This document shows positions 1 to 64,000 of a stretch of 64,000 bases of DNA, one piece after another. Under the pieces are notes generated by a model. The model was not told where the DNA came from and did no database searches. It saw nothing but the letters and a program-made list of their open reading frames with translations. Location: the NCBI RefSeq assembly GCF_016859125.1, contig NZ_CP069338.1:6077501-6141500 (forward strand), read 5' to 3'. Position 1 is the stretch's first letter. Each line of letters starts with the position of its first letter. This DNA is from Archangium violaceum. Lineage in GTDB: Bacteria > Myxococcota > Myxococcia > Myxococcales > Myxococcaceae. Both the position numbers and the translations under genes were made by a program.

Positions 1-2
1 TG

Positions 3-185
3 GACCGGCTGCTGGCGGTGGCGGAGGCCATGTTCGGATCCGGACGCACATCCGGAGAGGTGCCGGCCGAGGAGGCTCCCCGCTGCAAGGAGCCGGGCTG
101 CGAGCGGCCGGTGCTGGCGAGGGAGCTGTGCGTGGCGCACTACCACCGGGCCCGGAGGGCGAAGGCGGGACGGCCCCCGGATTGA
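3..185 (+). CDS. 3' end of a small Cys/His-motif protein (partial)
   Basis: The open frame runs from the window edge to a TGA at 183-185 and codes about 60 residues. It reads through CKEPGCERPV, then LCVAHYHRARR, i.e. C-x4-C-x8-C-x3-H. This spacing looks like a small zinc-binding knuckle of the kind found in short DNA-associated proteins, and it is followed by an Arg/Lys-rich tail. The N-terminus lies outside the window, so length and domain order are unknown. Function is not assigned. Confidence 0.6.
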   Translation, partial: DRLLAVAEAMFGSGRTSGEVPAEEAPRCKEPGCERPVLARELCVAHYHRARRAKAGRPPD

Positions 186-206
186 GCCTGAACCTCCTCC
201 GGAGCG

Positions 207-2612
207 CTACCCGTCCCAGATGACTTCCACCCGGGTGCGCACCTCGCGGCGGCCCTCGGCGAAGCCGGGCAGGGCGCGCAGCGGCTCGAGCGCGGGGCAG
301 TGGTCGGTCCACTCCAGGTCGATCAGCGCCGAGTGGGCCGCACCCAGGAAGTAGTCCAGCGCCTTCCGGGGGTGTCCGGTGAGGCAGAGCTGCTCGGTGG
401 CGAGCTGGCGCATCAGCGAGGCGAACCGCGGGCTGAGCCGGTGGCTCAGCATGGCGTCCAGCGGGGCGAGCGAGGCGATCGGATCCACCTCGCCGAGCAC
501 GGCGGCTGCGTAGCGCACGCCGGTGAACGCCGCGCCGGGTGCTTCGTCCTCCAGGGCGCGCTTGCACCGCCGGACGCCCTCCAGATCTCCCCTCCAGGCG
601 GCGACGCGCAGGCGGAGCATCAGGCTCGGGATGCGGTAGGTGGTGAACGCGGCGAGCCGCTCGCTGGCCTGGTGGTAATCCTCCATCCGTCCGTGCAGGG
701 CGCTGCAGCGGGCGAGCTCGAACAGGCACAGGCCCATGCGTGAGTCGAGGTCGAAGGCCCGGCGCAGGAGCACGAGCCCCTCGTCGGCACGCCCGGCCTC
801 GCACTGGAGGCTGCCGAGGAACAACATGGCCACCGGGAAGGTGTGCGCGGCCTCGAGCGAGGCGCGGGCGGAGAGCACGGCCTCGCGCCAGTCTCCCTCC
901 TGTGAGGCGAGCATGCCCCGGGCCAGGTACGTCTCGGCGAGCTGGGGAGCCCGCTGCTCGAGACGCTCGACGCTGGCGCGGGCCACGTCTCCCCAGTCGC
1001 GCTGGGTGCTCGAGCCGCCCACGATCCACGCCCGCATGCACAGGAGGGCATGGAGCGCCTGGGCGGGCAGGAAGTCCGGCGCGAGCGCGATGGAGCGCTC
1101 CAGCCAGCCGATCGCCACGTCCGGAGAGGAGCCCGAGGTGTAGCCCTGGACGAAGCCCTGGCGGAACAGCGCGAGCGCCTCCGGTGAGGCGGTGTCGCGC
1201 TCGGAGGCGACCCACAGCTCGACGCGCAGCGCCTCGGCGATGCGTGGGCCCAGCCGATCCTGCTGCTCGAAGGCATCCGCGGAGGAGTCCTCGAACCGGC
1301 CGCTCCACAGCTGGGTACCGTGGGCCGTCTCCACCAGGCGGACGGAGACGCGGACCGTGGAGCCCGCGCTCTGCACCGTGCCGTCGACGAGGAAGCCCAC
1401 GCCCAGCTCGCGGCCCACGGTACGGGGCTCGCGCTCGTTGCGGAAGCGCAGGGTGGCCGCGCTGCAGGGCACGCGCAGGCCCCGGGTGCGTGACAGCACG
1501 TCGATGAGCGCGTCGGTGAGCGCGTCTGCGAGGAACGCGCGCTCCTGGGGCCCCTGGAAGCGCAGCGGGAGGATGGCCACCCCCGGCTCGCGGGTCTCGG
1601 TGAGGAGCAGCGAGAGGGTGGACAGCTCGCGTGGGGGCGGAAGCGGAAGCGGAGGCGTGGGCAGCGCTGGCAGCGACACGAGCGTGGGGGTGAGCTCGCC
1701 GAGCCCTTCCAGCCACGTGTGCAGCGAGCGGGCGAAGTGCGCGGCGCTCGCGGGACGATCCTCGGGTGCGCGGGCGAGGCAGTGCAGCACCAGCTCGGCG
1801 AGCGCGTCCGGCACGGCCATCCTGGCCCGTGGATCCGGCGGAGGCTGGTTCAGGCGGGCCAGGGCCACCGCCATGGGAGAGTTGCCGGAGAAGGGCGGCG
1901 CCGCGGTGAGCATCTCGTAGAGCATCAGGCCCACGGCGTAGAGGTCCGCGCGTGCGTCCACCTCGCCGTTGGAGAGTTGCTCCGGCGCCATGTACATGGG
2001 CGTACCGGCGGTGCCCTGGGTGCTCCGGGCGGACTCATCCACCAGGGCGCGGGCGATGCCGAAGTCGGTGAGGACGACGCGCCCGCCCTTCTCGACGAGG
2101 ACGTTGGCCGGCTTGAGGTCCCGGTGCACCACGCCGGCGGCATGGGCGGCGGCCAGGCCCTCGCACACCGCCAGGGCGATGCGGGCGGAGCGCCCGGGCG
2201 CCAGCGGCCCCTCGCGGGCGATGAGCGAGCGCAGATCCACACCGTCCACGTACTCCATGGTGAGGAAGTGTTGGCCCTCGTGCTCTCCCAGGTCGTGCAT
2301 GCGCGCGACGTGGGGATGGGAGATGCGGCGCGCCAGGCGGACCTCGCGGCGGAAGCGCTCGAGCGCGTTCGTGCCGGGGTCCTTCTCCAGGTCCAACGTC
2401 TTGAGGGCCACCACGTCGCCGACGAGCACGTCGCGCGCCCGGTACACGCGGCCCATGCCTCCGCGTCCCACGAGCGCCTCGAGGCGGTAGCGCCCGGCGA
2501 AGAGCTCCGCGGAAGGCGCCGGGCTCGGGGTACCGCCCGCCTCCGGCCGTCCGGGGAGCGTCACCACGGTGGCGTCGTCATCGGGAGGCGGAGCGGAACG
2601 GTCGTAGGACAC
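207..2612 (-). CDS. Ser/Thr protein kinase with TolB-like and TPR region
   Basis: A Hanks-type kinase of 801 residues. The N-terminal third is the catalytic domain: glycine loop GRGGMG at 49-54, Lys71, HRDLKPAN at 163-170 and DFG at 183-185, then an APE segment. A Pro-rich linker (about 310-335) leads to a region beginning GVAILPLRFQG. That region resembles the TolB-like domain found in adenylate-cyclase and regulator proteins, and is followed by helical TPR-like repeats to the end. No transmembrane helix is visible, so it is probably cytosolic. Myxobacteria carry many such kinases. The start codon is GTG with no obvious Shine-Dalgarno, so the exact N-terminus is uncertain. Substrate unknown. 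Confidence 0.93.
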   Translation of the reverse strand: MSYDRSAPPPDDDATVVTLPGRPEAGGTPSPAPSAELFAGRYRLEALVGRGGMGRVYRARDVLVGDVVALKTLDLEKDPGTNALERFRREVRLARRISHPHVARMHDLGEHEGQHFLTMEYVDGVDLRSLIAREGPLAPGRSARIALAVCEGLAAAHAAGVVHRDLKPANVLVEKGGRVVLTDFGIARALVDESARSTQGTAGTPMYMAPEQLSNGEVDARADLYAVGLMLYEMLTAAPPFSGNSPMAVALARLNQPPPDPRARMAVPDALAELVLHCLARAPEDRPASAAHFARSLHTWLEGLGELTPTLVSLPALPTPPLPLPPPRELSTLSLLLTETREPGVAILPLRFQGPQERAFLADALTDALIDVLSRTRGLRVPCSAATLRFRNEREPRTVGRELGVGFLVDGTVQSAGSTVRVSVRLVETAHGTQLWSGRFEDSSADAFEQQDRLGPRIAEALRVELWVASERDTASPEALALFRQGFVQGYTSGSSPDVAIGWLERSIALAPDFLPAQALHALLCMRAWIVGGSSTQRDWGDVARASVERLEQRAPQLAETYLARGMLASQEGDWREAVLSARASLEAAHTFPVAMLFLGSLQCEAGRADEGLVLLRRAFDLDSRMGLCLFELARCSALHGRMEDYHQASERLAAFTTYRIPSLMLRLRVAAWRGDLEGVRRCKRALEDEAPGAAFTGVRYAAAVLGEVDPIASLAPLDAMLSHRLSPRFASLMRQLATEQLCLTGHPRKALDYFLGAAHSALIDLEWTDHCPALEPLRALPGFAEGRREVRTRVEVIWDG

Positions 2613-2650
2613 GGCGGGAGGATTCTAGGCCATCCCGCCTGGGGGTGCTC

Positions 2651-2674
2651 GGGGCGGGGACGAGTGCCCGCCCC
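2651..2674 (-). terminator. GC hairpin after the helicase gene
   Basis: GGGGCGGG at 2651-2658 pairs perfectly with CCCGCCCC at 2667-2674 across an 8-nt loop. It lies 15 nt beyond the helicase stop on the minus strand. There is no U tract, so it is a candidate terminator or 3'-end stabiliser only. A second weaker inverted repeat, GGCGGGA/TCCCGCC, sits at 2613-2639 near the kinase start. Confidence 0.4.
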
Positions 2675-2688
2675 CCTACACCGGCTGA

Positions 2689-5118
2689 CTACCTGCCGCG
2701 CCGGGCCCGCTCCAGCTTGAGTGCCTTCTCGCCGTGCTGCTTGCCGTTGAGGGCCTCGAAGGCCGCCACGTCCTCGTCGGCGACGAAGACGTACGCGTAG
2801 GTGGGTTTGAGCTCCACGCGCTGCACCTTGCCCGCCGGGGCGCCGAGGGTCTCCAGGGCACTGGTGAGGGCGGCCTCGTCCGCGACGTCCGAGCGGCCCA
2901 GGCCCACCCACAGGCGCGCCTGACCGGGCTCCTCGGGAGTCTCGACGCGCTCGGGGCGGGGCGGACGCGGCGGGCGCTCGCGGGTGCCGCGAGGCCTGTG
3001 CCGCTCCACCTTCAGCGCCTTCTCGCCGTGCTGCTTGCCGTCGAGCGCCTCGAAGGCGGCGGCCTCGGCCTCGGGCACGTAGGCGTAGCCGTAGCGGGGG
3101 CGGAGCACCGCCTTGTTCACCTTGCCCGCGGGGGCGCCAGCGGCCTCCAGGGCGGCGATGAACTTCGCCTCGTCCAGGCCGTCGTCCATGCCCACGTTGA
3201 ACTTCAGCTTCACCTCGCCGGGGCCGGCGTCGGGGGAGGGCGGCGGCCGGTTCGGGTCACGCTCGCCACGTGGCCGGCTCTTCTCCACCTTCAGCGACTT
3301 GTCCTTGTACGGCTTGCCGTTGAGGGCCTCGAAGGCGGCCAGGTCGTCCTGGGCGATGAAGACATAGGCGAAGCCGGGCTTGAGCTCGGCGCGGATCACC
3401 TTGTTGGCGGGGGCTCCAGCCTCCTCCAGGGCGGTGACGATGCTGCCGGGGCCCAGGCCATCCTCGGTGCCCAGGTTGACCCACAGCTTCACCTCGCCCG
3501 GAGCGGCCTCCATCGGCGAGGGGCCACGATCGCCCCGCTCCCCGCGCTCACGGCGGCGCCGGTCGCCCCGCTCCCCGCGCTCACGCGACTCGGACTCTCC
3601 ACGCGCCTCCCGGCGCTCCTCGCGGCGAGGAGGCCTCTCCCGGTCGCGCTCCCTGTCGCGGGGACGCTCGCGCTCCTTGTCACGGCGGCGGCCCTCGGGC
3701 TTCGCCTGGGCCTCGCGCTCGGGGCGCTCGTTCTCCTCGGCGGCCTTGGCCTTCTCCATGCGCAGGTGGCTGAAGAAGTACTTCAACAGGAAGGCGATGA
3801 GATCATCCGCGTCCGCCCGGCCCTTGAGCTGGGAGGTCAGGGGCAGGAAACCCTCGAAGATGGCGCCGGAGGCGGCCTCGCGGATTTCGCGCACGTGCCG
3901 CTCGGCCCACAGGCGCATGGCCTCCTCGGGCGCGGGCATCTCGCGCTTCTCGAACTTGATGCCGAACTTCTTCTCCAGCGTGGTGTACGTGGCCAGCTCG
4001 CGGCCGGAGAAGAGGTTGATGGCGGTGCCCTTGTTGCCGATGCGGCCGGTGCGTCCCACCCGGTGCAGGTAGACGGCCGGATCCTCGGGCAGCGAGTAGT
4101 TGATGACGTACTCGAGGCCGGAGATGTCGATGCCGCGCGCGGCGATGTCCGTGGCCACCATGAAGGCCACCTCGCCCCGCTTCACCTTGGCCATCACCCG
4201 CTCGCGCTCCTTCTGCGGCAGGTCCCCGTTGAGCAGCTCCGCGTCGAAGCCGTTGCGGTTGAGCACCGCCGTCACCAGCGCCGTATCATCCCGCGTGTTG
4301 CAGAAGATGATGGCGTTCTGCGGCTCCTCCGCCTCCAGCACGTAGATGAGGTTGCGCGGCTTGGGGAAGGCATCCGACACGTCGTAGCGGATGTGGTGGA
4401 TGTGCTCGACGGTGAAGACGTCGCCGGAGAGCAGCAGCGTCTCCGCGTTGGTGGTGTAGCGGGCGATGAGGTTCTGGATGTCCGTGGGGACGGTGGCGCT
4501 GAAGAGCAGCACCTGCCGGTCCTTGGGCAGACGATCGAGGATGCGCGTCACCTCCTCGTAGAAGCCCTGGTTGAGCATCTCGTCGGCCTCATCCAGCACC
4601 GCGTGCGAGCAGGACTCGAGCTTGAGGTTGCCGCGGTTGATGTGGTCGAACACCCGGCCGGGCGTGCCCACGATGATCTGCGTGCCCTCCTCGAGGGCGT
4701 CCTCCTGCTGCTTCATGGAGGCGCCGCCGTAGATGGCCGCGACCTTCACGCCCTTGTGCTTGCCCAGGGCGGAGAGCTCCTCGGACACCTGGAGCGCCAG
4801 CTCGCGGGTGGGGCAGAGGATGAGCGCGCGCACCCCCTTTTCCTCGGCGGGAATCTTTTCCAACAGGGGCAGGCCGAAGGCGGCCGTCTTGCCGGTGCCG
4901 GTCTTGCTGCGCACGATGAGGTCCCGGCCCTCCATGACGGGCCGGAAGGCCTTGGCCTGGACGGGGGTCGGGTGGGTGTAGCCGCGCTCCGCGACGCCGC
5001 GACGCAGGGGCTCGGAGAGATTCAGGTCATCGAAGCTGACGTCCGCGACGTACTCTGCGGGGCGGGACGGGGCTTCGGCAGTGGTTTCCGGCTGCTCCGG
5101 AGGTTGGATGTCGCTCAT
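2689..5118 (-). CDS. DEAD-box RNA helicase with three C-terminal RNA-binding repeats
   Basis: ATP-dependent RNA helicase of 809 residues, counted from the ATG at 5118; an in-frame TTG one codon upstream is possible. The Q motif is near TPVQ (51-54), Walker A SKTGTGKT at 71-78, PTREL at 103-107, DEAD at 176-179, SAT at 207-209 and HRVGRTGRIG in the second RecA domain. After a charged RE/RD-rich linker the tail has three copies of a roughly 75-residue unit, each beginning with (K/R)LWV or KLKFN and ending in FEALxGK...LKVE. This is the DbpA/CsdA-type RNA-binding fold, normally present once. A role in ribosome assembly or cold adaptation is inferred from CsdA/DbpA relatives. It is divergent from the sigma factor gene, 70 bp apart. 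Confidence 0.95.
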   Translation of the reverse strand: MSDIQPPEQPETTAEAPSRPAEYVADVSFDDLNLSEPLRRGVAERGYTHPTPVQAKAFRPVMEGRDLIVRSKTGTGKTAAFGLPLLEKIPAEEKGVRALILCPTRELALQVSEELSALGKHKGVKVAAIYGGASMKQQEDALEEGTQIIVGTPGRVFDHINRGNLKLESCSHAVLDEADEMLNQGFYEEVTRILDRLPKDRQVLLFSATVPTDIQNLIARYTTNAETLLLSGDVFTVEHIHHIRYDVSDAFPKPRNLIYVLEAEEPQNAIIFCNTRDDTALVTAVLNRNGFDAELLNGDLPQKERERVMAKVKRGEVAFMVATDIAARGIDISGLEYVINYSLPEDPAVYLHRVGRTGRIGNKGTAINLFSGRELATYTTLEKKFGIKFEKREMPAPEEAMRLWAERHVREIREAASGAIFEGFLPLTSQLKGRADADDLIAFLLKYFFSHLRMEKAKAAEENERPEREAQAKPEGRRRDKERERPRDRERDRERPPRREERREARGESESRERGERGDRRRRERGERGDRGPSPMEAAPGEVKLWVNLGTEDGLGPGSIVTALEEAGAPANKVIRAELKPGFAYVFIAQDDLAAFEALNGKPYKDKSLKVEKSRPRGERDPNRPPPSPDAGPGEVKLKFNVGMDDGLDEAKFIAALEAAGAPAGKVNKAVLRPRYGYAYVPEAEAAAFEALDGKQHGEKALKVERHRPRGTRERPPRPPRPERVETPEEPGQARLWVGLGRSDVADEAALTSALETLGAPAGKVQRVELKPTYAYVFVADEDVAAFEALNGKQHGEKALKLERARRGR

Positions 5119-5123
5119 CAAGC

Positions 5124-5140
5124 CAGGGGCATAACCCCTG
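5124..5140. promoter_or_regulatory. Inverted repeat between helicase and sigma genes
   Basis: CAGGGG (5124-5129) and CCCCTG (5135-5140) form perfect 6-bp arms around the 5-nt spacer CATAA. It lies 6 bp before the helicase ATG, in its probable 5' leader, and 48 bp from the sigma start. It could be an operator or a leader hairpin that masks the helicase ribosome site. No regulator is known from the sequence. Confidence 0.35.
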
Positions 5141-5187
5141 CATTACTCTCTGGCAACAATCGGCTCACTTTGCATAAGGAACTGCCC

Positions 5188-6279
5188 ATGGCGAATGGGA
5201 GGAAGAAAACGGGCGGTACGGGCACCCGGACCCGGGCGAAGAAGCCCGCGGCGGCCCCACCCCCCGAGGATGCCGAGGTGGTGGAGGCAGAATCCGCCGA
5301 GCCGGAACCGGAGTCCCTGGAGCCCGCCCCCGAGGAGTTGGAGGAGGTGGAGGCCGAGGTGGAGGAGTCCCCCGGGATTCCCACGGCGGCCCTGGTGAGG
5401 GCCGGGGAGACGGGGCTGGCCCGGACGGATCCCCTCCAGGCCTACATGAACGAAGTCCAGCGCCACCCCCTGCTCACCCGGGAGGAGGAGGTGTCACTGG
5501 CCAGACGCTACCGTGACACGGGGGACGTGCAGGCGGCCTACCGCCTGGTGGCGGCCAACCTGAGACTGGTGGTGAAGCTGGCCCACGAGTACCACCGCAA
5601 CCCCCTGTCGCTGCTGGACCTGGTGCAGGAGGGCAACATCGGGCTGATGCAGGCGGTGAAGAAGTATGATCCAGAGCGGGGAGTGAAGCTCAGCTCCTAC
5701 GCCGCGTGGTGGATACGCGCCTACATCCTGCGTTACATCATGGACAACTGGAAGATGGTGAAGCTGGGGACGACGGAGGCCCAGCGGAAGCTCTTCTTCA
5801 AGTTGCGCCAGGAGCAGGAGAAGTTGATGGCGCAGGGCTTCGAGGTGACGCCGAAGATGCTGGCCGAGCGCCTCAACGTCACCGAGCAGGACGTGGTGGA
5901 GATGGACCAGCGGCTGGGTCACGACGAGATGTCGCTGGACGCGCCGGTGGGAGGCGACGACTCGGGCGCGACGCGGATGGACCGGTTCCTGCCGTCGTCG
6001 TCGGTGGGGGCGGAGGAGCGGCTGGGCAACGAGGAGCTCAAGGCCGTGTTCCGGGAGAAGCTCCAGGAGTTCGCGAAGTCGCTGGAGGGCAAGGAGCGCT
6101 ACATCTTCGAGAACCGGTTGATCTCCGACGAGCCGCTGACGCTGCAGGACATTGGCGACAAGTACGGGGTGAGCCGCGAGCGTGCGAGGCAGATCGAGGC
6201 CGCGCTCATCAACCGGATGCGCGAGTACATGCGCGAGCACATCCCGGACTTCGACCTGGTGGCGGTGCCCAAGAGCTGA
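5188..6279 (+). CDS. RNA polymerase sigma factor, RpoH/sigma-32 class
   Basis: An alternative sigma-70-family factor of 363 residues, most like the myxobacterial SigB/SigC/SigE group of RpoH-type factors. An acidic Ala/Pro/Glu-rich N-terminal extension (about 1-75) precedes region 1.2 (DPLQAYMNEVQRHPLLTREEE). Region 2 follows, with NLRLVVKLAHEY, LLDLVQEGNIGLMQAVKKYDP and SYAAWWIRAYILRYI. Region 4 has the helix-turn-helix LTLQDIGDKYGVSRERARQIEA. The ATG at 5188 has AAGGA 7 nt upstream; the frame stays open far upstream, but that stretch is the mirror of the helicase gene. In Myxococcus such factors act during development and stress; which one this corresponds to cannot be decided here. Confidence 0.93.
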   Translation: MANGRKKTGGTGTRTRAKKPAAAPPPEDAEVVEAESAEPEPESLEPAPEELEEVEAEVEESPGIPTAALVRAGETGLARTDPLQAYMNEVQRHPLLTREEEVSLARRYRDTGDVQAAYRLVAANLRLVVKLAHEYHRNPLSLLDLVQEGNIGLMQAVKKYDPERGVKLSSYAAWWIRAYILRYIMDNWKMVKLGTTEAQRKLFFKLRQEQEKLMAQGFEVTPKMLAERLNVTEQDVVEMDQRLGHDEMSLDAPVGGDDSGATRMDRFLPSSSVGAEERLGNEELKAVFREKLQEFAKSLEGKERYIFENRLISDEPLTLQDIGDKYGVSRERARQIEAALINRMREYMREHIPDFDLVAVPKS

Positions 6280-6294
6280 GGCTCACCGAGGGGC

Positions 6295-7704
6295 TCACTG
6301 CTTGCGCAGCAGGTACAGGGCTCCGCCCTGGTCGTCGCTGATGAGCAGGGCGCCGTCGGCGGTGACGGCCACGTCCACCGGGCGGCCCCACACGCTCGTG
6401 CCATCCGGTGACACCCACCCGGAGACGAAGTCCTGCTCCCGGGTGGGCTGGCCCGTCACCTTGTCCCAGGGGAAGTACGTCACCTTGTAGCCGGTGGGCC
6501 GCGTGCTGTTCGACGAGCCGTGGTAGGCCACCACCACGCCCGAAGTGTAGGGCTCGGGAAAGGCCGTGCCATTGAGGAAGGCCAGGCCCAGCGGCGCCGA
6601 GTGCGCCTGGATGCCCTGGTCGAAGCGGTCCATCGCTCCGCAGGCGATGGTCCCTTCCCGGTTCAGGTCGTAGTCGCGATCGAAGGGCATCTGCTTCAAG
6701 CCGAGCGACGTGTCCGGGTTGGGGTTGCAGAAGGGCCAGCCGTACTCGCCTGCCTCGCGCACCGAGGTGAGGGCCTCGGGCGGGTGTTTGTCCGCGTACT
6801 CGGGAATCACCTTCCCGTACCTTCCGGTGCCGTCGTCGTGCGGGTAGGGGATGTCGTCTCGCGCGTTCACCGTCACCCAGAGGGTGTCGGTGCCGGGGAC
6901 GAAGGCCAGGCCCTCGGCTTTGCGCAGGCCGCGTGCGAAGAGCTGCCCCGAGCCGCCCTCTGGCCCGTAACGGTAGAGCGCTCCGCGCTCGGGAGTGCTC
7001 CGCGTGTCCGACAGGCACACGTTGCAGGTGGAGGCGATGGAGACGTAGAGCCGCCCCTCCGGGTCGACGGCGATGTTCTTCAGTGCGTGCCCGTAGGGGC
7101 CCGGCAGCTCGGGCTGGCTCGCGTCGGGCAGGCCGCTCACGAGCACCGCGACGTCGTGGCGCTGGGTCTCTCCCGCCTGCCAGGGCGAGCGTGTCACCTG
7201 GTTCGTCTCGGCCACGTACACCCAGGTGGTGCCTCCGCGGGTGTGGAAGACGATGTCATGGGGACCGCGCAGGCCCGTGGCCCAGTCGAATATCTCGGGC
7301 GTCTGTCCGGGGCGGGGCCGCACCAGCTTCACCGTGCCCAGGTCCGGCTGTGACACCAGCACGTCCCCGTTGGGGGCAATCGCCATGAAGCGCGCCTCCG
7401 GCACCCGCGCGAAGACGGAGATGGTGAAGCCGGGCGGAACGGTGAGGGTGCGTGGCGAGTCGAAGGGAGCGGTGCGCAGGCTCTCGGGGACGGTCACCTG
7501 AACCTGCTCGCTGGCCCCAGGGGGCGGAGTGCCCGTCCCACCCTGGCCCGCGTCATCCTGGCCGGTGTCGGTCTGGCCCGCGTCCACGGGCTCCGGACGT
7601 GGCCCGGTGTTCGTTCCACCATCGGTGGACCCTTTCGAGGACTGGGTGCAGGCGGAGGCGGACAGCCACAGCAACACGGCGAAGGGGCGGAGCCAGTGAC
7701 GCAT
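6295..7704 (-). CDS. Lipoprotein glucose/sorbosone dehydrogenase-like beta-propeller
   Basis: A secreted or outer-membrane lipoprotein of 469 residues. The signal MRHWLRPFAVLLWLSASAC ends in a lipobox Cys, followed by a Ser/Thr/Gly/Pro-rich linker to about residue 75. The rest is the six-bladed propeller of the GDH/L-sorbosone dehydrogenase family. Visible blade motifs are MAIAPNGDVLVS, LRGPHDIVFH, NIAVDPEGRLYVSIAS and VDVAVTADGALLISDDQGGALYLL. Relatives use PQQ to oxidise sugars in the periplasm, but several are hydrolases or have no known substrate. The start was placed at the Met before the signal peptide rather than 15 codons upstream. It is convergent with the sigma gene, with 15 bp between stops. 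Confidence 0.85.
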   Translation of the reverse strand: MRHWLRPFAVLLWLSASACTQSSKGSTDGGTNTGPRPEPVDAGQTDTGQDDAGQGGTGTPPPGASEQVQVTVPESLRTAPFDSPRTLTVPPGFTISVFARVPEARFMAIAPNGDVLVSQPDLGTVKLVRPRPGQTPEIFDWATGLRGPHDIVFHTRGGTTWVYVAETNQVTRSPWQAGETQRHDVAVLVSGLPDASQPELPGPYGHALKNIAVDPEGRLYVSIASTCNVCLSDTRSTPERGALYRYGPEGGSGQLFARGLRKAEGLAFVPGTDTLWVTVNARDDIPYPHDDGTGRYGKVIPEYADKHPPEALTSVREAGEYGWPFCNPNPDTSLGLKQMPFDRDYDLNREGTIACGAMDRFDQGIQAHSAPLGLAFLNGTAFPEPYTSGVVVAYHGSSNSTRPTGYKVTYFPWDKVTGQPTREQDFVSGWVSPDGTSVWGRPVDVAVTADGALLISDDQGGALYLLRKQ

Positions 7705-7784
7705 GCCGGGCAGGCTAGGCAGACACCTTCCGGGGCTCCATTGCCCCACCGTCGCTTCCGTTACCCACGCTACGAAGCGGGCGG

Positions 7785-8189
7785 CTATTGCGCCGTATAG
7801 CGACGATGGCGGCCCCGGAAGTGACGGTCGAGGTAGTCCTCCACCTCGGACTTCCGCTCGGTGTCCCCGGAGGTGGCGAGCAGGAGGGCGTGCGCCCCGT
7901 CCACCACCGCGAGTGCCTCCTCGAGGGACACCTCACCCTCCGAGAGCGCGGAGAAGAGGTTGCAATGGTAGCGGCGGCATTCCTCGGGGCGCTCCGCGTA
8001 GGCGGTACACCGCTTGCCCTCCAGTGCGGCACATCGCTGCGGGAGGATGGGCGTGCCGTCCTTGCGCTCCTTCACGGGCAGCCCGAGGGCCTTCAAGGGA
8101 CCCACCTCCGTGCGCCGGAGCGGGACGTGCGTGAAGAGGGTGCCATCGCAGCACAGGCCGCAGCGAAGGCAGAGCGTGGACAGGGACAT
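7785..8189 (-). CDS. YkgJ-type cysteine cluster protein
   Basis: A 134-residue protein with the N-terminal cluster CLRCGLCC (Cys7, 10, 13, 14). Further Cys residues follow in QRCAAL, GKRCTAY and ECRRYHC. This is the CxxCxxCC pattern of the YkgJ/UPF0153 family, thought to bind zinc or an iron-sulfur cluster. The biochemical role of the family is unknown. No signal peptide or membrane helix is present, so it is probably cytosolic. It is transcribed alone on the minus strand. Confidence 0.85.
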   Translation of the reverse strand: MSLSTLCLRCGLCCDGTLFTHVPLRRTEVGPLKALGLPVKERKDGTPILPQRCAALEGKRCTAYAERPEECRRYHCNLFSALSEGEVSLEEALAVVDGAHALLLATSGDTERKSEVEDYLDRHFRGRHRRYTAQ

Positions 8190-8268
8190 GGGGCGCGGGC
8201 TCCGGGGCGCGAGGGAGCCCCCTTGCTAGTGGTGGACGGCCTGCCGGGCAAGGGCCGCGCCGTGCGCC

Positions 8269-9129
8269 TCAGTCCTTCTTGTAGTCGCGGAACGTCGCGA
8301 CCTCCACCAGGCGGGCGTCGGCGTAACCCCAGTGCTCGACATCCACGTTGTACTGTCCCTTGGCGATCAACATTCCCCGGCAGAGCTTCTTCTTCTCGGG
8401 CTCGTTGTGCTGGTCGCGGGCCCGGTCGAGCAGCTCGTCCCAGATCCAGCGGGGCACGTGGTCGCGCTGTCCCGGATAGCTGAAACGGTAGAAGGTGAGG
8501 TGGGCCAGGAGCACCTCCCAGTGCGGCTGGAAGCGCATCATCAGGTGCTTCCAGTCCATCTGCTTGCCGCGGGCGAGGATGAGGTGGTTGATGTCCGTGC
8601 CGTCGAAGCGCTCGCGCTCGCAGACGAAGGCCTTGGACCAGATGATGTCCTCGGGCGGCGCCACCAGGATGGGCAGCCCGTGGATGACGCCCGGATGGGC
8701 CCGGTCGATCCAATAGTCGTCCACGATGGCCACGCCGTTGCCCGAGCTGAAGATGAGATCGGCGAAGTATTCGTCGTTGGCGTAGGCCTTCGCGATCCAC
8801 ACCGGATCATGCATCTTCGTCTGGAAGCCCATGCTCTCCAGGGACTCCATCGCGCGCTGCACGTGCTCGCGCTTGAGGAAGATGTCCAGGTCCTTGGTGT
8901 CACGGTAGATACCCGTGTAGAGGTGGAGCGCGTAGGCGCCCGCGACCACGAAGGGAATCTCCGCGTTCTTGAGCGTGCTCAGCGCGAGCAGGTGCGCCCC
9001 CCGTTCGATCGGCGGACGCTGATCCGCCTGCATGGGAGGTGGCGCCTTGCTAGGCTTCTGGTCCTGCTCGGTGGAGGCCTGGCTGCTGCCCTGCTCCGCC
9101 GACGGTTTGTCGGTGTCTTGAATGTTCAT
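8269..9129 (-). CDS. Nucleotidyltransferase-fold protein
   Basis: A 286-residue protein whose first 40 residues are a polar, Gln/Ser/Lys-rich tail. The core GAYALHLYTGIYRDTKDLDIFL has the strand-Gly and D-x-D layout of the minimal nucleotidyltransferase superfamily (as in antibiotic NTases and DUF6036-like proteins). A helical C-terminal half contains ARGKQMDWKHLMMRF. Substrate unknown. No partner HEPN or antitoxin gene lies next to it, so a toxin-antitoxin role is not supported. Confidence 0.75.
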   Translation of the reverse strand: MNIQDTDKPSAEQGSSQASTEQDQKPSKAPPPMQADQRPPIERGAHLLALSTLKNAEIPFVVAGAYALHLYTGIYRDTKDLDIFLKREHVQRAMESLESMGFQTKMHDPVWIAKAYANDEYFADLIFSSGNGVAIVDDYWIDRAHPGVIHGLPILVAPPEDIIWSKAFVCERERFDGTDINHLILARGKQMDWKHLMMRFQPHWEVLLAHLTFYRFSYPGQRDHVPRWIWDELLDRARDQHNEPEKKKLCRGMLIAKGQYNVDVEHWGYADARLVEVATFRDYKKD

Positions 9130-9240
9130 GGCACGCCCTCGGTGTCCTGGCAGGTAGGTTAGGGTCGGGGAATGCCGGGGGGCAGTTCGGCGGGCGGTGC
9201 TCCAGCCCGGTCGGCTACTTCCCGACCAGTCGAGAAGGAA

Positions 9241-9462
9241 TCAGGTTGGACCCGCCCAGAGCGCCATTCCCGGTTCCGAGCCGTTCACCTGTCGCTCCGC
9301 GTGTCGGTAGGCACGGGCCTTGGAAGGCGCGTCGACCTTCATCTGCTCCCCTCGAGGACCATGGAGCTCCAGGTGATAGCCCTGCTCCCGCTGGCCCTCG
9401 TTCGCGATGCTCCAACCCGCTTGCTTGATGTGCTTCTTGCACACGCGCTCACGTCCCTTCAT
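9241..9462 (-). CDS. Small hypothetical protein, 73 aa
   Basis: Begins at the ATG at 9462, with a strong GGGAGGAGG Shine-Dalgarno (9469-9477, on the minus strand) 6 nt upstream. Residues 12-48 (IKQAGWSIANEGQREQGYHL and on) are hydrophilic with no recognisable motif. It has no signal peptide or membrane segment. The good ribosome site and codon pattern support a real gene; no function is assigned. Confidence 0.6.
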   Translation of the reverse strand: MKGRERVCKKHIKQAGWSIANEGQREQGYHLELHGPRGEQMKVDAPSKARAYRHAERQVNGSEPGMALWAGPT

Positions 9463-9732
9463 GACGACCTCCTCCCTGTTCGTCGCGGCCTTGGCGGCCT
9501 GCGTCATGAAGATTGAGGATTTGTCCGCTCGGACTCGGGTGCATGCCACCGGCGGGCAGGCCGGGCTCGAGTGCCTGCTCCCCGGCGCGGCGCTCGTCCC
9601 GAGCACGGCCGCCCGGTTCTCATGCGGCACCGGAGGGAGCGCCTCCAGGCGTGTCCGCCGGGCCCTCCGGCATGACGGCCGCCCTGGCACTTCAGGACAG
9701 GGGTGTCCCATGGTGAAGCGGAGGGATGAACC

Positions 9733-10002
9733 ATGGCACTTCCCAAACACGTCGATGATGCCGCCGACAGACTGCACGAGGCCTTCGCGCGAATCGAGGA
9801 CGCTCGCGCCAGGCCGACGAGCCCGGAGAGCCTGCGCGAATGGCTGAGCGCGCTCACGGACTACGCCCAGGCGTTGATGGACCTCCACGAGTTCACCAAC
9901 GAATCGGTGCACGAGAAGCTGCACGTCCTGGCGGGTCTGCTCAACATGAAGTCCTTCCCGGAGGAGCCGCTTCGGGACCTGGAGCCTCGGCAGCCGCGGT
10001 GA
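9733..10002 (+). CDS. Small helical hypothetical protein, 89 aa
   Basis: Begins with ATG at 9733 after AGCGGAGGG. The sequence is mostly amphipathic helix (AADRLHEAFARIEDARARPT, then WLSALTDYAQALMDLHEFTN). There are no Cys residues, signal peptide or membrane segment. It is convergent with the metallo-hydrolase gene, whose stop follows by 16 bp. The preceding 270 bp (9463-9732) show no other gene. Function unknown. Confidence 0.55.
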   Translation: MALPKHVDDAADRLHEAFARIEDARARPTSPESLREWLSALTDYAQALMDLHEFTNESVHEKLHVLAGLLNMKSFPEEPLRDLEPRQPR

Positions 10003-10018
10003 GGCCGAGCGGCTCGCA

Positions 10019-11569
10019 TCACGCACCCCGCCGGGCCGGCATGCCGCCGAACGGCCACTGGAAGCCAGGGTATTGGATGAGCTTCGGAGCCTGGCGTCCC
10101 CGCCACGCCAGGGCTTCTCCAGGACGGAGCAGCAGGGCCTGGGGCCCCTGTCCCATGCGGCGGCGCACCTGCTTCAGTCGCTCGGGGTAGGGGTCCGCGT
10201 CCGGGTTCTCATCCAGGGTGCTGGCGCCGCTCACCGGTGCACCGGGGTAGCCCGGGTAGCGCGGGCCCATGCCCTCGCGCCAGTACCAGGGGGCACCGCC
10301 ATCGGCACAGGGCACCACGTACCGCGCGCCGAGCAGCTCACCGTATCGCAGGGCCTCCTCCGGCCCGGCCATGAGCTGCTGCGGCGTGCCGAGTGCGTCC
10401 ACGGGCACGTCGACGAGGTAGGCGTCCAGCGTGGTGTAGCCGAAGAAGAGGGGCTCGAGCCGGAAGCCGCGCACGCCGCAGAAGAGCACGTCCACCGGCT
10501 CCTCCTTCCGCAGCGCGCGGCAGACGGTGCGCATGTCTCCGCGCACGTCATGCCCGGCATCGGCGAAGAAGGCCGCGGAGAAGCCCGGTGCGCGCACCAG
10601 CCACGTGTTTCCCTCGTTGAAGAGGTCCGGGTAGAGGCCCTCCCCATCAGTGGGCTGCTCGCCATGGAAGGGCAGGGCGCGCACGGTGATGTCGCCCACC
10701 AGCCGCTCCTCGCCCCAGCGCAGGGCCTCGACGCGGGTGTAGCCGAGCTGCTCCAGCCGCAGCACGCAGTCGGTGGAGAAGAGGCTCTCGCGCTCCACCG
10801 CCGGGACGAAGATGCGCGTGTCACGCGGCAGCCGCAGCAGTGAGCCCAGGTGGAAGTGGTCCCCGTGCGAGTGGGTGATGACCACCGCGTCCACCGGGCC
10901 GATGTCGCCCGGCTGCATCGGCTGGTAGTCCGGCCGATCGAGCCCGCTCGCGGGCCGGAAGTACGGGTCCACCAGGACGCGTGCCCGGGTGCTCGACACC
11001 AGCACGGTGTTGTGGCCGATGAAGAGGGCGCCCGGAGCGGGTACCTCCACCGGCCCCTCGTGGCGCACCAGCCAGCCCGCGTCCGACATGTCTCCGAGCA
11101 GCTCGCCCACCGCGGGGACCGCCGCGAGCGCCCGCAGCTCGGCTCGGGTGGCGCCACGCTCGAGGGTGGCGAAGAGCTCGGCGATGGCCGGCCACTCACG
11201 CGCCTTCACCGGGAAGTCGAGCCCCAGCTCCTCCTGGCGCAGGTGGAGGATCCGCGGCTTGTGCCGCGTCGCGTCGGGGAACAGCACCTCGTGCCGCAGC
11301 GGGCGCCGCCCTCCCCGCCGTCTACCCGTGTCACAGAGCGCGGCGTAGCGGGGCGTCTCCTCCAGCCAGCGCACCAGGGATTTGGCCTCGCGCAGGGAGC
11401 GCTCCGGGCCCAGCTCCGCGAGCCGCTCCTTCAGGGGCTGGTGGGCCTGACGCACGGGTCGGGCGGTGGGGCCCTGGATGCTGCAACCCAGGTCCTCATG
11501 GTGCTCCGCTTCGGTTCGAGCCGAGGCGAGGACGGCGAGGCTGACGCCACGGTGGAGGGTGAGCCGCAT
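10019..11569 (-). CDS. Metallo-beta-lactamase-fold hydrolase
   Basis: A 516-residue protein with the metal-binding signature HSHGDH at residues 233-238. Downstream are DYQPMQPGDIG, FHGEQPTDGEG and ADAGHDVRGD, which fit later metal ligands of the UlaG/RNase Z-like MBL superfamily. The N-terminal 170 residues are helical and outside the catalytic core, which makes the protein longer than usual for the family (about 250-350). No signal peptide is seen. The C-terminus is rich in Pro, Gly, Tyr and Arg. Substrate cannot be read from the sequence; sugar-lactone or phospholipid-type hydrolases are possibilities. Confidence 0.8.
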   Translation of the reverse strand: MRLTLHRGVSLAVLASARTEAEHHEDLGCSIQGPTARPVRQAHQPLKERLAELGPERSLREAKSLVRWLEETPRYAALCDTGRRRGGRRPLRHEVLFPDATRHKPRILHLRQEELGLDFPVKAREWPAIAELFATLERGATRAELRALAAVPAVGELLGDMSDAGWLVRHEGPVEVPAPGALFIGHNTVLVSSTRARVLVDPYFRPASGLDRPDYQPMQPGDIGPVDAVVITHSHGDHFHLGSLLRLPRDTRIFVPAVERESLFSTDCVLRLEQLGYTRVEALRWGEERLVGDITVRALPFHGEQPTDGEGLYPDLFNEGNTWLVRAPGFSAAFFADAGHDVRGDMRTVCRALRKEEPVDVLFCGVRGFRLEPLFFGYTTLDAYLVDVPVDALGTPQQLMAGPEEALRYGELLGARYVVPCADGGAPWYWREGMGPRYPGYPGAPVSGASTLDENPDADPYPERLKQVRRRMGQGPQALLLRPGEALAWRGRQAPKLIQYPGFQWPFGGMPARRGA

Positions 11570-11682
11570 GGGGGCGCTGCTACCAGGGCCGCCGTGGAGG
11601 GGGCCAGCGCATTCTCCCAGAACTTGCCCGCTCGCGTGCTTTCCGAGGATGTTCCCCCCCGTCTAGTCGTACGGAGGGGGAC

Positions 11683-12429
11683 ATGAACCACGATTTCAGG
11701 GCACTGCTCGCCATGTGGGTGGCGTGCATCCTGCTCGGCTCCAGTGGGCCGGCGGAGGCGAAGCCCTTCAGTCCATACAGGCAATACAGCAGCAGCCTGT
11801 TCATCAACGGCAACTTCAAGCTCACCTTCCAGCGGCAGTGGGGCGAGCCTCGGGCGGCCTCGGGAACGTCGGTGGAGTCGCCCACCATCTCGCCGGTGTT
11901 GCTGCCGCTCTCGGTGTCGTCGTTCCGCACGGTGGGCGAGCCCGTCGTGCCCAGGCGCATTGCCACGGGGGTTCCGGGCCTCGAGCGGGAGCAACGCCAG
12001 CGGCTCGAGGCGGCCCTGCTGGAACTGCTGAAGGACTACGAGCATCTCCTGGATGAGAACGACGAGCAGCGGCTGAAGAACAACCTCGCCGGGGCCTTCA
12101 ACTTCCTCTTCCTGTCTTCCTACTGCGCGCTCAAGAACGGCGAGGAGCTGAGTGGGGAGCAGCGGGAGAGCATGCTGGAGCAGATCAACGCGAGCATCGC
12201 CATGCGGCTCAAGGAGCGGCGCCTGTCGGATCGCGAGAAGCAGGAGCTGTACGAGTCGGTGGTGCTCTCGGGCTCCATCATCCGCGGGCTCTACAACGAG
12301 GGACGCGACAAGGGGCGCGCGGAGCAGCTGAAGTCGGCGCGCGAGCTGGCCAGGGCGATGCTGGAGCAGTTGATGGGGCTCACCATCGAGAAGGTGCGCC
12401 TCGACGGCAACGCCGTGCGGATTGGCTAG
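11683..12429 (+). CDS. Secreted hypothetical protein, DUF6683-like
   Basis: A 248-residue protein with a Sec signal peptide (MNHDFRALLAMWVACILLG..., cleavage near AEAKP). The mature part has a low-complexity stretch, then helices: ERLEAALLEL-type repeats and NNLAGAFNFLFLSSYCALKN. The layout resembles the DUF6683 family of exported proteins, but this is recalled, not searched. It probably acts in the periplasm. A CGGAGGGGG ribosome site precedes the ATG. Its TAG stop overlaps the stop codon of the convergent Memo gene by 2 bp. Confidence 0.7.
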   Translation: MNHDFRALLAMWVACILLGSSGPAEAKPFSPYRQYSSSLFINGNFKLTFQRQWGEPRAASGTSVESPTISPVLLPLSVSSFRTVGEPVVPRRIATGVPGLEREQRQRLEAALLELLKDYEHLLDENDEQRLKNNLAGAFNFLFLSSYCALKNGEELSGEQRESMLEQINASIAMRLKERRLSDREKQELYESVVLSGSIIRGLYNEGRDKGRAEQLKSARELARAMLEQLMGLTIEKVRLDGNAVRIG

Positions 12430-13217
12430 TTGCTCGTGTGGAAGGCGAACGCGCCGTAGCCGACCACCTCCTGCTTGTCTCCCGCCGTATCGCCCGAGCT
12501 GCGCAGGTCGAGCAGCTCGGCGCGCAGTCCGCGTCGCCGCGCCACGAGCAGCAGTCCGTTGATGGCCGCGGCGCCGCACGCGAAGTCCTCCTCGAGCGGA
12601 CCTTCGAGCCGGAGGATGTGGTCGGCCGTCTCGCGGTCCACCCTCCGGGCGGTGTCGTAGGGCAGGTAGTGCGACAGGTCCGAGCTGATGATGGGCAGCA
12701 CGTCCTCCGTCCAGAGTGAGTCGAGCACCTCGGCCACCTCCTCGGGCCGGGTGGAGCCGACCACGAGCGGGAGCACGTCGAAATCCCCCAGCACGCGCTG
12801 GAGGAAGGGGAGCTGGACCTCGAGCGAGTGCTCCCTCTGGTGGGCCACGGCGGACGCGGCGACGTGGTGCGTTGCCTCGGCGCGCTCGCGCAGGGACTCA
12901 TCGACGGGCACGTCCCCGAGCGGCGTGCGCAGCAGCTCCGCATCGGGGTGGGCCAGCCCGTTCATCGGGACGAAGTGGCAGGGCCCGAGCAGCAGGACAT
13001 GCTTCACCTGTCCCTTCAGCCCGCGCAGGCAGGCATAGCCGCTCGCGGCCACCGGGCCCGAGTACATGTAGCCGGCATGGGGGACGATGAGCGCCGAGGG
13101 AGGTGGGCTCAGACAGGCGGGGGCCTGCTCCAGCCAACGGTCCACCTGCTGGGCGAGAAGGGGGGCGGCGGCAGGGTAGAAGGACCCCGCCACCGCGGGA
13201 GCGCGAACGCGAGGCAT
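12426..13217 (-). CDS. Memo family protein (AmmeMemoRadiSam protein B)
   Basis: A 263-residue Memo-fold protein. The N-terminal PAVAGSFYPA is the family hallmark. Probable metal-binding residues lie in IVPHAGYMYSG (His48) and GPCHF (His81), plus DLSHY further on. The fold resembles extradiol dioxygenases. In many bacteria Memo is fused or linked to AMMECR1 and a radical SAM enzyme (the AmmeMemoRadiSam set), but neither partner is present here. Function in bacteria is unresolved. Probably cytosolic. Confidence 0.9.
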   Translation of the reverse strand: MPRVRAPAVAGSFYPAAAPLLAQQVDRWLEQAPACLSPPPSALIVPHAGYMYSGPVAASGYACLRGLKGQVKHVLLLGPCHFVPMNGLAHPDAELLRTPLGDVPVDESLRERAEATHHVAASAVAHQREHSLEVQLPFLQRVLGDFDVLPLVVGSTRPEEVAEVLDSLWTEDVLPIISSDLSHYLPYDTARRVDRETADHILRLEGPLEEDFACGAAAINGLLLVARRRGLRAELLDLRSSGDTAGDKQEVVGYGAFAFHTSN

Positions 13218-13246
13218 GACCCTATACGGGTAGGGCCGCTCCGCGC

Positions 13247-14809
13247 TCAGCGCCAGGGGCGCGAGATGACGCAGGCGTTGATGCCTCCCACGCCCATGGA
13301 CAGCTTGCCGGCGCAGCCCTGGGGCGCCGCCACGGCCTTGTCGAAGACGTAGCGGCCGTGCACGCGGCCGATCTCCTTGTTGAGTTCCGCCTCGGTCAAC
13401 GGGGTGGGGAACATCTGGCCCCGGGCAAAGCCGAGGTACTGGGCCGTCAGCTCCCAGCCGCCACCGGCGCTCATGCCGTGTCCGAAGGTGCCCTTGCGCG
13501 CCGTCACCAGCACCGTCTCGGGCAGCACCGCGCGCAGCGTCTCCACCTCCAGGAAGTCACCCGGGGTGGCGGTGGCGTGCAGATCCCAGCTGCCCACCTC
13601 CGTCGGCGTCACGCCCGCGGACTGGAGGGCCTCGTGGATGGCCACGGTGGGGCCCTCCTTCGAGGGCGTGATGATGTGGTCCGCGTCCGCGGTGACGCCC
13701 ACGGTGACGGGCTCCATGCCCAGTGGCTTGAAGCCCCTGGCGGTGAAGTGCTCCAGGTCTCCGAGGATCCACACCACGGAGCCACCAGCGACGTGCGTGC
13801 CACGCAGCTGCGTGAGCGGCTTGGACACGGCGCCGTCCGCGCTCACCACGCGCGCGTTGTAGAAACCACCCACCGTGAGCTCGTGCGGGGGCGGATCCGT
13901 CATCCCCATCACCACCGCCTTCGCATCACCCCGGCGGATGGCGTCGAGCGCCAGCTTCAGCCCGTAGCCGAACGAGGAGCACGCCGCCACCGGCGCGAAC
14001 GTCATGCCGGTGATCTTCCCCATCATGGAGATCTGCGACGCGGGGGTGTTGTGGATGTTCCAGAGGATGTCGGCCGGCACCGCGTTCCAGGGCGGCTCGG
14101 GCGCGTTCCACTTCTTCTGCAGGCGCTGGTTGCGCGTCCGCTTCTCCTTGATGACGGCGAGCTTGGCGGACTCCACGTTGCCGCCTTCGACGCCCAGGCA
14201 TTCAATCTCCTTCTGCTCGGCGAGGTACTCGCGCAGCTCGGGAGACTGGCCCGCCCAGAAGTGCCACCAGGCCTCCTCGGCCACGTCCAGCTCGGCCGGG
14301 TCCACGGTGGCGGGGTCCGGGGGCATGCCCGTCAGCGGCTCGCGCGTCTCCTGCCAGCGGCGCAGGGCGCTGTTGCGCTCGGGGGCCGCCCAGAACCGGT
14401 CCCACCGCCGCTGGGCGCGGTGCAGACCCAGGGTGATGTCGTGGATGGTCGGCAGATCTCCCAGGCCGGTGCCCACGTACACGTGCGCGCGAGGCCCCAG
14501 CGTCTGCAACTCCTGCTCCAGACCCGGGTTCTGCCCCAGCGCCTGGATGAAGGAGCCGATCGCCATCTTCGTGGGCATGCCCATCTTCTTCTCGAGCTGG
14601 GCGAAGCGCGTGGCGGGGAAGCGCGCGTCGATCCACGGCTTGTAGTCCGAGAAGTCGAACTCGGGATTGCCGACGAGGAAGTTGTTGGGCCCGAAGCCCT
14701 GGAACGCGGAGAGCCAGCTCTCCGCCGACGCGAGGTTCTTCTCGAAGGCCTCGATGTTCCGGGACCGGGGAGCGACCACTCCCCAGCCGAAGATTCCGAC
14801 TCTGCGCAC
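13247..14809 (-). CDS. Stand-alone beta-ketoacyl synthase-like protein
   Basis: A 520-residue thiolase-fold condensing enzyme starting at GTG. The catalytic triad of KAS I/II enzymes is readable: Cys277 in ACSSFGYG, His411 in LHATATPGD and His444 in GTFGHGMSAGG. The C-terminus ends MGVGGINACV, as in FabF. The N-terminal half has about 120 extra residues (roughly 140-265, rich in Trp, Glu and Pro) not found in ordinary FabF. No acyl carrier protein, acyltransferase or reductase is adjacent, so it is not a conventional fatty acid or polyketide locus. Relatives of this layout occur alone in myxobacterial genomes. Substrate unknown. Confidence 0.85.
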   Translation of the reverse strand: MRRVGIFGWGVVAPRSRNIEAFEKNLASAESWLSAFQGFGPNNFLVGNPEFDFSDYKPWIDARFPATRFAQLEKKMGMPTKMAIGSFIQALGQNPGLEQELQTLGPRAHVYVGTGLGDLPTIHDITLGLHRAQRRWDRFWAAPERNSALRRWQETREPLTGMPPDPATVDPAELDVAEEAWWHFWAGQSPELREYLAEQKEIECLGVEGGNVESAKLAVIKEKRTRNQRLQKKWNAPEPPWNAVPADILWNIHNTPASQISMMGKITGMTFAPVAACSSFGYGLKLALDAIRRGDAKAVVMGMTDPPPHELTVGGFYNARVVSADGAVSKPLTQLRGTHVAGGSVVWILGDLEHFTARGFKPLGMEPVTVGVTADADHIITPSKEGPTVAIHEALQSAGVTPTEVGSWDLHATATPGDFLEVETLRAVLPETVLVTARKGTFGHGMSAGGGWELTAQYLGFARGQMFPTPLTEAELNKEIGRVHGRYVFDKAVAAPQGCAGKLSMGVGGINACVISRPWR

Positions 14810-14864
14810 GTTGGTACCCCTGACTCCTGATCGGCTGCCGGTGCTTACCCCATATTGCGCGGGG

Positions 14865-15725
14865 TTACAGCGGCTCGATCTTCAGGTTGTCGAAGAAGAG
14901 CTGGGACTCCCAGCTGGAGAACCCGAAGCGGTCATGACCTTTTCCCTCGAGCGGGATCGGGTCATCGAACTCCATGAAGGGCTTGCCGTCGATGAACCAG
15001 CGTAACAGCGAGCCCCTGCGCTCGATACGCCAGTGGTAGGTGCGGCCGAGCTCCACCGGGTAGGGCCGCGCCTCCACGCGCATGTGCGTGCCCTCGCGGA
15101 ACACCCCCGTCTCCACCAGGCCCGCGCTCTTTCCGCCGTTGTTCTCGGCCACGCGCCGCGCCTGCTTCTGGAGCGTGTCCAGCGGGGTGCCGTGCTCGTC
15201 CAGCCGCGCGATGATGGACATCGAGTTGTTCCACCCGCCGTGAATCAGGACGTACCCGGATGCGTGATCCGTCCCGTCGCCGAAGATCTCCGCCTTGATG
15301 TCGCCCTCCTGGGACTCGGAGCGCACGTCGAATTCGACGGCCACGTCCCGGGGCAGCTTCGCCTGGAGCCACAGCGGGTTGTTCTTCACGCCGGGCGACA
15401 GCAGCTGCCCGTCCACCACGCGCCAGTGGCCACCGGTGGAGAAGAAGTCGCGCTGCACCACGGACGGATCCGAGAAGTCCTGCCGGTAGGGCACGGTGGT
15501 GGTGGTGGCGGCCTCACCCCGGAAGAGGGCGTAGTGGATGAGGGGGAACTGGATGAGGACGATGACGGAGGCGAGCACCACCCAGCCCCGGCGCGACAGT
15601 CCCTCGGGCTTCTTCCATGCGACGGTGGCACCCGTCTCGGCGTCCGCGGAGGGAGGGCCCTCCACTCGGGGGCGCTGCGGCTCCCGGGACTCGAGGTTCT
15701 TCTCCTTGCGTCTGGCCTGGGCCAT
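14865..15725 (-). CDS. Membrane-anchored beta-sandwich (LamG/DUF1080-like) protein
   Basis: A 286-residue protein with a charged N-terminal tail, one membrane helix (WVVLASVIVLIQFPLIHYAL, about 47-66) and an exported domain. The domain begins FSDPSVVQRDFFSTGGHWRV and includes YHWRIERRGSLLRWFIDGKP and FDNLKIEPL. This pattern is typical of concanavalin-like jelly-roll domains (3-keto-disaccharide hydrolase/DUF1080 type) that bind or cleave glycans. The start follows an unremarkable leader. It lies 55 bp upstream of the ketosynthase gene on the same strand, but shared function is not shown. Confidence 0.7.
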   Translation of the reverse strand: MAQARRKEKNLESREPQRPRVEGPPSADAETGATVAWKKPEGLSRRGWVVLASVIVLIQFPLIHYALFRGEAATTTTVPYRQDFSDPSVVQRDFFSTGGHWRVVDGQLLSPGVKNNPLWLQAKLPRDVAVEFDVRSESQEGDIKAEIFGDGTDHASGYVLIHGGWNNSMSIIARLDEHGTPLDTLQKQARRVAENNGGKSAGLVETGVFREGTHMRVEARPYPVELGRTYHWRIERRGSLLRWFIDGKPFMEFDDPIPLEGKGHDRFGFSSWESQLFFDNLKIEPL

Positions 15726-15815
15726 GGGTGTCTCTCGTCCCCAAGGGGGGTGGGGTGGAGGGGGGCGCGGAATCTACGCGCGGCCCCGGTGGAGGTAAAG
15801 GCCGGGTGCGAGTGC

Positions 15816-16535
15816 CTACTTGTCACCCCGGGAGGCGCTCCAGCGCTTCTCCAGGGCCTTCTGCTCGGCCTGGCGCACCTTCAACCGCTGACGCTCGGCC
15901 TGCTGGCGCTCGGCCTCCTCGGGCGAGGGGCGCACGGCGATCTGATAGACGCTGCCGGCGATCGCGAACAGGCCCGCGGCGATGATGAGGCCCCAGGGCT
16001 GGCTGGCCATGGCGGCGACGAGCCCGCCGAACTGGTGCAGGGCCGCCATCGCGCCGATGACGAGCAGCCACGCCCCCAGCGCGGAGGAGAGGATGGCCGC
16101 CACCTGTCGGTGCAGCACCGCGGCCACCAATCCGCCGAGGATGAGGCCCGGCACGAAGCCGATGAGGTAGTCATTGGGCCCGGCGATCTCCCCGCCGAGC
16201 AGGCCCACGGGGATGCCCACGCCCAGGTAGACGATGGCCGGAGGGAAGACGAAGCCGAGCACCGCGAGCACCGCTGCGGCGGCGGTGGCTAGGCGGGGAT
16301 CCGTCCCGGCGATGCCGAACCTCGTGAGCAGCACGCCCGTCCAGCCCAGGCCGATGAGGGCGCCCATGGGTCCGGCCAGGACGCGGAAGAGCCGGCCTCC
16401 ACCGAAGAGCAACAGCGTGAGCCCCACCCCGCAACTCACGATGCCGGCCCACATGGGCAGCAGCCGGTAGATGGCCACCCAGCCCGCGGGGTTGAAGCTC
16501 TGGTAGGCCTTGAGGGCCTCGAGGTACGCGTCCAC
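15816..16535 (-). CDS. Multi-pass membrane protein (TM198-like)
   Basis: A 239-residue protein starting at GTG 16535, with AGGGGGC upstream. About seven hydrophobic helices (from MWAGIVSCGVGLTLLLFGGG to PWGLIIAAGLFAIAGSVYQI) are followed by a cytosolic, Gln/Glu/Arg-rich coiled-coil tail. Gly-rich helices and the repeat of two similar halves resemble the TMEM198/DUF4203 family. It is 11 bp downstream of the small membrane-protein gene, so the two are probably cotranscribed. The longer open frame upstream on this strand is the mirror of the DUF4159 gene. Function unknown. Confidence 0.7.
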   Translation of the reverse strand: MDAYLEALKAYQSFNPAGWVAIYRLLPMWAGIVSCGVGLTLLLFGGGRLFRVLAGPMGALIGLGWTGVLLTRFGIAGTDPRLATAAAAVLAVLGFVFPPAIVYLGVGIPVGLLGGEIAGPNDYLIGFVPGLILGGLVAAVLHRQVAAILSSALGAWLLVIGAMAALHQFGGLVAAMASQPWGLIIAAGLFAIAGSVYQIAVRPSPEEAERQQAERQRLKVRQAEQKALEKRWSASRGDK

Positions 16536-16546
16536 GACGGTGCCCC

Positions 16547-16807
16547 CTAGTAGCGCGTGGCGGCGAGCACCACGAGCAGCACGAGGATGAAGGCGGCCAG
16601 GGCCGCGAAGCCATAGAGCGCGACGGGCGTGGTGGAGCGGCGCAACAGTTCCTCGGCCTGGGCTTTGTCCTGCGGACTGGGATTGTCCGCCAGGATGCGC
16701 TCGGCCTCGTGTCGCGCGGCTACCACGTCCCCCGAGTCCTTGAGCTTCCACGCCGCCTGCATCCGGGGGGAGGCAGGATCCTTCGGCGTCTGTCCGCCTT
16801 TCGCCAT
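16547..16807 (-). CDS. Small tail-anchored membrane protein
   Basis: An 86-residue protein. The soluble N-terminus has TPR-like spacing (MQAAWKLKDSGDVVAARHEA) and is followed by a single C-terminal helix, LYGFAALAAFILVLLVVLAA, ending in TRY. It probably sits in the inner membrane facing the cytosol. It is the first gene of a minus-strand run that includes the seven-helix protein. It is divergent from the DUF4159 gene with 55 bp between starts, which must hold both promoters. Confidence 0.7.
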   Translation of the reverse strand: MAKGGQTPKDPASPRMQAAWKLKDSGDVVAARHEAERILADNPSPQDKAQAEELLRRSTTPVALYGFAALAAFILVLLVVLAATRY

Positions 16808-16862
16808 GGGCCCCCTCTATAGCGGGGAATGCAAGGGCGCGTCGACGGTATATAGAACCCCC

Positions 16863-17621
16863 ATGCCCCCGCGCCCCCTCAGCCGTCGACACCTCTTGCT
16901 CGGGAGCGCGGCGCTCGTCCCGCTGCTCGCCGGGCGCGCGTCCGCCTTCGGAGAGAAGAGCCGCTTCATCCCCGCCGTCGCCCGCCATGGAGGCCGTTGG
17001 GACGCCCGATTGTCGGGGCTCCGACGAATTGCCTGGGAGCTGCAGCGGCGCACCTCGGTGGACGTGGTGCCGGATGCTCGCCCCTTCGCCCTCTCCAGCC
17101 CGGACCTCTTCGAGTACCCCTTCCTCTACCTGGGAGGGGACGGAGGCTTCCCGCCCTTCTCCGATGCGGAGGTGGAGAACCTCCGGCGCTACCTCACCTT
17201 CGGAGGCTTCCTCCTGGCGGACGCCAATGATGGCAGCGACGGGGATGGCTTCGACGCGAGCTTCCGCCGGGAGATGGCGCGGGTGCTGCCGCAGAGCCCG
17301 CTCACGCCGGTGCCCTCCACCCACGTCGTCTTCAAGAGCTTCTTCCTGCTGGACTCGGCGCCGGGCCGGTTGCTCAACAAGCCACAGTTGCTGTCGGCCA
17401 ACCTCGGCAAGCGGGCGGCGGTGATGTACTCGCAGAACGACCTGGCGGGCGCGTGGAGCCGCAGCGAGGCGGGCGATTACGAATTCGACGTCTCCCCGGG
17501 TGGCGAGCCCCAGCGCGAATTGGCCGTGCGGGTGGGCGTGAACCTCTGCATGTACGCCCTCTGCCTGGACTACAAGGACGACGCCGTCCACCTGCCCCTC
17601 ATCCTCAACAAGCGCCGCTGA
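16863..17621 (+). CDS. DUF4159 domain protein, exported
   Basis: A 252-residue protein. The N-terminus MPPRPLSRRHLLLGSAALVP has a twin-arginine-like SRRHLL motif and ends near GRASA. The mature part has the DUF4159 pattern: YPFLYLGGDGGFPPFSDAEV, LRRYLTFGGFLLADANDG, then FDASFRREM and HVVFKSFF. In many bacteria DUF4159 proteins sit in clusters with MoxR ATPase, DUF58, VWA and glutamine-amidotransferase-like membrane proteins. Here it is 22 bp before such a VWA/GATase-like membrane protein, which fits. The exact activity is unknown. Confidence 0.85.
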   Translation: MPPRPLSRRHLLLGSAALVPLLAGRASAFGEKSRFIPAVARHGGRWDARLSGLRRIAWELQRRTSVDVVPDARPFALSSPDLFEYPFLYLGGDGGFPPFSDAEVENLRRYLTFGGFLLADANDGSDGDGFDASFRREMARVLPQSPLTPVPSTHVVFKSFFLLDSAPGRLLNKPQLLSANLGKRAAVMYSQNDLAGAWSRSEAGDYEFDVSPGGEPQRELAVRVGVNLCMYALCLDYKDDAVHLPLILNKRR

Positions 17622-17643
17622 CACGAGGCCCCTGGCTCACTTC

Positions 17644-19929
17644 ATGGACACCACCCCCTTCAATGCCTGGAAGCTCGTCAGCCTCTCGCCACTGCCCGTC
17701 TGGGCGTTGGTGCTGCTGGGCGTGGGCGTGGCGCTCGGAGTGGGCCTGGCGGCGTGGGGCGTGCGGCGAGAGCCGGCGCGCCTGCGTCGCTGGTCCCTGT
17801 GGCTGCTGCGCGCGGGCGCGGGCCTGGCGGCGCTCTTCTTCCTGCTGGAGCCGGGCATCCGCAACCTCCAGGTGGCGCGGATGAAGAACCGCCTGGCCGT
17901 GCTGGTGGACCGCTCGGCGTCCATGAACTTCCCGGTGGAGCCCGGGGGCATGACGCGCTCGGCCCAGGCGGCGGCCTTCCTGGAGAACGCGGCGCCGGGG
18001 CTGGCGGCCCTGCGGGACCGGTACACGGTGGAGGTGTACGGCTTCGACCCGGAGCTGTCGCCCACCACGGCCGAGGCGCTCGCGAAGGAGCCGGCGCGCG
18101 CGGGCTCGTCGGACCTGTTGTCGGCGCTGCGCTCGGTGGGGGCGGGGGCGCAGGGCGCGAAGAAGCTGGGCGGCGTGCTGCTGGTGAGCGACGGCGCGGA
18201 CAACGTGGAGCTCGCGGGCGGCGCGGTGGGCCGGGCGCGGGCGGCGCTGGCGGACCTGAACGTGCCGGTGTCGACGTTCCTGGTGGGCAAGGAGGCGCTG
18301 AAGGACCTGTCCGTCGAGCGGGTGAAGGTGGATGACTTCGCCTTCGTGCGCAACTCCATCACCGTGGAGGTGGAGGTGCACGGCCGAGGCTTCTCCGGAC
18401 AGGACGTGCCGGTGGTGCTGAAGCAGGAAGGCAAGGTGGTGGCGAGCAAGGCGGTGCGCTTCGAGTCCTCGGACGACGTGAAGCCGGTGGGCTTCACGTT
18501 CACGCCGGATCAGACGGGGCGCTTCGTCTACACGGTGAGCATGCCCGTGTTCCCGGACGAGGCGGTGGGGGACAACAACACCCGCTCCTTCGTGCTGAAG
18601 GTGATTCGGGACCGGGTGCGCGTGCTGCTGGTGGTGGGCCGGCCCTCGTGGGACGAGCGCTTCCTGAGAGGCCTGTTGCGCCAGGACGCGAACGTGGACC
18701 TGGTGTCCTTCTACATCCTGCGGACGATGTCGGATGACCCGGGCGTGGTGAGCCAGGAGCGCGAGCTGTCGCTGATTCCCTTCCCGATGGAGGAGATCTT
18801 CGACACGAAGCTGGACACGTTCGACGTGGTCATCTTCCAGAACTTCGGCCACACGGACCAATCGCTGTCGATCGCCCAGTACGAGCGCAACCTGGAGCGC
18901 TACGTGCACAACGGCGGTGCCTTCGTGATGATTGGCGGAGACAGCGTGCTGGGAGAGGGAAGGGCGAACATGCCCACGCTGTACGAGGCGCTGCCGGTGG
19001 AGGGGGCGGGCCCGGCGAACGCCGAGCCCTTCAAGGCGAGGCTGACGCCGGAGGGACTGAGACACCCGGTGACGGCGATGGTGTCGGGAGGGGCGAGCAC
19101 GGAGGCGGCGTGGGCGGAGCTGCCGGCGATTCCGGGAGCGAACCTGACGAGGGCGAAGCCAGGGGCGACGGTGCTGATGGACCATCCGTTCATGACGGTG
19201 GACGGGAAGAACGCGCCGCTGGTGGCGGTGTGGGACTACGGGCGGGGGAGGGCGCTGGTGATGGCGACGGACGCGAGCTGGTACTGGGCCTTCACGGCGC
19301 ACAAGGATGGCTCGCCGAGCCGCACGTATGAGCGCTTCTGGGGCAGCGCGCTGCGCTGGCTGGTGAGGGATCCGGACCTGACGACGCTGAACGTGACGGC
19401 GGATCCTCCGTCGGTGGAGCCTGGGAAGGCGGTGGGGGTGGTGGTGTCGTCGAGGACGTCGGACTACCAGCCGGCGCAGGACGCGCAGATTCGTGTGGAA
19501 CTGGTGTCGGTGGACACGCAGAGGCCGGTGGCCGTGCAGACAGGGCAGACGGGACCGGACGGAGTGGTTCGGCTGGAGTTCGCGCCGCCGGCGCCGGGTC
19601 CATACAAACTGGTGGCCACGGCGAAGAAGGGCGAGACGGATCTGGGGAAGGGCGAGGACGCGGTGGCGGTGCGAGCGGTGGGCCCGGAGCTGTCGGACGC
19701 ATCGGTGCGGCCGGATCTGATGGAGCAGATCGCGAAGTACACGGGAGGCAAGGCGTTCCGGCTGCCGATGAGTGGGCTGCCGGATGACGTGCCGTTGCTG
19801 GACCCGCCGGTGGTGGAAGTGGGGCGGGCGAAGGACAAGCCGCTGTGGGACCGTTGGTACTACCTGGTGGCGCTGGTGGGGCTGCTGGGGACTGAATGGT
19901 TCCTGCGACGCCGCTTCGGTTACGTGTGA
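17644..19929 (+). CDS. VWA/class I GATase-like membrane protein
   Basis: A 761-residue membrane protein. Two N-terminal helices (about 16-40 and 50-70) precede a von Willebrand A-like domain with the metal-site motif DRSASMN and VLLVSDGADN. A middle CARF/GATase1-like segment starts RVRVLLVVGRPSWDERFLRG and includes FVMIGGDSVLGEG. A helix YYLVALVGLLGTEWFLRRRF closes the protein. This is the usual partner of DUF4159 proteins in MoxR/DUF58 chaperone-like clusters, but MoxR and DUF58 genes are not in this window. Role inferred: assembly or quality control at the cell envelope. Confidence 0.85.
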   Translation: MDTTPFNAWKLVSLSPLPVWALVLLGVGVALGVGLAAWGVRREPARLRRWSLWLLRAGAGLAALFFLLEPGIRNLQVARMKNRLAVLVDRSASMNFPVEPGGMTRSAQAAAFLENAAPGLAALRDRYTVEVYGFDPELSPTTAEALAKEPARAGSSDLLSALRSVGAGAQGAKKLGGVLLVSDGADNVELAGGAVGRARAALADLNVPVSTFLVGKEALKDLSVERVKVDDFAFVRNSITVEVEVHGRGFSGQDVPVVLKQEGKVVASKAVRFESSDDVKPVGFTFTPDQTGRFVYTVSMPVFPDEAVGDNNTRSFVLKVIRDRVRVLLVVGRPSWDERFLRGLLRQDANVDLVSFYILRTMSDDPGVVSQERELSLIPFPMEEIFDTKLDTFDVVIFQNFGHTDQSLSIAQYERNLERYVHNGGAFVMIGGDSVLGEGRANMPTLYEALPVEGAGPANAEPFKARLTPEGLRHPVTAMVSGGASTEAAWAELPAIPGANLTRAKPGATVLMDHPFMTVDGKNAPLVAVWDYGRGRALVMATDASWYWAFTAHKDGSPSRTYERFWGSALRWLVRDPDLTTLNVTADPPSVEPGKAVGVVVSSRTSDYQPAQDAQIRVELVSVDTQRPVAVQTGQTGPDGVVRLEFAPPAPGPYKLVATAKKGETDLGKGEDAVAVRAVGPELSDASVRPDLMEQIAKYTGGKAFRLPMSGLPDDVPLLDPPVVEVGRAKDKPLWDRWYYLVALVGLLGTEWFLRRRFGYV

Positions 19930-19937
19930 GCGAATAC

Positions 19938-19981
19938 CCCTCTCCCCCTGGGAGAGGGACGGGGTGAGGGTATCGGAAGGA
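19938..19981 (+). repeat. Palindromic repeat element
   Basis: Perfect 9-bp arms CCCTCTCCC (19938-19946) and GGGAGAGGG (19950-19958) form a hairpin 8 bp after the preceding stop. The following 28 bases (19954-19981, starting GAGGGACGGGGTGAGGG) recur at 34819-34846 with 26 of 28 identical. This is a type of dispersed intergenic repeat seen in GC-rich proteobacterial genomes. The hairpin may also end transcription of the VWA gene. Confidence 0.6.
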
Positions 19982-19982
19982 C

Positions 19983-20006
19983 GCGGGTTCGATTCCCGCC
20001 GCCTCC
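19983..20006 (+). other. tRNA 3'-end fragment (T arm plus acceptor strand)
   Basis: GCGGG-TTCGATT-CCCGC (19983-19999) is a complete T stem and loop. It is followed by CGCCTCC, fitting a 7-nt acceptor 3' strand. No D arm, anticodon arm or matching 5' acceptor GGAGGCG lies upstream, so it is not a functional tRNA. Such 3' fragments are commonly left by elements integrating into tRNA genes. It borders the island that starts here. Confidence 0.55.
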
Positions 20007-20166
20007 TGTAGGACAAGCACTCTTCTTGGTCGCTGCCTCACTCCTCGACGAACCGCGTGCCGGTAAAGTCCTTCCGCCTCCACTGCCTGGGTTTCTTTTC
20101 TCGATGCCCCACCTCTGCTGCTGGCTGACTTCGCGCTTGTTGGTGCGAGCGGAGCGGGAAGTTCAC

Positions 20167-21222
20167 ATGAATGCAGCTATCGGCTGTCCATCCCTGTTCT
20201 GGGTCGCGCGGTGCATGGTCCTCCTCGTGCTGGTGCTCGCCGCCTGTGCCACGGCCTCTGGCGGGGGGTCTTCCCCCGCTTGGCACCAGGACGTGCCACG
20301 GTACGGCTCGCCCGGTTCCGTTCTTCCTCCAGGAGCCCTCTTGGCCATGAGCGATGAGCCATTGGTGGGAGGAGAGCCCATCCGCCCTGGCATCCAGGGT
20401 TACAACATTCCCGGCCGCAAGCCGGATTCGCGGATGCCCTGGGAGTTCTACATGGGTAATGCGTCACACCGGCTCATCTCTTACATGTATGGCATCAACT
20501 ACCCGGGCAACAGGGTTTATTACAATACCAAATCGATCAAGTTCATCCTTGATGAAACGGAAATCGGAGACGCGTCTCTTTTGCTGCCGAAAGAGCGCGA
20601 GCTACGCCCGGACATCACCGACTTCACCCTCCGAGCCCTCTTCGAAATCAAGCCATGGGATGGGTTGGCTCTCCAGGAAGGCAGAGAGGAGGCTCGCAAG
20701 TACATGGCCGCATTGAATCGGGCCATCCTGTCTGGCAGACGGTTTACCGGTGGTACGGACTTCCAAGGTGAAATCCTCGTCCGCTTCGCGGGAGGTCAAT
20801 ACATCTGGCGCCTGGAATGGAAGAATCCCGAGCCTGGAGTGGTCCAGTACCGGTGGACGCGCAGCCAGGAACGCTTCGAGTCCCAGTCGGCGGCTGACGA
20901 GGCCGGACAGTGGGTGGAACTCTCCGAGGAGGAGTTGCGGCAGTACGGTGGCTGGGTGAGTCAGGCTGTGGAAGGAATGGTGAGCAGTCGTGAGAAACTC
21001 GCCACCGTCAGCGGGACTGTGGGCATGGTCATCGACCTGGTCGGTGGGGTTGCGACGACGGTCTTGTGGGGTTCCATCATGGGACAGATGGGGGCTGGCA
21101 CGGGGGCGCGGCAGCCACCCGCCCAGGGAGGTGGACAGGTCATTCCCTTCCCGGTGCGGCCTCCATCCGCCGCGTCCCCGGAACAGGCGCCGGCCGCTGC
21201 GGGCATGTCGCTTTCTCGTTGA
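20167..21222 (+). CDS. Lipoprotein with PD-(D/E)xK nuclease-like motif, candidate Sit-type toxin
   Basis: A 351-residue protein starting at ATG 20167. The signal ends in the lipobox LAAC (Cys27) followed by Ala-Thr-Ala-Ser-Gly3. In the middle, residues 147-162 read RPDITDFTLRALFEIK: Pro-Asp, 10 residues, then Glu-x-Lys. This is the active-site layout of restriction-endonuclease-fold toxins (Tox-REase). A preceding helix contains HRLISYMYGINYPGN and a following one EGREEARKYMAALN. The C-terminal part has a Gly-rich hydrophobic segment (GMVIDLVGGVATTVLWGSIM). Myxobacterial SitA toxins are lipoproteins passed between kin by TraAB outer-membrane exchange; this assignment is inference. It is followed after 30 bp by a probable immunity gene. 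Confidence 0.6.
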   Translation: MNAAIGCPSLFWVARCMVLLVLVLAACATASGGGSSPAWHQDVPRYGSPGSVLPPGALLAMSDEPLVGGEPIRPGIQGYNIPGRKPDSRMPWEFYMGNASHRLISYMYGINYPGNRVYYNTKSIKFILDETEIGDASLLLPKERELRPDITDFTLRALFEIKPWDGLALQEGREEARKYMAALNRAILSGRRFTGGTDFQGEILVRFAGGQYIWRLEWKNPEPGVVQYRWTRSQERFESQSAADEAGQWVELSEEELRQYGGWVSQAVEGMVSSREKLATVSGTVGMVIDLVGGVATTVLWGSIMGQMGAGTGARQPPAQGGGQVIPFPVRPPSAASPEQAPAAAGMSLSR

Positions 21223-21252
21223 GGTGTGGCTGCTTTTGCTAGGACAGACTGA

Positions 21253-22050
21253 ATGACACCCGGACAGACCGCGTCGCTGCAACTGCCGTCCTTCCTGCAT
21301 GGAACCTTCCGCTCGGTGCAGCAGAAGACGCACCGGGAGAGTTTGCGGTGTGGAGAGCAGTACCGGAAGGACGGTACCATTCCCGTCCCTCGGCAGATGG
21401 TGGAACTGCCCCCGGGCGAGGTGGTGGTGGCGCACGAGGTGGTGGACTTCCAGCGTGAGCGCCCAGCCTGGCGGCTGTACATGGTGTCGCATGTCATGGG
21501 CGACCTGGCCCAGGATGGGCAGAAGTCGTTTCTCGTGAGGCATGACTATGAGGCGTTCTTCCGGGAAACGGCCTGGGGGGCGCTGTTTTTCGCGACGACG
21601 CACATGGGGGCGGTGAGTGCGGAGCGTACGGCGCGGCGTCTCCATTCGGTGCTTCGTTTCTGGGCGCCGCTTCAGAGCGCGCGCTACCTCTTCAAGAAAC
21701 CAAGCGTGCCACAGACTCTGGAGGAGGTGATGGTGGCCTCCTGCGGCTGGGCCATGGATGCGTGGTGCCCGGTGGGCGATTCCTCGGTGCGCTCGCGTCT
21801 GGCGGTGGCGGCGGAGCGCATGGCGAGAGCGACACGGGAGGACTGTGTCGAGGCTATCTTCCGGGAAATGCCTCGGGCCCTTGCTCTCGCGCGCAACTTG
21901 AAGCACCGCGAGGTGGTGGCAGACCCGGCCTTCCAGCGCGAGCGCCTCGCCTCTCTCGACGCGCGTTCTTTCGAACGGGTGTCGGGTGCACTCACTGAGG
22001 AACTTATCGGATTGTTATATGACTGGGACCATGAGCTTGGGTTGCAGTAG
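21253..22050 (+). CDS. Candidate immunity protein to the upstream lipoprotein
   Basis: A 265-residue soluble protein without signal peptide or membrane helix, starting at ATG 21253 with AGGA 9 nt upstream. It has no motif I recognise. Notable segments are VVVAHEVVDFQRERPAWRLY and LLYDWDHELGLQ at the end. Same strand, 30-bp spacing and cytosolic character fit an immunity protein paired with the putative nuclease toxin, but there is no direct evidence. The last nine bases, including the stop codon (TTGCAGTAG), are duplicated in tandem immediately downstream (22042-22059). Confidence 0.5.
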   Translation: MTPGQTASLQLPSFLHGTFRSVQQKTHRESLRCGEQYRKDGTIPVPRQMVELPPGEVVVAHEVVDFQRERPAWRLYMVSHVMGDLAQDGQKSFLVRHDYEAFFRETAWGALFFATTHMGAVSAERTARRLHSVLRFWAPLQSARYLFKKPSVPQTLEEVMVASCGWAMDAWCPVGDSSVRSRLAVAAERMARATREDCVEAIFREMPRALALARNLKHREVVADPAFQRERLASLDARSFERVSGALTEELIGLLYDWDHELGLQ

Positions 22051-22080
22051 TTGCAGTAGGCCCACAGAGGTGTCAGTGCA

Positions 22081-22392
22081 ATGGCACCGGGTGGACGAAT
22101 CATCCCTGCGCGCGTGCTGGCGCGTCTGGCCAAGGTGGACGTGCTGGTGATTGACGACTGGGGGCTGGCGCCGCTCAAGGAGCAGGAGCGCCGCGACATG
22201 CTGGAGATTCTCGAGGACAGGTACGGCAACCGCAGCACCCTCATGACCAGCCAGCTGCCCACCACGAAGTGGCACGACCACCTGGGTGACCCGACGGTGG
22301 CCGACGCCATTTGCGACAGGGTGCTACATAACTCCCATCGGGTCGTGCTAAAGGGCCCCTCCCGCAGGAAGGAGGAGTCTGCGGAGAAGTAG
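22081..22392 (+). pseudogene. Truncated IstB-like ATP-binding transposition helper
   Basis: The 103-codon frame ends like IstB: LAKVDVLVIDDWGLAPLKEQ (Walker B region), RRDMLEILEDRYGNRSTLMT and SQLPTTKWHDHLGDPTVADA, then CDRVLHNSHRV. Intact IstB proteins are about 250 residues with a Walker A motif; that half is absent here. In IS21 elements IstB is the AAA+ helper for the IstA transposase. The first dozen codons are probably not from the element. Confidence 0.85.
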
Positions 22393-22490
22393 GTCCCCGG
22401 TCAGCGTCGCTTCGCTCCGATCACGATGACCGATCCAGGTGATCACGATCGACCGATCTGGGTGATCACGATGGCCGGAATACGCAGTCG
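22081..22490 (+). mobile_element. IS21-family remnant (3' part with right-end repeats)
   Basis: An element fragment made of the 3' part of an istB-like gene and a noncoding end. The end carries GATCACGAT three times (22419-22427, 22441-22449, 22464-22472), spaced 22 and 23 bp, as in IS21-type terminal transposase-binding sites. istA and the left end are missing, so it cannot move by itself. Its right end abuts a truncated NTF2-like gene near 22490. Confidence 0.7.
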
Positions 22491-22632
22491 TGCAGGACGC
22501 CGGTCGCGATCTCACTTCGTAGCGCGGGTGTGGGAACGTCGACAGGACGTCGTCCCACTTCTGGGCGACCTCGTCGTGGAAGTGGTCGAGCACGATCTTC
22601 TCGCGCGTCGCGCGCAGGGCGTCGGTGAGCAT
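22490..22632 (-). pseudogene. 5' fragment of an NTF2-like (SnoaL-type) gene
   Basis: From ATG 22632 the frame reads MLTDALRATREKIVLDHFHD, then WDDVLSTFPHPRYE, which is the usual start of nuclear-transport-factor-2-fold proteins of the SnoaL/ester-cyclase type. After PRYE a one-base frameshift leads to EIATGVLHD, the next expected strand, and the IS21 end then begins. The gene is therefore both frameshifted and truncated. It was divergent from the TetR gene, its likely regulator. Confidence 0.65.
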
Positions 22633-22687
22633 GGGCTGCGTCCTGTCTGGAGTATGGGATTGCGCTGTAAGTTGGCGCAGGATGGCG

Positions 22688-22700
22688 CTTACGCTGTAAG
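22688..22700. promoter_or_regulatory. TetR-type operator candidate
   Basis: CTTAC (22688-22692) and GTAAG (22696-22700) flank GCT. A half-match CGCTGTAAG also occurs at 22663-22671. It lies 28 bp before the TetR start, between that gene and the divergent NTF2-like fragment. This is the usual place for a TetR autoregulatory operator. Confidence 0.55.
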
Positions 22701-22728
22701 TATGTCAAGAGAGGCGTGAAGGAGCCCG

Positions 22729-23424
22729 ATGAAGGCAAGCACCCGGACCCGAGAGCCGTTGTCACGTGAGAGGATTCTGGCCGCCGCTCTGCGCCTGGTG
22801 GAGCAGCACGGCGTCGAGGCGCTCAGCATGCGCAATCTGGCCACCGAGCTCGGGGTCGAGGCGATGTCGCTGTACAACCACGTCGCCAACAAGGACGCGG
22901 TGCTCGACGGCATCACCGAGGTCGTGCTCTCGCGCATGGACGTCCCCCCGCCGACGTCTGACTGGCGCCACGACGCCCGCGCCCTGGGGGCGGCCTTTCG
23001 GCGTGAGGCCCTGGCGCACCCTCGCACGGCCCCGCTGTGCCTCACGCGCCAGCTCCAGTCGGGACCCTCGCTCCCTCTCACGGAGACCGCGCTCGACATC
23101 CTCCGGCGTGCCGGGTTCGACGCCAAGGGGGCGGTGCACGCCTTGCGCGCCCTCCTGGCCTACCTGGTCGGGACCCTGCTGCGTGACGTCGGCGCCGGCC
23201 CCACGTTCAGCGGACTGGATCCCGCGGGCATGGCCGAGCGCGAGCGGGTGCTGGTCGCGACGGGCCTCCCGCGTGTCACCGAGTCCGCCGCGTACCTGTC
23301 CGTCTGTCGGCACGAGGCGGAATACGGCTTCGGCCTCGAGTTGATGATCGACGCCCTCGGCCAGCAGCTGTCTCCGGGGTATTCCAAGACACCCGGGTCA
23401 CCGTCAGCACCACGAGAGCCCTGA
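22729..23424 (+). CDS. TetR/AcrR family transcriptional regulator
   Basis: A 231-residue repressor. The N-terminal helix-turn-helix reads LSRERILAAALRLVEQHGVE, then LSMRNLATELGVEAMSLYNH and VANKDAVLDGI, the classic TetR_N pattern. The C-terminal ligand domain (DWRHDARALGAAFRREALAH...) resembles the TetR_C/tetracycline-repressor-like type. A GAAGGAG ribosome site precedes ATG 22729. Its likely divergent target is now a broken NTF2-like gene. The next gene starts 2 bp after its stop, so readthrough is likely. Confidence 0.9.
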   Translation: MKASTRTREPLSRERILAAALRLVEQHGVEALSMRNLATELGVEAMSLYNHVANKDAVLDGITEVVLSRMDVPPPTSDWRHDARALGAAFRREALAHPRTAPLCLTRQLQSGPSLPLTETALDILRRAGFDAKGAVHALRALLAYLVGTLLRDVGAGPTFSGLDPAGMAERERVLVATGLPRVTESAAYLSVCRHEAEYGFGLELMIDALGQQLSPGYSKTPGSPSAPREP

Positions 23425-23426
23425 CC

Positions 23427-24737
23427 ATGCGCCTCCGGCAATCCCTCACAGTCATCCTGGCCGTCCTGCTCCTCGCCGCCCTTCCCCGGTGCGCGCCACC
23501 GGAGCCCGCGGACGAGTCCGTGCCGTCCACCCAGACCTCGCGGGCCCTCACCCCGGGCGGCGGGCTGCGGTTCATGACGTACAACATCAAGCACGGTGAG
23601 CTGAGCAGCCTCGACAGCATCGCCAGCGTCATCAAGGGCCAGTCACCGGACCTCGTCGTGCTGCAGGAGGTGGATGTCCTCACCAACCGCTCCGGCAAGG
23701 TGGACCAGGCCGCGCGGCTGGGGCAGCTCACGGGGCTGGGCTCGGCCTTCATCCCCTCGCTGCTCAGCTACGACGGCGGGCAGTACGGCCTCGCGGTGTT
23801 GTCGCGCTACCCCATCCGCTCCACCCAGCGCATTCCCCTGCGCTCCGCCGCGGAGCAGCGCGTGCTCGGCCTGGTGGAGGTGGAGCTCGATGCGACGCAC
23901 GTCATCCCCGTGGCCGTCACCCACTTCGGCACCACCGGCGCCACGGAGCGGCTCGAGCAGGCGGAGGATGTCAAGGCCGCCCTGGCGGGCAGGCCATGGG
24001 CCCTGCTCGGCGGCGACCTCAACGCCTCCCCTTCCGAGTCTGGCATCACCAGCCTGAAGGCGCTGCTCTCGGACGCGTGGACGCGCGGCGGCTCGGGCAG
24101 CGGCTACACCCATGACGCGAGCATCCCCACGCGCCGCATCGACTACGTGATGCTCGGCTCCGCGTGGACGTCGCCCGTGACGGCGGCCGTCGTGGGCGCG
24201 ACGTCGCAGTCGGACCACCGGCCGGTGGTGGCCACGCTCATCCTCCCCTGGAGCCAGACGCTCTTCGGAGACCGCGTGCCCGCCAATGCCGTCGAGGAGG
24301 CGGACACCCGCGCCGTGGAGCTGGGCGTGCGCTTCCGCGGCAACGTCTCCGGCACCATCCACGCGCTGCGCTTCTACCGGGGCACCGGCAACGCCAGCGG
24401 CTACGTCGCCCGCCTCTGGAGTGGCACGGGCACCCTGCTCGCCCAGGTGTCCGTGAGCGACGGCCGCATCCCCGGGTGGCAGGAGGCCGTCCTGCCCACG
24501 CCCGTCCCCATCAGCGCCAACACGCTCTACGTGGCCTCGTACCACACGTCCAACGGCCGCTTCGCGAGAGACCCGTCCGGGCTCGCGAGCGCCGTCACCA
24601 GCGGCAACCTGACGGCCCCCGCCAGCGCGAGCGTGGGAGGCAACGGCGTCTATGCGTACGGCGCCGGCGGCTTCCCCGCGAGCAGCTACAAGGACACCAA
24701 CTACTGGGTGGACGTCCGCTTCGTGCCGTCCCCCTGA
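23427..24737 (+). CDS. Exported endonuclease/exonuclease/phosphatase-DUF4082 protein
   Basis: A 436-residue secreted protein. The signal MRLRQSLTVILAVLLLAALPRCA may carry a lipobox-like Cys. Residues 45-275 are an EEP (DNase I-like) domain: FMTYNIKHGE, VVLQEVD, AVTHFGTT, LLGGDLNASPSE, RRIDYVML and SDHRPVVA supply the Asn, Glu, Asp/Asn and catalytic His. The C-terminal 155 residues match DUF4082: LFGDRVPAN, VELGVRFRGNVSGTIHALRFYRG, GYVARLWSGTGTLLA and LYVASYHTSNGRF. It may cleave DNA or a phosphodiester outside the cell, with DUF4082 as a binding module. Confidence 0.88.
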   Translation: MRLRQSLTVILAVLLLAALPRCAPPEPADESVPSTQTSRALTPGGGLRFMTYNIKHGELSSLDSIASVIKGQSPDLVVLQEVDVLTNRSGKVDQAARLGQLTGLGSAFIPSLLSYDGGQYGLAVLSRYPIRSTQRIPLRSAAEQRVLGLVEVELDATHVIPVAVTHFGTTGATERLEQAEDVKAALAGRPWALLGGDLNASPSESGITSLKALLSDAWTRGGSGSGYTHDASIPTRRIDYVMLGSAWTSPVTAAVVGATSQSDHRPVVATLILPWSQTLFGDRVPANAVEEADTRAVELGVRFRGNVSGTIHALRFYRGTGNASGYVARLWSGTGTLLAQVSVSDGRIPGWQEAVLPTPVPISANTLYVASYHTSNGRFARDPSGLASAVTSGNLTAPASASVGGNGVYAYGAGGFPASSYKDTNYWVDVRFVPSP

Positions 24738-24781
24738 GCCCGCACCGCCACGCGCCCACGACCTACCGCGCCCTCCCATGC

Positions 24782-25288
24782 TCAGCCGGGTGACTGCGCC
24801 CCCGCGGATGCGCGGAGCGCGAGGATGAAGCACACCGTGGCCGCGAGCGCCGCCACCGTCCTCACGTGGTTCCACGCCGTCCAGCCCGACACGTAGCCCG
24901 TCCACAGGCGGGCGGCGTCCACCTGCACCGGGTCGACGGCCGCGAGCGCATGGTTCCTGGGCACGTTGCACGCGGCTGTCACTCCGACGACGCCGAGCAC
25001 GTACAGCCCACACCCCACCCACAGGTACACCGCGCCCGGCGTCTGCCATGAGCGCGGTCCGAGCACCGCGGCGCCCAGCGCGGCCACGGCCGTTCCGAAG
25101 AACACGGACATGAACGCCGGCGTCGTCGCGGTGACGTTGATGGACTGCATCGCCAGGAGGCCCTGCGCGGGCGGCAGCCGGGCAAGGCCTCCCATCACGA
25201 ACGCGGAGAAGGCGAAGAAGACTCCAGCCACCACGCCCGAGCCGAGCGCCGACAGCCACGTCAATACGAGGAGCGGGGTTCCGGTCAT
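24782..25288 (-). CDS. DUF1772 (anthrone oxygenase-like) membrane protein
   Basis: A 168-residue protein from ATG 25288 with four hydrophobic helices. The N-terminus LVLTWLSALGSGVVAGVFFA FSAFVM, later NVPRNHALAA and the final WNHVRTVAALAATVCFI are the DUF1772 pattern. The family includes anthrone oxygenases, but most members have no tested activity. The gene starts 8 bp after the stop of the NAD(P)-binding protein, so the two form an operon. Confidence 0.82.
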   Translation of the reverse strand: MTGTPLLVLTWLSALGSGVVAGVFFAFSAFVMGGLARLPPAQGLLAMQSINVTATTPAFMSVFFGTAVAALGAAVLGPRSWQTPGAVYLWVGCGLYVLGVVGVTAACNVPRNHALAAVDPVQVDAARLWTGYVSGWTAWNHVRTVAALAATVCFILALRASAGAQSPG

Positions 25289-25296
25289 GTGAAGCC

Positions 25297-25953
25297 TCAC
25301 GCGGCCGAGAGGGCCACCGACTTCCCGATGTACTTCGCGCCCTCCGCCGCCTCGACGAGGAAGCGGCCCACGCTCCTGCGCGAGACGCTCATCCCACGGG
25401 CCTCGCCCTCCGGTGAGGCGAAGGGCGCACCCGCGTCCGCCTCGTCCGTCAGCCCGACGGGCCGCGCGAGCACCCAGTCGAGCCCGCTCTCGCGCACCTC
25501 CCGCTCCTGCACCTCGGTGTCGGCGATCTGCGGCTTCAGGAGCAGCGAGAACAGCAGCTTCCACTTGAGCGACAGCCGGCCCCACGTCTCTCCCACTCCG
25601 TACGTGGTCTGCACCACCAGCTTGCGCACGCCGTGCTTCCGCATCGCGGCGATGACGTTTCGCGTCCCCACCGAGCGCACGTCCATCGGCGTCCTCGAGC
25701 TGCCGCGCATCCGGACCGTCAATGGGTTCTCGCTGATGCCGAGCGTGACGATCACCGCGTCCTGCCCCCGCACCGCGTGCTCGACGTCCTCGGGGTTCGC
25801 CGCGTCCCCCGTGACGATATTCAACCTCGGGGACGACAGCTGGAGCGCCCGCGGCCTCCGGGCAAAGGCCGTCACGTCATGCCCCGCGGACAGCAGCACC
25901 TCGATGGCCGCGCGGCCAGAACCTCCCGTTGCACCCACGACCAGGACTTTCAT
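25297..25953 (-). CDS. NAD(P)H-binding SDR-like oxidoreductase
   Basis: A 218-residue atypical SDR. The N-terminal Rossmann motif is VLVVGATGGSGRAAIEVLLS. The conserved YGVG... segment and C-terminal GRFLVEAAEGAKYIGKSVAL fit the NAD(P)H-binding (NmrA/BVR-B-like) group. ATG 25953 has GAGGGA 6 nt upstream and is preferred over the GTG one codon earlier. It forms an operon with the DUF1772 gene and lies divergent from the AraC-type gene, a common regulator-target layout. Confidence 0.85.
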   Translation of the reverse strand: MKVLVVGATGGSGRAAIEVLLSAGHDVTAFARRPRALQLSSPRLNIVTGDAANPEDVEHAVRGQDAVIVTLGISENPLTVRMRGSSRTPMDVRSVGTRNVIAAMRKHGVRKLVVQTTYGVGETWGRLSLKWKLLFSLLLKPQIADTEVQEREVRESGLDWVLARPVGLTDEADAGAPFASPEGEARGMSVSRRSVGRFLVEAAEGAKYIGKSVALSAA

Positions 25954-26095
25954 CACGACTCCCTCGGGCTGGATTGCCTGCGCGCAAGATGTCGCCCGGG
26001 GCCCGGGGTCTCAATGACCGGCAGTCGCGGATTCATGCTCGTTCGTCCAGGCGCGCCGCTGGACGCTGCCGGCCCACCGTGAGCATGCTCGGGGC

Positions 26096-27088
26096 ATGGT
26101 GGACAAGCAGCTCTGGGCCCCCGTGGACCCGCTCGGCGAGGCCCTGCACTTCCTGCGGATGACGGGCAGCTTCTACTGCCAGTCGGAGCTCTCCGCGCCA
26201 TGGGGGCTGGCACTGCCGCCCATGCCCGGGTGCATGTGGTTCCACGTCCTGACGGCGGGCCGGTGCTCGCTCGAGGTCGAGGGCGGCGCGCCCGTCGTCC
26301 TGAGTCCGGGGGACCTCGCGCTCGTGCCGCACGGCGAGGGTCACCGGCTCTGGACCGAGCCGCGCGTCCCCACGCCCCTGGCCCATGACCTTCCGCAGCA
26401 GCAGCTCAGCGAGCGCTATTCCGTCCTCCGGCACGGGGGCGGCGGTGCGCCGAGCACGCTCGTCTGCGGCGCCGTCCGCTTCGACCACCCCGCCGCGCAC
26501 GCGATGGTGAAGCTCCTGCCCCGGGTGATTCACCTGGACGCCGCGAGCTCGGCGCACGGGGAGTGGATGGAGAGCACGCTTCGGCTGATGGCGACCGAGG
26601 CGAAGGCGCTGCGCCCCGGCGGAGAGACGGTCATCACCCGGCTGGCGGACATCCTGGTGGTGCAGGCCATCCGCTCGTGGATTCAGCAGGATCCGGCCGC
26701 GCAGACGGGGTGGCTCGGCGCGCTGCAGGACAAGCAGCTGGGCCGTGCCATCATGCTCATCCACCGGGAGCCGGCGCGCGCCTGGACGCTGTCCGCGCTC
26801 GCGCGCGAGGTCGGGATGTCGCGCTCGGTCTTCGCGGCGCGCTTCACCGAGCTCGTCGGCGAGCCCGCCATGCACTACGTCGCGCGCTGGCGGATGCACG
26901 TGGCCGTCACCTGGCTCAGGGAGGACACGGCGGGGCTCGGCGAGCTCGCGAGCCGCCTCGGCTACCAGTCCGAGGCGGCCTTCAGCCGGGCCTTCAAGCG
27001 TTTCATGGGCGTGTCGCCAGGCGCGCTGAGACGTGACCCGGAGGCCGCCTCCAAGCCCCGCCCCCAACGGCCTCCCGCCCGCGCCTGA
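26096..27088 (+). CDS. AraC family transcriptional regulator with cupin domain
   Basis: A 330-residue regulator. The N-terminal cupin-like sensor (GCMWFHVLTAGRCSLEVEGG, LSPGDLALVPHGEGH) spans about 40-200. The C-terminal double helix-turn-helix (IMLIHREPARAWTLSALARE, VGMSRSVFAARFTELVGEP, then LGYQSEAAFSRAFKRFMGVSPG) is typical AraC/XylS. It is divergent from the NAD(P)-binding/DUF1772 operon, 142 bp apart, which is its most likely target. The inducer is unknown; such regulators often respond to electrophiles or aromatic compounds. Confidence 0.9.
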   Translation: MVDKQLWAPVDPLGEALHFLRMTGSFYCQSELSAPWGLALPPMPGCMWFHVLTAGRCSLEVEGGAPVVLSPGDLALVPHGEGHRLWTEPRVPTPLAHDLPQQQLSERYSVLRHGGGGAPSTLVCGAVRFDHPAAHAMVKLLPRVIHLDAASSAHGEWMESTLRLMATEAKALRPGGETVITRLADILVVQAIRSWIQQDPAAQTGWLGALQDKQLGRAIMLIHREPARAWTLSALAREVGMSRSVFAARFTELVGEPAMHYVARWRMHVAVTWLREDTAGLGELASRLGYQSEAAFSRAFKRFMGVSPGALRRDPEAASKPRPQRPPARA

Positions 27089-27108
27089 GCGGGCCATCCC
27101 GCCCCACC

Positions 27109-27200
27109 CGGGAGGAGACCATCTTCCTGCTCGCCCAGGACAACCACGCCGCCTTCAACCGGGCCTTGGAGGAGCGCATCCACTTCGAGCGCTTGTTCCG
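27109..27200 (+). other. Possible coding remnant, unidentified
   Basis: In one plus-strand frame the DNA after the AraC gene reads REETIFLLAQDNHAAFNRAL then EERIHFERLFRRMP, which looks like genuine helical protein with a normal amino acid mix. There is no start codon or ribosome site, and the frame soon becomes low quality. It may be the tail of a deleted gene. The family is not recognised. Confidence 0.3.
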
Positions 27201-27295
27201 GCGGATGCCATCCTGCTCAGGTGGGGACATGCGCACGCACGAGAGCCTCGGAGGGTGTCGGGGCGATGTCGCGCGGTGGAGTCCCGCTGTGGGAA

Positions 27296-28162
27296 TTAGC
27301 GGAAGTCGCTGGCGTGGTCCCGGGCCCACCTGGCGAATGGGCGTGCCGGCCGCCCCGTGACATCGCGCGCGGTGGCCCGCACGGGCAGGGGGACACCGTC
27401 GGACAGGGCCTGGTACCGCAGCAGCACGTCCACGGCCATTGGCGGCATGACTCGGCTCATCTCTTCGCGCGCTCGCGCGGGCGTGATGACCTCCAACCGC
27501 ACCGGACGACCGATTGCCTCGGCGATGAGCTCCACCTGGCGCCGTTGGGTCAGCGACTCCGGCCCGCTGAGGACGTAACTCGCGTTCTCGTGTCCGGGGT
27601 CGAGCAGCGCCCGCACCGCGACTTCGGCGAGGTCCTCCTCATGAATCGGCGTGCTGTGCGATTCGGGGTAGGGCGTCCGGACGACGCCGTCGGAGCGAAT
27701 CGAGTGCGCCCACATCAGCGAGTTCGTGGCGAAGGCCCCGGGCCGGATGAACGTCCAGGGAATCCCGGATGCCTCGAGCGGTCGTTCCACGTCGAGGTGG
27801 AGTCGGGCAATCGGGTTCGTCTCCGCGTCGGCCGCCACGACGGCGCTGGAGGACAGCAACACCACGTGCTTCACCCCGGCGGCCCTGGCCGCGGCGACGA
27901 AGCCGTCGATGCCCCGCGGCTCGGCATAGAGGAAGACCTTGCGCACACCGGCCAGCGCGGCGGGCAGAGTCGCGGCTTGGGTGAGGTCGGCGCCGACGAC
28001 CTCCACTCGTCCGGGCAGGTTCACCGATTCGGGCCGTCGGCTGGCCGCCCGGACCGGGACCCCGGCGGCGAGCAATTGCTGGACGACATGCCGGCCGACA
28101 TTGCCCGTCGCTCCAGTGACCAGAACGACATCTGACACATCATGAGAAGGTTGGATCGTCAT
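27296..28162 (-). CDS. NmrA-like NAD(P)-binding oxidoreductase
   Basis: A 288-residue atypical SDR from ATG 28162; a GTG two codons upstream is an alternative. The Rossmann start is VVLVTGATGNVGRHVVQQLL, followed by AASRRPESV, VFLYAEPRGIDGFVAAARAA and GVKHVVLLSS. The C-terminal half has WTFIRPGAFATNSLMW and HEEDLAEVAVRALLD. NmrA-like proteins act as redox sensors or quinone/azo reductases. A SoxR/MerR-type dyad sits 16 bp upstream, nearly identical to the one before the double-ABM gene, suggesting common stress control. Confidence 0.87.
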   Translation of the reverse strand: MTIQPSHDVSDVVLVTGATGNVGRHVVQQLLAAGVPVRAASRRPESVNLPGRVEVVGADLTQAATLPAALAGVRKVFLYAEPRGIDGFVAAARAAGVKHVVLLSSSAVVAADAETNPIARLHLDVERPLEASGIPWTFIRPGAFATNSLMWAHSIRSDGVVRTPYPESHSTPIHEEDLAEVAVRALLDPGHENASYVLSGPESLTQRRQVELIAEAIGRPVRLEVITPARAREEMSRVMPPMAVDVLLRYQALSDGVPLPVRATARDVTGRPARPFARWARDHASDFR

Positions 28163-28173
28163 GGGCACAAGCG

Positions 28174-28200
28174 TGCAACCTCAAGATAGGTTGAGGTCAA
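28174..28200 (-). promoter_or_regulatory. SoxR/MerR-type operator-promoter, copy 1
   Basis: ACCTCAA (28178-28184) and TTGAGGT (28191-28197) flank GATAGG. On the minus strand the box begins TTGACC, a good -35 element. Dyad and -35 overlap in the way known for SoxR sites. It drives the NmrA-like gene. Copy 2 at 32884-32910 matches 24 of 27 bases. No MerR/SoxR gene is in the window. Confidence 0.65.
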
Positions 28201-28547
28201 GGCCCGATTCGCTCCTGGCGGAGAGCCCCAAGCGCCCACCGTTCTGAGCGTGCGAGCGGCCTCGCCGACACGTCAGTGCTACGGGACTACGCGTCAGCAT
28301 GCGCCCTTGACGCGTCAAAACCCCCTGGCGCGTGCCGGGCCTCCCTGTGACGTTGACCGGCACCCGCCTTGCTATCCGGTGGACACGACCCGATCCGTTC
28401 ATCACTTGATGAACACCAACCCTTCCCGGGCAGAAGCTCGGCGAGTTCGGCGGCGGTCACGCCGGCCGGACCAGCGCAAGGCCTATCCCGGAGACTGGAT
28501 CTCCGGCCTCTCCCTGCTCCACGACAGCCATCCTTGAAGGATAGACC
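28201..28547 (+). promoter_or_regulatory. Upstream region with three phased CGTCA repeats
   Basis: AC(A/G)CGTCA occurs at 28268-28275, 28289-28296 and 28310-28317, exactly 21 bp apart, so all copies face the same side of the helix. The third is part of the perfect palindrome TTGACGCGTCAA (28307-28318). This array lies about 230 bp before the hypothetical gene at 28548. Phased direct repeats are typical for response-regulator or enhancer-binding sites. No other gene is seen in these 347 bases. Confidence 0.45.
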
Positions 28548-29399
28548 ATGAGCTTTGATGACTCCGAATCCTTCCCTCTGCGCATCCTCGCAGCCGCACG
28601 ATCGACAGCCGTCGATTCCCAGCGCCTCTCTCAAAAGCTCGCGAGCCTGGGTCTCAACTGCTCGGAGAACACCCCCGAAAAGATGGCGGGCTACATCAGT
28701 CAATTCAAGGCGCAGCTCTCCCGTGGGAGCAAGGGCTCCGCCAACAAACACATTCTGGCCAGGACCGCGCAGACCGCCCGACGGTATGAGTATACCGTGT
28801 CGGATGACCAGAATCTGATTCACAAGCTCCTGGTCATCATCACGAACCATGACCTCGTCACCAGGCACGGACTCCATGCCGTCGACTACTATGAGATGAG
28901 CCGGGACTTCAGGGCCTCCGAAGTGGGCTCCATCCTGCGCTCCCTCATCGACGGTGCCCTCTTTCTCGCGACGTTCGTCAGCAAGGGCAAGCAAGGCTCC
29001 ATCGACGGCGAGCAGATCACGGCCTGGTACGATGACACGCTCCAATCCCTGGAAGATAGCTCCTCGTCCGACTTCGACTGGAACAGGAGCGACACATTTG
29101 TCGCCATCCACCGCAACACCGAGCACCCGGAGCGGATCGATCAGATCTCGGCCTGCAAATTCTCCTTCTCCACCAGCGTGAAGGATTTCCGCAACAAGGA
29201 AGTGAACTCACACGAGTCACATTTGCACGCCCGGCAATGGAGCGTCACCTTTGAAGACCTCGACGTCCTCAACACCGTATACAACCAGGTGGAGTGCGCC
29301 AGGACTGATTCAAAGTCGCCCCTCCCTTATGAACCGGCTGTCCACGTAACCGGGCAAGCCCATCCCGTGGGCAAGAGCCGGGTCCACGGAAAGACTTGA
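28548..29399 (+). CDS. Hypothetical protein, 283 aa
   Basis: Begins with ATG 28548 after GAAGGA. The protein is soluble, with no signal peptide, and less GC-driven in composition than its neighbours (many Ser, Asn, Lys, Ile). The N-terminal half is helical (FPLRILAAARSTAVDSQRLS). The middle has DLVTRHGLHAVDYYEMSRDF and the C-terminal half is His/Ser-rich. No family is recognised. The unusual composition, the nearby IS element and the phased repeats upstream suggest an acquired gene with its own regulation. Confidence 0.65.
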   Translation: MSFDDSESFPLRILAAARSTAVDSQRLSQKLASLGLNCSENTPEKMAGYISQFKAQLSRGSKGSANKHILARTAQTARRYEYTVSDDQNLIHKLLVIITNHDLVTRHGLHAVDYYEMSRDFRASEVGSILRSLIDGALFLATFVSKGKQGSIDGEQITAWYDDTLQSLEDSSSSDFDWNRSDTFVAIHRNTEHPERIDQISACKFSFSTSVKDFRNKEVNSHESHLHARQWSVTFEDLDVLNTVYNQVECARTDSKSPLPYEPAVHVTGQAHPVGKSRVHGKT

Positions 29400-29466
29400 A
29401 GAGCGGTCGGGGTACCCGTCTACGCCGAGCCTTGTTCTCGTGCGAGTCCCTCGTTTCGAGTTCCCC

Positions 29467-29477
29467 GCTCGATAGGG
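29467..29477 (+). repeat. Target-site duplication, left copy
   Basis: GCTCGATAGGG immediately precedes the left inverted repeat of the ISAs1-family element. The same 11 bases follow its right inverted repeat at 31159-31169. This shows the insertion is recent enough to keep its target duplication. Confidence 0.8.
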
Positions 29478-31158
29478 CAGGCTTGATTCAAAGTCCCACG
29501 GGAGAGGTCATCCCACCCGGGCCTACGGCTGAAGTATAGTCCCGCCTACAGGCGCCCACCGGAGGCGAGCAGCCGCGGGCTGATCGCGAGGGGGAGCGCC
29601 AGCACAGAGCCGGAGACGGGCCGGACAGGTCCGGGGAGGAGAAGGATGAGTGGGAAGAAAAACCGGGGCGGGAGGGCTGGCGGGCCCTCCACACCCCAAG
29701 CGGGAAACGGGAAGGGGAAGAAGGACGAGCAGGAAACCCCCTCCCGCGTGCAGAGGATGATGGCGAGCCTGGGGCTGACATTCAAGGAGGTAAAGGACCC
29801 CCGGGCCCGCCGGGGACAGAGGCACCCGCTGGCGGCGATGTTGATGCTGCTGGTGCAGGCGATTGCGGTGGGGCGGCGGGTGTTGAGGCATGCCGAGGCG
29901 CTGGGGGAGGACATGCTGCGCGAAGGCACGGCGCCCGAGGGGCTGAAGCGGCCGGTGTCCGACACGACGTTGGATAGGCTGCTGGGGAAGTTGGAGCCAG
30001 AGGGGTTGGAGCAGGAGGTGCACCAGATGGTGCACCGAGGCCTGGAAGTGGGGCTGATACGCCATGAGCTCTTCGCCCGGGGCGTCGTCAGCATTGACGG
30101 GAAGGCGGGGAGAGCACGCCGGGGCAGCCGCCGTGCGAGCCGAGCCACACGACGAAGGATGAGCAGGGGCGGGAGTACTGGTACCCGTACGCGCTGCGCG
30201 CCAGTCTCACCAGCAGCGCGGCCCAGCCGGTGCTCGACCAGAAGTTGCTGGAAGGCAAGCAGGGAGAGGCGACGGCGTTCCCGGAGTTGTTCAAACGGGT
30301 GGTGGAGAAGTTCGGGCGGCATTTCGAGTACGTGACAGTGGACGCGGGAATGACGAGCGCGGCCAATGCGCGGGTGGTGAGGGAGGCGGGCAAGCACTAC
30401 CTGATGGCGCTCAAGGAGAACTTCCACCGGCTACATGACAAGGCGTGGGTGGCGCTGGCGGTGGCGCCAGTGAAGGTGCGCACGCGCGAGCGGACGAGCG
30501 GGGAGTGGGTGGAGAGGGAGTTGAGGGTGGTGGACAAGCCGCCAGAGGAGGACTTTCCCGGCGCCCAGCAATGGGTATGGGTGAGGCAGACGCGAACCAG
30601 AGACGGCGAGCTGCCGAAGGTGGAGACGCGGCTGTTCCTCACCTCCATTCCCACAGGGCAACTGTCCCCGGAGCGGATGCTGACGTTGGTACGCCGGCAC
30701 TGGGGGATTGAGAACGGGCCCAACTGGACAGCGGACGTGGTGCTGGAGGAGGACAGCGCCTCGCCCAGCCTGCGAGGCAATGCACCCCTGGTACTCAGCT
30801 GGCTGCGTTTGCTGGCCTACAACCTGCTGGCCCTGGTGCGCACGCACCTGCCGACTCGCGACAAACGGCCCCAAAGCTTCGCACGCACCATGGAGGTGCT
30901 CTACCAGGGCCTGTTGGGTCTGGCCGTGCTGCCCGAGAGTCTGGCCACACTTGCCTGAGCGCCCGCCAGCTGCTCCCGCTCCGGCCTTCCCGCGCCTCTT
31001 CTCCCCTGGCTGTTCGGCCTGTGTACCTTCACTCCTGTCCTTCCACGGCGCCCCTCTTTCAGGCGCCGTCCGGAGGGATGCTCCCTCTTTGCCTGTGAAT
31101 GTCTGGACTTGCTCTCCGCCTCTTCAAAACCTCTCCTACGGACTTTGGATCAATCCTG
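29478..31158 (+). mobile_element. ISAs1-family insertion sequence, complete ends
   Basis: A 1681-bp element. Left end CAGGCTTGATTCAAAGTCC (29478-29496) matches the reverse complement of the right end GGACTTTGGATCAATCCTG (31140-31158) at 17 of 19 positions. It is flanked by an 11-bp direct repeat. It contains one transposase gene with 168 bp before it and 200 bp after it. It landed in the space between the hypothetical gene and the SDR gene, so no host gene is visibly broken. Confidence 0.85.
29646..30958 (+). pseudogene. ISAs1-family transposase, -1 frameshift
   Basis: DDE-type transposase of about 437 codons. The N-terminus includes LGLTFKEVKDPRARRGQRHP and the first catalytic segment is VVSIDGKAG. 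The second frame carries FEYVTVDAGMTSAANARVVR and RRHWGIENGPNWTADVVL, which hold the later acidic residues. At the G run 30107-30110 the reading must slip by -1 to pass from SIDGK to the sequence ending REYWYPYALRAS. This could be a mutation that silences the element, or a programmed -1 shift; the run CGGGGA is not a classic slippery site. The second frame ends LATLA. Confidence 0.85.
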
Positions 31159-31169
31159 GCTCGATAGGG
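31159..31169 (+). repeat. Target-site duplication, right copy
   Basis: GCTCGATAGGG follows the right inverted repeat directly and matches 29467-29477 exactly. Confidence 0.8.
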
Positions 31170-31226
31170 GTGGAGTCCACGGGACCCGAGCCGCGCGGGA
31201 GCAGCGCCGCGCGGCCCTGGATGCCC

Positions 31227-32009
31227 TTACATCTGCCTCAGCGCGTCCGGCGATTCAGGGAGGACCTGACCGCCATCCACGATGAGCGTCTGGCCGGAGA
31301 TGTAGCCGGCCTCGCGGCTGGCGAAGAACAGGGCGGCATGGCCGATATCCTCGACCTCGCCCAGCGTGCCGAGCGGCACCGCCGCCGCCATGCCCTTCAT
31401 GTACTCCGGGCCCAGCTTCTCGAGGCCCTCGGTCACGATGTTGCCGGGCAGCACGGCATTGACCGTGATGCGGTATTTCGCGAGCTCCATGCACGCGGTG
31501 CGCATGAAGCCCAGTTGCCCGGCCTTGGTGGCGCCGTAATGGGTCCAGCCGGGAAAGCCGGTCACCGGGCCGGTGATGGAAGAGGTGATGACGATGCGCC
31601 CCTGGTCGGATTTCTTCAGATAGGGGATGCAGGCCTTCACCGAGAGGAAGGTGCCCTTGAGGTTGGTCGCCATCACCTCGTCCCAGGTTTCCGGCGACAT
31701 CTCCTCCATCTTCACCTGCGGAAAGATGCCGGCATTGGCGCACAGCACGTCGATTCCGCCATGACGCTCGGCCGCTGCCTGGGCCATCTTCTCCATGTCC
31801 TCCAACCGGGTCACGTCAGCGGAAAAGCCGCTAGCGGTGCCACCGTCCGCGACGAATTCCCGCGCCGTCGTCTCGGCCGCCTGGAGATCGCGCGCGACCA
31901 CCAGCACCTTGGCGCCGTGCCGCGCGAAGACCCGGGCGATTCCCTTGCCAATGCCCTTGCTTGCGCCGGTGACGATGACCGATTTTCCCTTGAGCGATTC
32001 CGCCAACAT
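31227..32009 (-). CDS. SDR family oxidoreductase (FabG-like)
   Basis: A classical short-chain dehydrogenase of 260 residues. Cofactor motif VIVTGASKGIGKGIARVFAR, then CANAGIF (NNAG-type). The catalytic Ser is in IVITSSITGPVTG and the YxxxK motif is YGATK. The C-terminus is SGQTLIVDGGQVLPE. The ATG at 32009 has GGAGGAAG 7 nt upstream and is preferred over Met codons 22 and 24 codons earlier. It may reduce 3-oxoacyl groups, or oxidise sugars or alcohols; the substrate cannot be assigned. It points the same way as the double-ABM gene upstream of it. Confidence 0.9.
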   Translation of the reverse strand: MLAESLKGKSVIVTGASKGIGKGIARVFARHGAKVLVVARDLQAAETTAREFVADGGTASGFSADVTRLEDMEKMAQAAAERHGGIDVLCANAGIFPQVKMEEMSPETWDEVMATNLKGTFLSVKACIPYLKKSDQGRIVITSSITGPVTGFPGWTHYGATKAGQLGFMRTACMELAKYRITVNAVLPGNIVTEGLEKLGPEYMKGMAAAVPLGTLGEVEDIGHAALFFASREAGYISGQTLIVDGGQVLPESPDALRQM

Positions 32010-32122
32010 GATGCGCTTCCTCCGGTTCCTGTATTCCAGGCTCTTGTGTTCCGGGTGAGTATAGGAGGTGGGCATGTGCATCGGGTGATGGACCGAGCGG
32101 TACTACACTCACCAAGAGCACA

Positions 32123-32830
32123 TCAGGGGAGGGGGCGCACCAGGCCACGGTAGGGCAGGTAGCGCTTGAAGCCGAGCGGGCGCAGTCCTGGGATGGAGGC
32201 GATGAGGTTGGCCACCTCGCCGCCCGCCTGCAGCTGCGTCTCGACGGTTCTTTGGTGTGCCTCCGCGGTGGTCCACTCGCTGAAGTTGAACACCCGCCTC
32301 CCATCGCTTCGGATGTGGAAGTGAGAGGCAATGCCGCCGCCGGGAACGGTGGGCTGGATGCCCGAGAAGTGATCGACCAGGGTGTCGATGAACCTCCGCG
32401 CCGTGTCCTCTCCGTCGGTATCGAAGGAGACGCCGACGATGCAGCCGGGCACCTGCCCGCTTCGTCCGGCCGGGAGCATGCTGCGGTAGAGCCGGTAACT
32501 GCTGGGCTTGCCCACCTCACCGACGGCGGCGGTGATGCGCTGAGCCAACGTGGCCTGGTTCCTGGGGTCCTGGGCGAATGCGAGATGGGCCTCGGGGCGG
32601 GTCCACTGGGCGTAGTTGAGGATGGTGTGCCCGTCGGTGCCCGCGAAGCACAGGCGGGAGAGGAACTCCATGGGCAGTGGGTGCTGCTCCCAGGCGTCGA
32701 GGGTCGCGTCCATGGCGGCGCGCTGCTGCTCGGGGCTGTCCGTCATCCACTCGCTGATAAGGATATGGCCCGCATCGGGACGGGTGATGTCTGTCAGTGG
32801 ATGGGAGACAAGGCCAGGGGTGGTGATCAT
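32123..32830 (-). CDS. Double antibiotic-biosynthesis-monooxygenase (ABM) domain protein
   Basis: A 235-residue protein from ATG 32830 (GAGAGG upstream) with two ferredoxin-like ABM halves. The first has HILISEWMTDSPEQQRAAMD and HTILNYAQWTRPEAHLAF. The second has CIVGVSFDTDGEDTARRFID and RRVFNFSEWTTAEAHQRTVE. The paired N-Y/F-x-x-W-T motif marks the family of heme- or quinone-acting monooxygenases. A SoxR/MerR-type box lies 54 bp upstream, so induction by redox-active compounds is likely. An open frame continues further upstream but crosses the operator. Confidence 0.85.
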   Translation of the reverse strand: MITTPGLVSHPLTDITRPDAGHILISEWMTDSPEQQRAAMDATLDAWEQHPLPMEFLSRLCFAGTDGHTILNYAQWTRPEAHLAFAQDPRNQATLAQRITAAVGEVGKPSSYRLYRSMLPAGRSGQVPGCIVGVSFDTDGEDTARRFIDTLVDHFSGIQPTVPGGGIASHFHIRSDGRRVFNFSEWTTAEAHQRTVETQLQAGGEVANLIASIPGLRPLGFKRYLPYRGLVRPLP

Positions 32831-32883
32831 GGTGAGCCTCTCGGGGTTCAGGCGGTTGCCGTACATCGACTCGGCGACCATGC

Positions 32884-32910
32884 TGCAACCTCGAGTTCGG
32901 TTGAGGTCAA
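32884..32910 (-). promoter_or_regulatory. SoxR/MerR-type operator-promoter, copy 2
   Basis: ACCTCGA (32888-32894) and TTGAGGT (32901-32907) flank GTTCGG. The flanking TGCA and TCAA match copy 1 at 28174-28200, with three differences in 27 bases. On the minus strand it supplies a TTGACC -35 element for the double-ABM gene. Confidence 0.65.
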
Positions 32911-33021
32911 CAGGCAATTCTTGGGGCCAGAGGAGACGGTGGCGCATCACGAGATGGGAGAACTCTCGGCACGGCGGGGCCGGTCCTTGTTGCCCGCGCT
33001 GAGTCGGCCTACGAAGGGAGC

Positions 33022-33317
33022 ATGGCCCCTGCCTCCTCGCACTCCACGACTCGCGCCACGGCCATCGGCGCGGTGGCCATCCTGCTCTGACCGTGGCCAT
33101 CTCCTTCGCCTTCGCCTCCCTGCTGACGCTCGGCAAGTGGCTGGTGCGGCGAGAGGACATCGGGCGCCACCTGCGCCAGCCGGCCGCGGTGTGGCTGACG
33201 GGCGTGGGCGGGCTGTTCGGCTACCACTTCCTCTACTTCCTGGCCCTGAAGACGCCGCCGCCCGTGGAGGCCAACCTCATCAACTACCTGTGGCCGCTGC
33301 TCATCGTGCTCTTCTAA
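33022..33317 (+). pseudogene. Degraded EamA/DMT-type transporter
   Basis: ATG 33022 opens MAPASSHSTTRATAIGAVAI, then LL and a stop. In another frame the protein resumes as SFAFASLLTLGKWLVRREDI, continues with GGLFGYHFLYFLALK and VEANLINYLWPLLIVLF, and ends at TAA 33315-33317. This is the first half of an EamA drug/metabolite exporter with an internal deletion after helix 1 and a missing 3' half. It is not functional. Confidence 0.75.
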
Positions 33318-33621
33318 GCTCGAAGATGGGTGAGCCCTGCTGTTCGTCGAAGGACTCCGTCTCACGCAAACGCTCGAGGAAGTCCTTGCTCGAACACGAG
33401 GCGGGGCGCATCGGGCTTGGGGTGGTGACAGTTGTCTTCGGACTGGTGAGTGCACTCACCACCCCTTCGGCTCCTGCTTCGAGCCCCCTTTTCTTAAACC
33501 CCTGAAATCAGAGAGGCCCTCTGGGCACGGGGGGGCGACATGGGCGTGGCATGTCGGGTGCAGAAGGACAGGGCATCACTCTTCCGCACCAGTCACCACC
33601 GCACCTACCGAGGAGCCGCCC
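33318..33621. promoter_or_regulatory. Intergenic region with an 18-bp perfect palindrome
   Basis: TGGTGAGTGCACTCACCA at 33444-33461 is fully palindromic and lies 160 bp before the Ala/Gly-rich protein gene. It looks like a dimeric repressor site of the TetR class. The rest of this 304-bp stretch shows no convincing gene. A minus-strand frame with SSKDFLERLRETESFDEQQG (about 33330-33420) may be a decayed coding fragment. Confidence 0.45.
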
Positions 33622-34746
33622 ATGCCCCGCATCCGCCCTACGCAGCCCCACCGCTCCGCGACCTTCTCCGCGCCCACGGCGTCCCAGCCCAAGCCTCCGA
33701 CCCGCGCCTCCACGCTGCCGGCCACGCTGCCCTCCTCGACGCCCGCCACGCCCAGGCCCGCCGTGCGCGCACCGATCGCCACGGAGCCCAAGCCCGTGAA
33801 GCACCCGGGCCTGCCCGAGGGTCCCGCCACGTACAGCCCCTGGGAGAAGACCACGGGCCAGGCCTCGGATCTGATGGTGGGCGGCGGCGACAACAAGCTC
33901 ACGCTTCCCCCGGCCGCGAAGCAGAACATGCTCATCGACAAGCCGGGCACCTCCTTCCAGAAGGATACCTTCGGGGGCAGGGTGAGCGGCGGCCTGGGCT
34001 CGATGCAGGCCTCCACCGCGAGCTACAACGGCGGTGGCTTGCACCATTACTCGGCCCAGGCCGAGCTCAACGGGCCACACGCCTCCTACGAGCTGCAGAA
34101 GGTTCACGCGGGCCGTCTGGGCGTGAGCAGCACCCAACTCACCGCCGAGGCCAACGCCTTCAAGGCGCAAGCCCAGGCGGGCGTCTCGGCGGATACGAAG
34201 AACCACGCGTACACGGCCGCGCTGACGGGCAAGGCGGAGACGGGCGTGGGCGTCGGGGCGAGCGTGAGCCACGACTTCAACCGGCACGTGGGTGGGTACC
34301 TCAAGGGCGAGGGCAAGGCCTCGGCCACCGCCTACGCCGAGGGAGTGGCCTCCCTGGATCCGAGGACCGCCACGGCGATGCTCTCGGGCCAGGTGGGCGC
34401 GGCCGCCACGGCGGGTGCGTATGGCACGGCGGGCGGGCACCTGGGCCGGCTGCACGGCTCGGTCACCGCGGGCGCGGTGGCGGGCGTGGCCGCCCAGGCG
34501 GGCGGGAAGCTCGGTCTGGAGAACGGCTTCCTCAAGCACTCCGCGGACGTCAACGCCGCGATGGGCGTGGGCACCCACATCAAGACCGACGCCGCCCTCG
34601 ACCTGCGCCACCACGTCGAGCCCGGCATCGCGGCGGGCCTGCGCCCCAGCCTCGCCGGCGCTTCCGCCGTGGCCTCGCCCGCGGGCACGGTGCAGCCCGA
34701 GAAGTCGCGGCTCGAGAACTTCTTCGCGAAGGCGTTCGGCCAGTGA
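33622..34746 (+). CDS. Ala/Gly-rich repetitive protein, 374 aa
   Basis: No family is recognised. Residues 1-60 are Pro/Thr/Ala-rich and positively charged, like a disordered secretion or linker segment. From about 80 to 340 the protein is built of loosely repeated Ala/Gly/His motifs (LTAEANAFKAQAQAGVSADT, GVGVGASVSHDFNRHVGGYL, YAEGVASLDPRTATAMLSGQ). This composition occurs in the glycine-rich stalk of polymorphic toxins and in amphipathic membrane-active proteins. The end is EKSRLENFFAKAFGQ. There is no Sec signal, Cys or obvious toxin domain. A hairpin follows its stop, so it is probably monocistronic. Confidence 0.7.
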   Translation: MPRIRPTQPHRSATFSAPTASQPKPPTRASTLPATLPSSTPATPRPAVRAPIATEPKPVKHPGLPEGPATYSPWEKTTGQASDLMVGGGDNKLTLPPAAKQNMLIDKPGTSFQKDTFGGRVSGGLGSMQASTASYNGGGLHHYSAQAELNGPHASYELQKVHAGRLGVSSTQLTAEANAFKAQAQAGVSADTKNHAYTAALTGKAETGVGVGASVSHDFNRHVGGYLKGEGKASATAYAEGVASLDPRTATAMLSGQVGAAATAGAYGTAGGHLGRLHGSVTAGAVAGVAAQAGGKLGLENGFLKHSADVNAAMGVGTHIKTDAALDLRHHVEPGIAAGLRPSLAGASAVASPAGTVQPEKSRLENFFAKAFGQ

Positions 34747-34767
34747 CGGCGCGCTCCTGAGCCCCAG

Positions 34768-34804
34768 CACTCCGGGCAACGAGGGGATGCCCTCGCTCGG
34801 AGTG
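34768..34804 (+). terminator. Nested stem-loop after the Ala/Gly-rich gene
   Basis: Outer arms CACTCCG (34768-34774) and CGGAGTG (34798-34804) enclose inner arms CGAGGG (34780-34785) and CCCTCG (34790-34795) with a GATG loop. It lies 22 nt after the stop codon. No T run follows. It probably separates this gene from the radical SAM gene. Confidence 0.5.
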
Positions 34805-34818
34805 CCTGGCCGGGGGGC

Positions 34819-34846
34819 GAGGGACGGAGTGAGGGTACCGGAAGGA
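34819..34846 (+). repeat. Second copy of the 28-bp intergenic repeat
   Basis: Matches 19954-19981 at 26 of 28 positions (GAGGGACGG-GTGAGGGTA then CGGAAGGA). The hairpin half seen at the first copy is replaced here by an unrelated stem-loop. It ends 42 bp before the radical SAM start. Confidence 0.6.
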
Positions 34847-34888
34847 TGCCGCTATACTCACCCTGTTCGGAAGGGTGGGTTTCGTCTC

Positions 34889-36607
34889 ATGCATGGCCGT
34901 CGCGTCCTCTCTCCAGTCCTGCTGCTCGGCGCCGGAACCGGCGAGGCCACCTGTGGGATTCTCTATCTCGCGGGCTACCTGCGGCGCGGTGGGATCGAGG
35001 CCTTCGTCCGGCTCTACGACGGGGACGAAACCGAGGACGAGGTGGCGCGCTCGCTCGAAGCGCTGGTGGCCCGCGTGCGCCCCCGGCTCGTCGGCATCAG
35101 CCTCAAATGGTTCCACCACGTCCACCGCGCGCTGCTCCTGGCTCGGACGTTGCGTGAGATCGACCCCGACATCCGGATCGTCGTGGGTGGCAACACCGCC
35201 TCGTACTGGTGGCGGGAGCTGCACGCGTTCGACTGTATCGATCATATCGTCCTGGGCGACGGCGAGCGGCCGCTGCTGGCGCTCTGCCAGGGAGAACCGT
35301 CCCCACCCAACTGTGTCACCAAGGGGCCGGACGGCTCCCCGAGGCGGTTGCCACTCGAGTACGTGCAAGGCGCCACGAACAGCGAGGACGTCTACTACTC
35401 GCACTTCAATGACATCTTCCTGAGCCACCAGGATCGCCACGCCTTCTCGGGGTGGGTCGCGCCCGGCAAGGGGTGCGGTGAGAACTGCCTCTATTGCGGT
35501 GGGGCCCGCGGCAACCAGAAGGCGGCATTCGGACGCGCGAAGCCATTTCTGCGCTCCGAGGAGAGTGTGCGCCGCGACCACCAGGAGATCGCCCACCGGA
35601 CGTGGCAGTTCCGCTACGACTTCGCGGGAAGCTCGGCGGCGTTCCTGCAAGGCACCTGGGCGGGGGTCGATCTCTCACGCCACTCCTGTATGTATTTCCT
35701 GTGGGGAGTGGCCCGGATGGAGCTCATCGATGCCCTGGCCCAGACCTTCGAGCACGTCCACATGGTGCTCGACATCGGCTGCTTCTCGGAACAGCAGCGG
35801 CACGAGCAGATGCGTCGTGGCCTGCTCAAGCCGTGTGCCTCGGACCAGCAACTCCTGGAGATCATCGACGGCTGCCGCCGTTACAAGAACCTGGACGTCG
35901 AGGTCTCTGGAATCGCGGGCCTGCCCTTCGCCAGCGCCGCCACGCTCGAGGAGGAGGTGCGCCTGGTGGAGCGGGTGATCGCCCTCGACTGCCTGGTGGG
36001 CTACCAGCGGCTCGAAGCGCAGCCCGGGGCGCTCGCCACCGAGCACCCCACGCGGTTCGACATGGTGAGCGAAGCGCGAACGTTCACGGAGTTCCTCGAG
36101 TACTTCGAGCAGCGCGAGCCCGGTGATGTGTCGGTGCCGATGCTGCGCTTCCGCGACGCGGCGCTCGAGCGGGCGGTGCAGCGCACGTCGGAGCACGTGG
36201 ATGCCCTCGCGAGGACGCACGAAGAGAAGAAGCAGAGGATCGCGATCAACGGACGCACGCGACTGAAGAACACCGCCCCCTCGACGCTTCGGTTCAAGCT
36301 CGGTGATTGGTTGGGAGCTCATCGAGTCCCCGCGAAGGTGGCGCAGGAGCAGGTGACCGTCGTCCGGTCGGTGAACGGAACGGGCCTGGCCTGTGCACCT
36401 TCGCTCAGCCCGCGAAGGTTCACCGACCCGACGCTGGATCAGGGCGAGGACGGGAGGATCCTCCTGACCACCCTGGCCGCCTTCGAGCAGCCGACGACGG
36501 TCGCCAGCGCGGTGGCGCAGCTGGGGGCGACGTTGAAGCTCGATCCGCACTCGGCGCGCGAGGTCATCGAGCATCTCGTTGACGGACGCTTCCTGCAGCC
36601 GGCGTGA
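34889..36607 (+). CDS. B12-binding-domain radical SAM enzyme
   Basis: A 572-residue enzyme starting at ATG 34889. Residues 1-140 form a cobalamin-binding-like Rossmann domain (VLLLGAGTGEATCGILYLAG, RPRLVGISLKW, IRIVVGGNTAS). The DxHxxG histidine motif is absent, so any B12 would bind without that ligand. The radical SAM cluster is Cys196-x3-Cys200-x2-Cys203 in GKGCGENCLYCGG. The TIM-barrel part runs to about 420. The last 100 residues (TTLAAFEQPTTVASAVAQLG, AREVIEHLVDGRFLQP) look like a PqqD/winged-helix peptide-recognition domain. The reaction is unknown; methylation or rearrangement of a peptide or natural product is possible. No precursor peptide was identified. Confidence 0.85.
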   Translation: MHGRRVLSPVLLLGAGTGEATCGILYLAGYLRRGGIEAFVRLYDGDETEDEVARSLEALVARVRPRLVGISLKWFHHVHRALLLARTLREIDPDIRIVVGGNTASYWWRELHAFDCIDHIVLGDGERPLLALCQGEPSPPNCVTKGPDGSPRRLPLEYVQGATNSEDVYYSHFNDIFLSHQDRHAFSGWVAPGKGCGENCLYCGGARGNQKAAFGRAKPFLRSEESVRRDHQEIAHRTWQFRYDFAGSSAAFLQGTWAGVDLSRHSCMYFLWGVARMELIDALAQTFEHVHMVLDIGCFSEQQRHEQMRRGLLKPCASDQQLLEIIDGCRRYKNLDVEVSGIAGLPFASAATLEEEVRLVERVIALDCLVGYQRLEAQPGALATEHPTRFDMVSEARTFTEFLEYFEQREPGDVSVPMLRFRDAALERAVQRTSEHVDALARTHEEKKQRIAINGRTRLKNTAPSTLRFKLGDWLGAHRVPAKVAQEQVTVVRSVNGTGLACAPSLSPRRFTDPTLDQGEDGRILLTTLAAFEQPTTVASAVAQLGATLKLDPHSAREVIEHLVDGRFLQPA

Positions 36608-36685
36608 GGTGCGGGGTGTGGACCCTGGCGGGCATCGCTTGCACGGGTGGCGGCGGGGCTGGAATCGCCCCGCCCCCTGCCGCTG

Positions 36686-38611
36686 CTACTCCGGCATCAG
36701 GTGGAAGCGTTGGCAGGTGTTGTCCAACCAGCTCCACTGGGCGATGTCGGTGCCGTCGGCGAGGCCACAGTTGGCCAGGTCGACGACCTTGCCGCTGTGC
36801 CGCGCGACCAACCGCACCGAGCCATCGGCGAGGAAATCAACGCGCCATTGACTGTGGGTGCTCGAGCATGCGCCCTGGTCGATGTTGGCGCCGTCCGCGG
36901 TGGAGCCGCTGCTGACCGCGAGGCAGCTGTTGGTGGCATGGGTCGGCACGACCCGATAGAAGCCGTTGTCGGTGTGCTTGAAGGTCCACTTCTGGCAGGC
37001 GGTGTTGAGCCAGGGCCATTGACGCACGTCGGCGCCGTTGGCGGTGGCGCAGTTGGCGACGTCGAGCACCTTGCCGCTCTGCGCGCTGACGATCGCCAGG
37101 TTGCCCACCGGCTGCAGCCGCCACTGTTGGCAGTTGTTGCCCTGCCAGCTCCATTGACGGATGTCGGTGCCGCTGGCGGTGGCGCAGTTGGCGGCGTCGA
37201 GCACCTTGCCGCTGTGGCGGTTCTGCAGCCGGAACCAGCCCTCCGTGGTGGGGATGACCTGCCATTGCTGGCAGGCGTTGTTCAACCAGGCCCACTGGCG
37301 CACGTTGGCGCCGTCGCCGGTGCCACAATCCGCCACATCCAGCACCTTGTTGCTGGAGCGGTTGACCAGCCGGTAGTAGCCGTCCGCGGTGGGGTCGAGC
37401 ACCCATTCGGTGGAGGTCGGGCCGCAGGCGTGCTGTGCCACGTCGGCCCCGTCCGAGCCGGAACTGCCGGTCACTCCCGTGCACAGGCCGCTGTTGCGGT
37501 TGACCAACTGGTACGCCGCTCCGCGAACCGCGGTGGTGATCGGCCCGTGTTCCCCCGATGGAACGGCCAGCGCGGTGCTGGTCGACACGGGGGCGCCGAA
37601 GCGGGGCGTGCCATCGGAGTTCCAGGAGAACGGCTGGGCCCGGGTGGACCGTGTCGAGCCGCAGCCTTGGCTGGAGCTCGCGTTGCCGTGGTAGACGATC
37701 CAGTTCTCCTTGCCATCGGGGGAGGTGAAGAATCCATTGTGGCCCGGACCGTAGACGCCGTTGGCCGCCTGGAACACAGGGGTGGGGGACTTGGTCCAGG
37801 ACGAGGCGCTGAGCGGATCCCTCCCGGTGAGGGTCAACAGGCCCAGCTTGTAGTACGGGGTGTTGCAGGAACTGGCCGAGAACACGATGAACGTCTGTCC
37901 ATTGCGCTGCAAAACCTCCGGACCTTCGTTGACCCTGCCGCCCTCGATTTCCCAGCTGTAGCTCGGCTTGGAGATGTTCACCTTGGGGCCGGTGATCGTC
38001 CAGGGATTGGTCATCCGCGCGATCCACAGGCTTTGATCCGGGCCATCCCATTCCGACCAGAGCAGGTAGAGATTCCCGTTGAGCTGCAGGTAGGAGCCGT
38101 CGATGTTCCAGGTCGTCTCCATCGGCGATCCCTTGAGCGAGTAGGGGCCCATCGGGTCATCGCCAGCGCTCTCCAGCACGGTGAGATGTTGGTAGTCGAG
38201 GGTGCCACTGCGGCCCGAGCTGTACATGTAGTACCAGCGGGTGCCGTTGGGCCCGGTGAGTCGGTGGAACTCGGGTGCCCAGTGACTACAACACCGGTCC
38301 GCGGTCGTGTCCGACCACACGTTGACGGGGGCCGCGGTGCGCAGGCCCGCGAGCGTTGGTGCCTTGCGCATCACCACCTGGGAGTTCCACGTCGTGGTGG
38401 CCAGATAGTAGTTGCCGTTGTGGTACTGCAACCAGGGGTCCGCTCCATTCTCCAGCAGCGGGTTGAGGAACGTGAGCTCCCCCGTGGCATGGGCTCTCGA
38501 GGCGGGAAGGGCAACGAGTGCCAGGCAGAGCAGGAGCAGCGGGGCACGAATCCTGCCAACGATTCCTTCGGATGCGGGCGTGAGTAGCCTCGTGACGGAT
38601 GACAAAACCAT
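36686..38611 (-). CDS. Secreted GH43 glycosidase with ricin-type lectin (CBM13) tail
   Basis: A 641-residue exported enzyme. The signal peptide (RIRAPLLLLCLALVALPASR, ending near AHA) is followed by a five-bladed GH43 domain. Its motifs are GADPWLQYHNGNYYLATTT (Asp base), HWAPEFH, NIDGSYLQLNGNLYLLWSEW and VNEGPEVLQRNG (acid Glu), as in arabinofuranosidases and arabinanases. Residues about 355-641 hold two ricin B trefoils with QQW/QKW/SQW motifs, which bind plant or microbial polysaccharide. ATG 38611 has AGGTAGGAA upstream. Two LacI-type operators precede it. It would release arabinose or similar sugars outside the cell. Confidence 0.9.
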   Translation of the reverse strand: MVLSSVTRLLTPASEGIVGRIRAPLLLLCLALVALPASRAHATGELTFLNPLLENGADPWLQYHNGNYYLATTTWNSQVVMRKAPTLAGLRTAAPVNVWSDTTADRCCSHWAPEFHRLTGPNGTRWYYMYSSGRSGTLDYQHLTVLESAGDDPMGPYSLKGSPMETTWNIDGSYLQLNGNLYLLWSEWDGPDQSLWIARMTNPWTITGPKVNISKPSYSWEIEGGRVNEGPEVLQRNGQTFIVFSASSCNTPYYKLGLLTLTGRDPLSASSWTKSPTPVFQAANGVYGPGHNGFFTSPDGKENWIVYHGNASSSQGCGSTRSTRAQPFSWNSDGTPRFGAPVSTSTALAVPSGEHGPITTAVRGAAYQLVNRNSGLCTGVTGSSGSDGADVAQHACGPTSTEWVLDPTADGYYRLVNRSSNKVLDVADCGTGDGANVRQWAWLNNACQQWQVIPTTEGWFRLQNRHSGKVLDAANCATASGTDIRQWSWQGNNCQQWRLQPVGNLAIVSAQSGKVLDVANCATANGADVRQWPWLNTACQKWTFKHTDNGFYRVVPTHATNSCLAVSSGSTADGANIDQGACSSTHSQWRVDFLADGSVRLVARHSGKVVDLANCGLADGTDIAQWSWLDNTCQRFHLMPE

Positions 38612-38678
38612 TGGGTTCCTACCTTTCGTTGACGTTCGACAACGGAAGAAGACGCCTGGGCCTGGCAACGGCTGGAGG

Positions 38679-38692
38679 TGTGAGCGCTAACA
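38679..38692. promoter_or_regulatory. LacI-type operator 1
   Basis: TGTGAGCGCTAACA is a near-perfect palindrome around AGCGCT, the core of LacI/GalR-family operators. It is 68 bp upstream of the GH43 start. The second copy is identical over the same 14 bases. Confidence 0.7.
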
Positions 38693-38746
38693 TGGGAGCG
38701 CCGAGCGCCTCCGCGCGTTCCCTCGGCACAGGTCGGCGATTGGGGA

Positions 38747-38760
38747 TGTGAGCGCTAACA
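38747..38760. promoter_or_regulatory. LacI-type operator 2
   Basis: TGTGAGCGCTAACA again, here inside the longer symmetric context GA..TC. It is exactly 68 bp from operator 1. Two spaced sites suggest DNA looping by a tetrameric LacI-type repressor. No such regulator gene is in the window. Confidence 0.7.
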
Positions 38761-38763
38761 TCG

Positions 38764-39312
38764 TGGGGCGGAGTTGCTCACCACCTGCTTTCGACGCATG
38801 GGAGGTTCCTCGGGGTTGGGTGCAACGAATCGTGCCAGGGTGAATGGGTTCTGTACTGTTGGTCAAGACGCTGAATTCAGATAATTCCGGCAACGCGCCG
38901 CATCATTCATGCAGCGCATTGCGGCATCGCCTGAACGCGGTGCGTTGCGTCACCCGTGATGTTTGTCGGGTTCGTTTACTTCCAGACAGGGCGTGCCCGT
39001 GCCACCTCATTCCTCGAATGGTCTGAGCGCTCGAGACGAGCGCAATCCCATTCCAAAAGCGGTCGCGCGAGCCATCTGGAATTCCAACTTCATCATGTGG
39101 GCCGTCCGTCCTCGACGGCGCCATGTTCGATGCGCTCGTCTTCAATCCAGACATCAACCGGGGTTTCGGCTTCGGCCGTATCTCGGCGCCGACCTTGGAT
39201 GACCCCGAACCCGCGGCTGATGAAAGCGGCGGGGAGGTGGACCCCTCTTTAGGTAGGAGGATGTGGGTTGGACTTTTCTTGGAATATGGGATTACAGTGG
39301 TGTTCAAGAAAT
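38764..39312. other. Intergenic stretch between GH43 and pilX
   Basis: About 550 bp. A short plus-strand frame (39123-39344) codes FDALVFNPDINRGFGFGRIS but has no ribosome site or known family, so it is not called. The segment 39251-39312 is unusually A/T-rich for this genome and is the probable promoter region of pilX-pilY1. No RNA gene or repeat is recognised. Confidence 0.4.
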
Positions 39313-39810
39313 ATGACGCCGAGACCGAGTTTTCCCCGCGGTAACGCCCTGCTGCTGACGCTCATCGCCAACGCGGTGCTGCTGGTTCTGGTGGTGGGGG
39401 CCATCCAGTTCACCCGCTTCAACCGCGAGGCCTCGACCGAGAGGCTGCGGGGCGAGGGCGTCAGTACCTGCGCGGATGTGGCGCGCAGGCACCTGCTGGC
39501 GCGCCTGAAGCTGTACGGCTCGTCCTCCATCTTCCAGCTGCTGGACACCCAGCTCATCGATGATCCGGATCCCCAGGCGCGCACGTCGATGGTGACGGGG
39601 CACTACGGCTCGGTGGGTGCGCAGCCCACGGTGGTGGTGGTGAACCCGGAGCAGATGGGAGCCTCGGACCGCCAGGTGCGCGACATCGTCAACATCGCTC
39701 CGGCGGGTGGCGGCTTCCTGGGCGGCCAGTACTACCGCGTGGTGGTGAAGTGTCAGGAGGGCTCGGGCCGCGAATCCGAGGTCGAGTTCCTCTTCCGTTA
39801 CGGTTTGTGA
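39313..39810 (+). CDS. PilX-like minor pilin assembly protein
   Basis: A 165-residue protein. The N-terminus MTPRPSFPRGNALLLTLIAN, then AVLLVLVVGA, has the short charged leader and long hydrophobic helix of type IV pilus PilX-like proteins (RGxALLLTL pattern). The remainder is an extracellular globular domain (STCADVARRHLLARLKLYGS). The ribosome site is weak and an earlier start in the same frame is possible. It lies 11 bp before pilY1 and is probably cotranscribed. The usual fimT/fimU, pilV and pilW partners are not next to it. Confidence 0.75.
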   Translation: MTPRPSFPRGNALLLTLIANAVLLVLVVGAIQFTRFNREASTERLRGEGVSTCADVARRHLLARLKLYGSSSIFQLLDTQLIDDPDPQARTSMVTGHYGSVGAQPTVVVVNPEQMGASDRQVRDIVNIAPAGGGFLGGQYYRVVVKCQEGSGRESEVEFLFRYGL

Positions 39811-39821
39811 GGCGAGGCACC

Positions 39822-42800
39822 ATGTTCCGCAAGCTGTCGCTCCATCTTGTCATGTTGCTTGTGGGAGCCGTCGCGCTCCGGGCGGACACCGCGGTCGCGA
39901 TCGATCAGGCGGCCTGCTGTCTGCCGACCACGTCGCGGTTGGATGCCCTGATGAACCCGCTCAAGGGCAGCGACGAGAAGTTCTTCTCGCGGTCCGGCGG
40001 TCCTCCCAACATCCTCTTCGTCGTGGACACCGCCACGTCGATGCACGCCTGGCCCACGGCCTGGTCCAGCACGCGGGGCTGCTCGGACCCGTTCATCAAC
40101 AGCCTGGGCTACGACAAGAACACCCAGTATGACCGCCTGTGGACGGGCGTCAGCAGTCAGTCCAGCAACTGGTTCGACAATGCGAAGTACTACGACGCGC
40201 CCGCGGGAGGGTACGGCGTCCTCTTCGGTGGCTCGCCGGCCGCGAGCACCTGGACGAGCGTGTCCACCGCGTGCTCGTCCCTCAATGGAATCGGCGCGGC
40301 CGACCTGACCACCTGTCTGGCGTGCCTGGACAACCAGGGCTACTACATCCACGACAGCGACAATCGCCGGGTGAAGGGCAACTTCCTGAACTTCTACGCG
40401 CCGCGCGACTCGGGTGCCGTCAAGGTGCTGGCGGACGTGGTGCGCGACCTGCGCGAGGTGCGCCTCGGAGTCATCGGCTTCCAGACCAAGGCCGCCAGGA
40501 CGTGCTGGGGCAAGAAGCAGAGCAACGGCAACCAGTGTCTGTGTATCGAGCAGGCCTCGGGGCCCAGTTGCGCCAAGTCCTACCCGCTGGACAGCAGCGC
40601 GGTGGAGAACAACCGCAACTCGCTGCTCAACGACCTGACCAACGTCAACGCCAACAACAGCAACGGTCTGGGCTGGGGCGGCTGTGCCTCTCCGCTGGCG
40701 GATGCGCTCTACGCGGCGGGCTACTACTTCCAATCCAAGACGGCCCCCACGCCCTTCACCACCTACCTGGGCGCCCACCCGACGAGCACCAACTTCAACA
40801 TCACGGACGCGGTGTGCTTCGAGTGTGGCTTCAACGCCATCATCCTGCTGACGGACGGTAACTTCCAGGAAGAGGGCGACGTGGTTACTCCGCTGCCCTC
40901 CGCCATCACCAGCGACCCGGTGGCCTGCGACGGCTGCTTCCCCAACCCCTCGAAGACGAGCAACCTGCACAAGGTGGCCAGGTTCCTGTGGGAGAACGAC
41001 CTGCGCTTCGACATGGCGGGTCAGCAGCGCGTGGCCACGTATACCATTGGCTTCTCCGAGAGCGCGGCCAGCAGCGCGCTGCTGCGCACGACGGCCCAGG
41101 TGGGCGGCGGCAAGTTCTTCCCGGCCCGCAGCACCAGCGAGCTCAAGCGCGCCATCCTGTCCATCGTGGACGACATCAACGCGCGCAACACGTCCTTCTC
41201 CGTGTCGGCCATCAGCACGCTGCAGACCCAGAGCGAGGCGCTGACGGCGATCGTCCCGCGCATGCTGCCCTCCAAGAACGATGCCTGGACGGGCAAGCTG
41301 TTCCGCTACCGGCTGTTCAACGAGTTCGTCGAGGACCAGGACAAGAACGGCGACGGCGACCGTTCGGACGTGCTGCTCGTCGACAAGGAGGGGAGCGTCA
41401 TCGCGGAGGACGGCTCGAGCACCTACCGCAAGGTGGTGGGCCAGAACCCCGATGGCACGCCCCTCCTCGGCGCCACCGCCACCGCCTACTGGGAGGCGAG
41501 CTCCAAGCTATACGAGACCACGCACTCGGGCCGGAACATCCTGACGGTCACGGACAGCAACAAGGATGGATTGCTGAACCACAACGACGCGCTCATCCCC
41601 TTCAACCTCGCCAACCTGGGCCAGCTACGTCAGTACCTGGCGGTGAGCGGGGCGCCGCTGTGCCCCACCGGGACTGGAATCACCTACAAGCCGGGCCTCC
41701 TCCTGACCCGGATGCAGATGCCCCTGCAGGCGGACCTCTCGCGAGCGGTGTCCTCGACGGGCCTGTCCTCCGTGGTGGGGCTGCCGGCCACCCCCACGAC
41801 CCAGCAGGATTATGATCTGCTGTGCGCGGCGCTCGTCATGCAGTACGTGCGCGGGCAGGACATCCTCGACGAGAACGTGAACGGCAACCGCCTCGACACC
41901 CGGCCGTCCCTGCTGGGTGACATCTTCCACTCGTCGCCGGTGATGGTGGACCCTCCGGCGGACAAGTTCGTGTGCGACCTCGGCGTCGGCAACCAGTGCG
42001 TGCGCACGCTGTACGCCGTCCCCAATGACCAGACCCGGCAGGGGGCTACCCCCATGGTCACTCCACCCAACGAGCTGCCCGCCACGTGCGAGACCGGTAC
42101 CTCGGAGTCCAAGCCCCGTGACGCCTACGAGTACTACCAGTTCCTCAACCGCCAGCGCGAGCGCCTCATCCTGGTGGGCGCCAACGACGGCATGCTGCAC
42201 GCCTTCAGTGATGGAAAGGGCATGCTGAAGGACGCCCGGACGTGTGACTACGAATACACGGGCGAGGAGGATGATGTCGGTCAGGAGCGGTGGGCCTTCA
42301 TCCCGCCGGACGCGCTCCCGCGGTTGCAGGAGCTGCTGCAGGGCCACAGCTATCTCGTCGATGGCGACATCATGGTCCGCGACATCTGGGCGGACTCGAA
42401 TGGGAACGGTCAGAAGGAATGGGATGAGTACCGCACCATGGCCGTGGTGTCCGAGGGGCGCGGCGGCATCCACTACTTCGCCCTGGAGCTGAAGTGGCTG
42501 TCGAACGGCTCGGCGACGCTCGATGCGCAGGCACCCTCGTTCCGCTGGATGTTTCCGCAGCCGTGCTCGGACGAGGCGCAGCGCTTCGGCAAGACGCTGC
42601 TGAGCCTCAGCCCCAAGCCGCCGCCGATCGGCCCCGTGCTGCTGCAGTCCGACAAGGGGCAGGAGCGCCATGGTCCGGACGGGCCCAGGAGCGTGGAGCG
42701 CTGGGTGGCGATGCTGTCGGGTGGCTGGTCTCCCGGCAATGAGAAGGGACGCGGCATCTACATGGTGGACGTGTGGAACGGCACGGTGAACGGCCGCCGC

Positions 42801-44384
42801 GACAACCTGCTGTGGAAGTGGGAGTTCGTGGACCCCGGTCCCAATGGCACCCCCACCCATCCGGATGATCCGCGCAAGGCCATGACGTACGGCTTCGTGG
42901 CCCCGGTGGCCCTGGTGGACTATGGCGCCAACGGCAAGGCGGGCTTCGACGGTTTCTTCGACACCGGGGTGGTGGGAGACCTGGGCGGCCAACTCTGGAC
43001 ACTGCGCTTCTACCAGCCGGGAGTGATCGACAACATCACCAAGCTCGTCAAGAATTGGAGTGGTGCACGCTCCTTCTCGATGGACCGGGATGGCGCGGCC
43101 GTGGGCAACACCAACAGCATCCGCTCCCGCTCGCCCTACTACTACCTGTCCTCGCTGGCGGTGCAGCCGGGCAACAAGGCCTTGCGCGCCTACGTGGGCA
43201 CGGGCAACCGCTACTCGCTGCTCGACAAGAACGCGGGCACCTGCCGCTTCGACAATCCGCAGACGTGCTCCAAGCTGGGGTGCACCCAGACGCAGGTGGT
43301 CTACAAGACGACGCGCGGCACGGACTACCAGCGGCTGAGCAACGAGTGGACGGACCGCGCCTACAAGCTCGGCCGCCACACCTCCTTCAGCGGCCCGGTG
43401 CCCACCAACTACTGCGGCTCGTCAGTCAACGCGTTCCTCAAGGCCGAGTTCGAGTCCCGCAACGCCCTCACCTGCCCCTCGCCCAGTGGCACCGGAACGC
43501 TCAGCTACGACTTCTCCCGTCCCCAGGTGTTGTGCGGTCAGGACTTGTCGGGCTCCACCTTCGACTGCCGCCTGTCGGTCGACATGGGCAACCCGCTGAA
43601 CATGAACGACCTGGACGTGAATGCGTCCAGCACCTCGAGCACGCTCGGCAAGAACCGCTTCTACGGCGTCTGGGTCTATGGTGGTCCCGCGAACATGCCG
43701 GAGCGCACGTTCGACGAGGACATGGGCGGGGGGTCGGCCAACGTGGCCAGGGACTTCGATGCGCGGCGGCTGACGGATACCGGCAATACGTCGGGCACGG
43801 GAGACCTGGTCAACGTGACGAACGTGCAGTGCGATGCCCAGGGCGTCTGTACGTGCGCGAGCGGAATGAAATGCGACACCCGGCTGGTGTCGGGCCCGGA
43901 GGACGCCGGCTGGTTCTACGAGTACGAGGGACTGGAGCACAAGACGGCCAGTGGCGCGGCGGTGCTGGCCAGCTGCTCCCTCTGGAACTCCATGTACCCG
44001 TCGACCGTCACCAGCGGCGGGCCCTGCTCGGGCACGTCCAGCAACCGGGCCCGCCTCTTCCAGGGCGACTACATCTCCGGCGCCCCCAACTGCGCGGCGG
44101 CCTTCCTCGACAAGAACACCGGCTACGCGCGCTACCAGACGCGCTCGGTGGTGGCGCCTCCGCCCGAGCCGGCGACGGCCATCCAGGTGTCGAAGACGGG
44201 GCAGGTGAAGTACAGCACCATGTTCATCGAGCCCGGCAAGTCGCAGGCGAGCGATGTAGCGGTGTCAGCCGGCGGAGACGTGCTGCAGTACATCTACGAG
44301 CTGCCCGTCTCGAAGGAGCTGCACTCGTGCCGGCACGACCATGAGAACGGCGGACAGACCTTCTGCACGCCCTCGGAGATGTAG
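39822..44384 (+). CDS. pilY1: PilY1-type pilus tip adhesin
   Basis: A 1520-residue exported protein. The signal peptide covers about residues 1-27. A von Willebrand A-like domain starts at NILFVVDTATSMHAWP (64-79) and runs to about residue 480. Calcium-loop sequences DQDKNGDGDRSD (near 505) and DSNKDGLLNHND (near 580) follow. The C-terminal beta-propeller characteristic of PilY1 includes RLILVGANDGMLHAF, GGIHYFALELK, IYMVDVWNG and GGQLWTLRFYQPG. Many Cys residues are spread through the C-terminal third. PilY1 sits at the tip of type IVa pili and primes pilus extension for motility and adhesion. Myxobacteria have several pilY1 copies; this one is paired only with PilX. Confidence 0.9.
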   Translation: MFRKLSLHLVMLLVGAVALRADTAVAIDQAACCLPTTSRLDALMNPLKGSDEKFFSRSGGPPNILFVVDTATSMHAWPTAWSSTRGCSDPFINSLGYDKNTQYDRLWTGVSSQSSNWFDNAKYYDAPAGGYGVLFGGSPAASTWTSVSTACSSLNGIGAADLTTCLACLDNQGYYIHDSDNRRVKGNFLNFYAPRDSGAVKVLADVVRDLREVRLGVIGFQTKAARTCWGKKQSNGNQCLCIEQASGPSCAKSYPLDSSAVENNRNSLLNDLTNVNANNSNGLGWGGCASPLADALYAAGYYFQSKTAPTPFTTYLGAHPTSTNFNITDAVCFECGFNAIILLTDGNFQEEGDVVTPLPSAITSDPVACDGCFPNPSKTSNLHKVARFLWENDLRFDMAGQQRVATYTIGFSESAASSALLRTTAQVGGGKFFPARSTSELKRAILSIVDDINARNTSFSVSAISTLQTQSEALTAIVPRMLPSKNDAWTGKLFRYRLFNEFVEDQDKNGDGDRSDVLLVDKEGSVIAEDGSSTYRKVVGQNPDGTPLLGATATAYWEASSKLYETTHSGRNILTVTDSNKDGLLNHNDALIPFNLANLGQLRQYLAVSGAPLCPTGTGITYKPGLLLTRMQMPLQADLSRAVSSTGLSSVVGLPATPTTQQDYDLLCAALVMQYVRGQDILDENVNGNRLDTRPSLLGDIFHSSPVMVDPPADKFVCDLGVGNQCVRTLYAVPNDQTRQGATPMVTPPNELPATCETGTSESKPRDAYEYYQFLNRQRERLILVGANDGMLHAFSDGKGMLKDARTCDYEYTGEEDDVGQERWAFIPPDALPRLQELLQGHSYLVDGDIMVRDIWADSNGNGQKEWDEYRTMAVVSEGRGGIHYFALELKWLSNGSATLDAQAPSFRWMFPQPCSDEAQRFGKTLLSLSPKPPPIGPVLLQSDKGQERHGPDGPRSVERWVAMLSGGWSPGNEKGRGIYMVDVWNGTVNGRRDNLLWKWEFVDPGPNGTPTHPDDPRKAMTYGFVAPVALVDYGANGKAGFDGFFDTGVVGDLGGQLWTLRFYQPGVIDNITKLVKNWSGARSFSMDRDGAAVGNTNSIRSRSPYYYLSSLAVQPGNKALRAYVGTGNRYSLLDKNAGTCRFDNPQTCSKLGCTQTQVVYKTTRGTDYQRLSNEWTDRAYKLGRHTSFSGPVPTNYCGSSVNAFLKAEFESRNALTCPSPSGTGTLSYDFSRPQVLCGQDLSGSTFDCRLSVDMGNPLNMNDLDVNASSTSSTLGKNRFYGVWVYGGPANMPERTFDEDMGGGSANVARDFDARRLTDTGNTSGTGDLVNVTNVQCDAQGVCTCASGMKCDTRLVSGPEDAGWFYEYEGLEHKTASGAAVLASCSLWNSMYPSTVTSGGPCSGTSSNRARLFQGDYISGAPNCAAAFLDKNTGYARYQTRSVVAPPPEPATAIQVSKTGQVKYSTMFIEPGKSQASDVAVSAGGDVLQYIYELPVSKELHSCRHDHENGGQTFCTPSEM

Positions 44385-44542
44385 GACGGCTGGGAGACCC
44401 TGCCGGGGGCACCTGCTCGTCGCCGCGCGCAAGGGCGGGCTGCCCTTGGAGGCGCTGCGCCGCGAGTACCCCCGCCAGGACTCCAGCCGTGCTGGAACAG
44501 GTGGCGCCCGACGCGCTCCTGGCCCGCGCGGCTGCCTGGGAT

Positions 44543-45151
44543 TCAGAAGCGTCCGCCGAGCATCAGGCTGGCGTTGAAGAGGTTCGAGTTGGCGTCCGGG
44601 TCGGGGGTGAAGTTGTCGGCGCCGAGGATGCGATAGGTGGCACGCACGCCTGCGTTCACCGGGCCAAGCTGCGTCTCGACCCCGAGCGCCAGGGGCACCT
44701 CGCTGACGTAGTCGGTGCGGAAGCTGTCCTCCGCATCCCCGCTCGGGTTGATATAGCTCAGGCCCACGCCCGCTCCGACGAAGGGGTGGATGTTCTGGTT
44801 CTGCCCCAGCGTCGGCCCTACCTTGGCGAGTGCACCTACGTTGTGTCGCCACAGGCCACCCTGCGTCCCATCCACCGGGTTGCGAGAGCCCTCATAGCCG
44901 AGTTCCACCCCTATCAGTCTCCACGGCTGGACGCTCGCGTTCACGCCCAGGAGCGCCCCCGTCCCGGTCAGGTCACCAGCGGCTCCCGTGAAGTTGTTCA
45001 CGCCGAAGTTCACCCCCACCTGCACAGGCATCCGCTCCACCTCGACGACAGCCCGGTCCTGGTCCGTCTCGACGTTCACCTGGGCGAGCGCGGGAGAAGC
45101 CGCCGCCATCGCGAATACCAGGACTCCTGCATTCCAGCTCTTGAAGCGCAT
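44543..45151 (-). CDS. Outer-membrane beta-barrel protein
   Basis: A 202-residue exported protein from ATG 45151 (AAAGGAG upstream). The signal MRFKSWNAGVLVFAMAAASP ends near ALAQ. The mature part alternates hydrophobic and polar residues (VQVGVNFGVNNFTG, GVELGYEGSRN, HPFVGAGVGLSYINPSGD, ATYRILGADNF) and ends with Phe (LMLGGRF), the terminal signal for outer-membrane insertion. It resembles OmpA/OmpW-like eight-strand barrels. Substrate or role unknown. It is divergent from the lipoprotein gene at 45385; the roughly 230 bp between them hold no other gene. Confidence 0.82.
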   Translation of the reverse strand: MRFKSWNAGVLVFAMAAASPALAQVNVETDQDRAVVEVERMPVQVGVNFGVNNFTGAAGDLTGTGALLGVNASVQPWRLIGVELGYEGSRNPVDGTQGGLWRHNVGALAKVGPTLGQNQNIHPFVGAGVGLSYINPSGDAEDSFRTDYVSEVPLALGVETQLGPVNAGVRATYRILGADNFTPDPDANSNLFNASLMLGGRF

Positions 45152-45384
45152 GGGTATCTCCTTTGGATTCATCAGGGGCTGCACCAGGAGGCTTTGTCTC
45201 CTTCACGGAAGATGCATGCTGCTCTTCCTTCCGGTGCGGGCCGTGTCGACTCACTGCGATAACTGCCTCGCGAGGTAGGCAGCGGGCCAGGCCCTCCCTG
45301 CCTCACTCTCAATCCCCGGGACGGTTGGGGGGACCTAGGTTCAAACCTGAACGAGGGATTCACGGCCAGCTCGAGGAGGCGTGT

Positions 45385-45960
45385 ATGACCATGGGATGCA
45401 GAGTGCTGGGAGGCCTCATCACGGTGCTGATGGTCTCCGCTTGTCAGCGGGAGCGCTCTCCGGAGCAGCGTCTGCAAGAGGCCAGGCAGTCGTTGGAGGA
45501 GACGCGGCGCGACGCCCAGGCGGAGATGGCGGAGCTCCAGCGGCGCGCGGCCGAGCGCAAGGCGGAGATGGAGCAGGAGCTGGCCACGGCGCTGGCGGAG
45601 CAGCAGCGGCGCATCACGCAAGCCGAGCAGGAATGGCAGCGCGAGCAGCGCGCTGTCGCCGAGTACTTCCAGCAGGAGACGGGAGCCTCGGTGGCCACCC
45701 TGGGCGGAGCCGGCGCGGTCCAGGGGCGCATCGTCTCGACGGAGCCGGATGGATTCAGCCTGCGGGACGAGCAGGGGCGTACCTACTCACTCGGCATCGA
45801 TGAGCGCACCCAGGTCACCCAGAACCAGCAGCCGGTGAGCCTGGGGATGTACACAGAGGGGACCGAGGTGCGGGCCTCGTTCATCGTGCGGGACGATGAA
45901 GCGCTCATCGCACGCGAGGTGGAGATCCTCCCCATGTCCCCACCGGCGCCCGCGCGCTGA
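45385..45960 (+). CDS. Coiled-coil lipoprotein with C-terminal beta domain
   Basis: A 191-residue protein from ATG 45385 after GAGGAGG. The signal ends in a VSAC lipobox (Cys20). Residues 25-100 are a long Glu/Gln/Arg-rich coiled coil (RLQEARQSLEETRRDAQAEM...). The last 70 residues form a small beta domain (VQGRIVSTEPDGFSLRDEQG, YSLGIDERTQVT, VRASFIVRDDEALIAREVEI) as in DUF5666-like OB domains. It is probably anchored in an envelope membrane and spans the periplasm. No partner is evident. Confidence 0.75.
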   Translation: MTMGCRVLGGLITVLMVSACQRERSPEQRLQEARQSLEETRRDAQAEMAELQRRAAERKAEMEQELATALAEQQRRITQAEQEWQREQRAVAEYFQQETGASVATLGGAGAVQGRIVSTEPDGFSLRDEQGRTYSLGIDERTQVTQNQQPVSLGMYTEGTEVRASFIVRDDEALIAREVEILPMSPPAPAR

Positions 45961-45989
45961 GTCGCCGCGGGTCAGCAGCGCCTCCGGGG

Positions 45990-47108
45990 CTAACGCCCTG
46001 GCGGGGGCGCCGCCTCGTCCCAGCGCCGGTAGAAGATGTCCAGCGCGGTGCGTACCACCGCGCTCAAGGGCGCCGCGATCAGCATTCCCGCCATCCCGGC
46101 CACCGCCGCTCCGGCCGCCACCACCAGCACCACCACGGCCGGGTGCAGGCGTAGGAACCGACCCTCCAGCAGCGGTCCAATCACCATGCTCTCCACCTGC
46201 TGGGCGACGAGCATGACAATCAGCACGCCGAACACCGTGCCCCACCCCTCCAGCAGGGCCAGGAACAGGGCGGGCACCGCTGCCAGCAACGGGCCGAGCA
46301 CGGGGATGAGGTTGAGCACCCCACCGAGGGTGCCGAGTTGCTCCGCCCGGTCGAGCCCCAGCAGATGGAAGGCCACCCCGTAGCTCACGCCCACGAAGAG
46401 CGAGGCCACCAGGCGGGCGCGCAGGTAGCGCGCCAGCAGCACGCTGATCTTGCGCCCCAGCCGGATCCAGAGGGCCCGGTGCGCGGGAGGGATCCACCCG
46501 GCCAGGCCCTCGGCGAGCCCCGGTCCTCCCAACAGCAGGTAGAAGCCCGCCACCAACCCCAGCAGCACGGAGAAGAGCGAGCTGACCAGGGAGCCCAATG
46601 CATGGGCCATGCGGTTCATCGCTTCGAGCGCCACGGAGTCCAGTTGCTCCATTATCGACTGCGTGGCGTATCTCAGGCGCGGGTCGGCCTCGTCGCCCCT
46701 CATGTGGTGCTCGGTCAGCCAGGCGTCCAGGGCGTCGAGGTAGGCGGGCAGGTCGCCCGCGAAGGAGACGAGCTCCGTGTAGACGCGGGGCAGCAGGCGG
46801 ATGAAGGCCAGGACCACCAGGCCTATGTACGCGGCGTAGACGCAGAGCACCGCCAGGGCCCGGGGCAGCCTCAGCCGGGTGAGCCCCTGCACCAGCGGCG
46901 CGAGCAGGTAGTAGCTCGCCCCGCCCACCAGCAGCGTGAAGACGAAGGGCCAGAGGTAGTGCACCGCGGCCCAGATACCCACGAATGCCGCGGTCAGCCC
47001 GAGCCACACCGTTCGGCCGCGAGGCGCTGTCACAGGGGCGGCTCGCTCGGCCTCGCGCGGTCCGCTCGAGGGGGGAGTGGGGGAGGAGTCGCGGGTTGAA
47101 TCCGTCAC
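45990..47108 (-). CDS. AI-2E (PerM) family membrane transporter
   Basis: A 372-residue protein with about eight membrane helices. Helices 1-3 are near the N-terminus (VWLGLTAAFVGIWAAVHYLW and following). A soluble stretch (110-170) is followed by helices including LFSVLLGLVAGFYLLLGGPG. The conserved LGGVLNLIPVLGPLLAAVPA and GPLLEGRFLRLHPAVVVLVV mark the AI-2E exporter/PerM family, exporters of quorum signals or ions. The start is GTG with AGGAGGGG 8 nt upstream. It overlaps the stop of the upstream RND remnant (GTGA), implying coupled translation before the deletion. Confidence 0.88.
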   Translation of the reverse strand: MTDSTRDSSPTPPSSGPREAERAAPVTAPRGRTVWLGLTAAFVGIWAAVHYLWPFVFTLLVGGASYYLLAPLVQGLTRLRLPRALAVLCVYAAYIGLVVLAFIRLLPRVYTELVSFAGDLPAYLDALDAWLTEHHMRGDEADPRLRYATQSIMEQLDSVALEAMNRMAHALGSLVSSLFSVLLGLVAGFYLLLGGPGLAEGLAGWIPPAHRALWIRLGRKISVLLARYLRARLVASLFVGVSYGVAFHLLGLDRAEQLGTLGGVLNLIPVLGPLLAAVPALFLALLEGWGTVFGVLIVMLVAQQVESMVIGPLLEGRFLRLHPAVVVLVVAAGAAVAGMAGMLIAAPLSAVVRTALDIFYRRWDEAAPPPGR

Positions 47109-47560
47109 GAGGCCCCTCCTGGTTCATGTCGGGAGGGGCCTTCCTCTTCACGGTGCCCCTGTCCGGGCCGCCACGCGACGAGCGCGTGCGGGCTGACGTA
47201 GAGGCAGGGCACGACGAAGAGCGTGCGCAGCGTGCCCATGCACAACCCCGAGATGGTGACGATGGCCAGCGGGCGCGGCAACTCGGTGCCCTCACCGGAG
47301 CCGAGGGCGAGCGGCGCGAGGCCGAGCGAGGCCAGCAGCGTGGTGATGAGGATGGGGCGCAGGCGCACGGGGGCCTGCGTGGCGATGGTGCCCTCGAACG
47401 CCGTCTGGACCGCCTGACCGCTCCATCCGGTGCGCACCAACCCGGGGGTGGGGGGGACCGTCAACTCCGCGACAGGCTCGGGCCCGGGAGTCGCCGACGA
47501 AGGCGCCCCGGCTTCATGGGGGGCGGGGTTGGCGGCGATCAGGAAGAGGGCCAGCAGCAT
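47105..47560 (-). pseudogene. Fusion scar of a Czc/Cus-type RND efflux system
   Basis: From ATG 47560 the first 45 codons (MLLALFLIAANPAPHEAGAP...) look like the exported start of an outer-membrane or adaptor subunit. They run directly into AVQTAFEGTIATQAPVRLRP, then ILITTLLASLGLAPLALGSG and LPRPLAIVTISGLCMGTLRT LFVVPCLYV, the last helices of a CzcA/HAE1 permease. Normal CzcA has over 1000 residues. A deletion seems to have joined the first gene of a czcCBA-like operon to the end of the permease. The product cannot pump. Confidence 0.75.
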
Positions 47561-47750
47561 GCGCGAGGAGGAGATGGGCTCCACCTGCTGAATCCGGAGC
47601 CCCCTCGCACCTCGAATCAGAGGTTGTGACGCGGCAGGGTGGGGAACCCGACGTTTGGTCTGCCTGCTCTCGCACGGAGTGCCCGTGCTGGAGGGCATGC
47701 TTCGGATGTTGTCGGTTTCTCACCACCCGTTCGGGCAGGGCGCTCACGCA

Positions 47751-48698
47751 TCAGACGGCGCGCGGGGCGGACCGTGTCGCGCCGGCGGTCCCGCTCCGGG
47801 CCTCCGGCTCCGCACCCGACGCGGCGAACACCGTCTCGAGGAAGGCGCCGAGCACGGGGTTGTCGTTGGCGCGGCTCCACGCGAGGAAGAGCTCGACGGG
47901 CCGCGCCGGCTCCATCTCCACGGCCTTGAAGACGACCCCATCGAAGTTGAGGGCCGCCGCGGCCTCCGGGACGAGCGCCATGCCCATCTCCGCGCGCACC
48001 AGCGCGAGGATGGAGTGGATCTGACTCATGTTCTGCACGTACCGGGGGGCCACGCCCGCCCTGCCAAACAGAGACAGGACGAGGTTGTGGAGGTATTGCG
48101 CCTCATAGGGCGAGTACATGATGAAGGGCTGGTGTTCGAAGTCCCTCAGGGTCGCGAACGGCTGCGAGGCGAGCGGATGCGTGCGAGGAATCGCGGCGAT
48201 GAGGGGCTCGCGCAGCACGCAGCGCGACACGAAGTCGCGGTGGTTCACCGGCACGCGCACCAGGCCCACGTCGAGCTGCTTCGACATCAAGGCCTCCACC
48301 TGCGCGGCCGTCACCAATTCCTTGAGGACCAGATCCACGCCGGGCAGGCGCGAGCGCATGGAGGAGATGAGGCTCGGCAGGTAGCTGTAGCCCGAGGCCG
48401 CGGTGAAGCCCAGGGTGAGCGTGCCTGCGTCACCGCTCGCCACACGCCGCGCGCTGAACGCGGCGCTCTCGGCCAGGTTCAGCAGCCGGCGTGCTTCCGG
48501 GAGGAATGAGCGGCCCGCGGGGGTCAGCTTGACGGTGCGGCTCGTACGCTCGAAGAGCTGCGTCCGCAGGTTGTGCTCCAGCAACTGTACCTGCCGGCTC
48601 AGCGGCGGCTGGGTCATGCTGAGCCGTGTGGCCGCACGCCCGAAGTGCAGTTCCTCGGCGACGGCCACGAAGCAACGGAGTTGGCTGAACTCGAACAT
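47751..48698 (-). CDS. LysR family regulator, probably of glucarate genes
   Basis: A 315-residue LTTR. The helix-turn-helix is at the N-terminus (FSQLRCFVAVAEELHFGRAA, then TRLSMTQPPLSRQVQLLEHN). The effector domain starts near GTLTLGFTAASGYSYLP and ends LNFDGVVFKAVEM. ATG 48698 is the family-typical start, 16 codons inside the open frame. It is divergent from kdgD with 283 bp between starts. That layout and the operon content make it the likely activator, with glucarate or a pathway intermediate as inducer (inference). Confidence 0.9.
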   Translation of the reverse strand: MFEFSQLRCFVAVAEELHFGRAATRLSMTQPPLSRQVQLLEHNLRTQLFERTSRTVKLTPAGRSFLPEARRLLNLAESAAFSARRVASGDAGTLTLGFTAASGYSYLPSLISSMRSRLPGVDLVLKELVTAAQVEALMSKQLDVGLVRVPVNHRDFVSRCVLREPLIAAIPRTHPLASQPFATLRDFEHQPFIMYSPYEAQYLHNLVLSLFGRAGVAPRYVQNMSQIHSILALVRAEMGMALVPEAAAALNFDGVVFKAVEMEPARPVELFLAWSRANDNPVLGAFLETVFAASGAEPEARSGTAGATRSAPRAV

Positions 48699-48933
48699 TG
48701 ATGCGTCCCGGGCATGGAAGGAGCCTGTGCGCAGTCTATCTGGCATTCATCCGGACGCCCGCCATGCCTCCGGGTGACGCACGGGACTGAACGTTGACGC
48801 AGCGCGCCTTTACGGCGAGCGCGTGCGCCCCTCACGAGCGGGAAGGGGAGACGCAGCGCGTCGCATCCATCCACTTCGTGCATGGGTACATGCCCTCTTT
48901 GGTTTGGAGCGGCATCGGGCCGACACGTACCTT

Positions 48934-48960
48934 GATTCGCGTGGGGACGGACCGCGAATC
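48934..48960 (+). promoter_or_regulatory. Inverted repeat in the kdgD leader
   Basis: GATTCGCG (48934-48941) and CGCGAATC (48953-48960) are perfect 8-bp arms 11 bp apart. The repeat ends 11 bp before the GAGGAG ribosome site of kdgD. It may be an operator for the divergent LysR protein or another regulator, or an RNA hairpin. Confidence 0.45.
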
Positions 48961-48981
48961 GAGACCGACCCGAGGAGACGA

Positions 48982-49902
48982 ATGCCCATGACGCAGATGA
49001 CTCCGATGGAGATGGCAAGGCAGATGGGTAGGGGGCTGCTCTCCTTTCCCGTCACGCATTTCGACGCGACGCTCGCTTTCGACGAGCGCGCCTATCGCAC
49101 CAACCTGGCCGCGCTGAGCGAGTACCCCGTGGCCGGCCTGTTCGCCGCCGGCGGGACGGGCGAGTTCTTCTCCCTCACGCCGAGCGAGGTGAACCGGGTC
49201 GTCAAGGCGGCGGTGGAGGAGACGCGTGGCAAGGTACCGGTGCTCGCTCCGTGCGGCTATGGCACCGCGATGGCCAGCGAGCTCGCCCGGTCCGCCGAGG
49301 CCGCGGGCGCGGACGGGCTGCTGCTGTTTCCGCCCTACCTCACCGAGTGCGATCGGGACGGCATCGCCGCGCACGTCGAGGCGGTGTGCGCCTCCACGCG
49401 CCTGGGCGTCATCTTCTACAGCCGCGCCAACGCCGTGCTGGATGACATCACGCTCGCGCGCCTGTGCGAGCGCTGCCCCAACCTGGTCGGTTTCAAGGAT
49501 GGGGTGGGCGACATCGAGATGATGACGCGCATCTACCAGCGCATCGGAGACCGCCTCATGTACATCGGCGGACTGCCGACGGCGGAGACCTTCGCCCTTC
49601 CGTACCTGGAGATGGGCGTCACCACCTACTCCTCGGCGATCTTCAACTTCCTGCCGCAGTTCGCCCTCCGCTTCTACGCCGCCGTCCGTGCGCGAGACCT
49701 CGCGGCCGTGTCGGCCGGTCTGCGCGACTTCGTGCTCCCGTACATCGGGATTCGCAACCGCAAGAAGGGTTATGCGGTCTCCATCGTGAAGGCGGGCATG
49801 CGCGCGGTGGGCCGTCCCGCCGGTCCCGTGCGTCCTCCGCTGACGGATCTCACCGAGAGCGAGTTCGCTGAGCTCGAGGCCCTCATCGCCGGGCGCTCCT
49901 GA
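48982..49902 (+). CDS. kdgD: 5-dehydro-4-deoxyglucarate dehydratase
   Basis: A 306-residue DHDPS/NAL-family aldolase that dehydrates and decarboxylates 5-keto-4-deoxy-D-glucarate to alpha-ketoglutarate semialdehyde. Evidence: [11 protein letters not shown] near the N-terminus, [12 protein letters not shown] (56-67), the Tyr in VIFYSRANA and the Schiff-base Lys172 in [10 protein letters not shown]. The length matches the family (about 300). ATG 48982 and 48988 are both possible, with GAGGAG 4 or 10 nt upstream. First gene of the glucarate operon; the dehydrogenase follows after 15 bp. Confidence 0.93.
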
Positions 49903-49917
49903 AACGAGGACCCACCC

Positions 49918-51528
49918 ATGACGACCCATTCCGAGGCACTCACTGGAGAGATGTTCATTGGCGCGGCGCGGGTACGCGGCTCGGCGGGGACGTTCCGCGC
50001 ACACGACCCGGCGCGCGGCGCATGGCTCGAGCCGGTCTATGGCGGCGGCACTCCGGCCGACGTGGAGCGGGCCTGCCTCCTCGCGTGGGAGGCATTCGAC
50101 ACGTTCCGCGACACCGGCCTGGAGACACGCGCCCGCCTGCTCGACACGGCGGCCCAGCGCATTCTCGACCTGGGGGACACGCTGATCGAGCGGGCCTGCG
50201 CGGAGTCGGGGCTCCCGCGCGCGCGCATCGAGGGCGAGCGTGGCCGCACGGTTGGCCAGCTGCGGCTCTTCGCGGAGGTCGTGCGCGGGGGCGAGTGGCT
50301 CGAGGTGCGGATCGATCCCGCCCTGCCGCAGCGCCAGCCCGCGCCACGCCCCGACCTGCGCCAGCGCCACATCGGCGTGGGACCCGTGGCTGTCTTTGGC
50401 GCGAGCAACTTCCCGCTGGCCTTCTCGGTGGCGGGTGGGGACACCGCGTCCGCGCTCGCGGCGGGCTGTCCCGTCGTGGTGAAGGCACACAATGCCCACC
50501 CGGGTACCTCGGAGCTCGTCGGGCGCGCGCTCCGCCAGGCGGTGGCCGACTGTGGCCTGCACGAGGGCGTCTTCTCGCTCCTCTTCGCCTCGGACACCGT
50601 GGTAGGCGCCGCGCTCGTCGCGGACCCGCGCATCAAATCGGTGGGCTTCACCGGCTCGCGACGTGGGGGCACCGCGCTGATGCAGGTCGCCGCCGCTCGC
50701 CCCGCGCCCATCCCTGTCTTCGCCGAGATGAGCAGCATCAACCCGGTGTACCTCCTGCCGGCGGCCCTGGCGGCGCGCGGAGCGGACATCGGGCGGCGTT
50801 TCGTGGCCTCGCTCACGCTGGGCGCGGGGCAGTTCTGCACCAACCCGGGGTTGGTGCTCGCGGTCGACGGCCCCGGTCTCGAGTCCTTCCTTGAGGCCGC
50901 CGCCGCGGTGCTGCGCGACAGTCCGTGCGCGACGATGCTCACGCCCGGCATCCACTCGGCGTTCGAGGAGGGCGTGGGCCGCCTGGTGGCCCACCCCAAG
51001 GTGACGGCGGTCGCGCGTGGAGTGGCCACGAATGGGCCGAACCAGGGCCGTGCCGCCCTCTTCGCGACCGATGCGGACAGCTTCCTGGGCGATCCCGCGC
51101 TCCAGGAGGAGGTGTTCGGTGCCTCCTCCCTGGTGGTGCGCTGCGAGAGCGTGGAGGCGATGCGCGCCGTGACCGAGCGCCTGGAGGGGCAGCTCACCGC
51201 GACGCTGCAGATGGACGAGGCCGACCTTTCCGTGGCGCGCCAGCTGTTGCCCGTCCTCGAGCGCAGGGCAGGGCGCATCCTCGTCAACGGCTTCCCCACG
51301 GGCGTCGAGGTGGGCCACGCCATGGTGCACGGCGGCCCCTTCCCGGCCACGTCCGACCCGCGTGCCACCTCGGTGGGGTCGCTCGCCATCCGGCGCTTCC
51401 TGCGCCCCGTCTGCTACCAGGACATGCCGCAGGCGCTGCTCCCCGAGGCGCTGCGCGATGGCAATCCGCTCGAGCTGTGGCGGCGAGTGGACGGGCAACT
51501 CGTCCCGCCCGCGGTGCCACGCCGCTGA
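49918..51528 (+). CDS. Alpha-ketoglutarate semialdehyde dehydrogenase
   Basis: A 536-residue NADP+-type aldehyde dehydrogenase that oxidises 2,5-dioxovalerate to 2-oxoglutarate, the last step of the pathway. Cofactor segment [26 protein letters not shown] loop, general base Glu270 in [11 protein letters not shown] and nucleophile Cys307 in [10 protein letters not shown]. The C-terminal [20 protein letters not shown] is typical of the keto-semialdehyde group. It lies in the operon between kdgD and the permease gene. The close preceding gene and intact residues make the assignment strong. Confidence 0.93.
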
Positions 51529-51593
51529 GCCGTCCGCCCCACCTGGCCTGACGCCTGGGCTTCACCCGCACCCCGCAGCGAGGAGGGCTTCCC

Positions 51594-52931
51594 ATGGAAG
51601 ACGTATCCGCCGTGAGCACAGCAGGTGAACGGACGCGCAGCCGTGTGCGCCATTTCGTTCTGTTCCTGTTGTTCATCGTCACCACGCTGAACTACGCGGA
51701 CCGCGCGACCCTCTCCATCACCAGCTCATCGATGCAGAAGGAGCTGGGGTTGGATCCGGTGCAGATGGGCTATCTGTTCTCCGCGTTCGCCTGGGCGTAC
51801 GTGGCGGGGCAGATCCCCGGCGGCTGGCTGCTCGATCGCTTCGGCACCAAGTTCGTCTATGCGGGGAGCATCACCCTCTGGTCGCTCTTCACGCTGCTGC
51901 AGGGGATGGTGGGCGCGCTGCCCGTCACCGCCGTGGTGGGCGGGTTCTTCCTCTGCCGGCTGATGGTTGGCTTCGCCGAGGCACCGTCGTTCCCGGGCAA
52001 CGGCCGCATCGTGGCGGCCTGGTTCCCCACCGCCGAGCGTGGCACGGCGTCCGCCATCTTCAACTCGGCGCAGTACTTCGCGACCGTGCTCTTCGCGCCC
52101 CTCATGGCGTACCTCACCCATGCCCACGGCTGGCGAAGCGTCTATTTCGTGATGGGGAGCCTGGGCATCGTGCTGGCCGGGTTGTGGCTGTACTTCATCC
52201 ACGATCCCAAGTCCCATCCGCGCATCAGCCGCGCGGAGCTCGAGCACATCGAGTGCGGTGGGGGGCTCGTGAGTCTCGAGCGGGCGGCGGCGGCCAAGGC
52301 GCCGCCCCAATGGGGTGCCATCAAACAGCTGCTCTCCAGCCGCATGATGATGGGCATCTACGTGGGCCAGTACTGCATCACCACGCTGACCTACTTCTTC
52401 CTCACCTGGTTCCCGGTGTACCTGGTGCAGGAGCGCGGGATGTCCATCCTCAAGGCGGGTTTCGTCGCGTCTCTGCCGGCGGTGGTGGGGTTCATTGGCG
52501 GCGTGTTGGGGGGCGTGATCTCCGACGGCCTGTTGCGCCGCGGCCATTCCCTCTCCTTGTCGCGCAAGTCGCCCATCGTGCTCGGGATGCTGCTGTCCAC
52601 GAGCATGGTGCTGTGCAACTACGTGGATTCGCAGTGGCTGGTCGTCGCGATCATGTCCCTCTCCTTCTTCGGCAAGGGCGTGGGCGCGCTGGGCTGGGCG
52701 GTCATGTCGGACACCGCGCCCAAGCAGATCGCGGGCCTGAGCGGCGGGGTCTTCAACACGTTCGGCAACGTGGCGGGCATCACCACGCCCATCATCATCG
52801 GTTACCTCGTGAAGGGGAGCGGCTCCTTCGCCGCCGCGCTCGTGTTCGTGGGCGCCAACGCCCTGCTCGCCATCGTCTGTTACCTGCTGGTCGTCGGTGA
52901 GATCCGGCGCATGGAGCTGAAGCAGGCGTAG
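51594..52931 (+). CDS. gudP: MFS permease, glucarate/galactarate type
   Basis: A 445-residue transporter of the anion:cation symporter (ACS) MFS group with 12 predicted helices. [20 protein letters not shown] at the start of helix 1 and [11 protein letters not shown] after helix 2 are typical of GudP/GarP permeases. [20 protein letters not shown] and [20 protein letters not shown] are also conserved. It would import D-glucarate (or galactarate) with protons across the inner membrane. It lies 65 bp after the dehydrogenase and 16 bp before gudD. Confidence 0.92.
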
Positions 52932-52947
52932 AGGAGGGACACGAACC

Positions 52948-54303
52948 ATGAAGACGCAACCGATGACGGTGGGACGCAACGAGGCGCCAACGGTGACGAA
53001 GGTGCGCGTCATCCCGGTGGCGGGGCACGACGGGATGCTCCTGAACTTGAGTGGTGCCCACGCTCCCTTCTTCACTCGCAACGTGGTGGTCCTCCACGAC
53101 AGCGCTGGCCGCACGGGCGTGGGCGAGGTGCCCGGCGGCGAAGCCATCCGCCAGACGCTCGAGGAGGCCATCCCGCTCGTGGTCGGCCAGCGCCTGGGCG
53201 GCTATCGAAACGTCCTCAACTCGGTGCGCCAGCGCTTCGCCCACCGCGACGACGGCGGGCGCGGGCAGCAGACCTTCGACCTGCGGGTGACGATCCACGC
53301 CGTGGCGGCACTCGAGTCCGCCCTGCTCGACCTGCTGGGCCAGTTCCTCGATGTGCCCGTGGCGGCGCTGCTAGGGGATGGGCAACAGCGCGAGCGCGTC
53401 GATGTGCTCGGCTATCTCTTCTACGTGGGCGACCGGAAGAAGACGGATCTTCCCTACCGGTCCGAGCCGGACGCGAAGGATGATTGGCTGCGGTTGCGCC
53501 ACGAGGAGGCGCTGACGCCGGAGGCCGTGGTGCGGCTCGCCGAGGCCTCGTACGAGCGCTACGGCTTCCGGGACTTCAAGCTCAAGGGCGGCGTGCTGCG
53601 AGGCGAGGAGGAGATGGCGGCGGTGACGGCGCTCGCCGAACGCTTTCCGGACGCGCGCATCACCCTGGACCCCAACGGCTGTTGGTCGCTGGAGGATGCG
53701 GTGCGGCTCTGCCGCGGCCGCAGCGACGTGCTCGCCTATGCCGAGGACCCCTGTGGCCCGGAGAAGGGCTACTCGGGCCGCGAGGTCATGGCGGAGTTCC
53801 GCCGGCAGACGCGCATCCCGACGGCGACGAACATGATCGCCACCGACTGGCGCGAGATGGGGCACGCCATCCAGCTGGGCTCGGTGGACATCCCGCTGGC
53901 CGACCCGCACTTCTGGACGATGCAGGGCTCGGTGCGCGTCGCGCAGATGTGCAACGAGTGGGGGTTGACCTGGGGCTCGCACTCCAACAACCACTTCGAC
54001 ATCTCGCTGGCGATGTTCACCCACGTGGCCGCGGCGGCGCCCGGGCGCATCACCGCCATCGACACGCACTGGATATGGCAGGACGGCCAGCGCCTGACGC
54101 GCGAGCCGCTGCGCATCTCCGGCGGGCAGCTGACGGTCCCGGACCGCCCCGGGCTGGGCGTGGAACTGGACCCGGACCAGCTCGAGCGTGCCCACGCCCT
54201 CTACCGCTCCCAGTCGCTGGGGGCGCGCAACGACGCGGCCGCCATGCAGTACCTGATACCGGGGTGGACGTTCGACCCCAAGCGCCCGTGCCTCATGCGC
54301 TGA
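52948..54303 (+). CDS. gudD: Glucarate dehydratase
   Basis: A 451-residue enolase-superfamily enzyme that dehydrates D-glucarate to 5-keto-4-deoxy-D-glucarate. All expected residues are visible: KLK at 211-213, metal ligands Asp241 (LDPNGCWS), Glu266 (AEDPCGP) and Asn295 (ATNMIATD), and the catalytic His345 ([12 protein letters not shown]). Each is offset by six from the E. coli enzyme as I recall its numbering. The N-terminal capping domain includes [23 protein letters not shown] precedes the ATG. With kdgD and the dehydrogenase it completes the route to 2-oxoglutarate. Confidence 0.95.
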
Positions 54304-54324
54304 GACATCCGGGAGGAGGTCATC

Positions 54325-55536
54325 GTGAAGCGAAGCTGGATGGCGGCAGCGAGCTTGATGACGTGGGCCTTCGCCGCACCGGCGCGTGCCAATGAGGCGT
54401 TGCCCCCGGAAATCACCACGCCGTCCTCGGGCGGCCTCAATGTCACCTCGAGCGACGGCCAGTTCGAGGTGACGCTCAGGGGACGCATCCAGGTGGACGG
54501 AGGCGCGTTCCGCAACGACGCGTTGGGCACCAGGAACGTGAGTGGCACGGAGCTGCGGCGCGTGCGGCTGGGCGCCGCTGGGCTGGCGTTCGGCTGGCGC
54601 TACATGGTGGAAGTGGACTTCGCCGGGGATGGGGTGGAGGCGCAGGACCTGTGGGTCGCCAGGACGTTGGGGCCGGGCCAGCTCACCATCGGCCAGTTCA
54701 AACCCGCCTTCTCCGTCGAGGACCAGACGAGTGACCTGTATGTCGTCATGCAGGAGCGCAGCTTCCTCGCGAGCACCCTGGCGCCCGGCTTCCAGATTGG
54801 CATTGGCTACGCAGGCGATGCCGGGGCCTTCACCTACGGGGTGGCGCTGTACAACCTCGATCGCAACAACGCGAGTCACGATCGGGGGTACGGGGCGTCT
54901 GCCCGGGTGACGTTCGCGCCCTGGCGCACGGAGGGGAGGGTGCTGCACGTGGGCGCGGCGGTGGCTCGCGAGCACACGGACCTGATGGGCGACGGCAAGC
55001 AGCCCGGCGTCACGCTGCGGGTGCGCACGGCCGGCCACCTCGCCGACGGCTCCCGCTTTCTGCTCATGGGCCTCAACGACAACTCCCCCGTGGACGGCAC
55101 CAAGGGCGTGCTCGAGCTCGCTGGCGTCTACGGTCCGCTTTCCTTGCAAGCGGAAGCTGCCCAGGGGCGCTACGCGTGCCGGAGCGGGCAGGGCCGGCTC
55201 ACCACCTGGTACGTGCAGGTCAGCGGGTTCCTGACGGGCGAGAGCCGTGCCTACGACGCCAGGCGTGGCCGTTTCCAGCGCCTCGCCCCGCGCGGTGGAC
55301 CCGGCGCGGTGGAGCTCGCGGTCCGCTACGACGTGGCGCGCGGCCTGACGACGCTCGCTGACGGGGTGTCGAGTGGGACCGAGGTCCGTGCCGCGACCGC
55401 GGGGATCAACTGGTACTTCAATGAGCGCGTCCGCCTCACGTTGAATGGCATCCTGGCCACGAGCGAGGATCCGCTCAATGCCATCGCGCTGGACGACACG
55501 CGCGCGGTGACGGCGCGGCTCCAGCTGGAGTTCTAG
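54325..55536 (+). CDS. OprO/OprP-like porin
   Basis: A 403-residue exported protein starting at GTG after GGAGGAGG. Signal peptide to about residue 23 (APARA|NEAL). The mature protein has porin O/P features: FEVTLRGRIQVDGGAF, GWRYMVEVDFAGDGVEAQDL, GQLTIGQFKPAFSVEDQTSD and YVVMQERSFLASTLAPGFQI. It ends with a terminal Phe (ARLQLEF) for outer-membrane assembly. The family forms trimeric anion-selective channels. As the last gene of the glucarate operon, 21 bp after gudD, it probably lets the dicarboxylate cross the outer membrane. Confidence 0.88.
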   Translation: MKRSWMAAASLMTWAFAAPARANEALPPEITTPSSGGLNVTSSDGQFEVTLRGRIQVDGGAFRNDALGTRNVSGTELRRVRLGAAGLAFGWRYMVEVDFAGDGVEAQDLWVARTLGPGQLTIGQFKPAFSVEDQTSDLYVVMQERSFLASTLAPGFQIGIGYAGDAGAFTYGVALYNLDRNNASHDRGYGASARVTFAPWRTEGRVLHVGAAVAREHTDLMGDGKQPGVTLRVRTAGHLADGSRFLLMGLNDNSPVDGTKGVLELAGVYGPLSLQAEAAQGRYACRSGQGRLTTWYVQVSGFLTGESRAYDARRGRFQRLAPRGGPGAVELAVRYDVARGLTTLADGVSSGTEVRAATAGINWYFNERVRLTLNGILATSEDPLNAIALDDTRAVTARLQLEF

Positions 55537-55555
55537 TGAGCGCCCATGCGAAAGG

Positions 55556-55588
55556 GCGCATCGATGCGCGCGGAGTATCAGTCGATAC
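55556..55588 (+). promoter_or_regulatory. Two short palindromes after the porin gene
   Basis: GCGCATCGATGCGC (55556-55569) is a perfect 14-bp palindrome. GTATC/GATAC (55575-55579, 55584-55588) is a second inverted repeat just after it. They lie between the porin stop and the FAD-oxidase start, and may be a terminator for the operon or an operator for the next gene. Confidence 0.4.
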
Positions 55589-55668
55589 GCACTCTGACTT
55601 AGACGCGGTTCGTGGTTTCTCCCATAGTTGTCGGGCTTCGCCTGGAGTCCGTGGAAAGGAATGACACG

Positions 55669-57108
55669 TTGAATCCATTGACCCGGGAGTTGGTGCCCCA
55701 GCGCGTGGCCGACCGGATTCGCGACATCGTCGGCGAGAGAGGCGTCCTCACCGACCCGGCGGAGGTCGCTCCCTATCTCTCCGACTGGCGTGGCGCCTAC
55801 AAGGGCAGGGCGGCCCTGGTCGTCCGGCCCGCCAGCACGGCGGAAGTCTCGGGCGTTCTGGCCCTGTGCCACCAGGAGGGCATTCCGGTGGTGACCCAGG
55901 GCGGTAATACCGGCCTGTGCGGCGGCTCGATGCCCGATGCCTCGGGCCGTCAGCTCGTCCTGTCCTTGAACCGCCTCAACCGCATCCGCGACATCGACGT
56001 CGCGAACGACACCCTGGTCGCCGAGGCCGGCTGCATCCTGGCCGATGTGCAGAACGCCGCGCGGGAAGTGGGCCGCTTGTTTCCCCTGTCCATGGGCTCC
56101 GAGGGGAGTTGCACCATCGGTGGCAACCTCGCCACCAACGCCGGCGGTGTCGCCGTTCTGCGCTACGGCAACATGCGCGACCTGACCCTCGGCATCGAGG
56201 TCGTATTGCCCGACGGGCGGATCTGGGACGGCTTGCGCGCCTTGCGCAAGGACAATACCGGCTACGACTTGAAACACCTCTTCATTGGTTCGGAGGGCTC
56301 GCTCGGAGTCATTACCGCCGCCGTGCTGAAGCTCCATCCCCTGCCCACCGAAAAGGCCGTCGCCTTCGCCGCCCTTCCTTCGCCCGAGGCGGCCATCGAG
56401 CTGTTCAAGCACCTCCGCTCCTTGTGCGGCCCCCGCCTGACCGGCTTCGAGCTGATGTCGCGCATGAGCCTGGACTTCGTCCTCCGGCATATGGCGGGCA
56501 GCACCGATCCAATGGCGGAGCCCCATCCCTGGTACCTGCTCATCGAGCTGACCGACTCCTCACCGAACGCCCATCTCCGGGAGTTGATCGAAACCGGGCT
56601 GATCGGCCCGCTCGAGGACGGCCAGGTCCTGGACGCGGTGATCGCCGCCGATGAAGCGCAGGCCGCCGCCTTGTGGAAACTGCGTGAAGGGATCTCCGAA
56701 GCCCAGAACTTCGAGGGGCCGAGCATCAAGCACGACATCTCCGTGCCGGTCGGTTCCATTCCCGGTTTCATCGACAAGGCCTCCGCCGCCCTGTCCCAGG
56801 AGATTCCTGGCATCCGGTTGGTCTGCTACGGCCATGTCGGCGATGGCAACCTGCACTTCAACCTGTCCAAGCCGCCGGACAGCGAGAACGCGGATTTCCG
56901 AGCCCAGGCCGGCCGCATCGGCCGGGTCGTCTATGACGTCGTCGCGCAATTCTCGGGAAGCATCAGCGCCGAACACGGCCTCGGCCAATCCAAACGCCAG
57001 GACATCGTGCGTTACAAGAGCGGCCTGGAGCTGGAGTTGATGCGCTCCTTCAAGGCCCTGCTCGATCCGAAGGCCATCATGAATCCAGGAAAGGTCCTCC
57101 CTGACTGA
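55669..57108 (+). CDS. FAD-linked 2-hydroxyacid dehydrogenase (GlcD/D2HGDH-type)
   Basis: A 479-residue flavoprotein of the VAO/PCMH family, counted from TTG 55669, which has GGAAAGGAA upstream; GTG 55651 is an alternative. FAD motifs: VTQGGNTGLCGGSMPDASGR, then MGSEGSCTIGGNLATNAGGV. The C-terminal cap has CYGHVGDGNLHFNLSKP (metal/substrate His pair) and AEHGLGQSKR. It oxidises D-2-hydroxy acids such as D-lactate or D-2-hydroxyglutarate. Its position after a pathway yielding 2-oxoglutarate is suggestive, but no shared promoter is shown. Confidence 0.9.
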   Translation: MNPLTRELVPQRVADRIRDIVGERGVLTDPAEVAPYLSDWRGAYKGRAALVVRPASTAEVSGVLALCHQEGIPVVTQGGNTGLCGGSMPDASGRQLVLSLNRLNRIRDIDVANDTLVAEAGCILADVQNAAREVGRLFPLSMGSEGSCTIGGNLATNAGGVAVLRYGNMRDLTLGIEVVLPDGRIWDGLRALRKDNTGYDLKHLFIGSEGSLGVITAAVLKLHPLPTEKAVAFAALPSPEAAIELFKHLRSLCGPRLTGFELMSRMSLDFVLRHMAGSTDPMAEPHPWYLLIELTDSSPNAHLRELIETGLIGPLEDGQVLDAVIAADEAQAAALWKLREGISEAQNFEGPSIKHDISVPVGSIPGFIDKASAALSQEIPGIRLVCYGHVGDGNLHFNLSKPPDSENADFRAQAGRIGRVVYDVVAQFSGSISAEHGLGQSKRQDIVRYKSGLELELMRSFKALLDPKAIMNPGKVLPD

Positions 57109-57160
57109 CTCAACCGGGGGGAAATCCTCCGGTCCACCCGCAGCGAAAGGAAATCACCTC

Positions 57161-58414
57161 ATGAACGTGCGTTCGCTCCTGTTCCTGCCGCTCCTCACCC
57201 TCTGCACCTGCGCCAGTGCACGTGCATCTGAAGAGACAGAACCCCCACAGACTGAAACGCCCGCCCCCGCAAGGGCCCGTCGGACGATCCTCTTTCAATT
57301 CGACGGCCTGCACTATCAGGCCCCGGAGAAGCTCCAGCTCGAGAACGTCCTCGCGCTCGCGGCCGAGGGCACTCGGGTCGAGGAGGCCGTGGTGATCATT
57401 CCCTGGCACCCGACCACCGGTGAATATGGACGCCACCACCTGACCTCGCTGCCCAACCCTGTCACCATGTCGGGCACGGTGCTGCTCACCGAGAGCCCGA
57501 AGATGATTCAACAGAGCTTTGGTGGCCGGTTCACCGCGCACATCGCCAACTCCAGGGCCTACCGTTCGCTGGACGCGGGCTTCACGTACTCCAAGCTCGA
57601 TCCCAACCTCCGTGACGAACACGTCCTGGAAGAGGCCAGGCGCGTGCTGACCGAGGAGGATCCGGTGTTCATGCGCATCGTGTTGCAGGACACCAATGAC
57701 CGGGGCGGTGCACCGGTCGCCCTCGCCCGGCCTGGAACGCCCTGGAAGAACAACCTCTACGCGGAAGGTTCGCCCTTCATCAAGGAGGCCCGTGAGGCGG
57801 ATGCGCTCCTGGGTGAATTCATCGAGTTCCTCAAGAGCAAGAACATGTGGGAGGACACGCTGTTCATCCTGCAAGCCGATGGGGCCTCGGTCTACGGCTG
57901 GCACCCCATCCAGTTCGAGGACTCCGAGCGGATTCCGCTGATCTTCCACGGGCCGGGAATCGCTCGGGGCAAGGTGATTCCCTACGCGGAGAACATCGAC
58001 GTGACGGCGACCATCGCCGACTTCATGGGCGTGGCGCATCCCAACCCGGATGGGGGCAGCGGCCGGGTGCTGCACGAGCTGGCGCCCGACGTCCAGGCCC
58101 CCGAGGTTCCCAAGTACATCAAGCGGTTCAACGCGGGGGTCCGCGAGTATCACCGGCTGCTCGCGCACCTGGTGCAGGAGAGCCCGAATCACCCGCGCTT
58201 CGATGTCGCGCTCATGCAGCTCTACAACTCCTACAACGGGAAGAAGTTCTTCTACGGAGTCGACCGCATCCTGGAATGGAAGCAGACGGGCTCGCTGGAG
58301 AACCTGGTGAACAACAACGAGGCCACGCTGGCGTGCATCCGGGGATTGATCGCCGAGGAAGAGACGCCCGCCGGTCAGCAGCCCTCGCCGCCGACGCCCG
58401 AGGGCTGCTGGTAG
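57161..58414 (+). CDS. Exported sulfatase/phosphatase-fold hydrolase
   Basis: A 417-residue protein with a signal peptide (MNVRSLLFLPLLTLCTCASA) and alkaline-phosphatase-superfamily features. Visible motifs are RTILFQFDGLHYQAPEKL (first metal Asp), TLFILQADGASVYGWHPIQF (metal Asp) and ERIPLIFHGPGI as in sulfatases. No C/S-x-P-x-R sulfatase nucleophile motif is apparent in the first half, so phosphodiesterase-type or inactive variants are possible. Located in the periplasm or outside. It is convergent with the DeoR gene with 13 bp between stops. Confidence 0.78.
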   Translation: MNVRSLLFLPLLTLCTCASARASEETEPPQTETPAPARARRTILFQFDGLHYQAPEKLQLENVLALAAEGTRVEEAVVIIPWHPTTGEYGRHHLTSLPNPVTMSGTVLLTESPKMIQQSFGGRFTAHIANSRAYRSLDAGFTYSKLDPNLRDEHVLEEARRVLTEEDPVFMRIVLQDTNDRGGAPVALARPGTPWKNNLYAEGSPFIKEAREADALLGEFIEFLKSKNMWEDTLFILQADGASVYGWHPIQFEDSERIPLIFHGPGIARGKVIPYAENIDVTATIADFMGVAHPNPDGGSGRVLHELAPDVQAPEVPKYIKRFNAGVREYHRLLAHLVQESPNHPRFDVALMQLYNSYNGKKFFYGVDRILEWKQTGSLENLVNNNEATLACIRGLIAEEETPAGQQPSPPTPEGCW

Positions 58415-58427
58415 CAGGAAGGGGACT

Positions 58428-59192
58428 TCAACCCGCCCGGCCTTGGAGGATGTGGATTCCCAGATCGACGAAGGGCCGGAGCATCTCCTCGGGGACGTCC
58501 GGCTCGGTCGCCAGGTGCGTCAGCGCGGTGGCCGGTCCGATGGAGAATGGCGCCGCGGTGCCGAGCTTCTCCCGGGAGGCGAGGCCGACCACGCGATCCG
58601 CGCGGTCGATCAACACCCGGCGCACCTCCACTTCCTCGTAGTAGGGGCCGCTGATGCCACTGGTGGCGTTGACGCTCCAGACGCCCAGGAAGCACACGTC
58701 GGCGGTGATGCGCCGGTAGGTCTCGATGACGTTGGCACCGACCGCCACCATGGCCCGACGATCGAACGTCCCCCCCACCACGACGAGCTCGATGCCGGGA
58801 TACCGGGCCAATGCCGTGGCGACGGCCGGGCTGTGGGTGATGAACGTTCCGGTGTGGTCCGGCGGCAGCGCATCGACGAGGTGCAGGGCCGTCGTCCCGC
58901 CATCGAGGATGACGACCTGTCCCGGCTCGAGCAGCGTCGCGGCGGCGCGCGCCGTGGCGATCTTCCCCGACACGCCCTGTTGCTGGCGTTCCGCGTACGT
59001 GGGCGCCACCGGAGAGCGTGCCACCGCCCCTCCATGCACCCGGCGCAGACGGCGGGCCTCCGCGAGCTCGTCCAGATCGCGGCGGATCGTGTAGTCCGAG
59101 ACCCCGAGCAGCGCGCTCAGCTCTCCGGCGACGACACGGCCCTCGGTGCCGAGGATCTCGAGAATGCGGCGATGGCGTTCGTCCTTCAGCAT
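58428..59192 (-). CDS. DeoR family transcriptional regulator
   Basis: A 254-residue repressor. The N-terminal DeoR helix-turn-helix is ILGTEGRVVAGELSALLGVS, then DYTIRRDLDELAEARRLRRV and HGGAV. The C-terminal DeoRC sensor has VILDGGTTALHLVDAL, THSPAVATAL and VVVGGTFDRR, which bind sugar phosphates in the family. ATG 59192 overlaps the stop of the Nudix gene (TGATG), so the two are translated together. Targets unknown, possibly its own operon. Confidence 0.9.
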   Translation of the reverse strand: MLKDERHRRILEILGTEGRVVAGELSALLGVSDYTIRRDLDELAEARRLRRVHGGAVARSPVAPTYAERQQQGVSGKIATARAAATLLEPGQVVILDGGTTALHLVDALPPDHTGTFITHSPAVATALARYPGIELVVVGGTFDRRAMVAVGANVIETYRRITADVCFLGVWSVNATSGISGPYYEEVEVRRVLIDRADRVVGLASREKLGTAAPFSIGPATALTHLATEPDVPEEMLRPFVDLGIHILQGRAG

Positions 59193-60220
59193 CACCGGGC
59201 CTCGAGGATGCCGTGCCGCTCGGCCCATTGCAGCAGCATGATGGTCTTCGCGTCGATGATCTCCCCCGAGTCGATCTTCCGCAGGGCCTCGGAGAGCGGG
59301 AGCTCGAGCACCTGGATGTCCTCGCCCTCGGACGCGAGCCCGCCGCCTTCCGAGGCGCGATCGTTCCGCGTATAGGGTGCGGCGAAGAAGTGCAGGCGCT
59401 CGGTGACCGAGCCCGGGCTCATGAAGGCCTCGAAGACGGGCCGCACCTCGCCGATGCGCACTCCGGTTTCCTCCTCGACCTCCCGGCGGATCGCCACGTC
59501 GGGGTGCTCGCCCTCGAGCAGGCCCGCGGGCGCCTCGATGAGCATGCCGTCGGGGTGGCCGTTCACGTAGGCCGGCAGACGGAACTGGCGGGTGAGCAGC
59601 ACCGTTCCCCGCGACGCGTCATGGAGCAGCACGGTGGCCCCGTTGCCCCGGTCGTAGGCCTCGCGGCTCTGACGGCTCCACGTGCCATCCGAGCGCCGGT
59701 AATCGAACGTCACCTTGCGCAGGACGTACCAGTTGGAGGACAGGACCTGCACGTCGGTGATGCGCACGGCGTCGTTGCGCGAGGGCCCGGTCGACGGGTC
59801 TCGGAAGCCGCCCGGATCGCGAGGCTTCGGACGCGGCGGCGCCTCCCCACCGACCGCGGGCAGCTCGTCGACTGAGTGGAACACCGCCTTGCCCTGGGCC
59901 CGGGCCATGCTGACCATCTCGTCCGCCCCCACCGAGGGCCCTCCGACGCGCAGCACGGCGTCACAGCGCGTGACGAGCCGGCGGGCGATGGGGTGGAAGA
60001 GCTCGTTGAAGACGCTGTCTCCGATGGCCCGGCTCCCGGCCAGCTCAATCAACGGAAGGGCCAGGGCCTCGCCCGTAACGGGCAGGTGGCCCGCTCGGAA
60101 GATGGCGAGCGCGGCCTCGTTCATCACCCGCACGTTCGCGGCGAGCTTCGCGGGCTCATCCCCCGTTCCGGACCGGTAGGGGCCCGCCACGAGGACCATC
60201 AGGGGTGCAGGAGCTGTCAT
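59192..60220 (-). CDS. DUF4406-Nudix fusion protein (NudK-like)
   Basis: A 342-residue two-domain protein. Residues 1-130 (MVLVAGPYRSGTGDEPAKLA, PVTGEALALPLIEL) resemble DUF4406, related to nucleoside 2-deoxyribosyltransferases. After a Pro/Arg linker, residues 150-342 are a Nudix domain close to GDP-mannose pyrophosphatase NudK: VQVLSSNWYVLRKVTFDY, RQFRLPAY, the Nudix helix AIRREVEEETG and EAFMSPGSVTERLHFFAA. It probably hydrolyses a nucleotide sugar, with the first domain cleaving or binding a nucleoside. It overlaps the DeoR gene. Confidence 0.85.
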   Translation of the reverse strand: MTAPAPLMVLVAGPYRSGTGDEPAKLAANVRVMNEAALAIFRAGHLPVTGEALALPLIELAGSRAIGDSVFNELFHPIARRLVTRCDAVLRVGGPSVGADEMVSMARAQGKAVFHSVDELPAVGGEAPPRPKPRDPGGFRDPSTGPSRNDAVRITDVQVLSSNWYVLRKVTFDYRRSDGTWSRQSREAYDRGNGATVLLHDASRGTVLLTRQFRLPAYVNGHPDGMLIEAPAGLLEGEHPDVAIRREVEEETGVRIGEVRPVFEAFMSPGSVTERLHFFAAPYTRNDRASEGGGLASEGEDIQVLELPLSEALRKIDSGEIIDAKTIMLLQWAERHGILEAR

Positions 60221-60809
60221 GGCTCGGAGAAGTGCACGAACGCAGCTGGTTTCGCAACAAAAAGCGCAAATATGCACAGGTTCGCACAGAGCGGGCAGGA
60301 CGGGGCTGGACGGGGCGCAAGTCCGTCCCACGTTCGAAAGGCCTTGTTCCGGAAGAGGGATGAGCGGGCCTCGTGTCGAGGCGGTCCTCGGAGCGGAGCG
60401 CATAGGCCAGCGGGCATCCAAGCTCTGGCACCCGGATGCTCTGGCCGTGCCCCGAGTGGAGACGACGAGGATTCCGCTCAATCACATCCATCGATATGTC
60501 TCTCTCCAAGCCATTGCTCTGGGTTTCCGCCATTGCCTGTTTCGTTCCCAGCAGCAGCGTTCTCGCGGAGGCTTGTCGACCCGGTTTTCTTCACCTCGGC
60601 GCGTAACACACGGGCATTGGGGGTGAAGAACGCATCACGTCTCCACGGGTAGTCCCAGTACGCCCACCGGAAGCTCCAGAAGGTGTCAAAGGATTCGACA
60701 GCCACCGGAAGCGTGCCAGCCAGGGGTTGAAGAACGCGACGAAGCCGTCCCCGGTAGCGGTCAGGCGGACGCCTCGGGGATACGGGCGAGCGACGGGTGC
60801 TCAGCCGCC
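60221..60809. other. Gene-poor stretch with decayed sequence
   Basis: About 590 bp with no gene that meets normal criteria. The first 40 bp upstream of the Nudix gene are A/T-enriched and probably hold its promoter. A minus-strand frame at about 60580-60700 reads FWSFRWAYWDYPWRRDAFF, a plausible but unidentified protein fragment with no start. The rest looks like decayed coding DNA. Confidence 0.4.
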
Positions 60810-60970
60810 GCTCCAGCGCCGTCGTCCAAGGCCGAGCGGATGCTGGGCATCCGCTTCCGGCCACTCGAAGAAACCATCACGGATGCCGTAGAGTGGTTCG
60901 CCATGCACGGGTACGTGGACCGGGCGCGCCTGCCTCGGGCCGTGGGGCCGATGGTCTCCTCGCCCGTCCG
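60810..60970 (+). pseudogene. C-terminal fragment of an NAD-dependent epimerase/reductase
   Basis: The plus-strand frame reads SSKAERMLGIRFRPLEETIT, then DAVEWFAMHGYVDRA. This is the usual end of extended-SDR proteins (RELGFxPRPLEETLxDxVEWF). The Rossmann half is missing, so only a 3' remnant survives. The mirrored minus-strand frame is not coding. Confidence 0.55.
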
Positions 60971-61218
60971 GCGGGGGTTCTGGAGCCACACGGGCCGGCC
61001 CTCATCAGGCGCGGCCGGGGCTCCATCAAAACGAGACACCGGCGGAGATGCTCGACGAGCGACTCTTTTGACTCCAAGCTTTCTCCTTCTTATTTCGAGG
61101 CTTTCACTCCAATTCTTCCGGGGCGCAGTTCCCGTACGAGAGTTGAATCATGATGAAAGTAGATCGGCATTAGCTGGAGTCCTTCACGACCGCACGCCGT
61201 ACCGAAATCGAGGCCCGT

Positions 61219-62751
61219 TTGACCATGCGTCTGATGCGGCGCTTTCCCCGCATCTGCGATGCGCTTGGGAACTCGAGGGTGGGAACGCTCGTGAGGCTCG
61301 GGACCCAGGATGCGTTGACTGGGGGGCTGACGTCTTCCAACCAGCTCCAGATGCACTGCGAGTCCATCCTGCGCACCGCGAGCAGCCTTCGCCACCTGTC
61401 CTACGCTTCCTGGGCAGGTGCTACCCTTTTCGCCAACCCCGGTGACAGGGATGTACGGCTCCTGTGTGATGCGATCTGGACTGCCGTCAACGTGCTCTCG
61501 GCGTCTGAGCTCCAGGACGAGCTGGGTGGATGTGAGGAAGGCCCGGAGTTGCGTGAGCCAGGGGAGACTCTCTCCCCTGTTCAGAAATGCCTCGAGCCGG
61601 CAACCACGACATTCGAAGGAGTGAAGATATACATCATCGCCTGGGGGAGCCACGAACCCATTCAATGGAGAGCGGCCCCGGACGTCATGGCCGAGTCGGC
61701 GATCCGATCGATCTGGAAGTATTTCCGGGGGGTCGAGGAGCAGTGCAGGAAGAACGTCCTCATTCCTCTGTTTCCACACTTCAAGGCGATTCTCGACGTG
61801 GCGGGTCTCCCTTTCCCGACGAGACTCCTGCGCTTCGACGAGTCGCTCCATCAGATGATTGGACATGCAGCGCTCATCGGTGAATACCACCATGAGGGAA
61901 TCATCGGTGACTATGCCTGCCTGAGTCATACGGGAGGAGATCCGGGAATCAGGAAACAGCCACTCGGTTCCCTGTTCGACAACTTCATCATCGCACGCAT
62001 GAATCCCGTCGATGTCACCACGACCCACGCCTGTGATGGAGAATGGGATACGCCCGGCAAGCTGGCGTGGCGGCTCCTCAACCAGGCCGCACCGCGAATC
62101 AAGAAGCTGGAAATCCAGGGGGAGGCGGGTCATCAGGCTTTCAAAAACCTGAGGAAGATCAAGGAAAGGGTTGATTTTCACTACTACGGCCTCAATATGA
62201 AAGAAATCATCGTGGATTGCACAGACGAGGATTGTGCGCGGAATGCAGCGGAGTGCCGGGCGGACGGTGGGGAGGGCGCGGTCAGGCAGGGGCGGAGTGC
62301 GCTCCGGAAGAACGAACTGAACATTTCTGGTGTTGTTTCCGGGCGGGATCTGAACGTCAATCTTTCGGGCGGTTGTGCGAACATGGTGGCGTCGGTCCTT
62401 CAAGCCGTTCTCACGTCCGTCGGGCAGGAAGCGCTCATCTCCGAGGCCATTCCCGAGGCTGCTCATTTCGAAATCGATATCCCCGAGTCCCTGCGGGAAA
62501 TCAGCATTCCCATCGTGACGGGCGAGGACGCTTTCGTGGGAGACACTCTCCTCGATGAAGACGTGAAGGGGGCGCTCGAGCAGATCAGGAAGGTCATCGG
62601 GGCGGCGCCCGATGCATCGACGAACGGAATACCCGTTGAGTTCTATGATCCCACGATGTGGTATGACGCGATGGGGGACGACCCCGCCTCCCTGGCGCAC
62701 TTGCGCGGCGTTGTTCGTAAGTGGGATCCCAGCCGCTCCGGCGCCCATTGA
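61219..62751 (+). CDS. Large hypothetical protein with possible early amber codon
   Basis: About 510 residues from TTG 61219 (ATG 61225 is the next choice). No signal peptide. The start TARRTEIEARLTMRLMRRFP resembles the N-terminal helix of myxobacterial DUF4123/T6SS-linked proteins, but this is weak. Later: FEGVKIYIIAWGSHEPIQWR, RMNPVDVTTTHACDGEWDT and DCTDEDCARNAAEC. In the same frame, ATG 61150 begins MMKVDRH, followed by TAG (61171-61173) and then LESFTTARRTEIEAR. If CAG has mutated to TAG the native start is 61150 and the gene is a nonsense mutant or restarts internally. GC is lower than in neighbours. Confidence 0.6.
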   Translation: MTMRLMRRFPRICDALGNSRVGTLVRLGTQDALTGGLTSSNQLQMHCESILRTASSLRHLSYASWAGATLFANPGDRDVRLLCDAIWTAVNVLSASELQDELGGCEEGPELREPGETLSPVQKCLEPATTTFEGVKIYIIAWGSHEPIQWRAAPDVMAESAIRSIWKYFRGVEEQCRKNVLIPLFPHFKAILDVAGLPFPTRLLRFDESLHQMIGHAALIGEYHHEGIIGDYACLSHTGGDPGIRKQPLGSLFDNFIIARMNPVDVTTTHACDGEWDTPGKLAWRLLNQAAPRIKKLEIQGEAGHQAFKNLRKIKERVDFHYYGLNMKEIIVDCTDEDCARNAAECRADGGEGAVRQGRSALRKNELNISGVVSGRDLNVNLSGGCANMVASVLQAVLTSVGQEALISEAIPEAAHFEIDIPESLREISIPIVTGEDAFVGDTLLDEDVKGALEQIRKVIGAAPDASTNGIPVEFYDPTMWYDAMGDDPASLAHLRGVVRKWDPSRSGAH

Positions 62752-62814
62752 GTGGGGGGCCCAGGTGGACTGAGCTGGCCCAAGGCACATGGCCCACCCT
62801 GTCCGCTGTCGCCC

Positions 62815-63005
62815 AAGAGCCATGGGAGTCATCCTCTGGAGTCCACTCGCGGGCGGGTGGCTGTCCGGCAAATGGCGCAGCCCGCCAACCAGCGCAAGCT
62901 CGAGGCGGCTGATGCGCTGGGCCGGCTGGCCGACGAGGCGGGGATGTCGCTCGTCCACCTCGCCATCGCCTTCGTCATCAACCACCCGGCCGTGACCTTG
63001 GGGGC
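62815..63005 (+). pseudogene. Aldo/keto reductase fragments
   Basis: The frame from ATG 62822 gives MGVILWSPLAGGWLSGKW, a conserved AKR strand-loop. A different frame then gives NQRKLEAADALGRLADEAGM and SLVHLAIAFVINHPAVT, the last helices of the same family. A deletion with frameshift has removed the part between. It is a dead gene in an otherwise empty 420-bp stretch. Confidence 0.7.
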
Positions 63006-63172
63006 GGCAAGCTCATGCTCCGTGAGCATCGTGGAGCAGGGCGCGCCGCTCAGTTCTTGGGAGTACCCGGGGACTTCGCGGCATCGTCGAACTCGGCCTT
63101 GGGTGCACCACGCGTAGCTCCCGGCACCGCTCAGCTCGACCGGACCTGTCGGCCCTACCTGTTTCCGGCTGG

Positions 63173-63808
63173 TTGCCCATGAGATGGACCGAGGCGAGCG
63201 GCTATGAGTTGTGGCGCAGCGATGAAACATCCGAGGGGACGCGACTGGTGAAGGACCCCATCCCCGGGCCAACGGGGGGGTTGAGGAGCGGGTCCATGTT
63301 CGCACTCGAGCCGGAGGGCCGATTGCTGTTCGCCGCGTCGGACGCGCGCGGCGGGTTGGCGCTCTGGGTGTCGGATGGGACCGAGACGGGGACCCGTATG
63401 GTGGGAGATATCGCACCGGGGGCACGCTCCTCGAATCCGTGGATCATTTCCCGAAGCGGTGATGCCGTATTCGTCGGTGCGGATGACGGCATCCATGGCT
63501 TCGAGCTGTGGCGCCTGTCCGTACGGCTGCTCGACGACATCACCCCGCCCACCGTGAAGTGCCCGGCCGACGTGACGGCAGAAGCCGTAGGGTCTTTGGG
63601 TGCCCCCGTCACCTACGAGGGCGCGAGCGCCTCGGACGACCTGACCCCGAAGCCGACGTTGGCGTACAGCCACGCGCCCGGCTCCGTGTTCCCGATCGGA
63701 AAGACCCGCGTCGGTGTGGTGGCACGCGATGGGGCCGGCAACTTGCTGCTCGGCTGGATGTCGGCCCGGCGTCGCCGTGCCTCGTCATCCAGGCCTCGCG
63801 GGGCATGA
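63173..63808 (+). pseudogene. Fragment of an ELWxxDGT-repeat/HYR-domain surface protein
   Basis: The frame contains repeated units SGYELWRSDETSEGTRLVKD, LALWVSDGTETGTRMVGDIA and GFELWRLSVR, the ELWxxDGTxxGT repeat of myxobacterial secreted proteins. A HYR-like domain follows (TPPTVKCPADVTAEAVGSLG through GKTRVGVVARDGAGN). There is no signal peptide and no strong ribosome site, so the 5' part is missing. The last codons (SARRRRASSSRPRGA) are unlike the family and suggest a broken end. Confidence 0.65.
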
Positions 63809-63853
63809 AGATTCCGACGTCCACCAGGAGTGGGCAGTAGGGGATTCATCTGG

Positions 63854-63878
63854 GAGGAGGCCGCCGTCCGGCCTCCTC
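63854..63878 (+). terminator. 9-bp stem-loop near the window end
   Basis: GAGGAGGCC (63854-63862) pairs perfectly with GGCCTCCTC (63870-63878), loop 7 nt. It follows the surface-protein fragment by about 45 bp. No T run follows; candidate terminator. Confidence 0.4.
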
Positions 63879-63889
63879 TCCCGCCCACT

Positions 63890-64000
63890 CGAGCAGACGT
63901 GCCCGCCATCATCGACGAGCACCTCGTGGGGGGCCGCCCGGTGGAGCGGCTGCTGATGCCGTTCTCCCAGAGCTGTGCGCCACACTGGTTCTCTCACCGT
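63890..64000 (+). other. Possible 2Fe-2S ferredoxin-like coding end (partial)
   Basis: The frame reads RADVPAIIDEHLVGGRPVER, then LLMPFSQSCAPHWFSHR, running off the window. The first part is typical for the tail of the thioredoxin-like 2Fe-2S domain of NuoE/NuoF-type proteins. There is no start codon after the hairpin, so it may be another fragment rather than the beginning of a gene. Confidence 0.35.

Follow-up and report, generated by a model that had tools for sequence, protein, structure and literature searches.

A gene for a B12-binding radical SAM enzyme stands alone in the 64-kb window analysed here (the whole stretch of 64,000 nucleotides from the genome of Archangium violaceum), and raises the question of what such a solitary enzyme acts upon, and how its gene came to be where it is. 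The gene occupies positions 34889-36607 of the + strand with exact boundaries (ATG at 34889, stop codon TGA at 36605-36607), and its 572-aa product is described as a B12-binding radical SAM protein with a C-terminal RRE-like tail on the basis of the ORF, Pfam, homologues and a structural model. The ORF is not due to chance, since homologues at 53-95% identity occur in 84 of 96 Myxococcaceae genomes.

The original prediction, made from the window's letters, placed the gene between repeats: the downstream neighbour, on the opposite strand, encodes a GH43 protein with ricin-type repeats, while upstream lies an Ala/Gly-rich ORF that has no Pfam match, and neither adjoins the gene in the relatives compared. 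Elsewhere in the window we note a very large PilY1-like ORF (39750-44384; PF05567 below cut-off) and, ahead of it, a small ORF (39268-39810) with a possible link to pili.

Enzyme class and cofactor residues

The B12-binding domain (Pfam PF02310, E 3.3e-13) spans residues 21-132 (34949-35284, + strand), is given a Rossmann fold by the model, and is present in 21 of 21 homologues. On inspection of the sequence, DxHxxG is absent after strand 1 of this domain, which bears out the prediction of a cobalamin domain lacking the histidine motif. The predicted cysteine motif is equally secure, with C196, C200 and C203 (35474-35497, + strand) invariant in all 21 aligned homologues and forming the CxxxCxxC for a [4Fe-4S] cluster that characterises class-1 cobalamin radical SAM enzymes. 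The Pfam Radical_SAM model falls below threshold for the 572-aa protein (13.6 bits against a cut-off of 29.5). The full-length fold predicted by AlphaFold2 (21 sequences, mean pLDDT 82.7) is that of a complete class-1 cobalamin radical SAM enzyme with a partial TIM barrel; TsrM is top-ranked in Foldseek (E 5.4e-15), and VIA-align returns Z-scores of 23.2 for CysS, 22.1 for MgmA, 21.2 for AprD4, 21.0 for OxsB and 19.4 for TsrM. That the protein is a cobalamin radical SAM enzyme is, in our view, almost certain.

The best curated model, TIGR04190 (B12_SAM_Ta0216), reaches 75.5 bits against a cut-off of 500, and the other subgroup models likewise fall short (TIGR03975 29.3 of 281.85 bits, HpnR 25.4 of 650, BchE 24.4 of 481.35). 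TIGR04190 and TIGR03975 (rSAM_ocin_1, a RiPP maturation radical SAM C-methyltransferase) have the B12 and, in part, the radical SAM region in common with our protein. Judged by these profile scores, no curated subgroup fits the enzyme, and the close similarity to a hopanoid or bacteriochlorophyll methylase that would have contradicted the original prediction is not seen, whether to HpnR, BchE or any other characterised subgroup. A search of PDB sequences with the family profile yielded nothing useful. TsrM, OxsB, TokK and CysS, which are among the best Foldseek or VIA-align matches, resemble the enzyme in having a B12 Rossmann domain, a CxxxCxxC radical SAM domain and a C-terminal part, but are only 11-15% identical to it, and they act in known biosynthetic pathways whereas the gene studied here is solitary. 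MgmA, the methyl-coenzyme M reductase glutamine methylase, aligns with a Z of 22.1 over 362 residues and 17% identity, the highest among the full-length enzymes in the VIA-align list. By its title it acts on a protein made elsewhere, as is proposed below for our enzyme; it differs in being archaeal, in having 417 residues, and in lacking the tail, the alignment ending at residue 450 of our model.

A 2025 review (PMC13331322) describes OxsB, TsrM and TokK as holding cobalt without a histidine ligand, and places Asn186 of OxsB, Arg69 of TsrM and Trp76 of TokK in the loop after strand 3. The missing histidine is thus normal in this class and is no distinguishing mark. In our model strand 3 comprises residues 67-71 and is followed by the loop L72-K73-W74-F75-H76-H77, of which K73 to H77 correspond to 35105-35119 (+ strand). 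Because of their place in this loop, and by analogy with TokK Trp76 and TsrM Arg69, K73 or W74 is likely to be the residue beneath the cobalt. K73, W74 and H77 are invariant in the 21 aligned homologues, as are C22, C298 and C316 besides the three cluster cysteines. Mean conservation across these homologues is 0.77 in the B12 part, 0.73 in the radical SAM part and 0.64 in the tail, and B12 domain, cluster motif and tail are all kept in every one of the 21.

C-methylation is the commonest chemistry of cobalamin radical SAM enzymes, and by analogy with the class methyl transfer is the reaction that we somewhat favour. A reaction other than methylation is possible, given that the nearest folds include AprD4, which we take from its structure title to be a dehydratase, and OxsB, which is treated as a non-methyltransferase in the review cited above (PMC13331322).

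The C-terminal RRE-like tail

Residues 451-572 (36239-36604, + strand) form the C-terminal domain of the original prediction, which proves to be conserved. Modelled alone (26 sequences, mean pLDDT 93.2), the tail is predicted to contain strands at its residues 8-11, 15-20, 38-43 and 49-53, a short helix at 21-25, helices at 69-81, 88-99 and 103-115, and a terminal strand. A strict definition of RREs given in a 2025 paper (PMC12710340) calls for three strands and then three helices in that order; the modelled tail follows the order of strands and then three helices, with a short inserted helix and an extra strand in addition. Among the families listed by VIA-align, the best matches of the tail are MibB (Z 9.0), MccB (8.4-8.6 over seven entries), TigE (8.5) and TbtB (7.5), followed by 3dee and ThcOx (both 6.7), MadB (6.6), McbBCD (6.2), PbtF (5.8), PqqD (5.7) and TbiB1 (5.6), with the DNA-binding proteins MecI (5.3) and BlaI (4.5) ranking below the RRE-bearing RiPP enzymes. 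These matches are taken to carry RREs, in part from their entry titles; the title of 3dee names a putative transcription regulator. Foldseek places TigE first (E 0.028) and PqqD next (E 0.056), every E-value exceeding 0.001. Since the structure of the tail matches RREs best, we consider an RRE-like fold probable.

The claim of a PqqD-like tail therefore stands at the level of structure, where the confident model does match RRE folds, but not at the level of sequence: the tail has no Pfam match to PqqD (PF05402) and is not among the PF05402 matches in its own genome, and when hhalign compares it with 32 PqqD-type domains of myxobacteria, P is a non-significant 0.071, albeit with the three helices in register. 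Compared with the RREs of PqqD, MccB, MibB and TigE, to which it is similar in its strands followed by three helices (Z 5.7-9.0), the tail shows no significant sequence similarity, has no linked precursor, and carries an additional strand and a short helix before its last two strands. It is also specific to this gene, with matches in 21 of 30 genomes searched, each of them in this gene.

Whether such a fold recognises anything is a separate matter. RRE folds presumably evolved from DNA-binding domains and may be vestigial (PMC7470986); consequently, while the fold is supported, a binding function is only putative. Within the tail, conservation is higher in the final pair of strands with its turn (0.70-0.85) than in helix 3 (0.62), and the groove between strand 3 and helix 3 is not singled out, a pattern that neither proves nor excludes peptide binding. 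We see the chances that the tail binds a peptide or protein as evenly balanced.

Distribution and change of site

Each of the 84 genomes with the gene has a single match, with the exception of G088, in which two pieces at contig ends represent one split copy; two full copies were found in none of the 84. All 64 genomes of eight genera (g1, g2, g4-g8, g19) carry it. Named carriers include Archangium, Hyalangium, Pyxidicoccus, Corallococcus, Citreicoccus and Myxococcus, with M. xanthus among the last. At the level of the class it is present in 85 of 147 genomes, one of them outside the family, and at the level of the phylum in 87 of 195, the two additional matches being weak and partial. Searches of plasmids, phages and viral contigs returned no match to the gene. 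One copy (L050, G091:C14:100480-102156) has an in-frame TAG, and may be a pseudogene or reflect a sequencing error. A record titled Comamonas sp. KCTC 72670 (L099, BNCN01000011.1) holds a gene 95.5% identical to the M. xanthus copy, in flanks common with Myxococcus loci, and is probably a mislabelled myxobacterial genome.

Despite this near-universality, the surroundings of the gene are seldom the same. Over 19.5 kb of flanks, coverage of the window copy is 0.00-0.01 in 17 relatives while the gene itself is covered at 0.99-1.0, and flank coverage at purH in the same comparison is 0.63-0.95. At least 15% of the flanks is shared in 1 of 153 pairs of 18 genomes at this gene versus 153 of 153 at purH, which was the only control locus compared over the 18 genomes; the test is blind to common gene order between very divergent pairs. 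According to rough gene calls by our own script, the genera have no neighbours in common with one another, and within Archangium neighbours are only seldom shared. In a wider set, reduced from 85 to 65 loci by removing those with identical gene ends or less than 4 kb of flank, we distinguish 38 site groups. Set against the 200 kb that surround the gene in G031, the window matches only at 34799-36611 (94.65% DNA identity), and against the corresponding 200 kb of G006 only at 34852-36616 and in a 379-bp stretch (22108-22486). This 379-bp stretch has a 97% identical counterpart some 57 kb away from the gene in G006, and is possibly a repeat or the remnant of an insertion sequence.

Loss of gene order alone is not special, since a separate, accessory TIGR03975 RiPP-type B12 radical SAM gene of the same genome (L233, G000:C1:5565334-5567151, above cut-off) is likewise poor in conserved flanks (0-0.14); an isolated PqqD-family ORF of 99 aa about 63 kb upstream of the window (L152, G000:C1:6014253-6014408) has flanks kept at 0.54-0.86. 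What is unusual is the combination of a changing site with near-universality.

The alignable unit extends slightly beyond the ORF. Upstream DNA on the + strand (34799-34888) can be aligned in relatives despite the differing sites, from 34799 against G031 and from 34852 against G006, homology with the latter starting at a TATACTC box (34853-34859, + strand) that is a putative promoter-like -10 element. Across seven comparisons of the window with relatives (at least 90% identity), homology runs from 20-90 nt before the ATG to 1-11 nt after the stop codon. Among 70 pairs at this level of identity or above, 30 keep at least 500 nt on at least one side, and in the other 40 homology mostly extends 20-137 nt upstream and 0-58 nt downstream. 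In 28 of 65 loci the 60 nt upstream contain a promoter-like box, counted with one pattern and on the same rough gene calls. A strong hairpin (34767-34805, fold z -2.78) sits immediately ahead of the unit's left end, and may serve the upstream ORF as a terminator or be tied to the insertion point. Rfam gave neither a riboswitch nor any other RNA in the vicinity of the gene, its two matches being below gathering score. No transposase or integrase was found among the 20 immediate neighbours at ten sites, as roughly called, 17 of which matched other Pfam families.

The history of the gene also departs from that of its hosts, as represented by a control tree of five genes at the purH locus. The protein data reject the control tree (difference of 248 log units, p-AU 5.2e-51), the control-gene data reject the tree of this gene (p 5.4e-7), and the two nucleotide trees have 3 of 15 splits in common. 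For example, G000 and G031 are 95.5% identical in this gene but 85.4% in the control genes, whereas G004 and G006 show the reverse (92.5 versus 97.5%). The copy of G079 is closer to that of G000 (84.8%, versus 75.5% in the control genes) than to those of two congeners (79.7 and 80.5%), the lower value being that for G068, to which its control genes are 91.2% identical. Other pairs are without conflict (G034-G031, 85.8 versus 86.1%; G036-G035, 90.0 versus 90.6%). We consider it very probable that the gene has been transferred within the family with a change of site.

Two alternatives would dispense with transfer. The gene could have been inherited vertically in a hypervariable region, its apparent wandering being due to local turnover and the tree conflict to rate effects, and related genomes in Corallococcus and parts of Myxococcus do have a common site; indeed, where the proteins are at least 85% identical, 46 of the 255 pairs do so, mostly inside these two genera. 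Yet the AU test and the identities of G079 and of G000 and G031 argue against it, as do the 200-kb comparisons with G031 and G006, in which the common DNA is reduced to the gene and one 379-bp stretch, and the widely differing distances of the gene from purH, so that we regard vertical inheritance as highly improbable. Hidden old paralogues, in turn, would need a very large ancestral set from which exactly one was retained per genome. Against replacement by transfer itself, it can be objected that two copies should sometimes be caught together, as in none of the 84 genomes.

A probable substrate in trans and the proposed role of the enzyme

The original prediction left open that the substrate might be encoded elsewhere or have been missed nearby, and suggested looking for a conserved short ORF at homologous loci. 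None was found beside the gene: at the threshold applied, the 38 site groups have nothing in common in their flanks, and the adjacent precursor gene by which a RiPP locus is recognised is missing, there being no conserved flanking DNA at differing sites. A substrate missed nearby is accordingly unlikely, while one encoded elsewhere fits, as alignable DNA mostly ends no more than about 60 nt past the stop codon at differing sites. The same observation bears on the idea of a classical RiPP maturase whose own short precursor has been overlooked. The RRE-like tail would suit such an enzyme, and B12 radical SAM enzymes are known from RiPP pathways (PMC4632189), but with no conserved DNA adjoining the gene at differing sites the linked-precursor version is already largely refuted, and a dedicated precursor at a distance would have to be transferred along with the gene or be universal; we consider this improbable. 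Because the gene moves alone, without a companion, its substrate should exist in every member of the family, and the RRE-like tail makes a peptide or protein the natural candidate. The enzyme thus probably acts in trans on something common to all family members rather than on a linked precursor.

A stand-alone enzyme of resistance or self-protection, modifying a cellular target, would equally account for universality and for spread as a single gene, and would be in keeping with a lone gene that has its own short upstream region, is exchanged within the family and has no linked precursor. However, no similarity to known resistance methylases was found in Pfam or NCBIfam, and presence in 64 of 64 genomes of eight genera exceeds what is usual for resistance, which leaves this explanation rather improbable.

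Further clues come from outside the myxobacteria, where the sole clear relatives found belong to planctomycetes of the anammox type, Candidatus Anammoxibacter (34% identity over residues 1-450 in the first comparison), two further matches being weak and short. Of 392 genomes searched in that phylum, two have homologues, G195 (two copies, L192 and L127) and G437. These proteins (L127, L192 and L193; 462-473 aa) are 32-34% identical to ours over residues 1-459, and lack the tail that the myxobacterial proteins possess. Myxobacterial and Anammoxibacter proteins form one clade with support of 100/100, in a tree where only 2 of 30 TIGR03975 loci gave rows, both probably in wrong reading frames and neither bearing on any conclusion. 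The two copies of G195 are 85% identical and each has an LCM-type methyltransferase gene nearby. In one case a FabD-type acyltransferase is found on the same side as the methyltransferase, and a sulfotransferase and a PKS-NRPS protein on the opposite side; in the second case there is a cupin. The first copy sits in what resembles a PKS-NRPS cluster, so that the enzyme core may serve an assembly line in G195, and this position of a tail-less sister hints that carrier-bound small molecules may have been the original substrates of the core.

The myxobacterial enzyme might itself tailor a carrier-bound polyketide or nonribosomal peptide, as CysS or TokK do, with a tail that is vestigial or contacts the carrier protein. 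Besides the G195 sisters, this is favoured by CysS being the best VIA-align match. On the other hand, a scan of the immediate neighbours at ten sites revealed no biosynthetic cluster gene, the tail is retained in all 21 aligned members, and the gene is universal in genera whose biosynthetic clusters differ. We regard a tailoring role as unlikely.

Our preferred explanation, in which we place about as much belief as doubt, is a stand-alone class-1 cobalamin radical SAM enzyme with a peptide or protein substrate in trans, its gene being passed within the Myxococcaceae. The enzyme, most likely a C-methyltransferase, would bind B12 base-off without a histidine ligand and with K73 or W74 under the cobalt, and its [4Fe-4S] cluster would bind SAM. 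The RRE-like tail would hold a segment of a peptide or protein that is made elsewhere in the cell and present in every family member, and the core would modify the segment so held. The short upstream region and ORF would pass between Myxococcaceae and settle at a new place, the resident copy being lost. More tentatively, and with doubts outweighing confidence, we propose that promoter-like leader and ORF make up a self-contained unit, exchanged and re-sited without a known mobile element or double copies, whose RRE-tailed product modifies a universal peptide or protein in trans.

A gene found once in each of the 64 genomes of eight genera, often at differing places, poses the question of how it moved without a transposase and why it was neither lost nor doubled. 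Should the tail prove to be a functional recognition domain, the enzyme would be a solitary B12 radical SAM protein that locates its target in trans, and its substrate must then be present in almost all members of a family that has been well studied.
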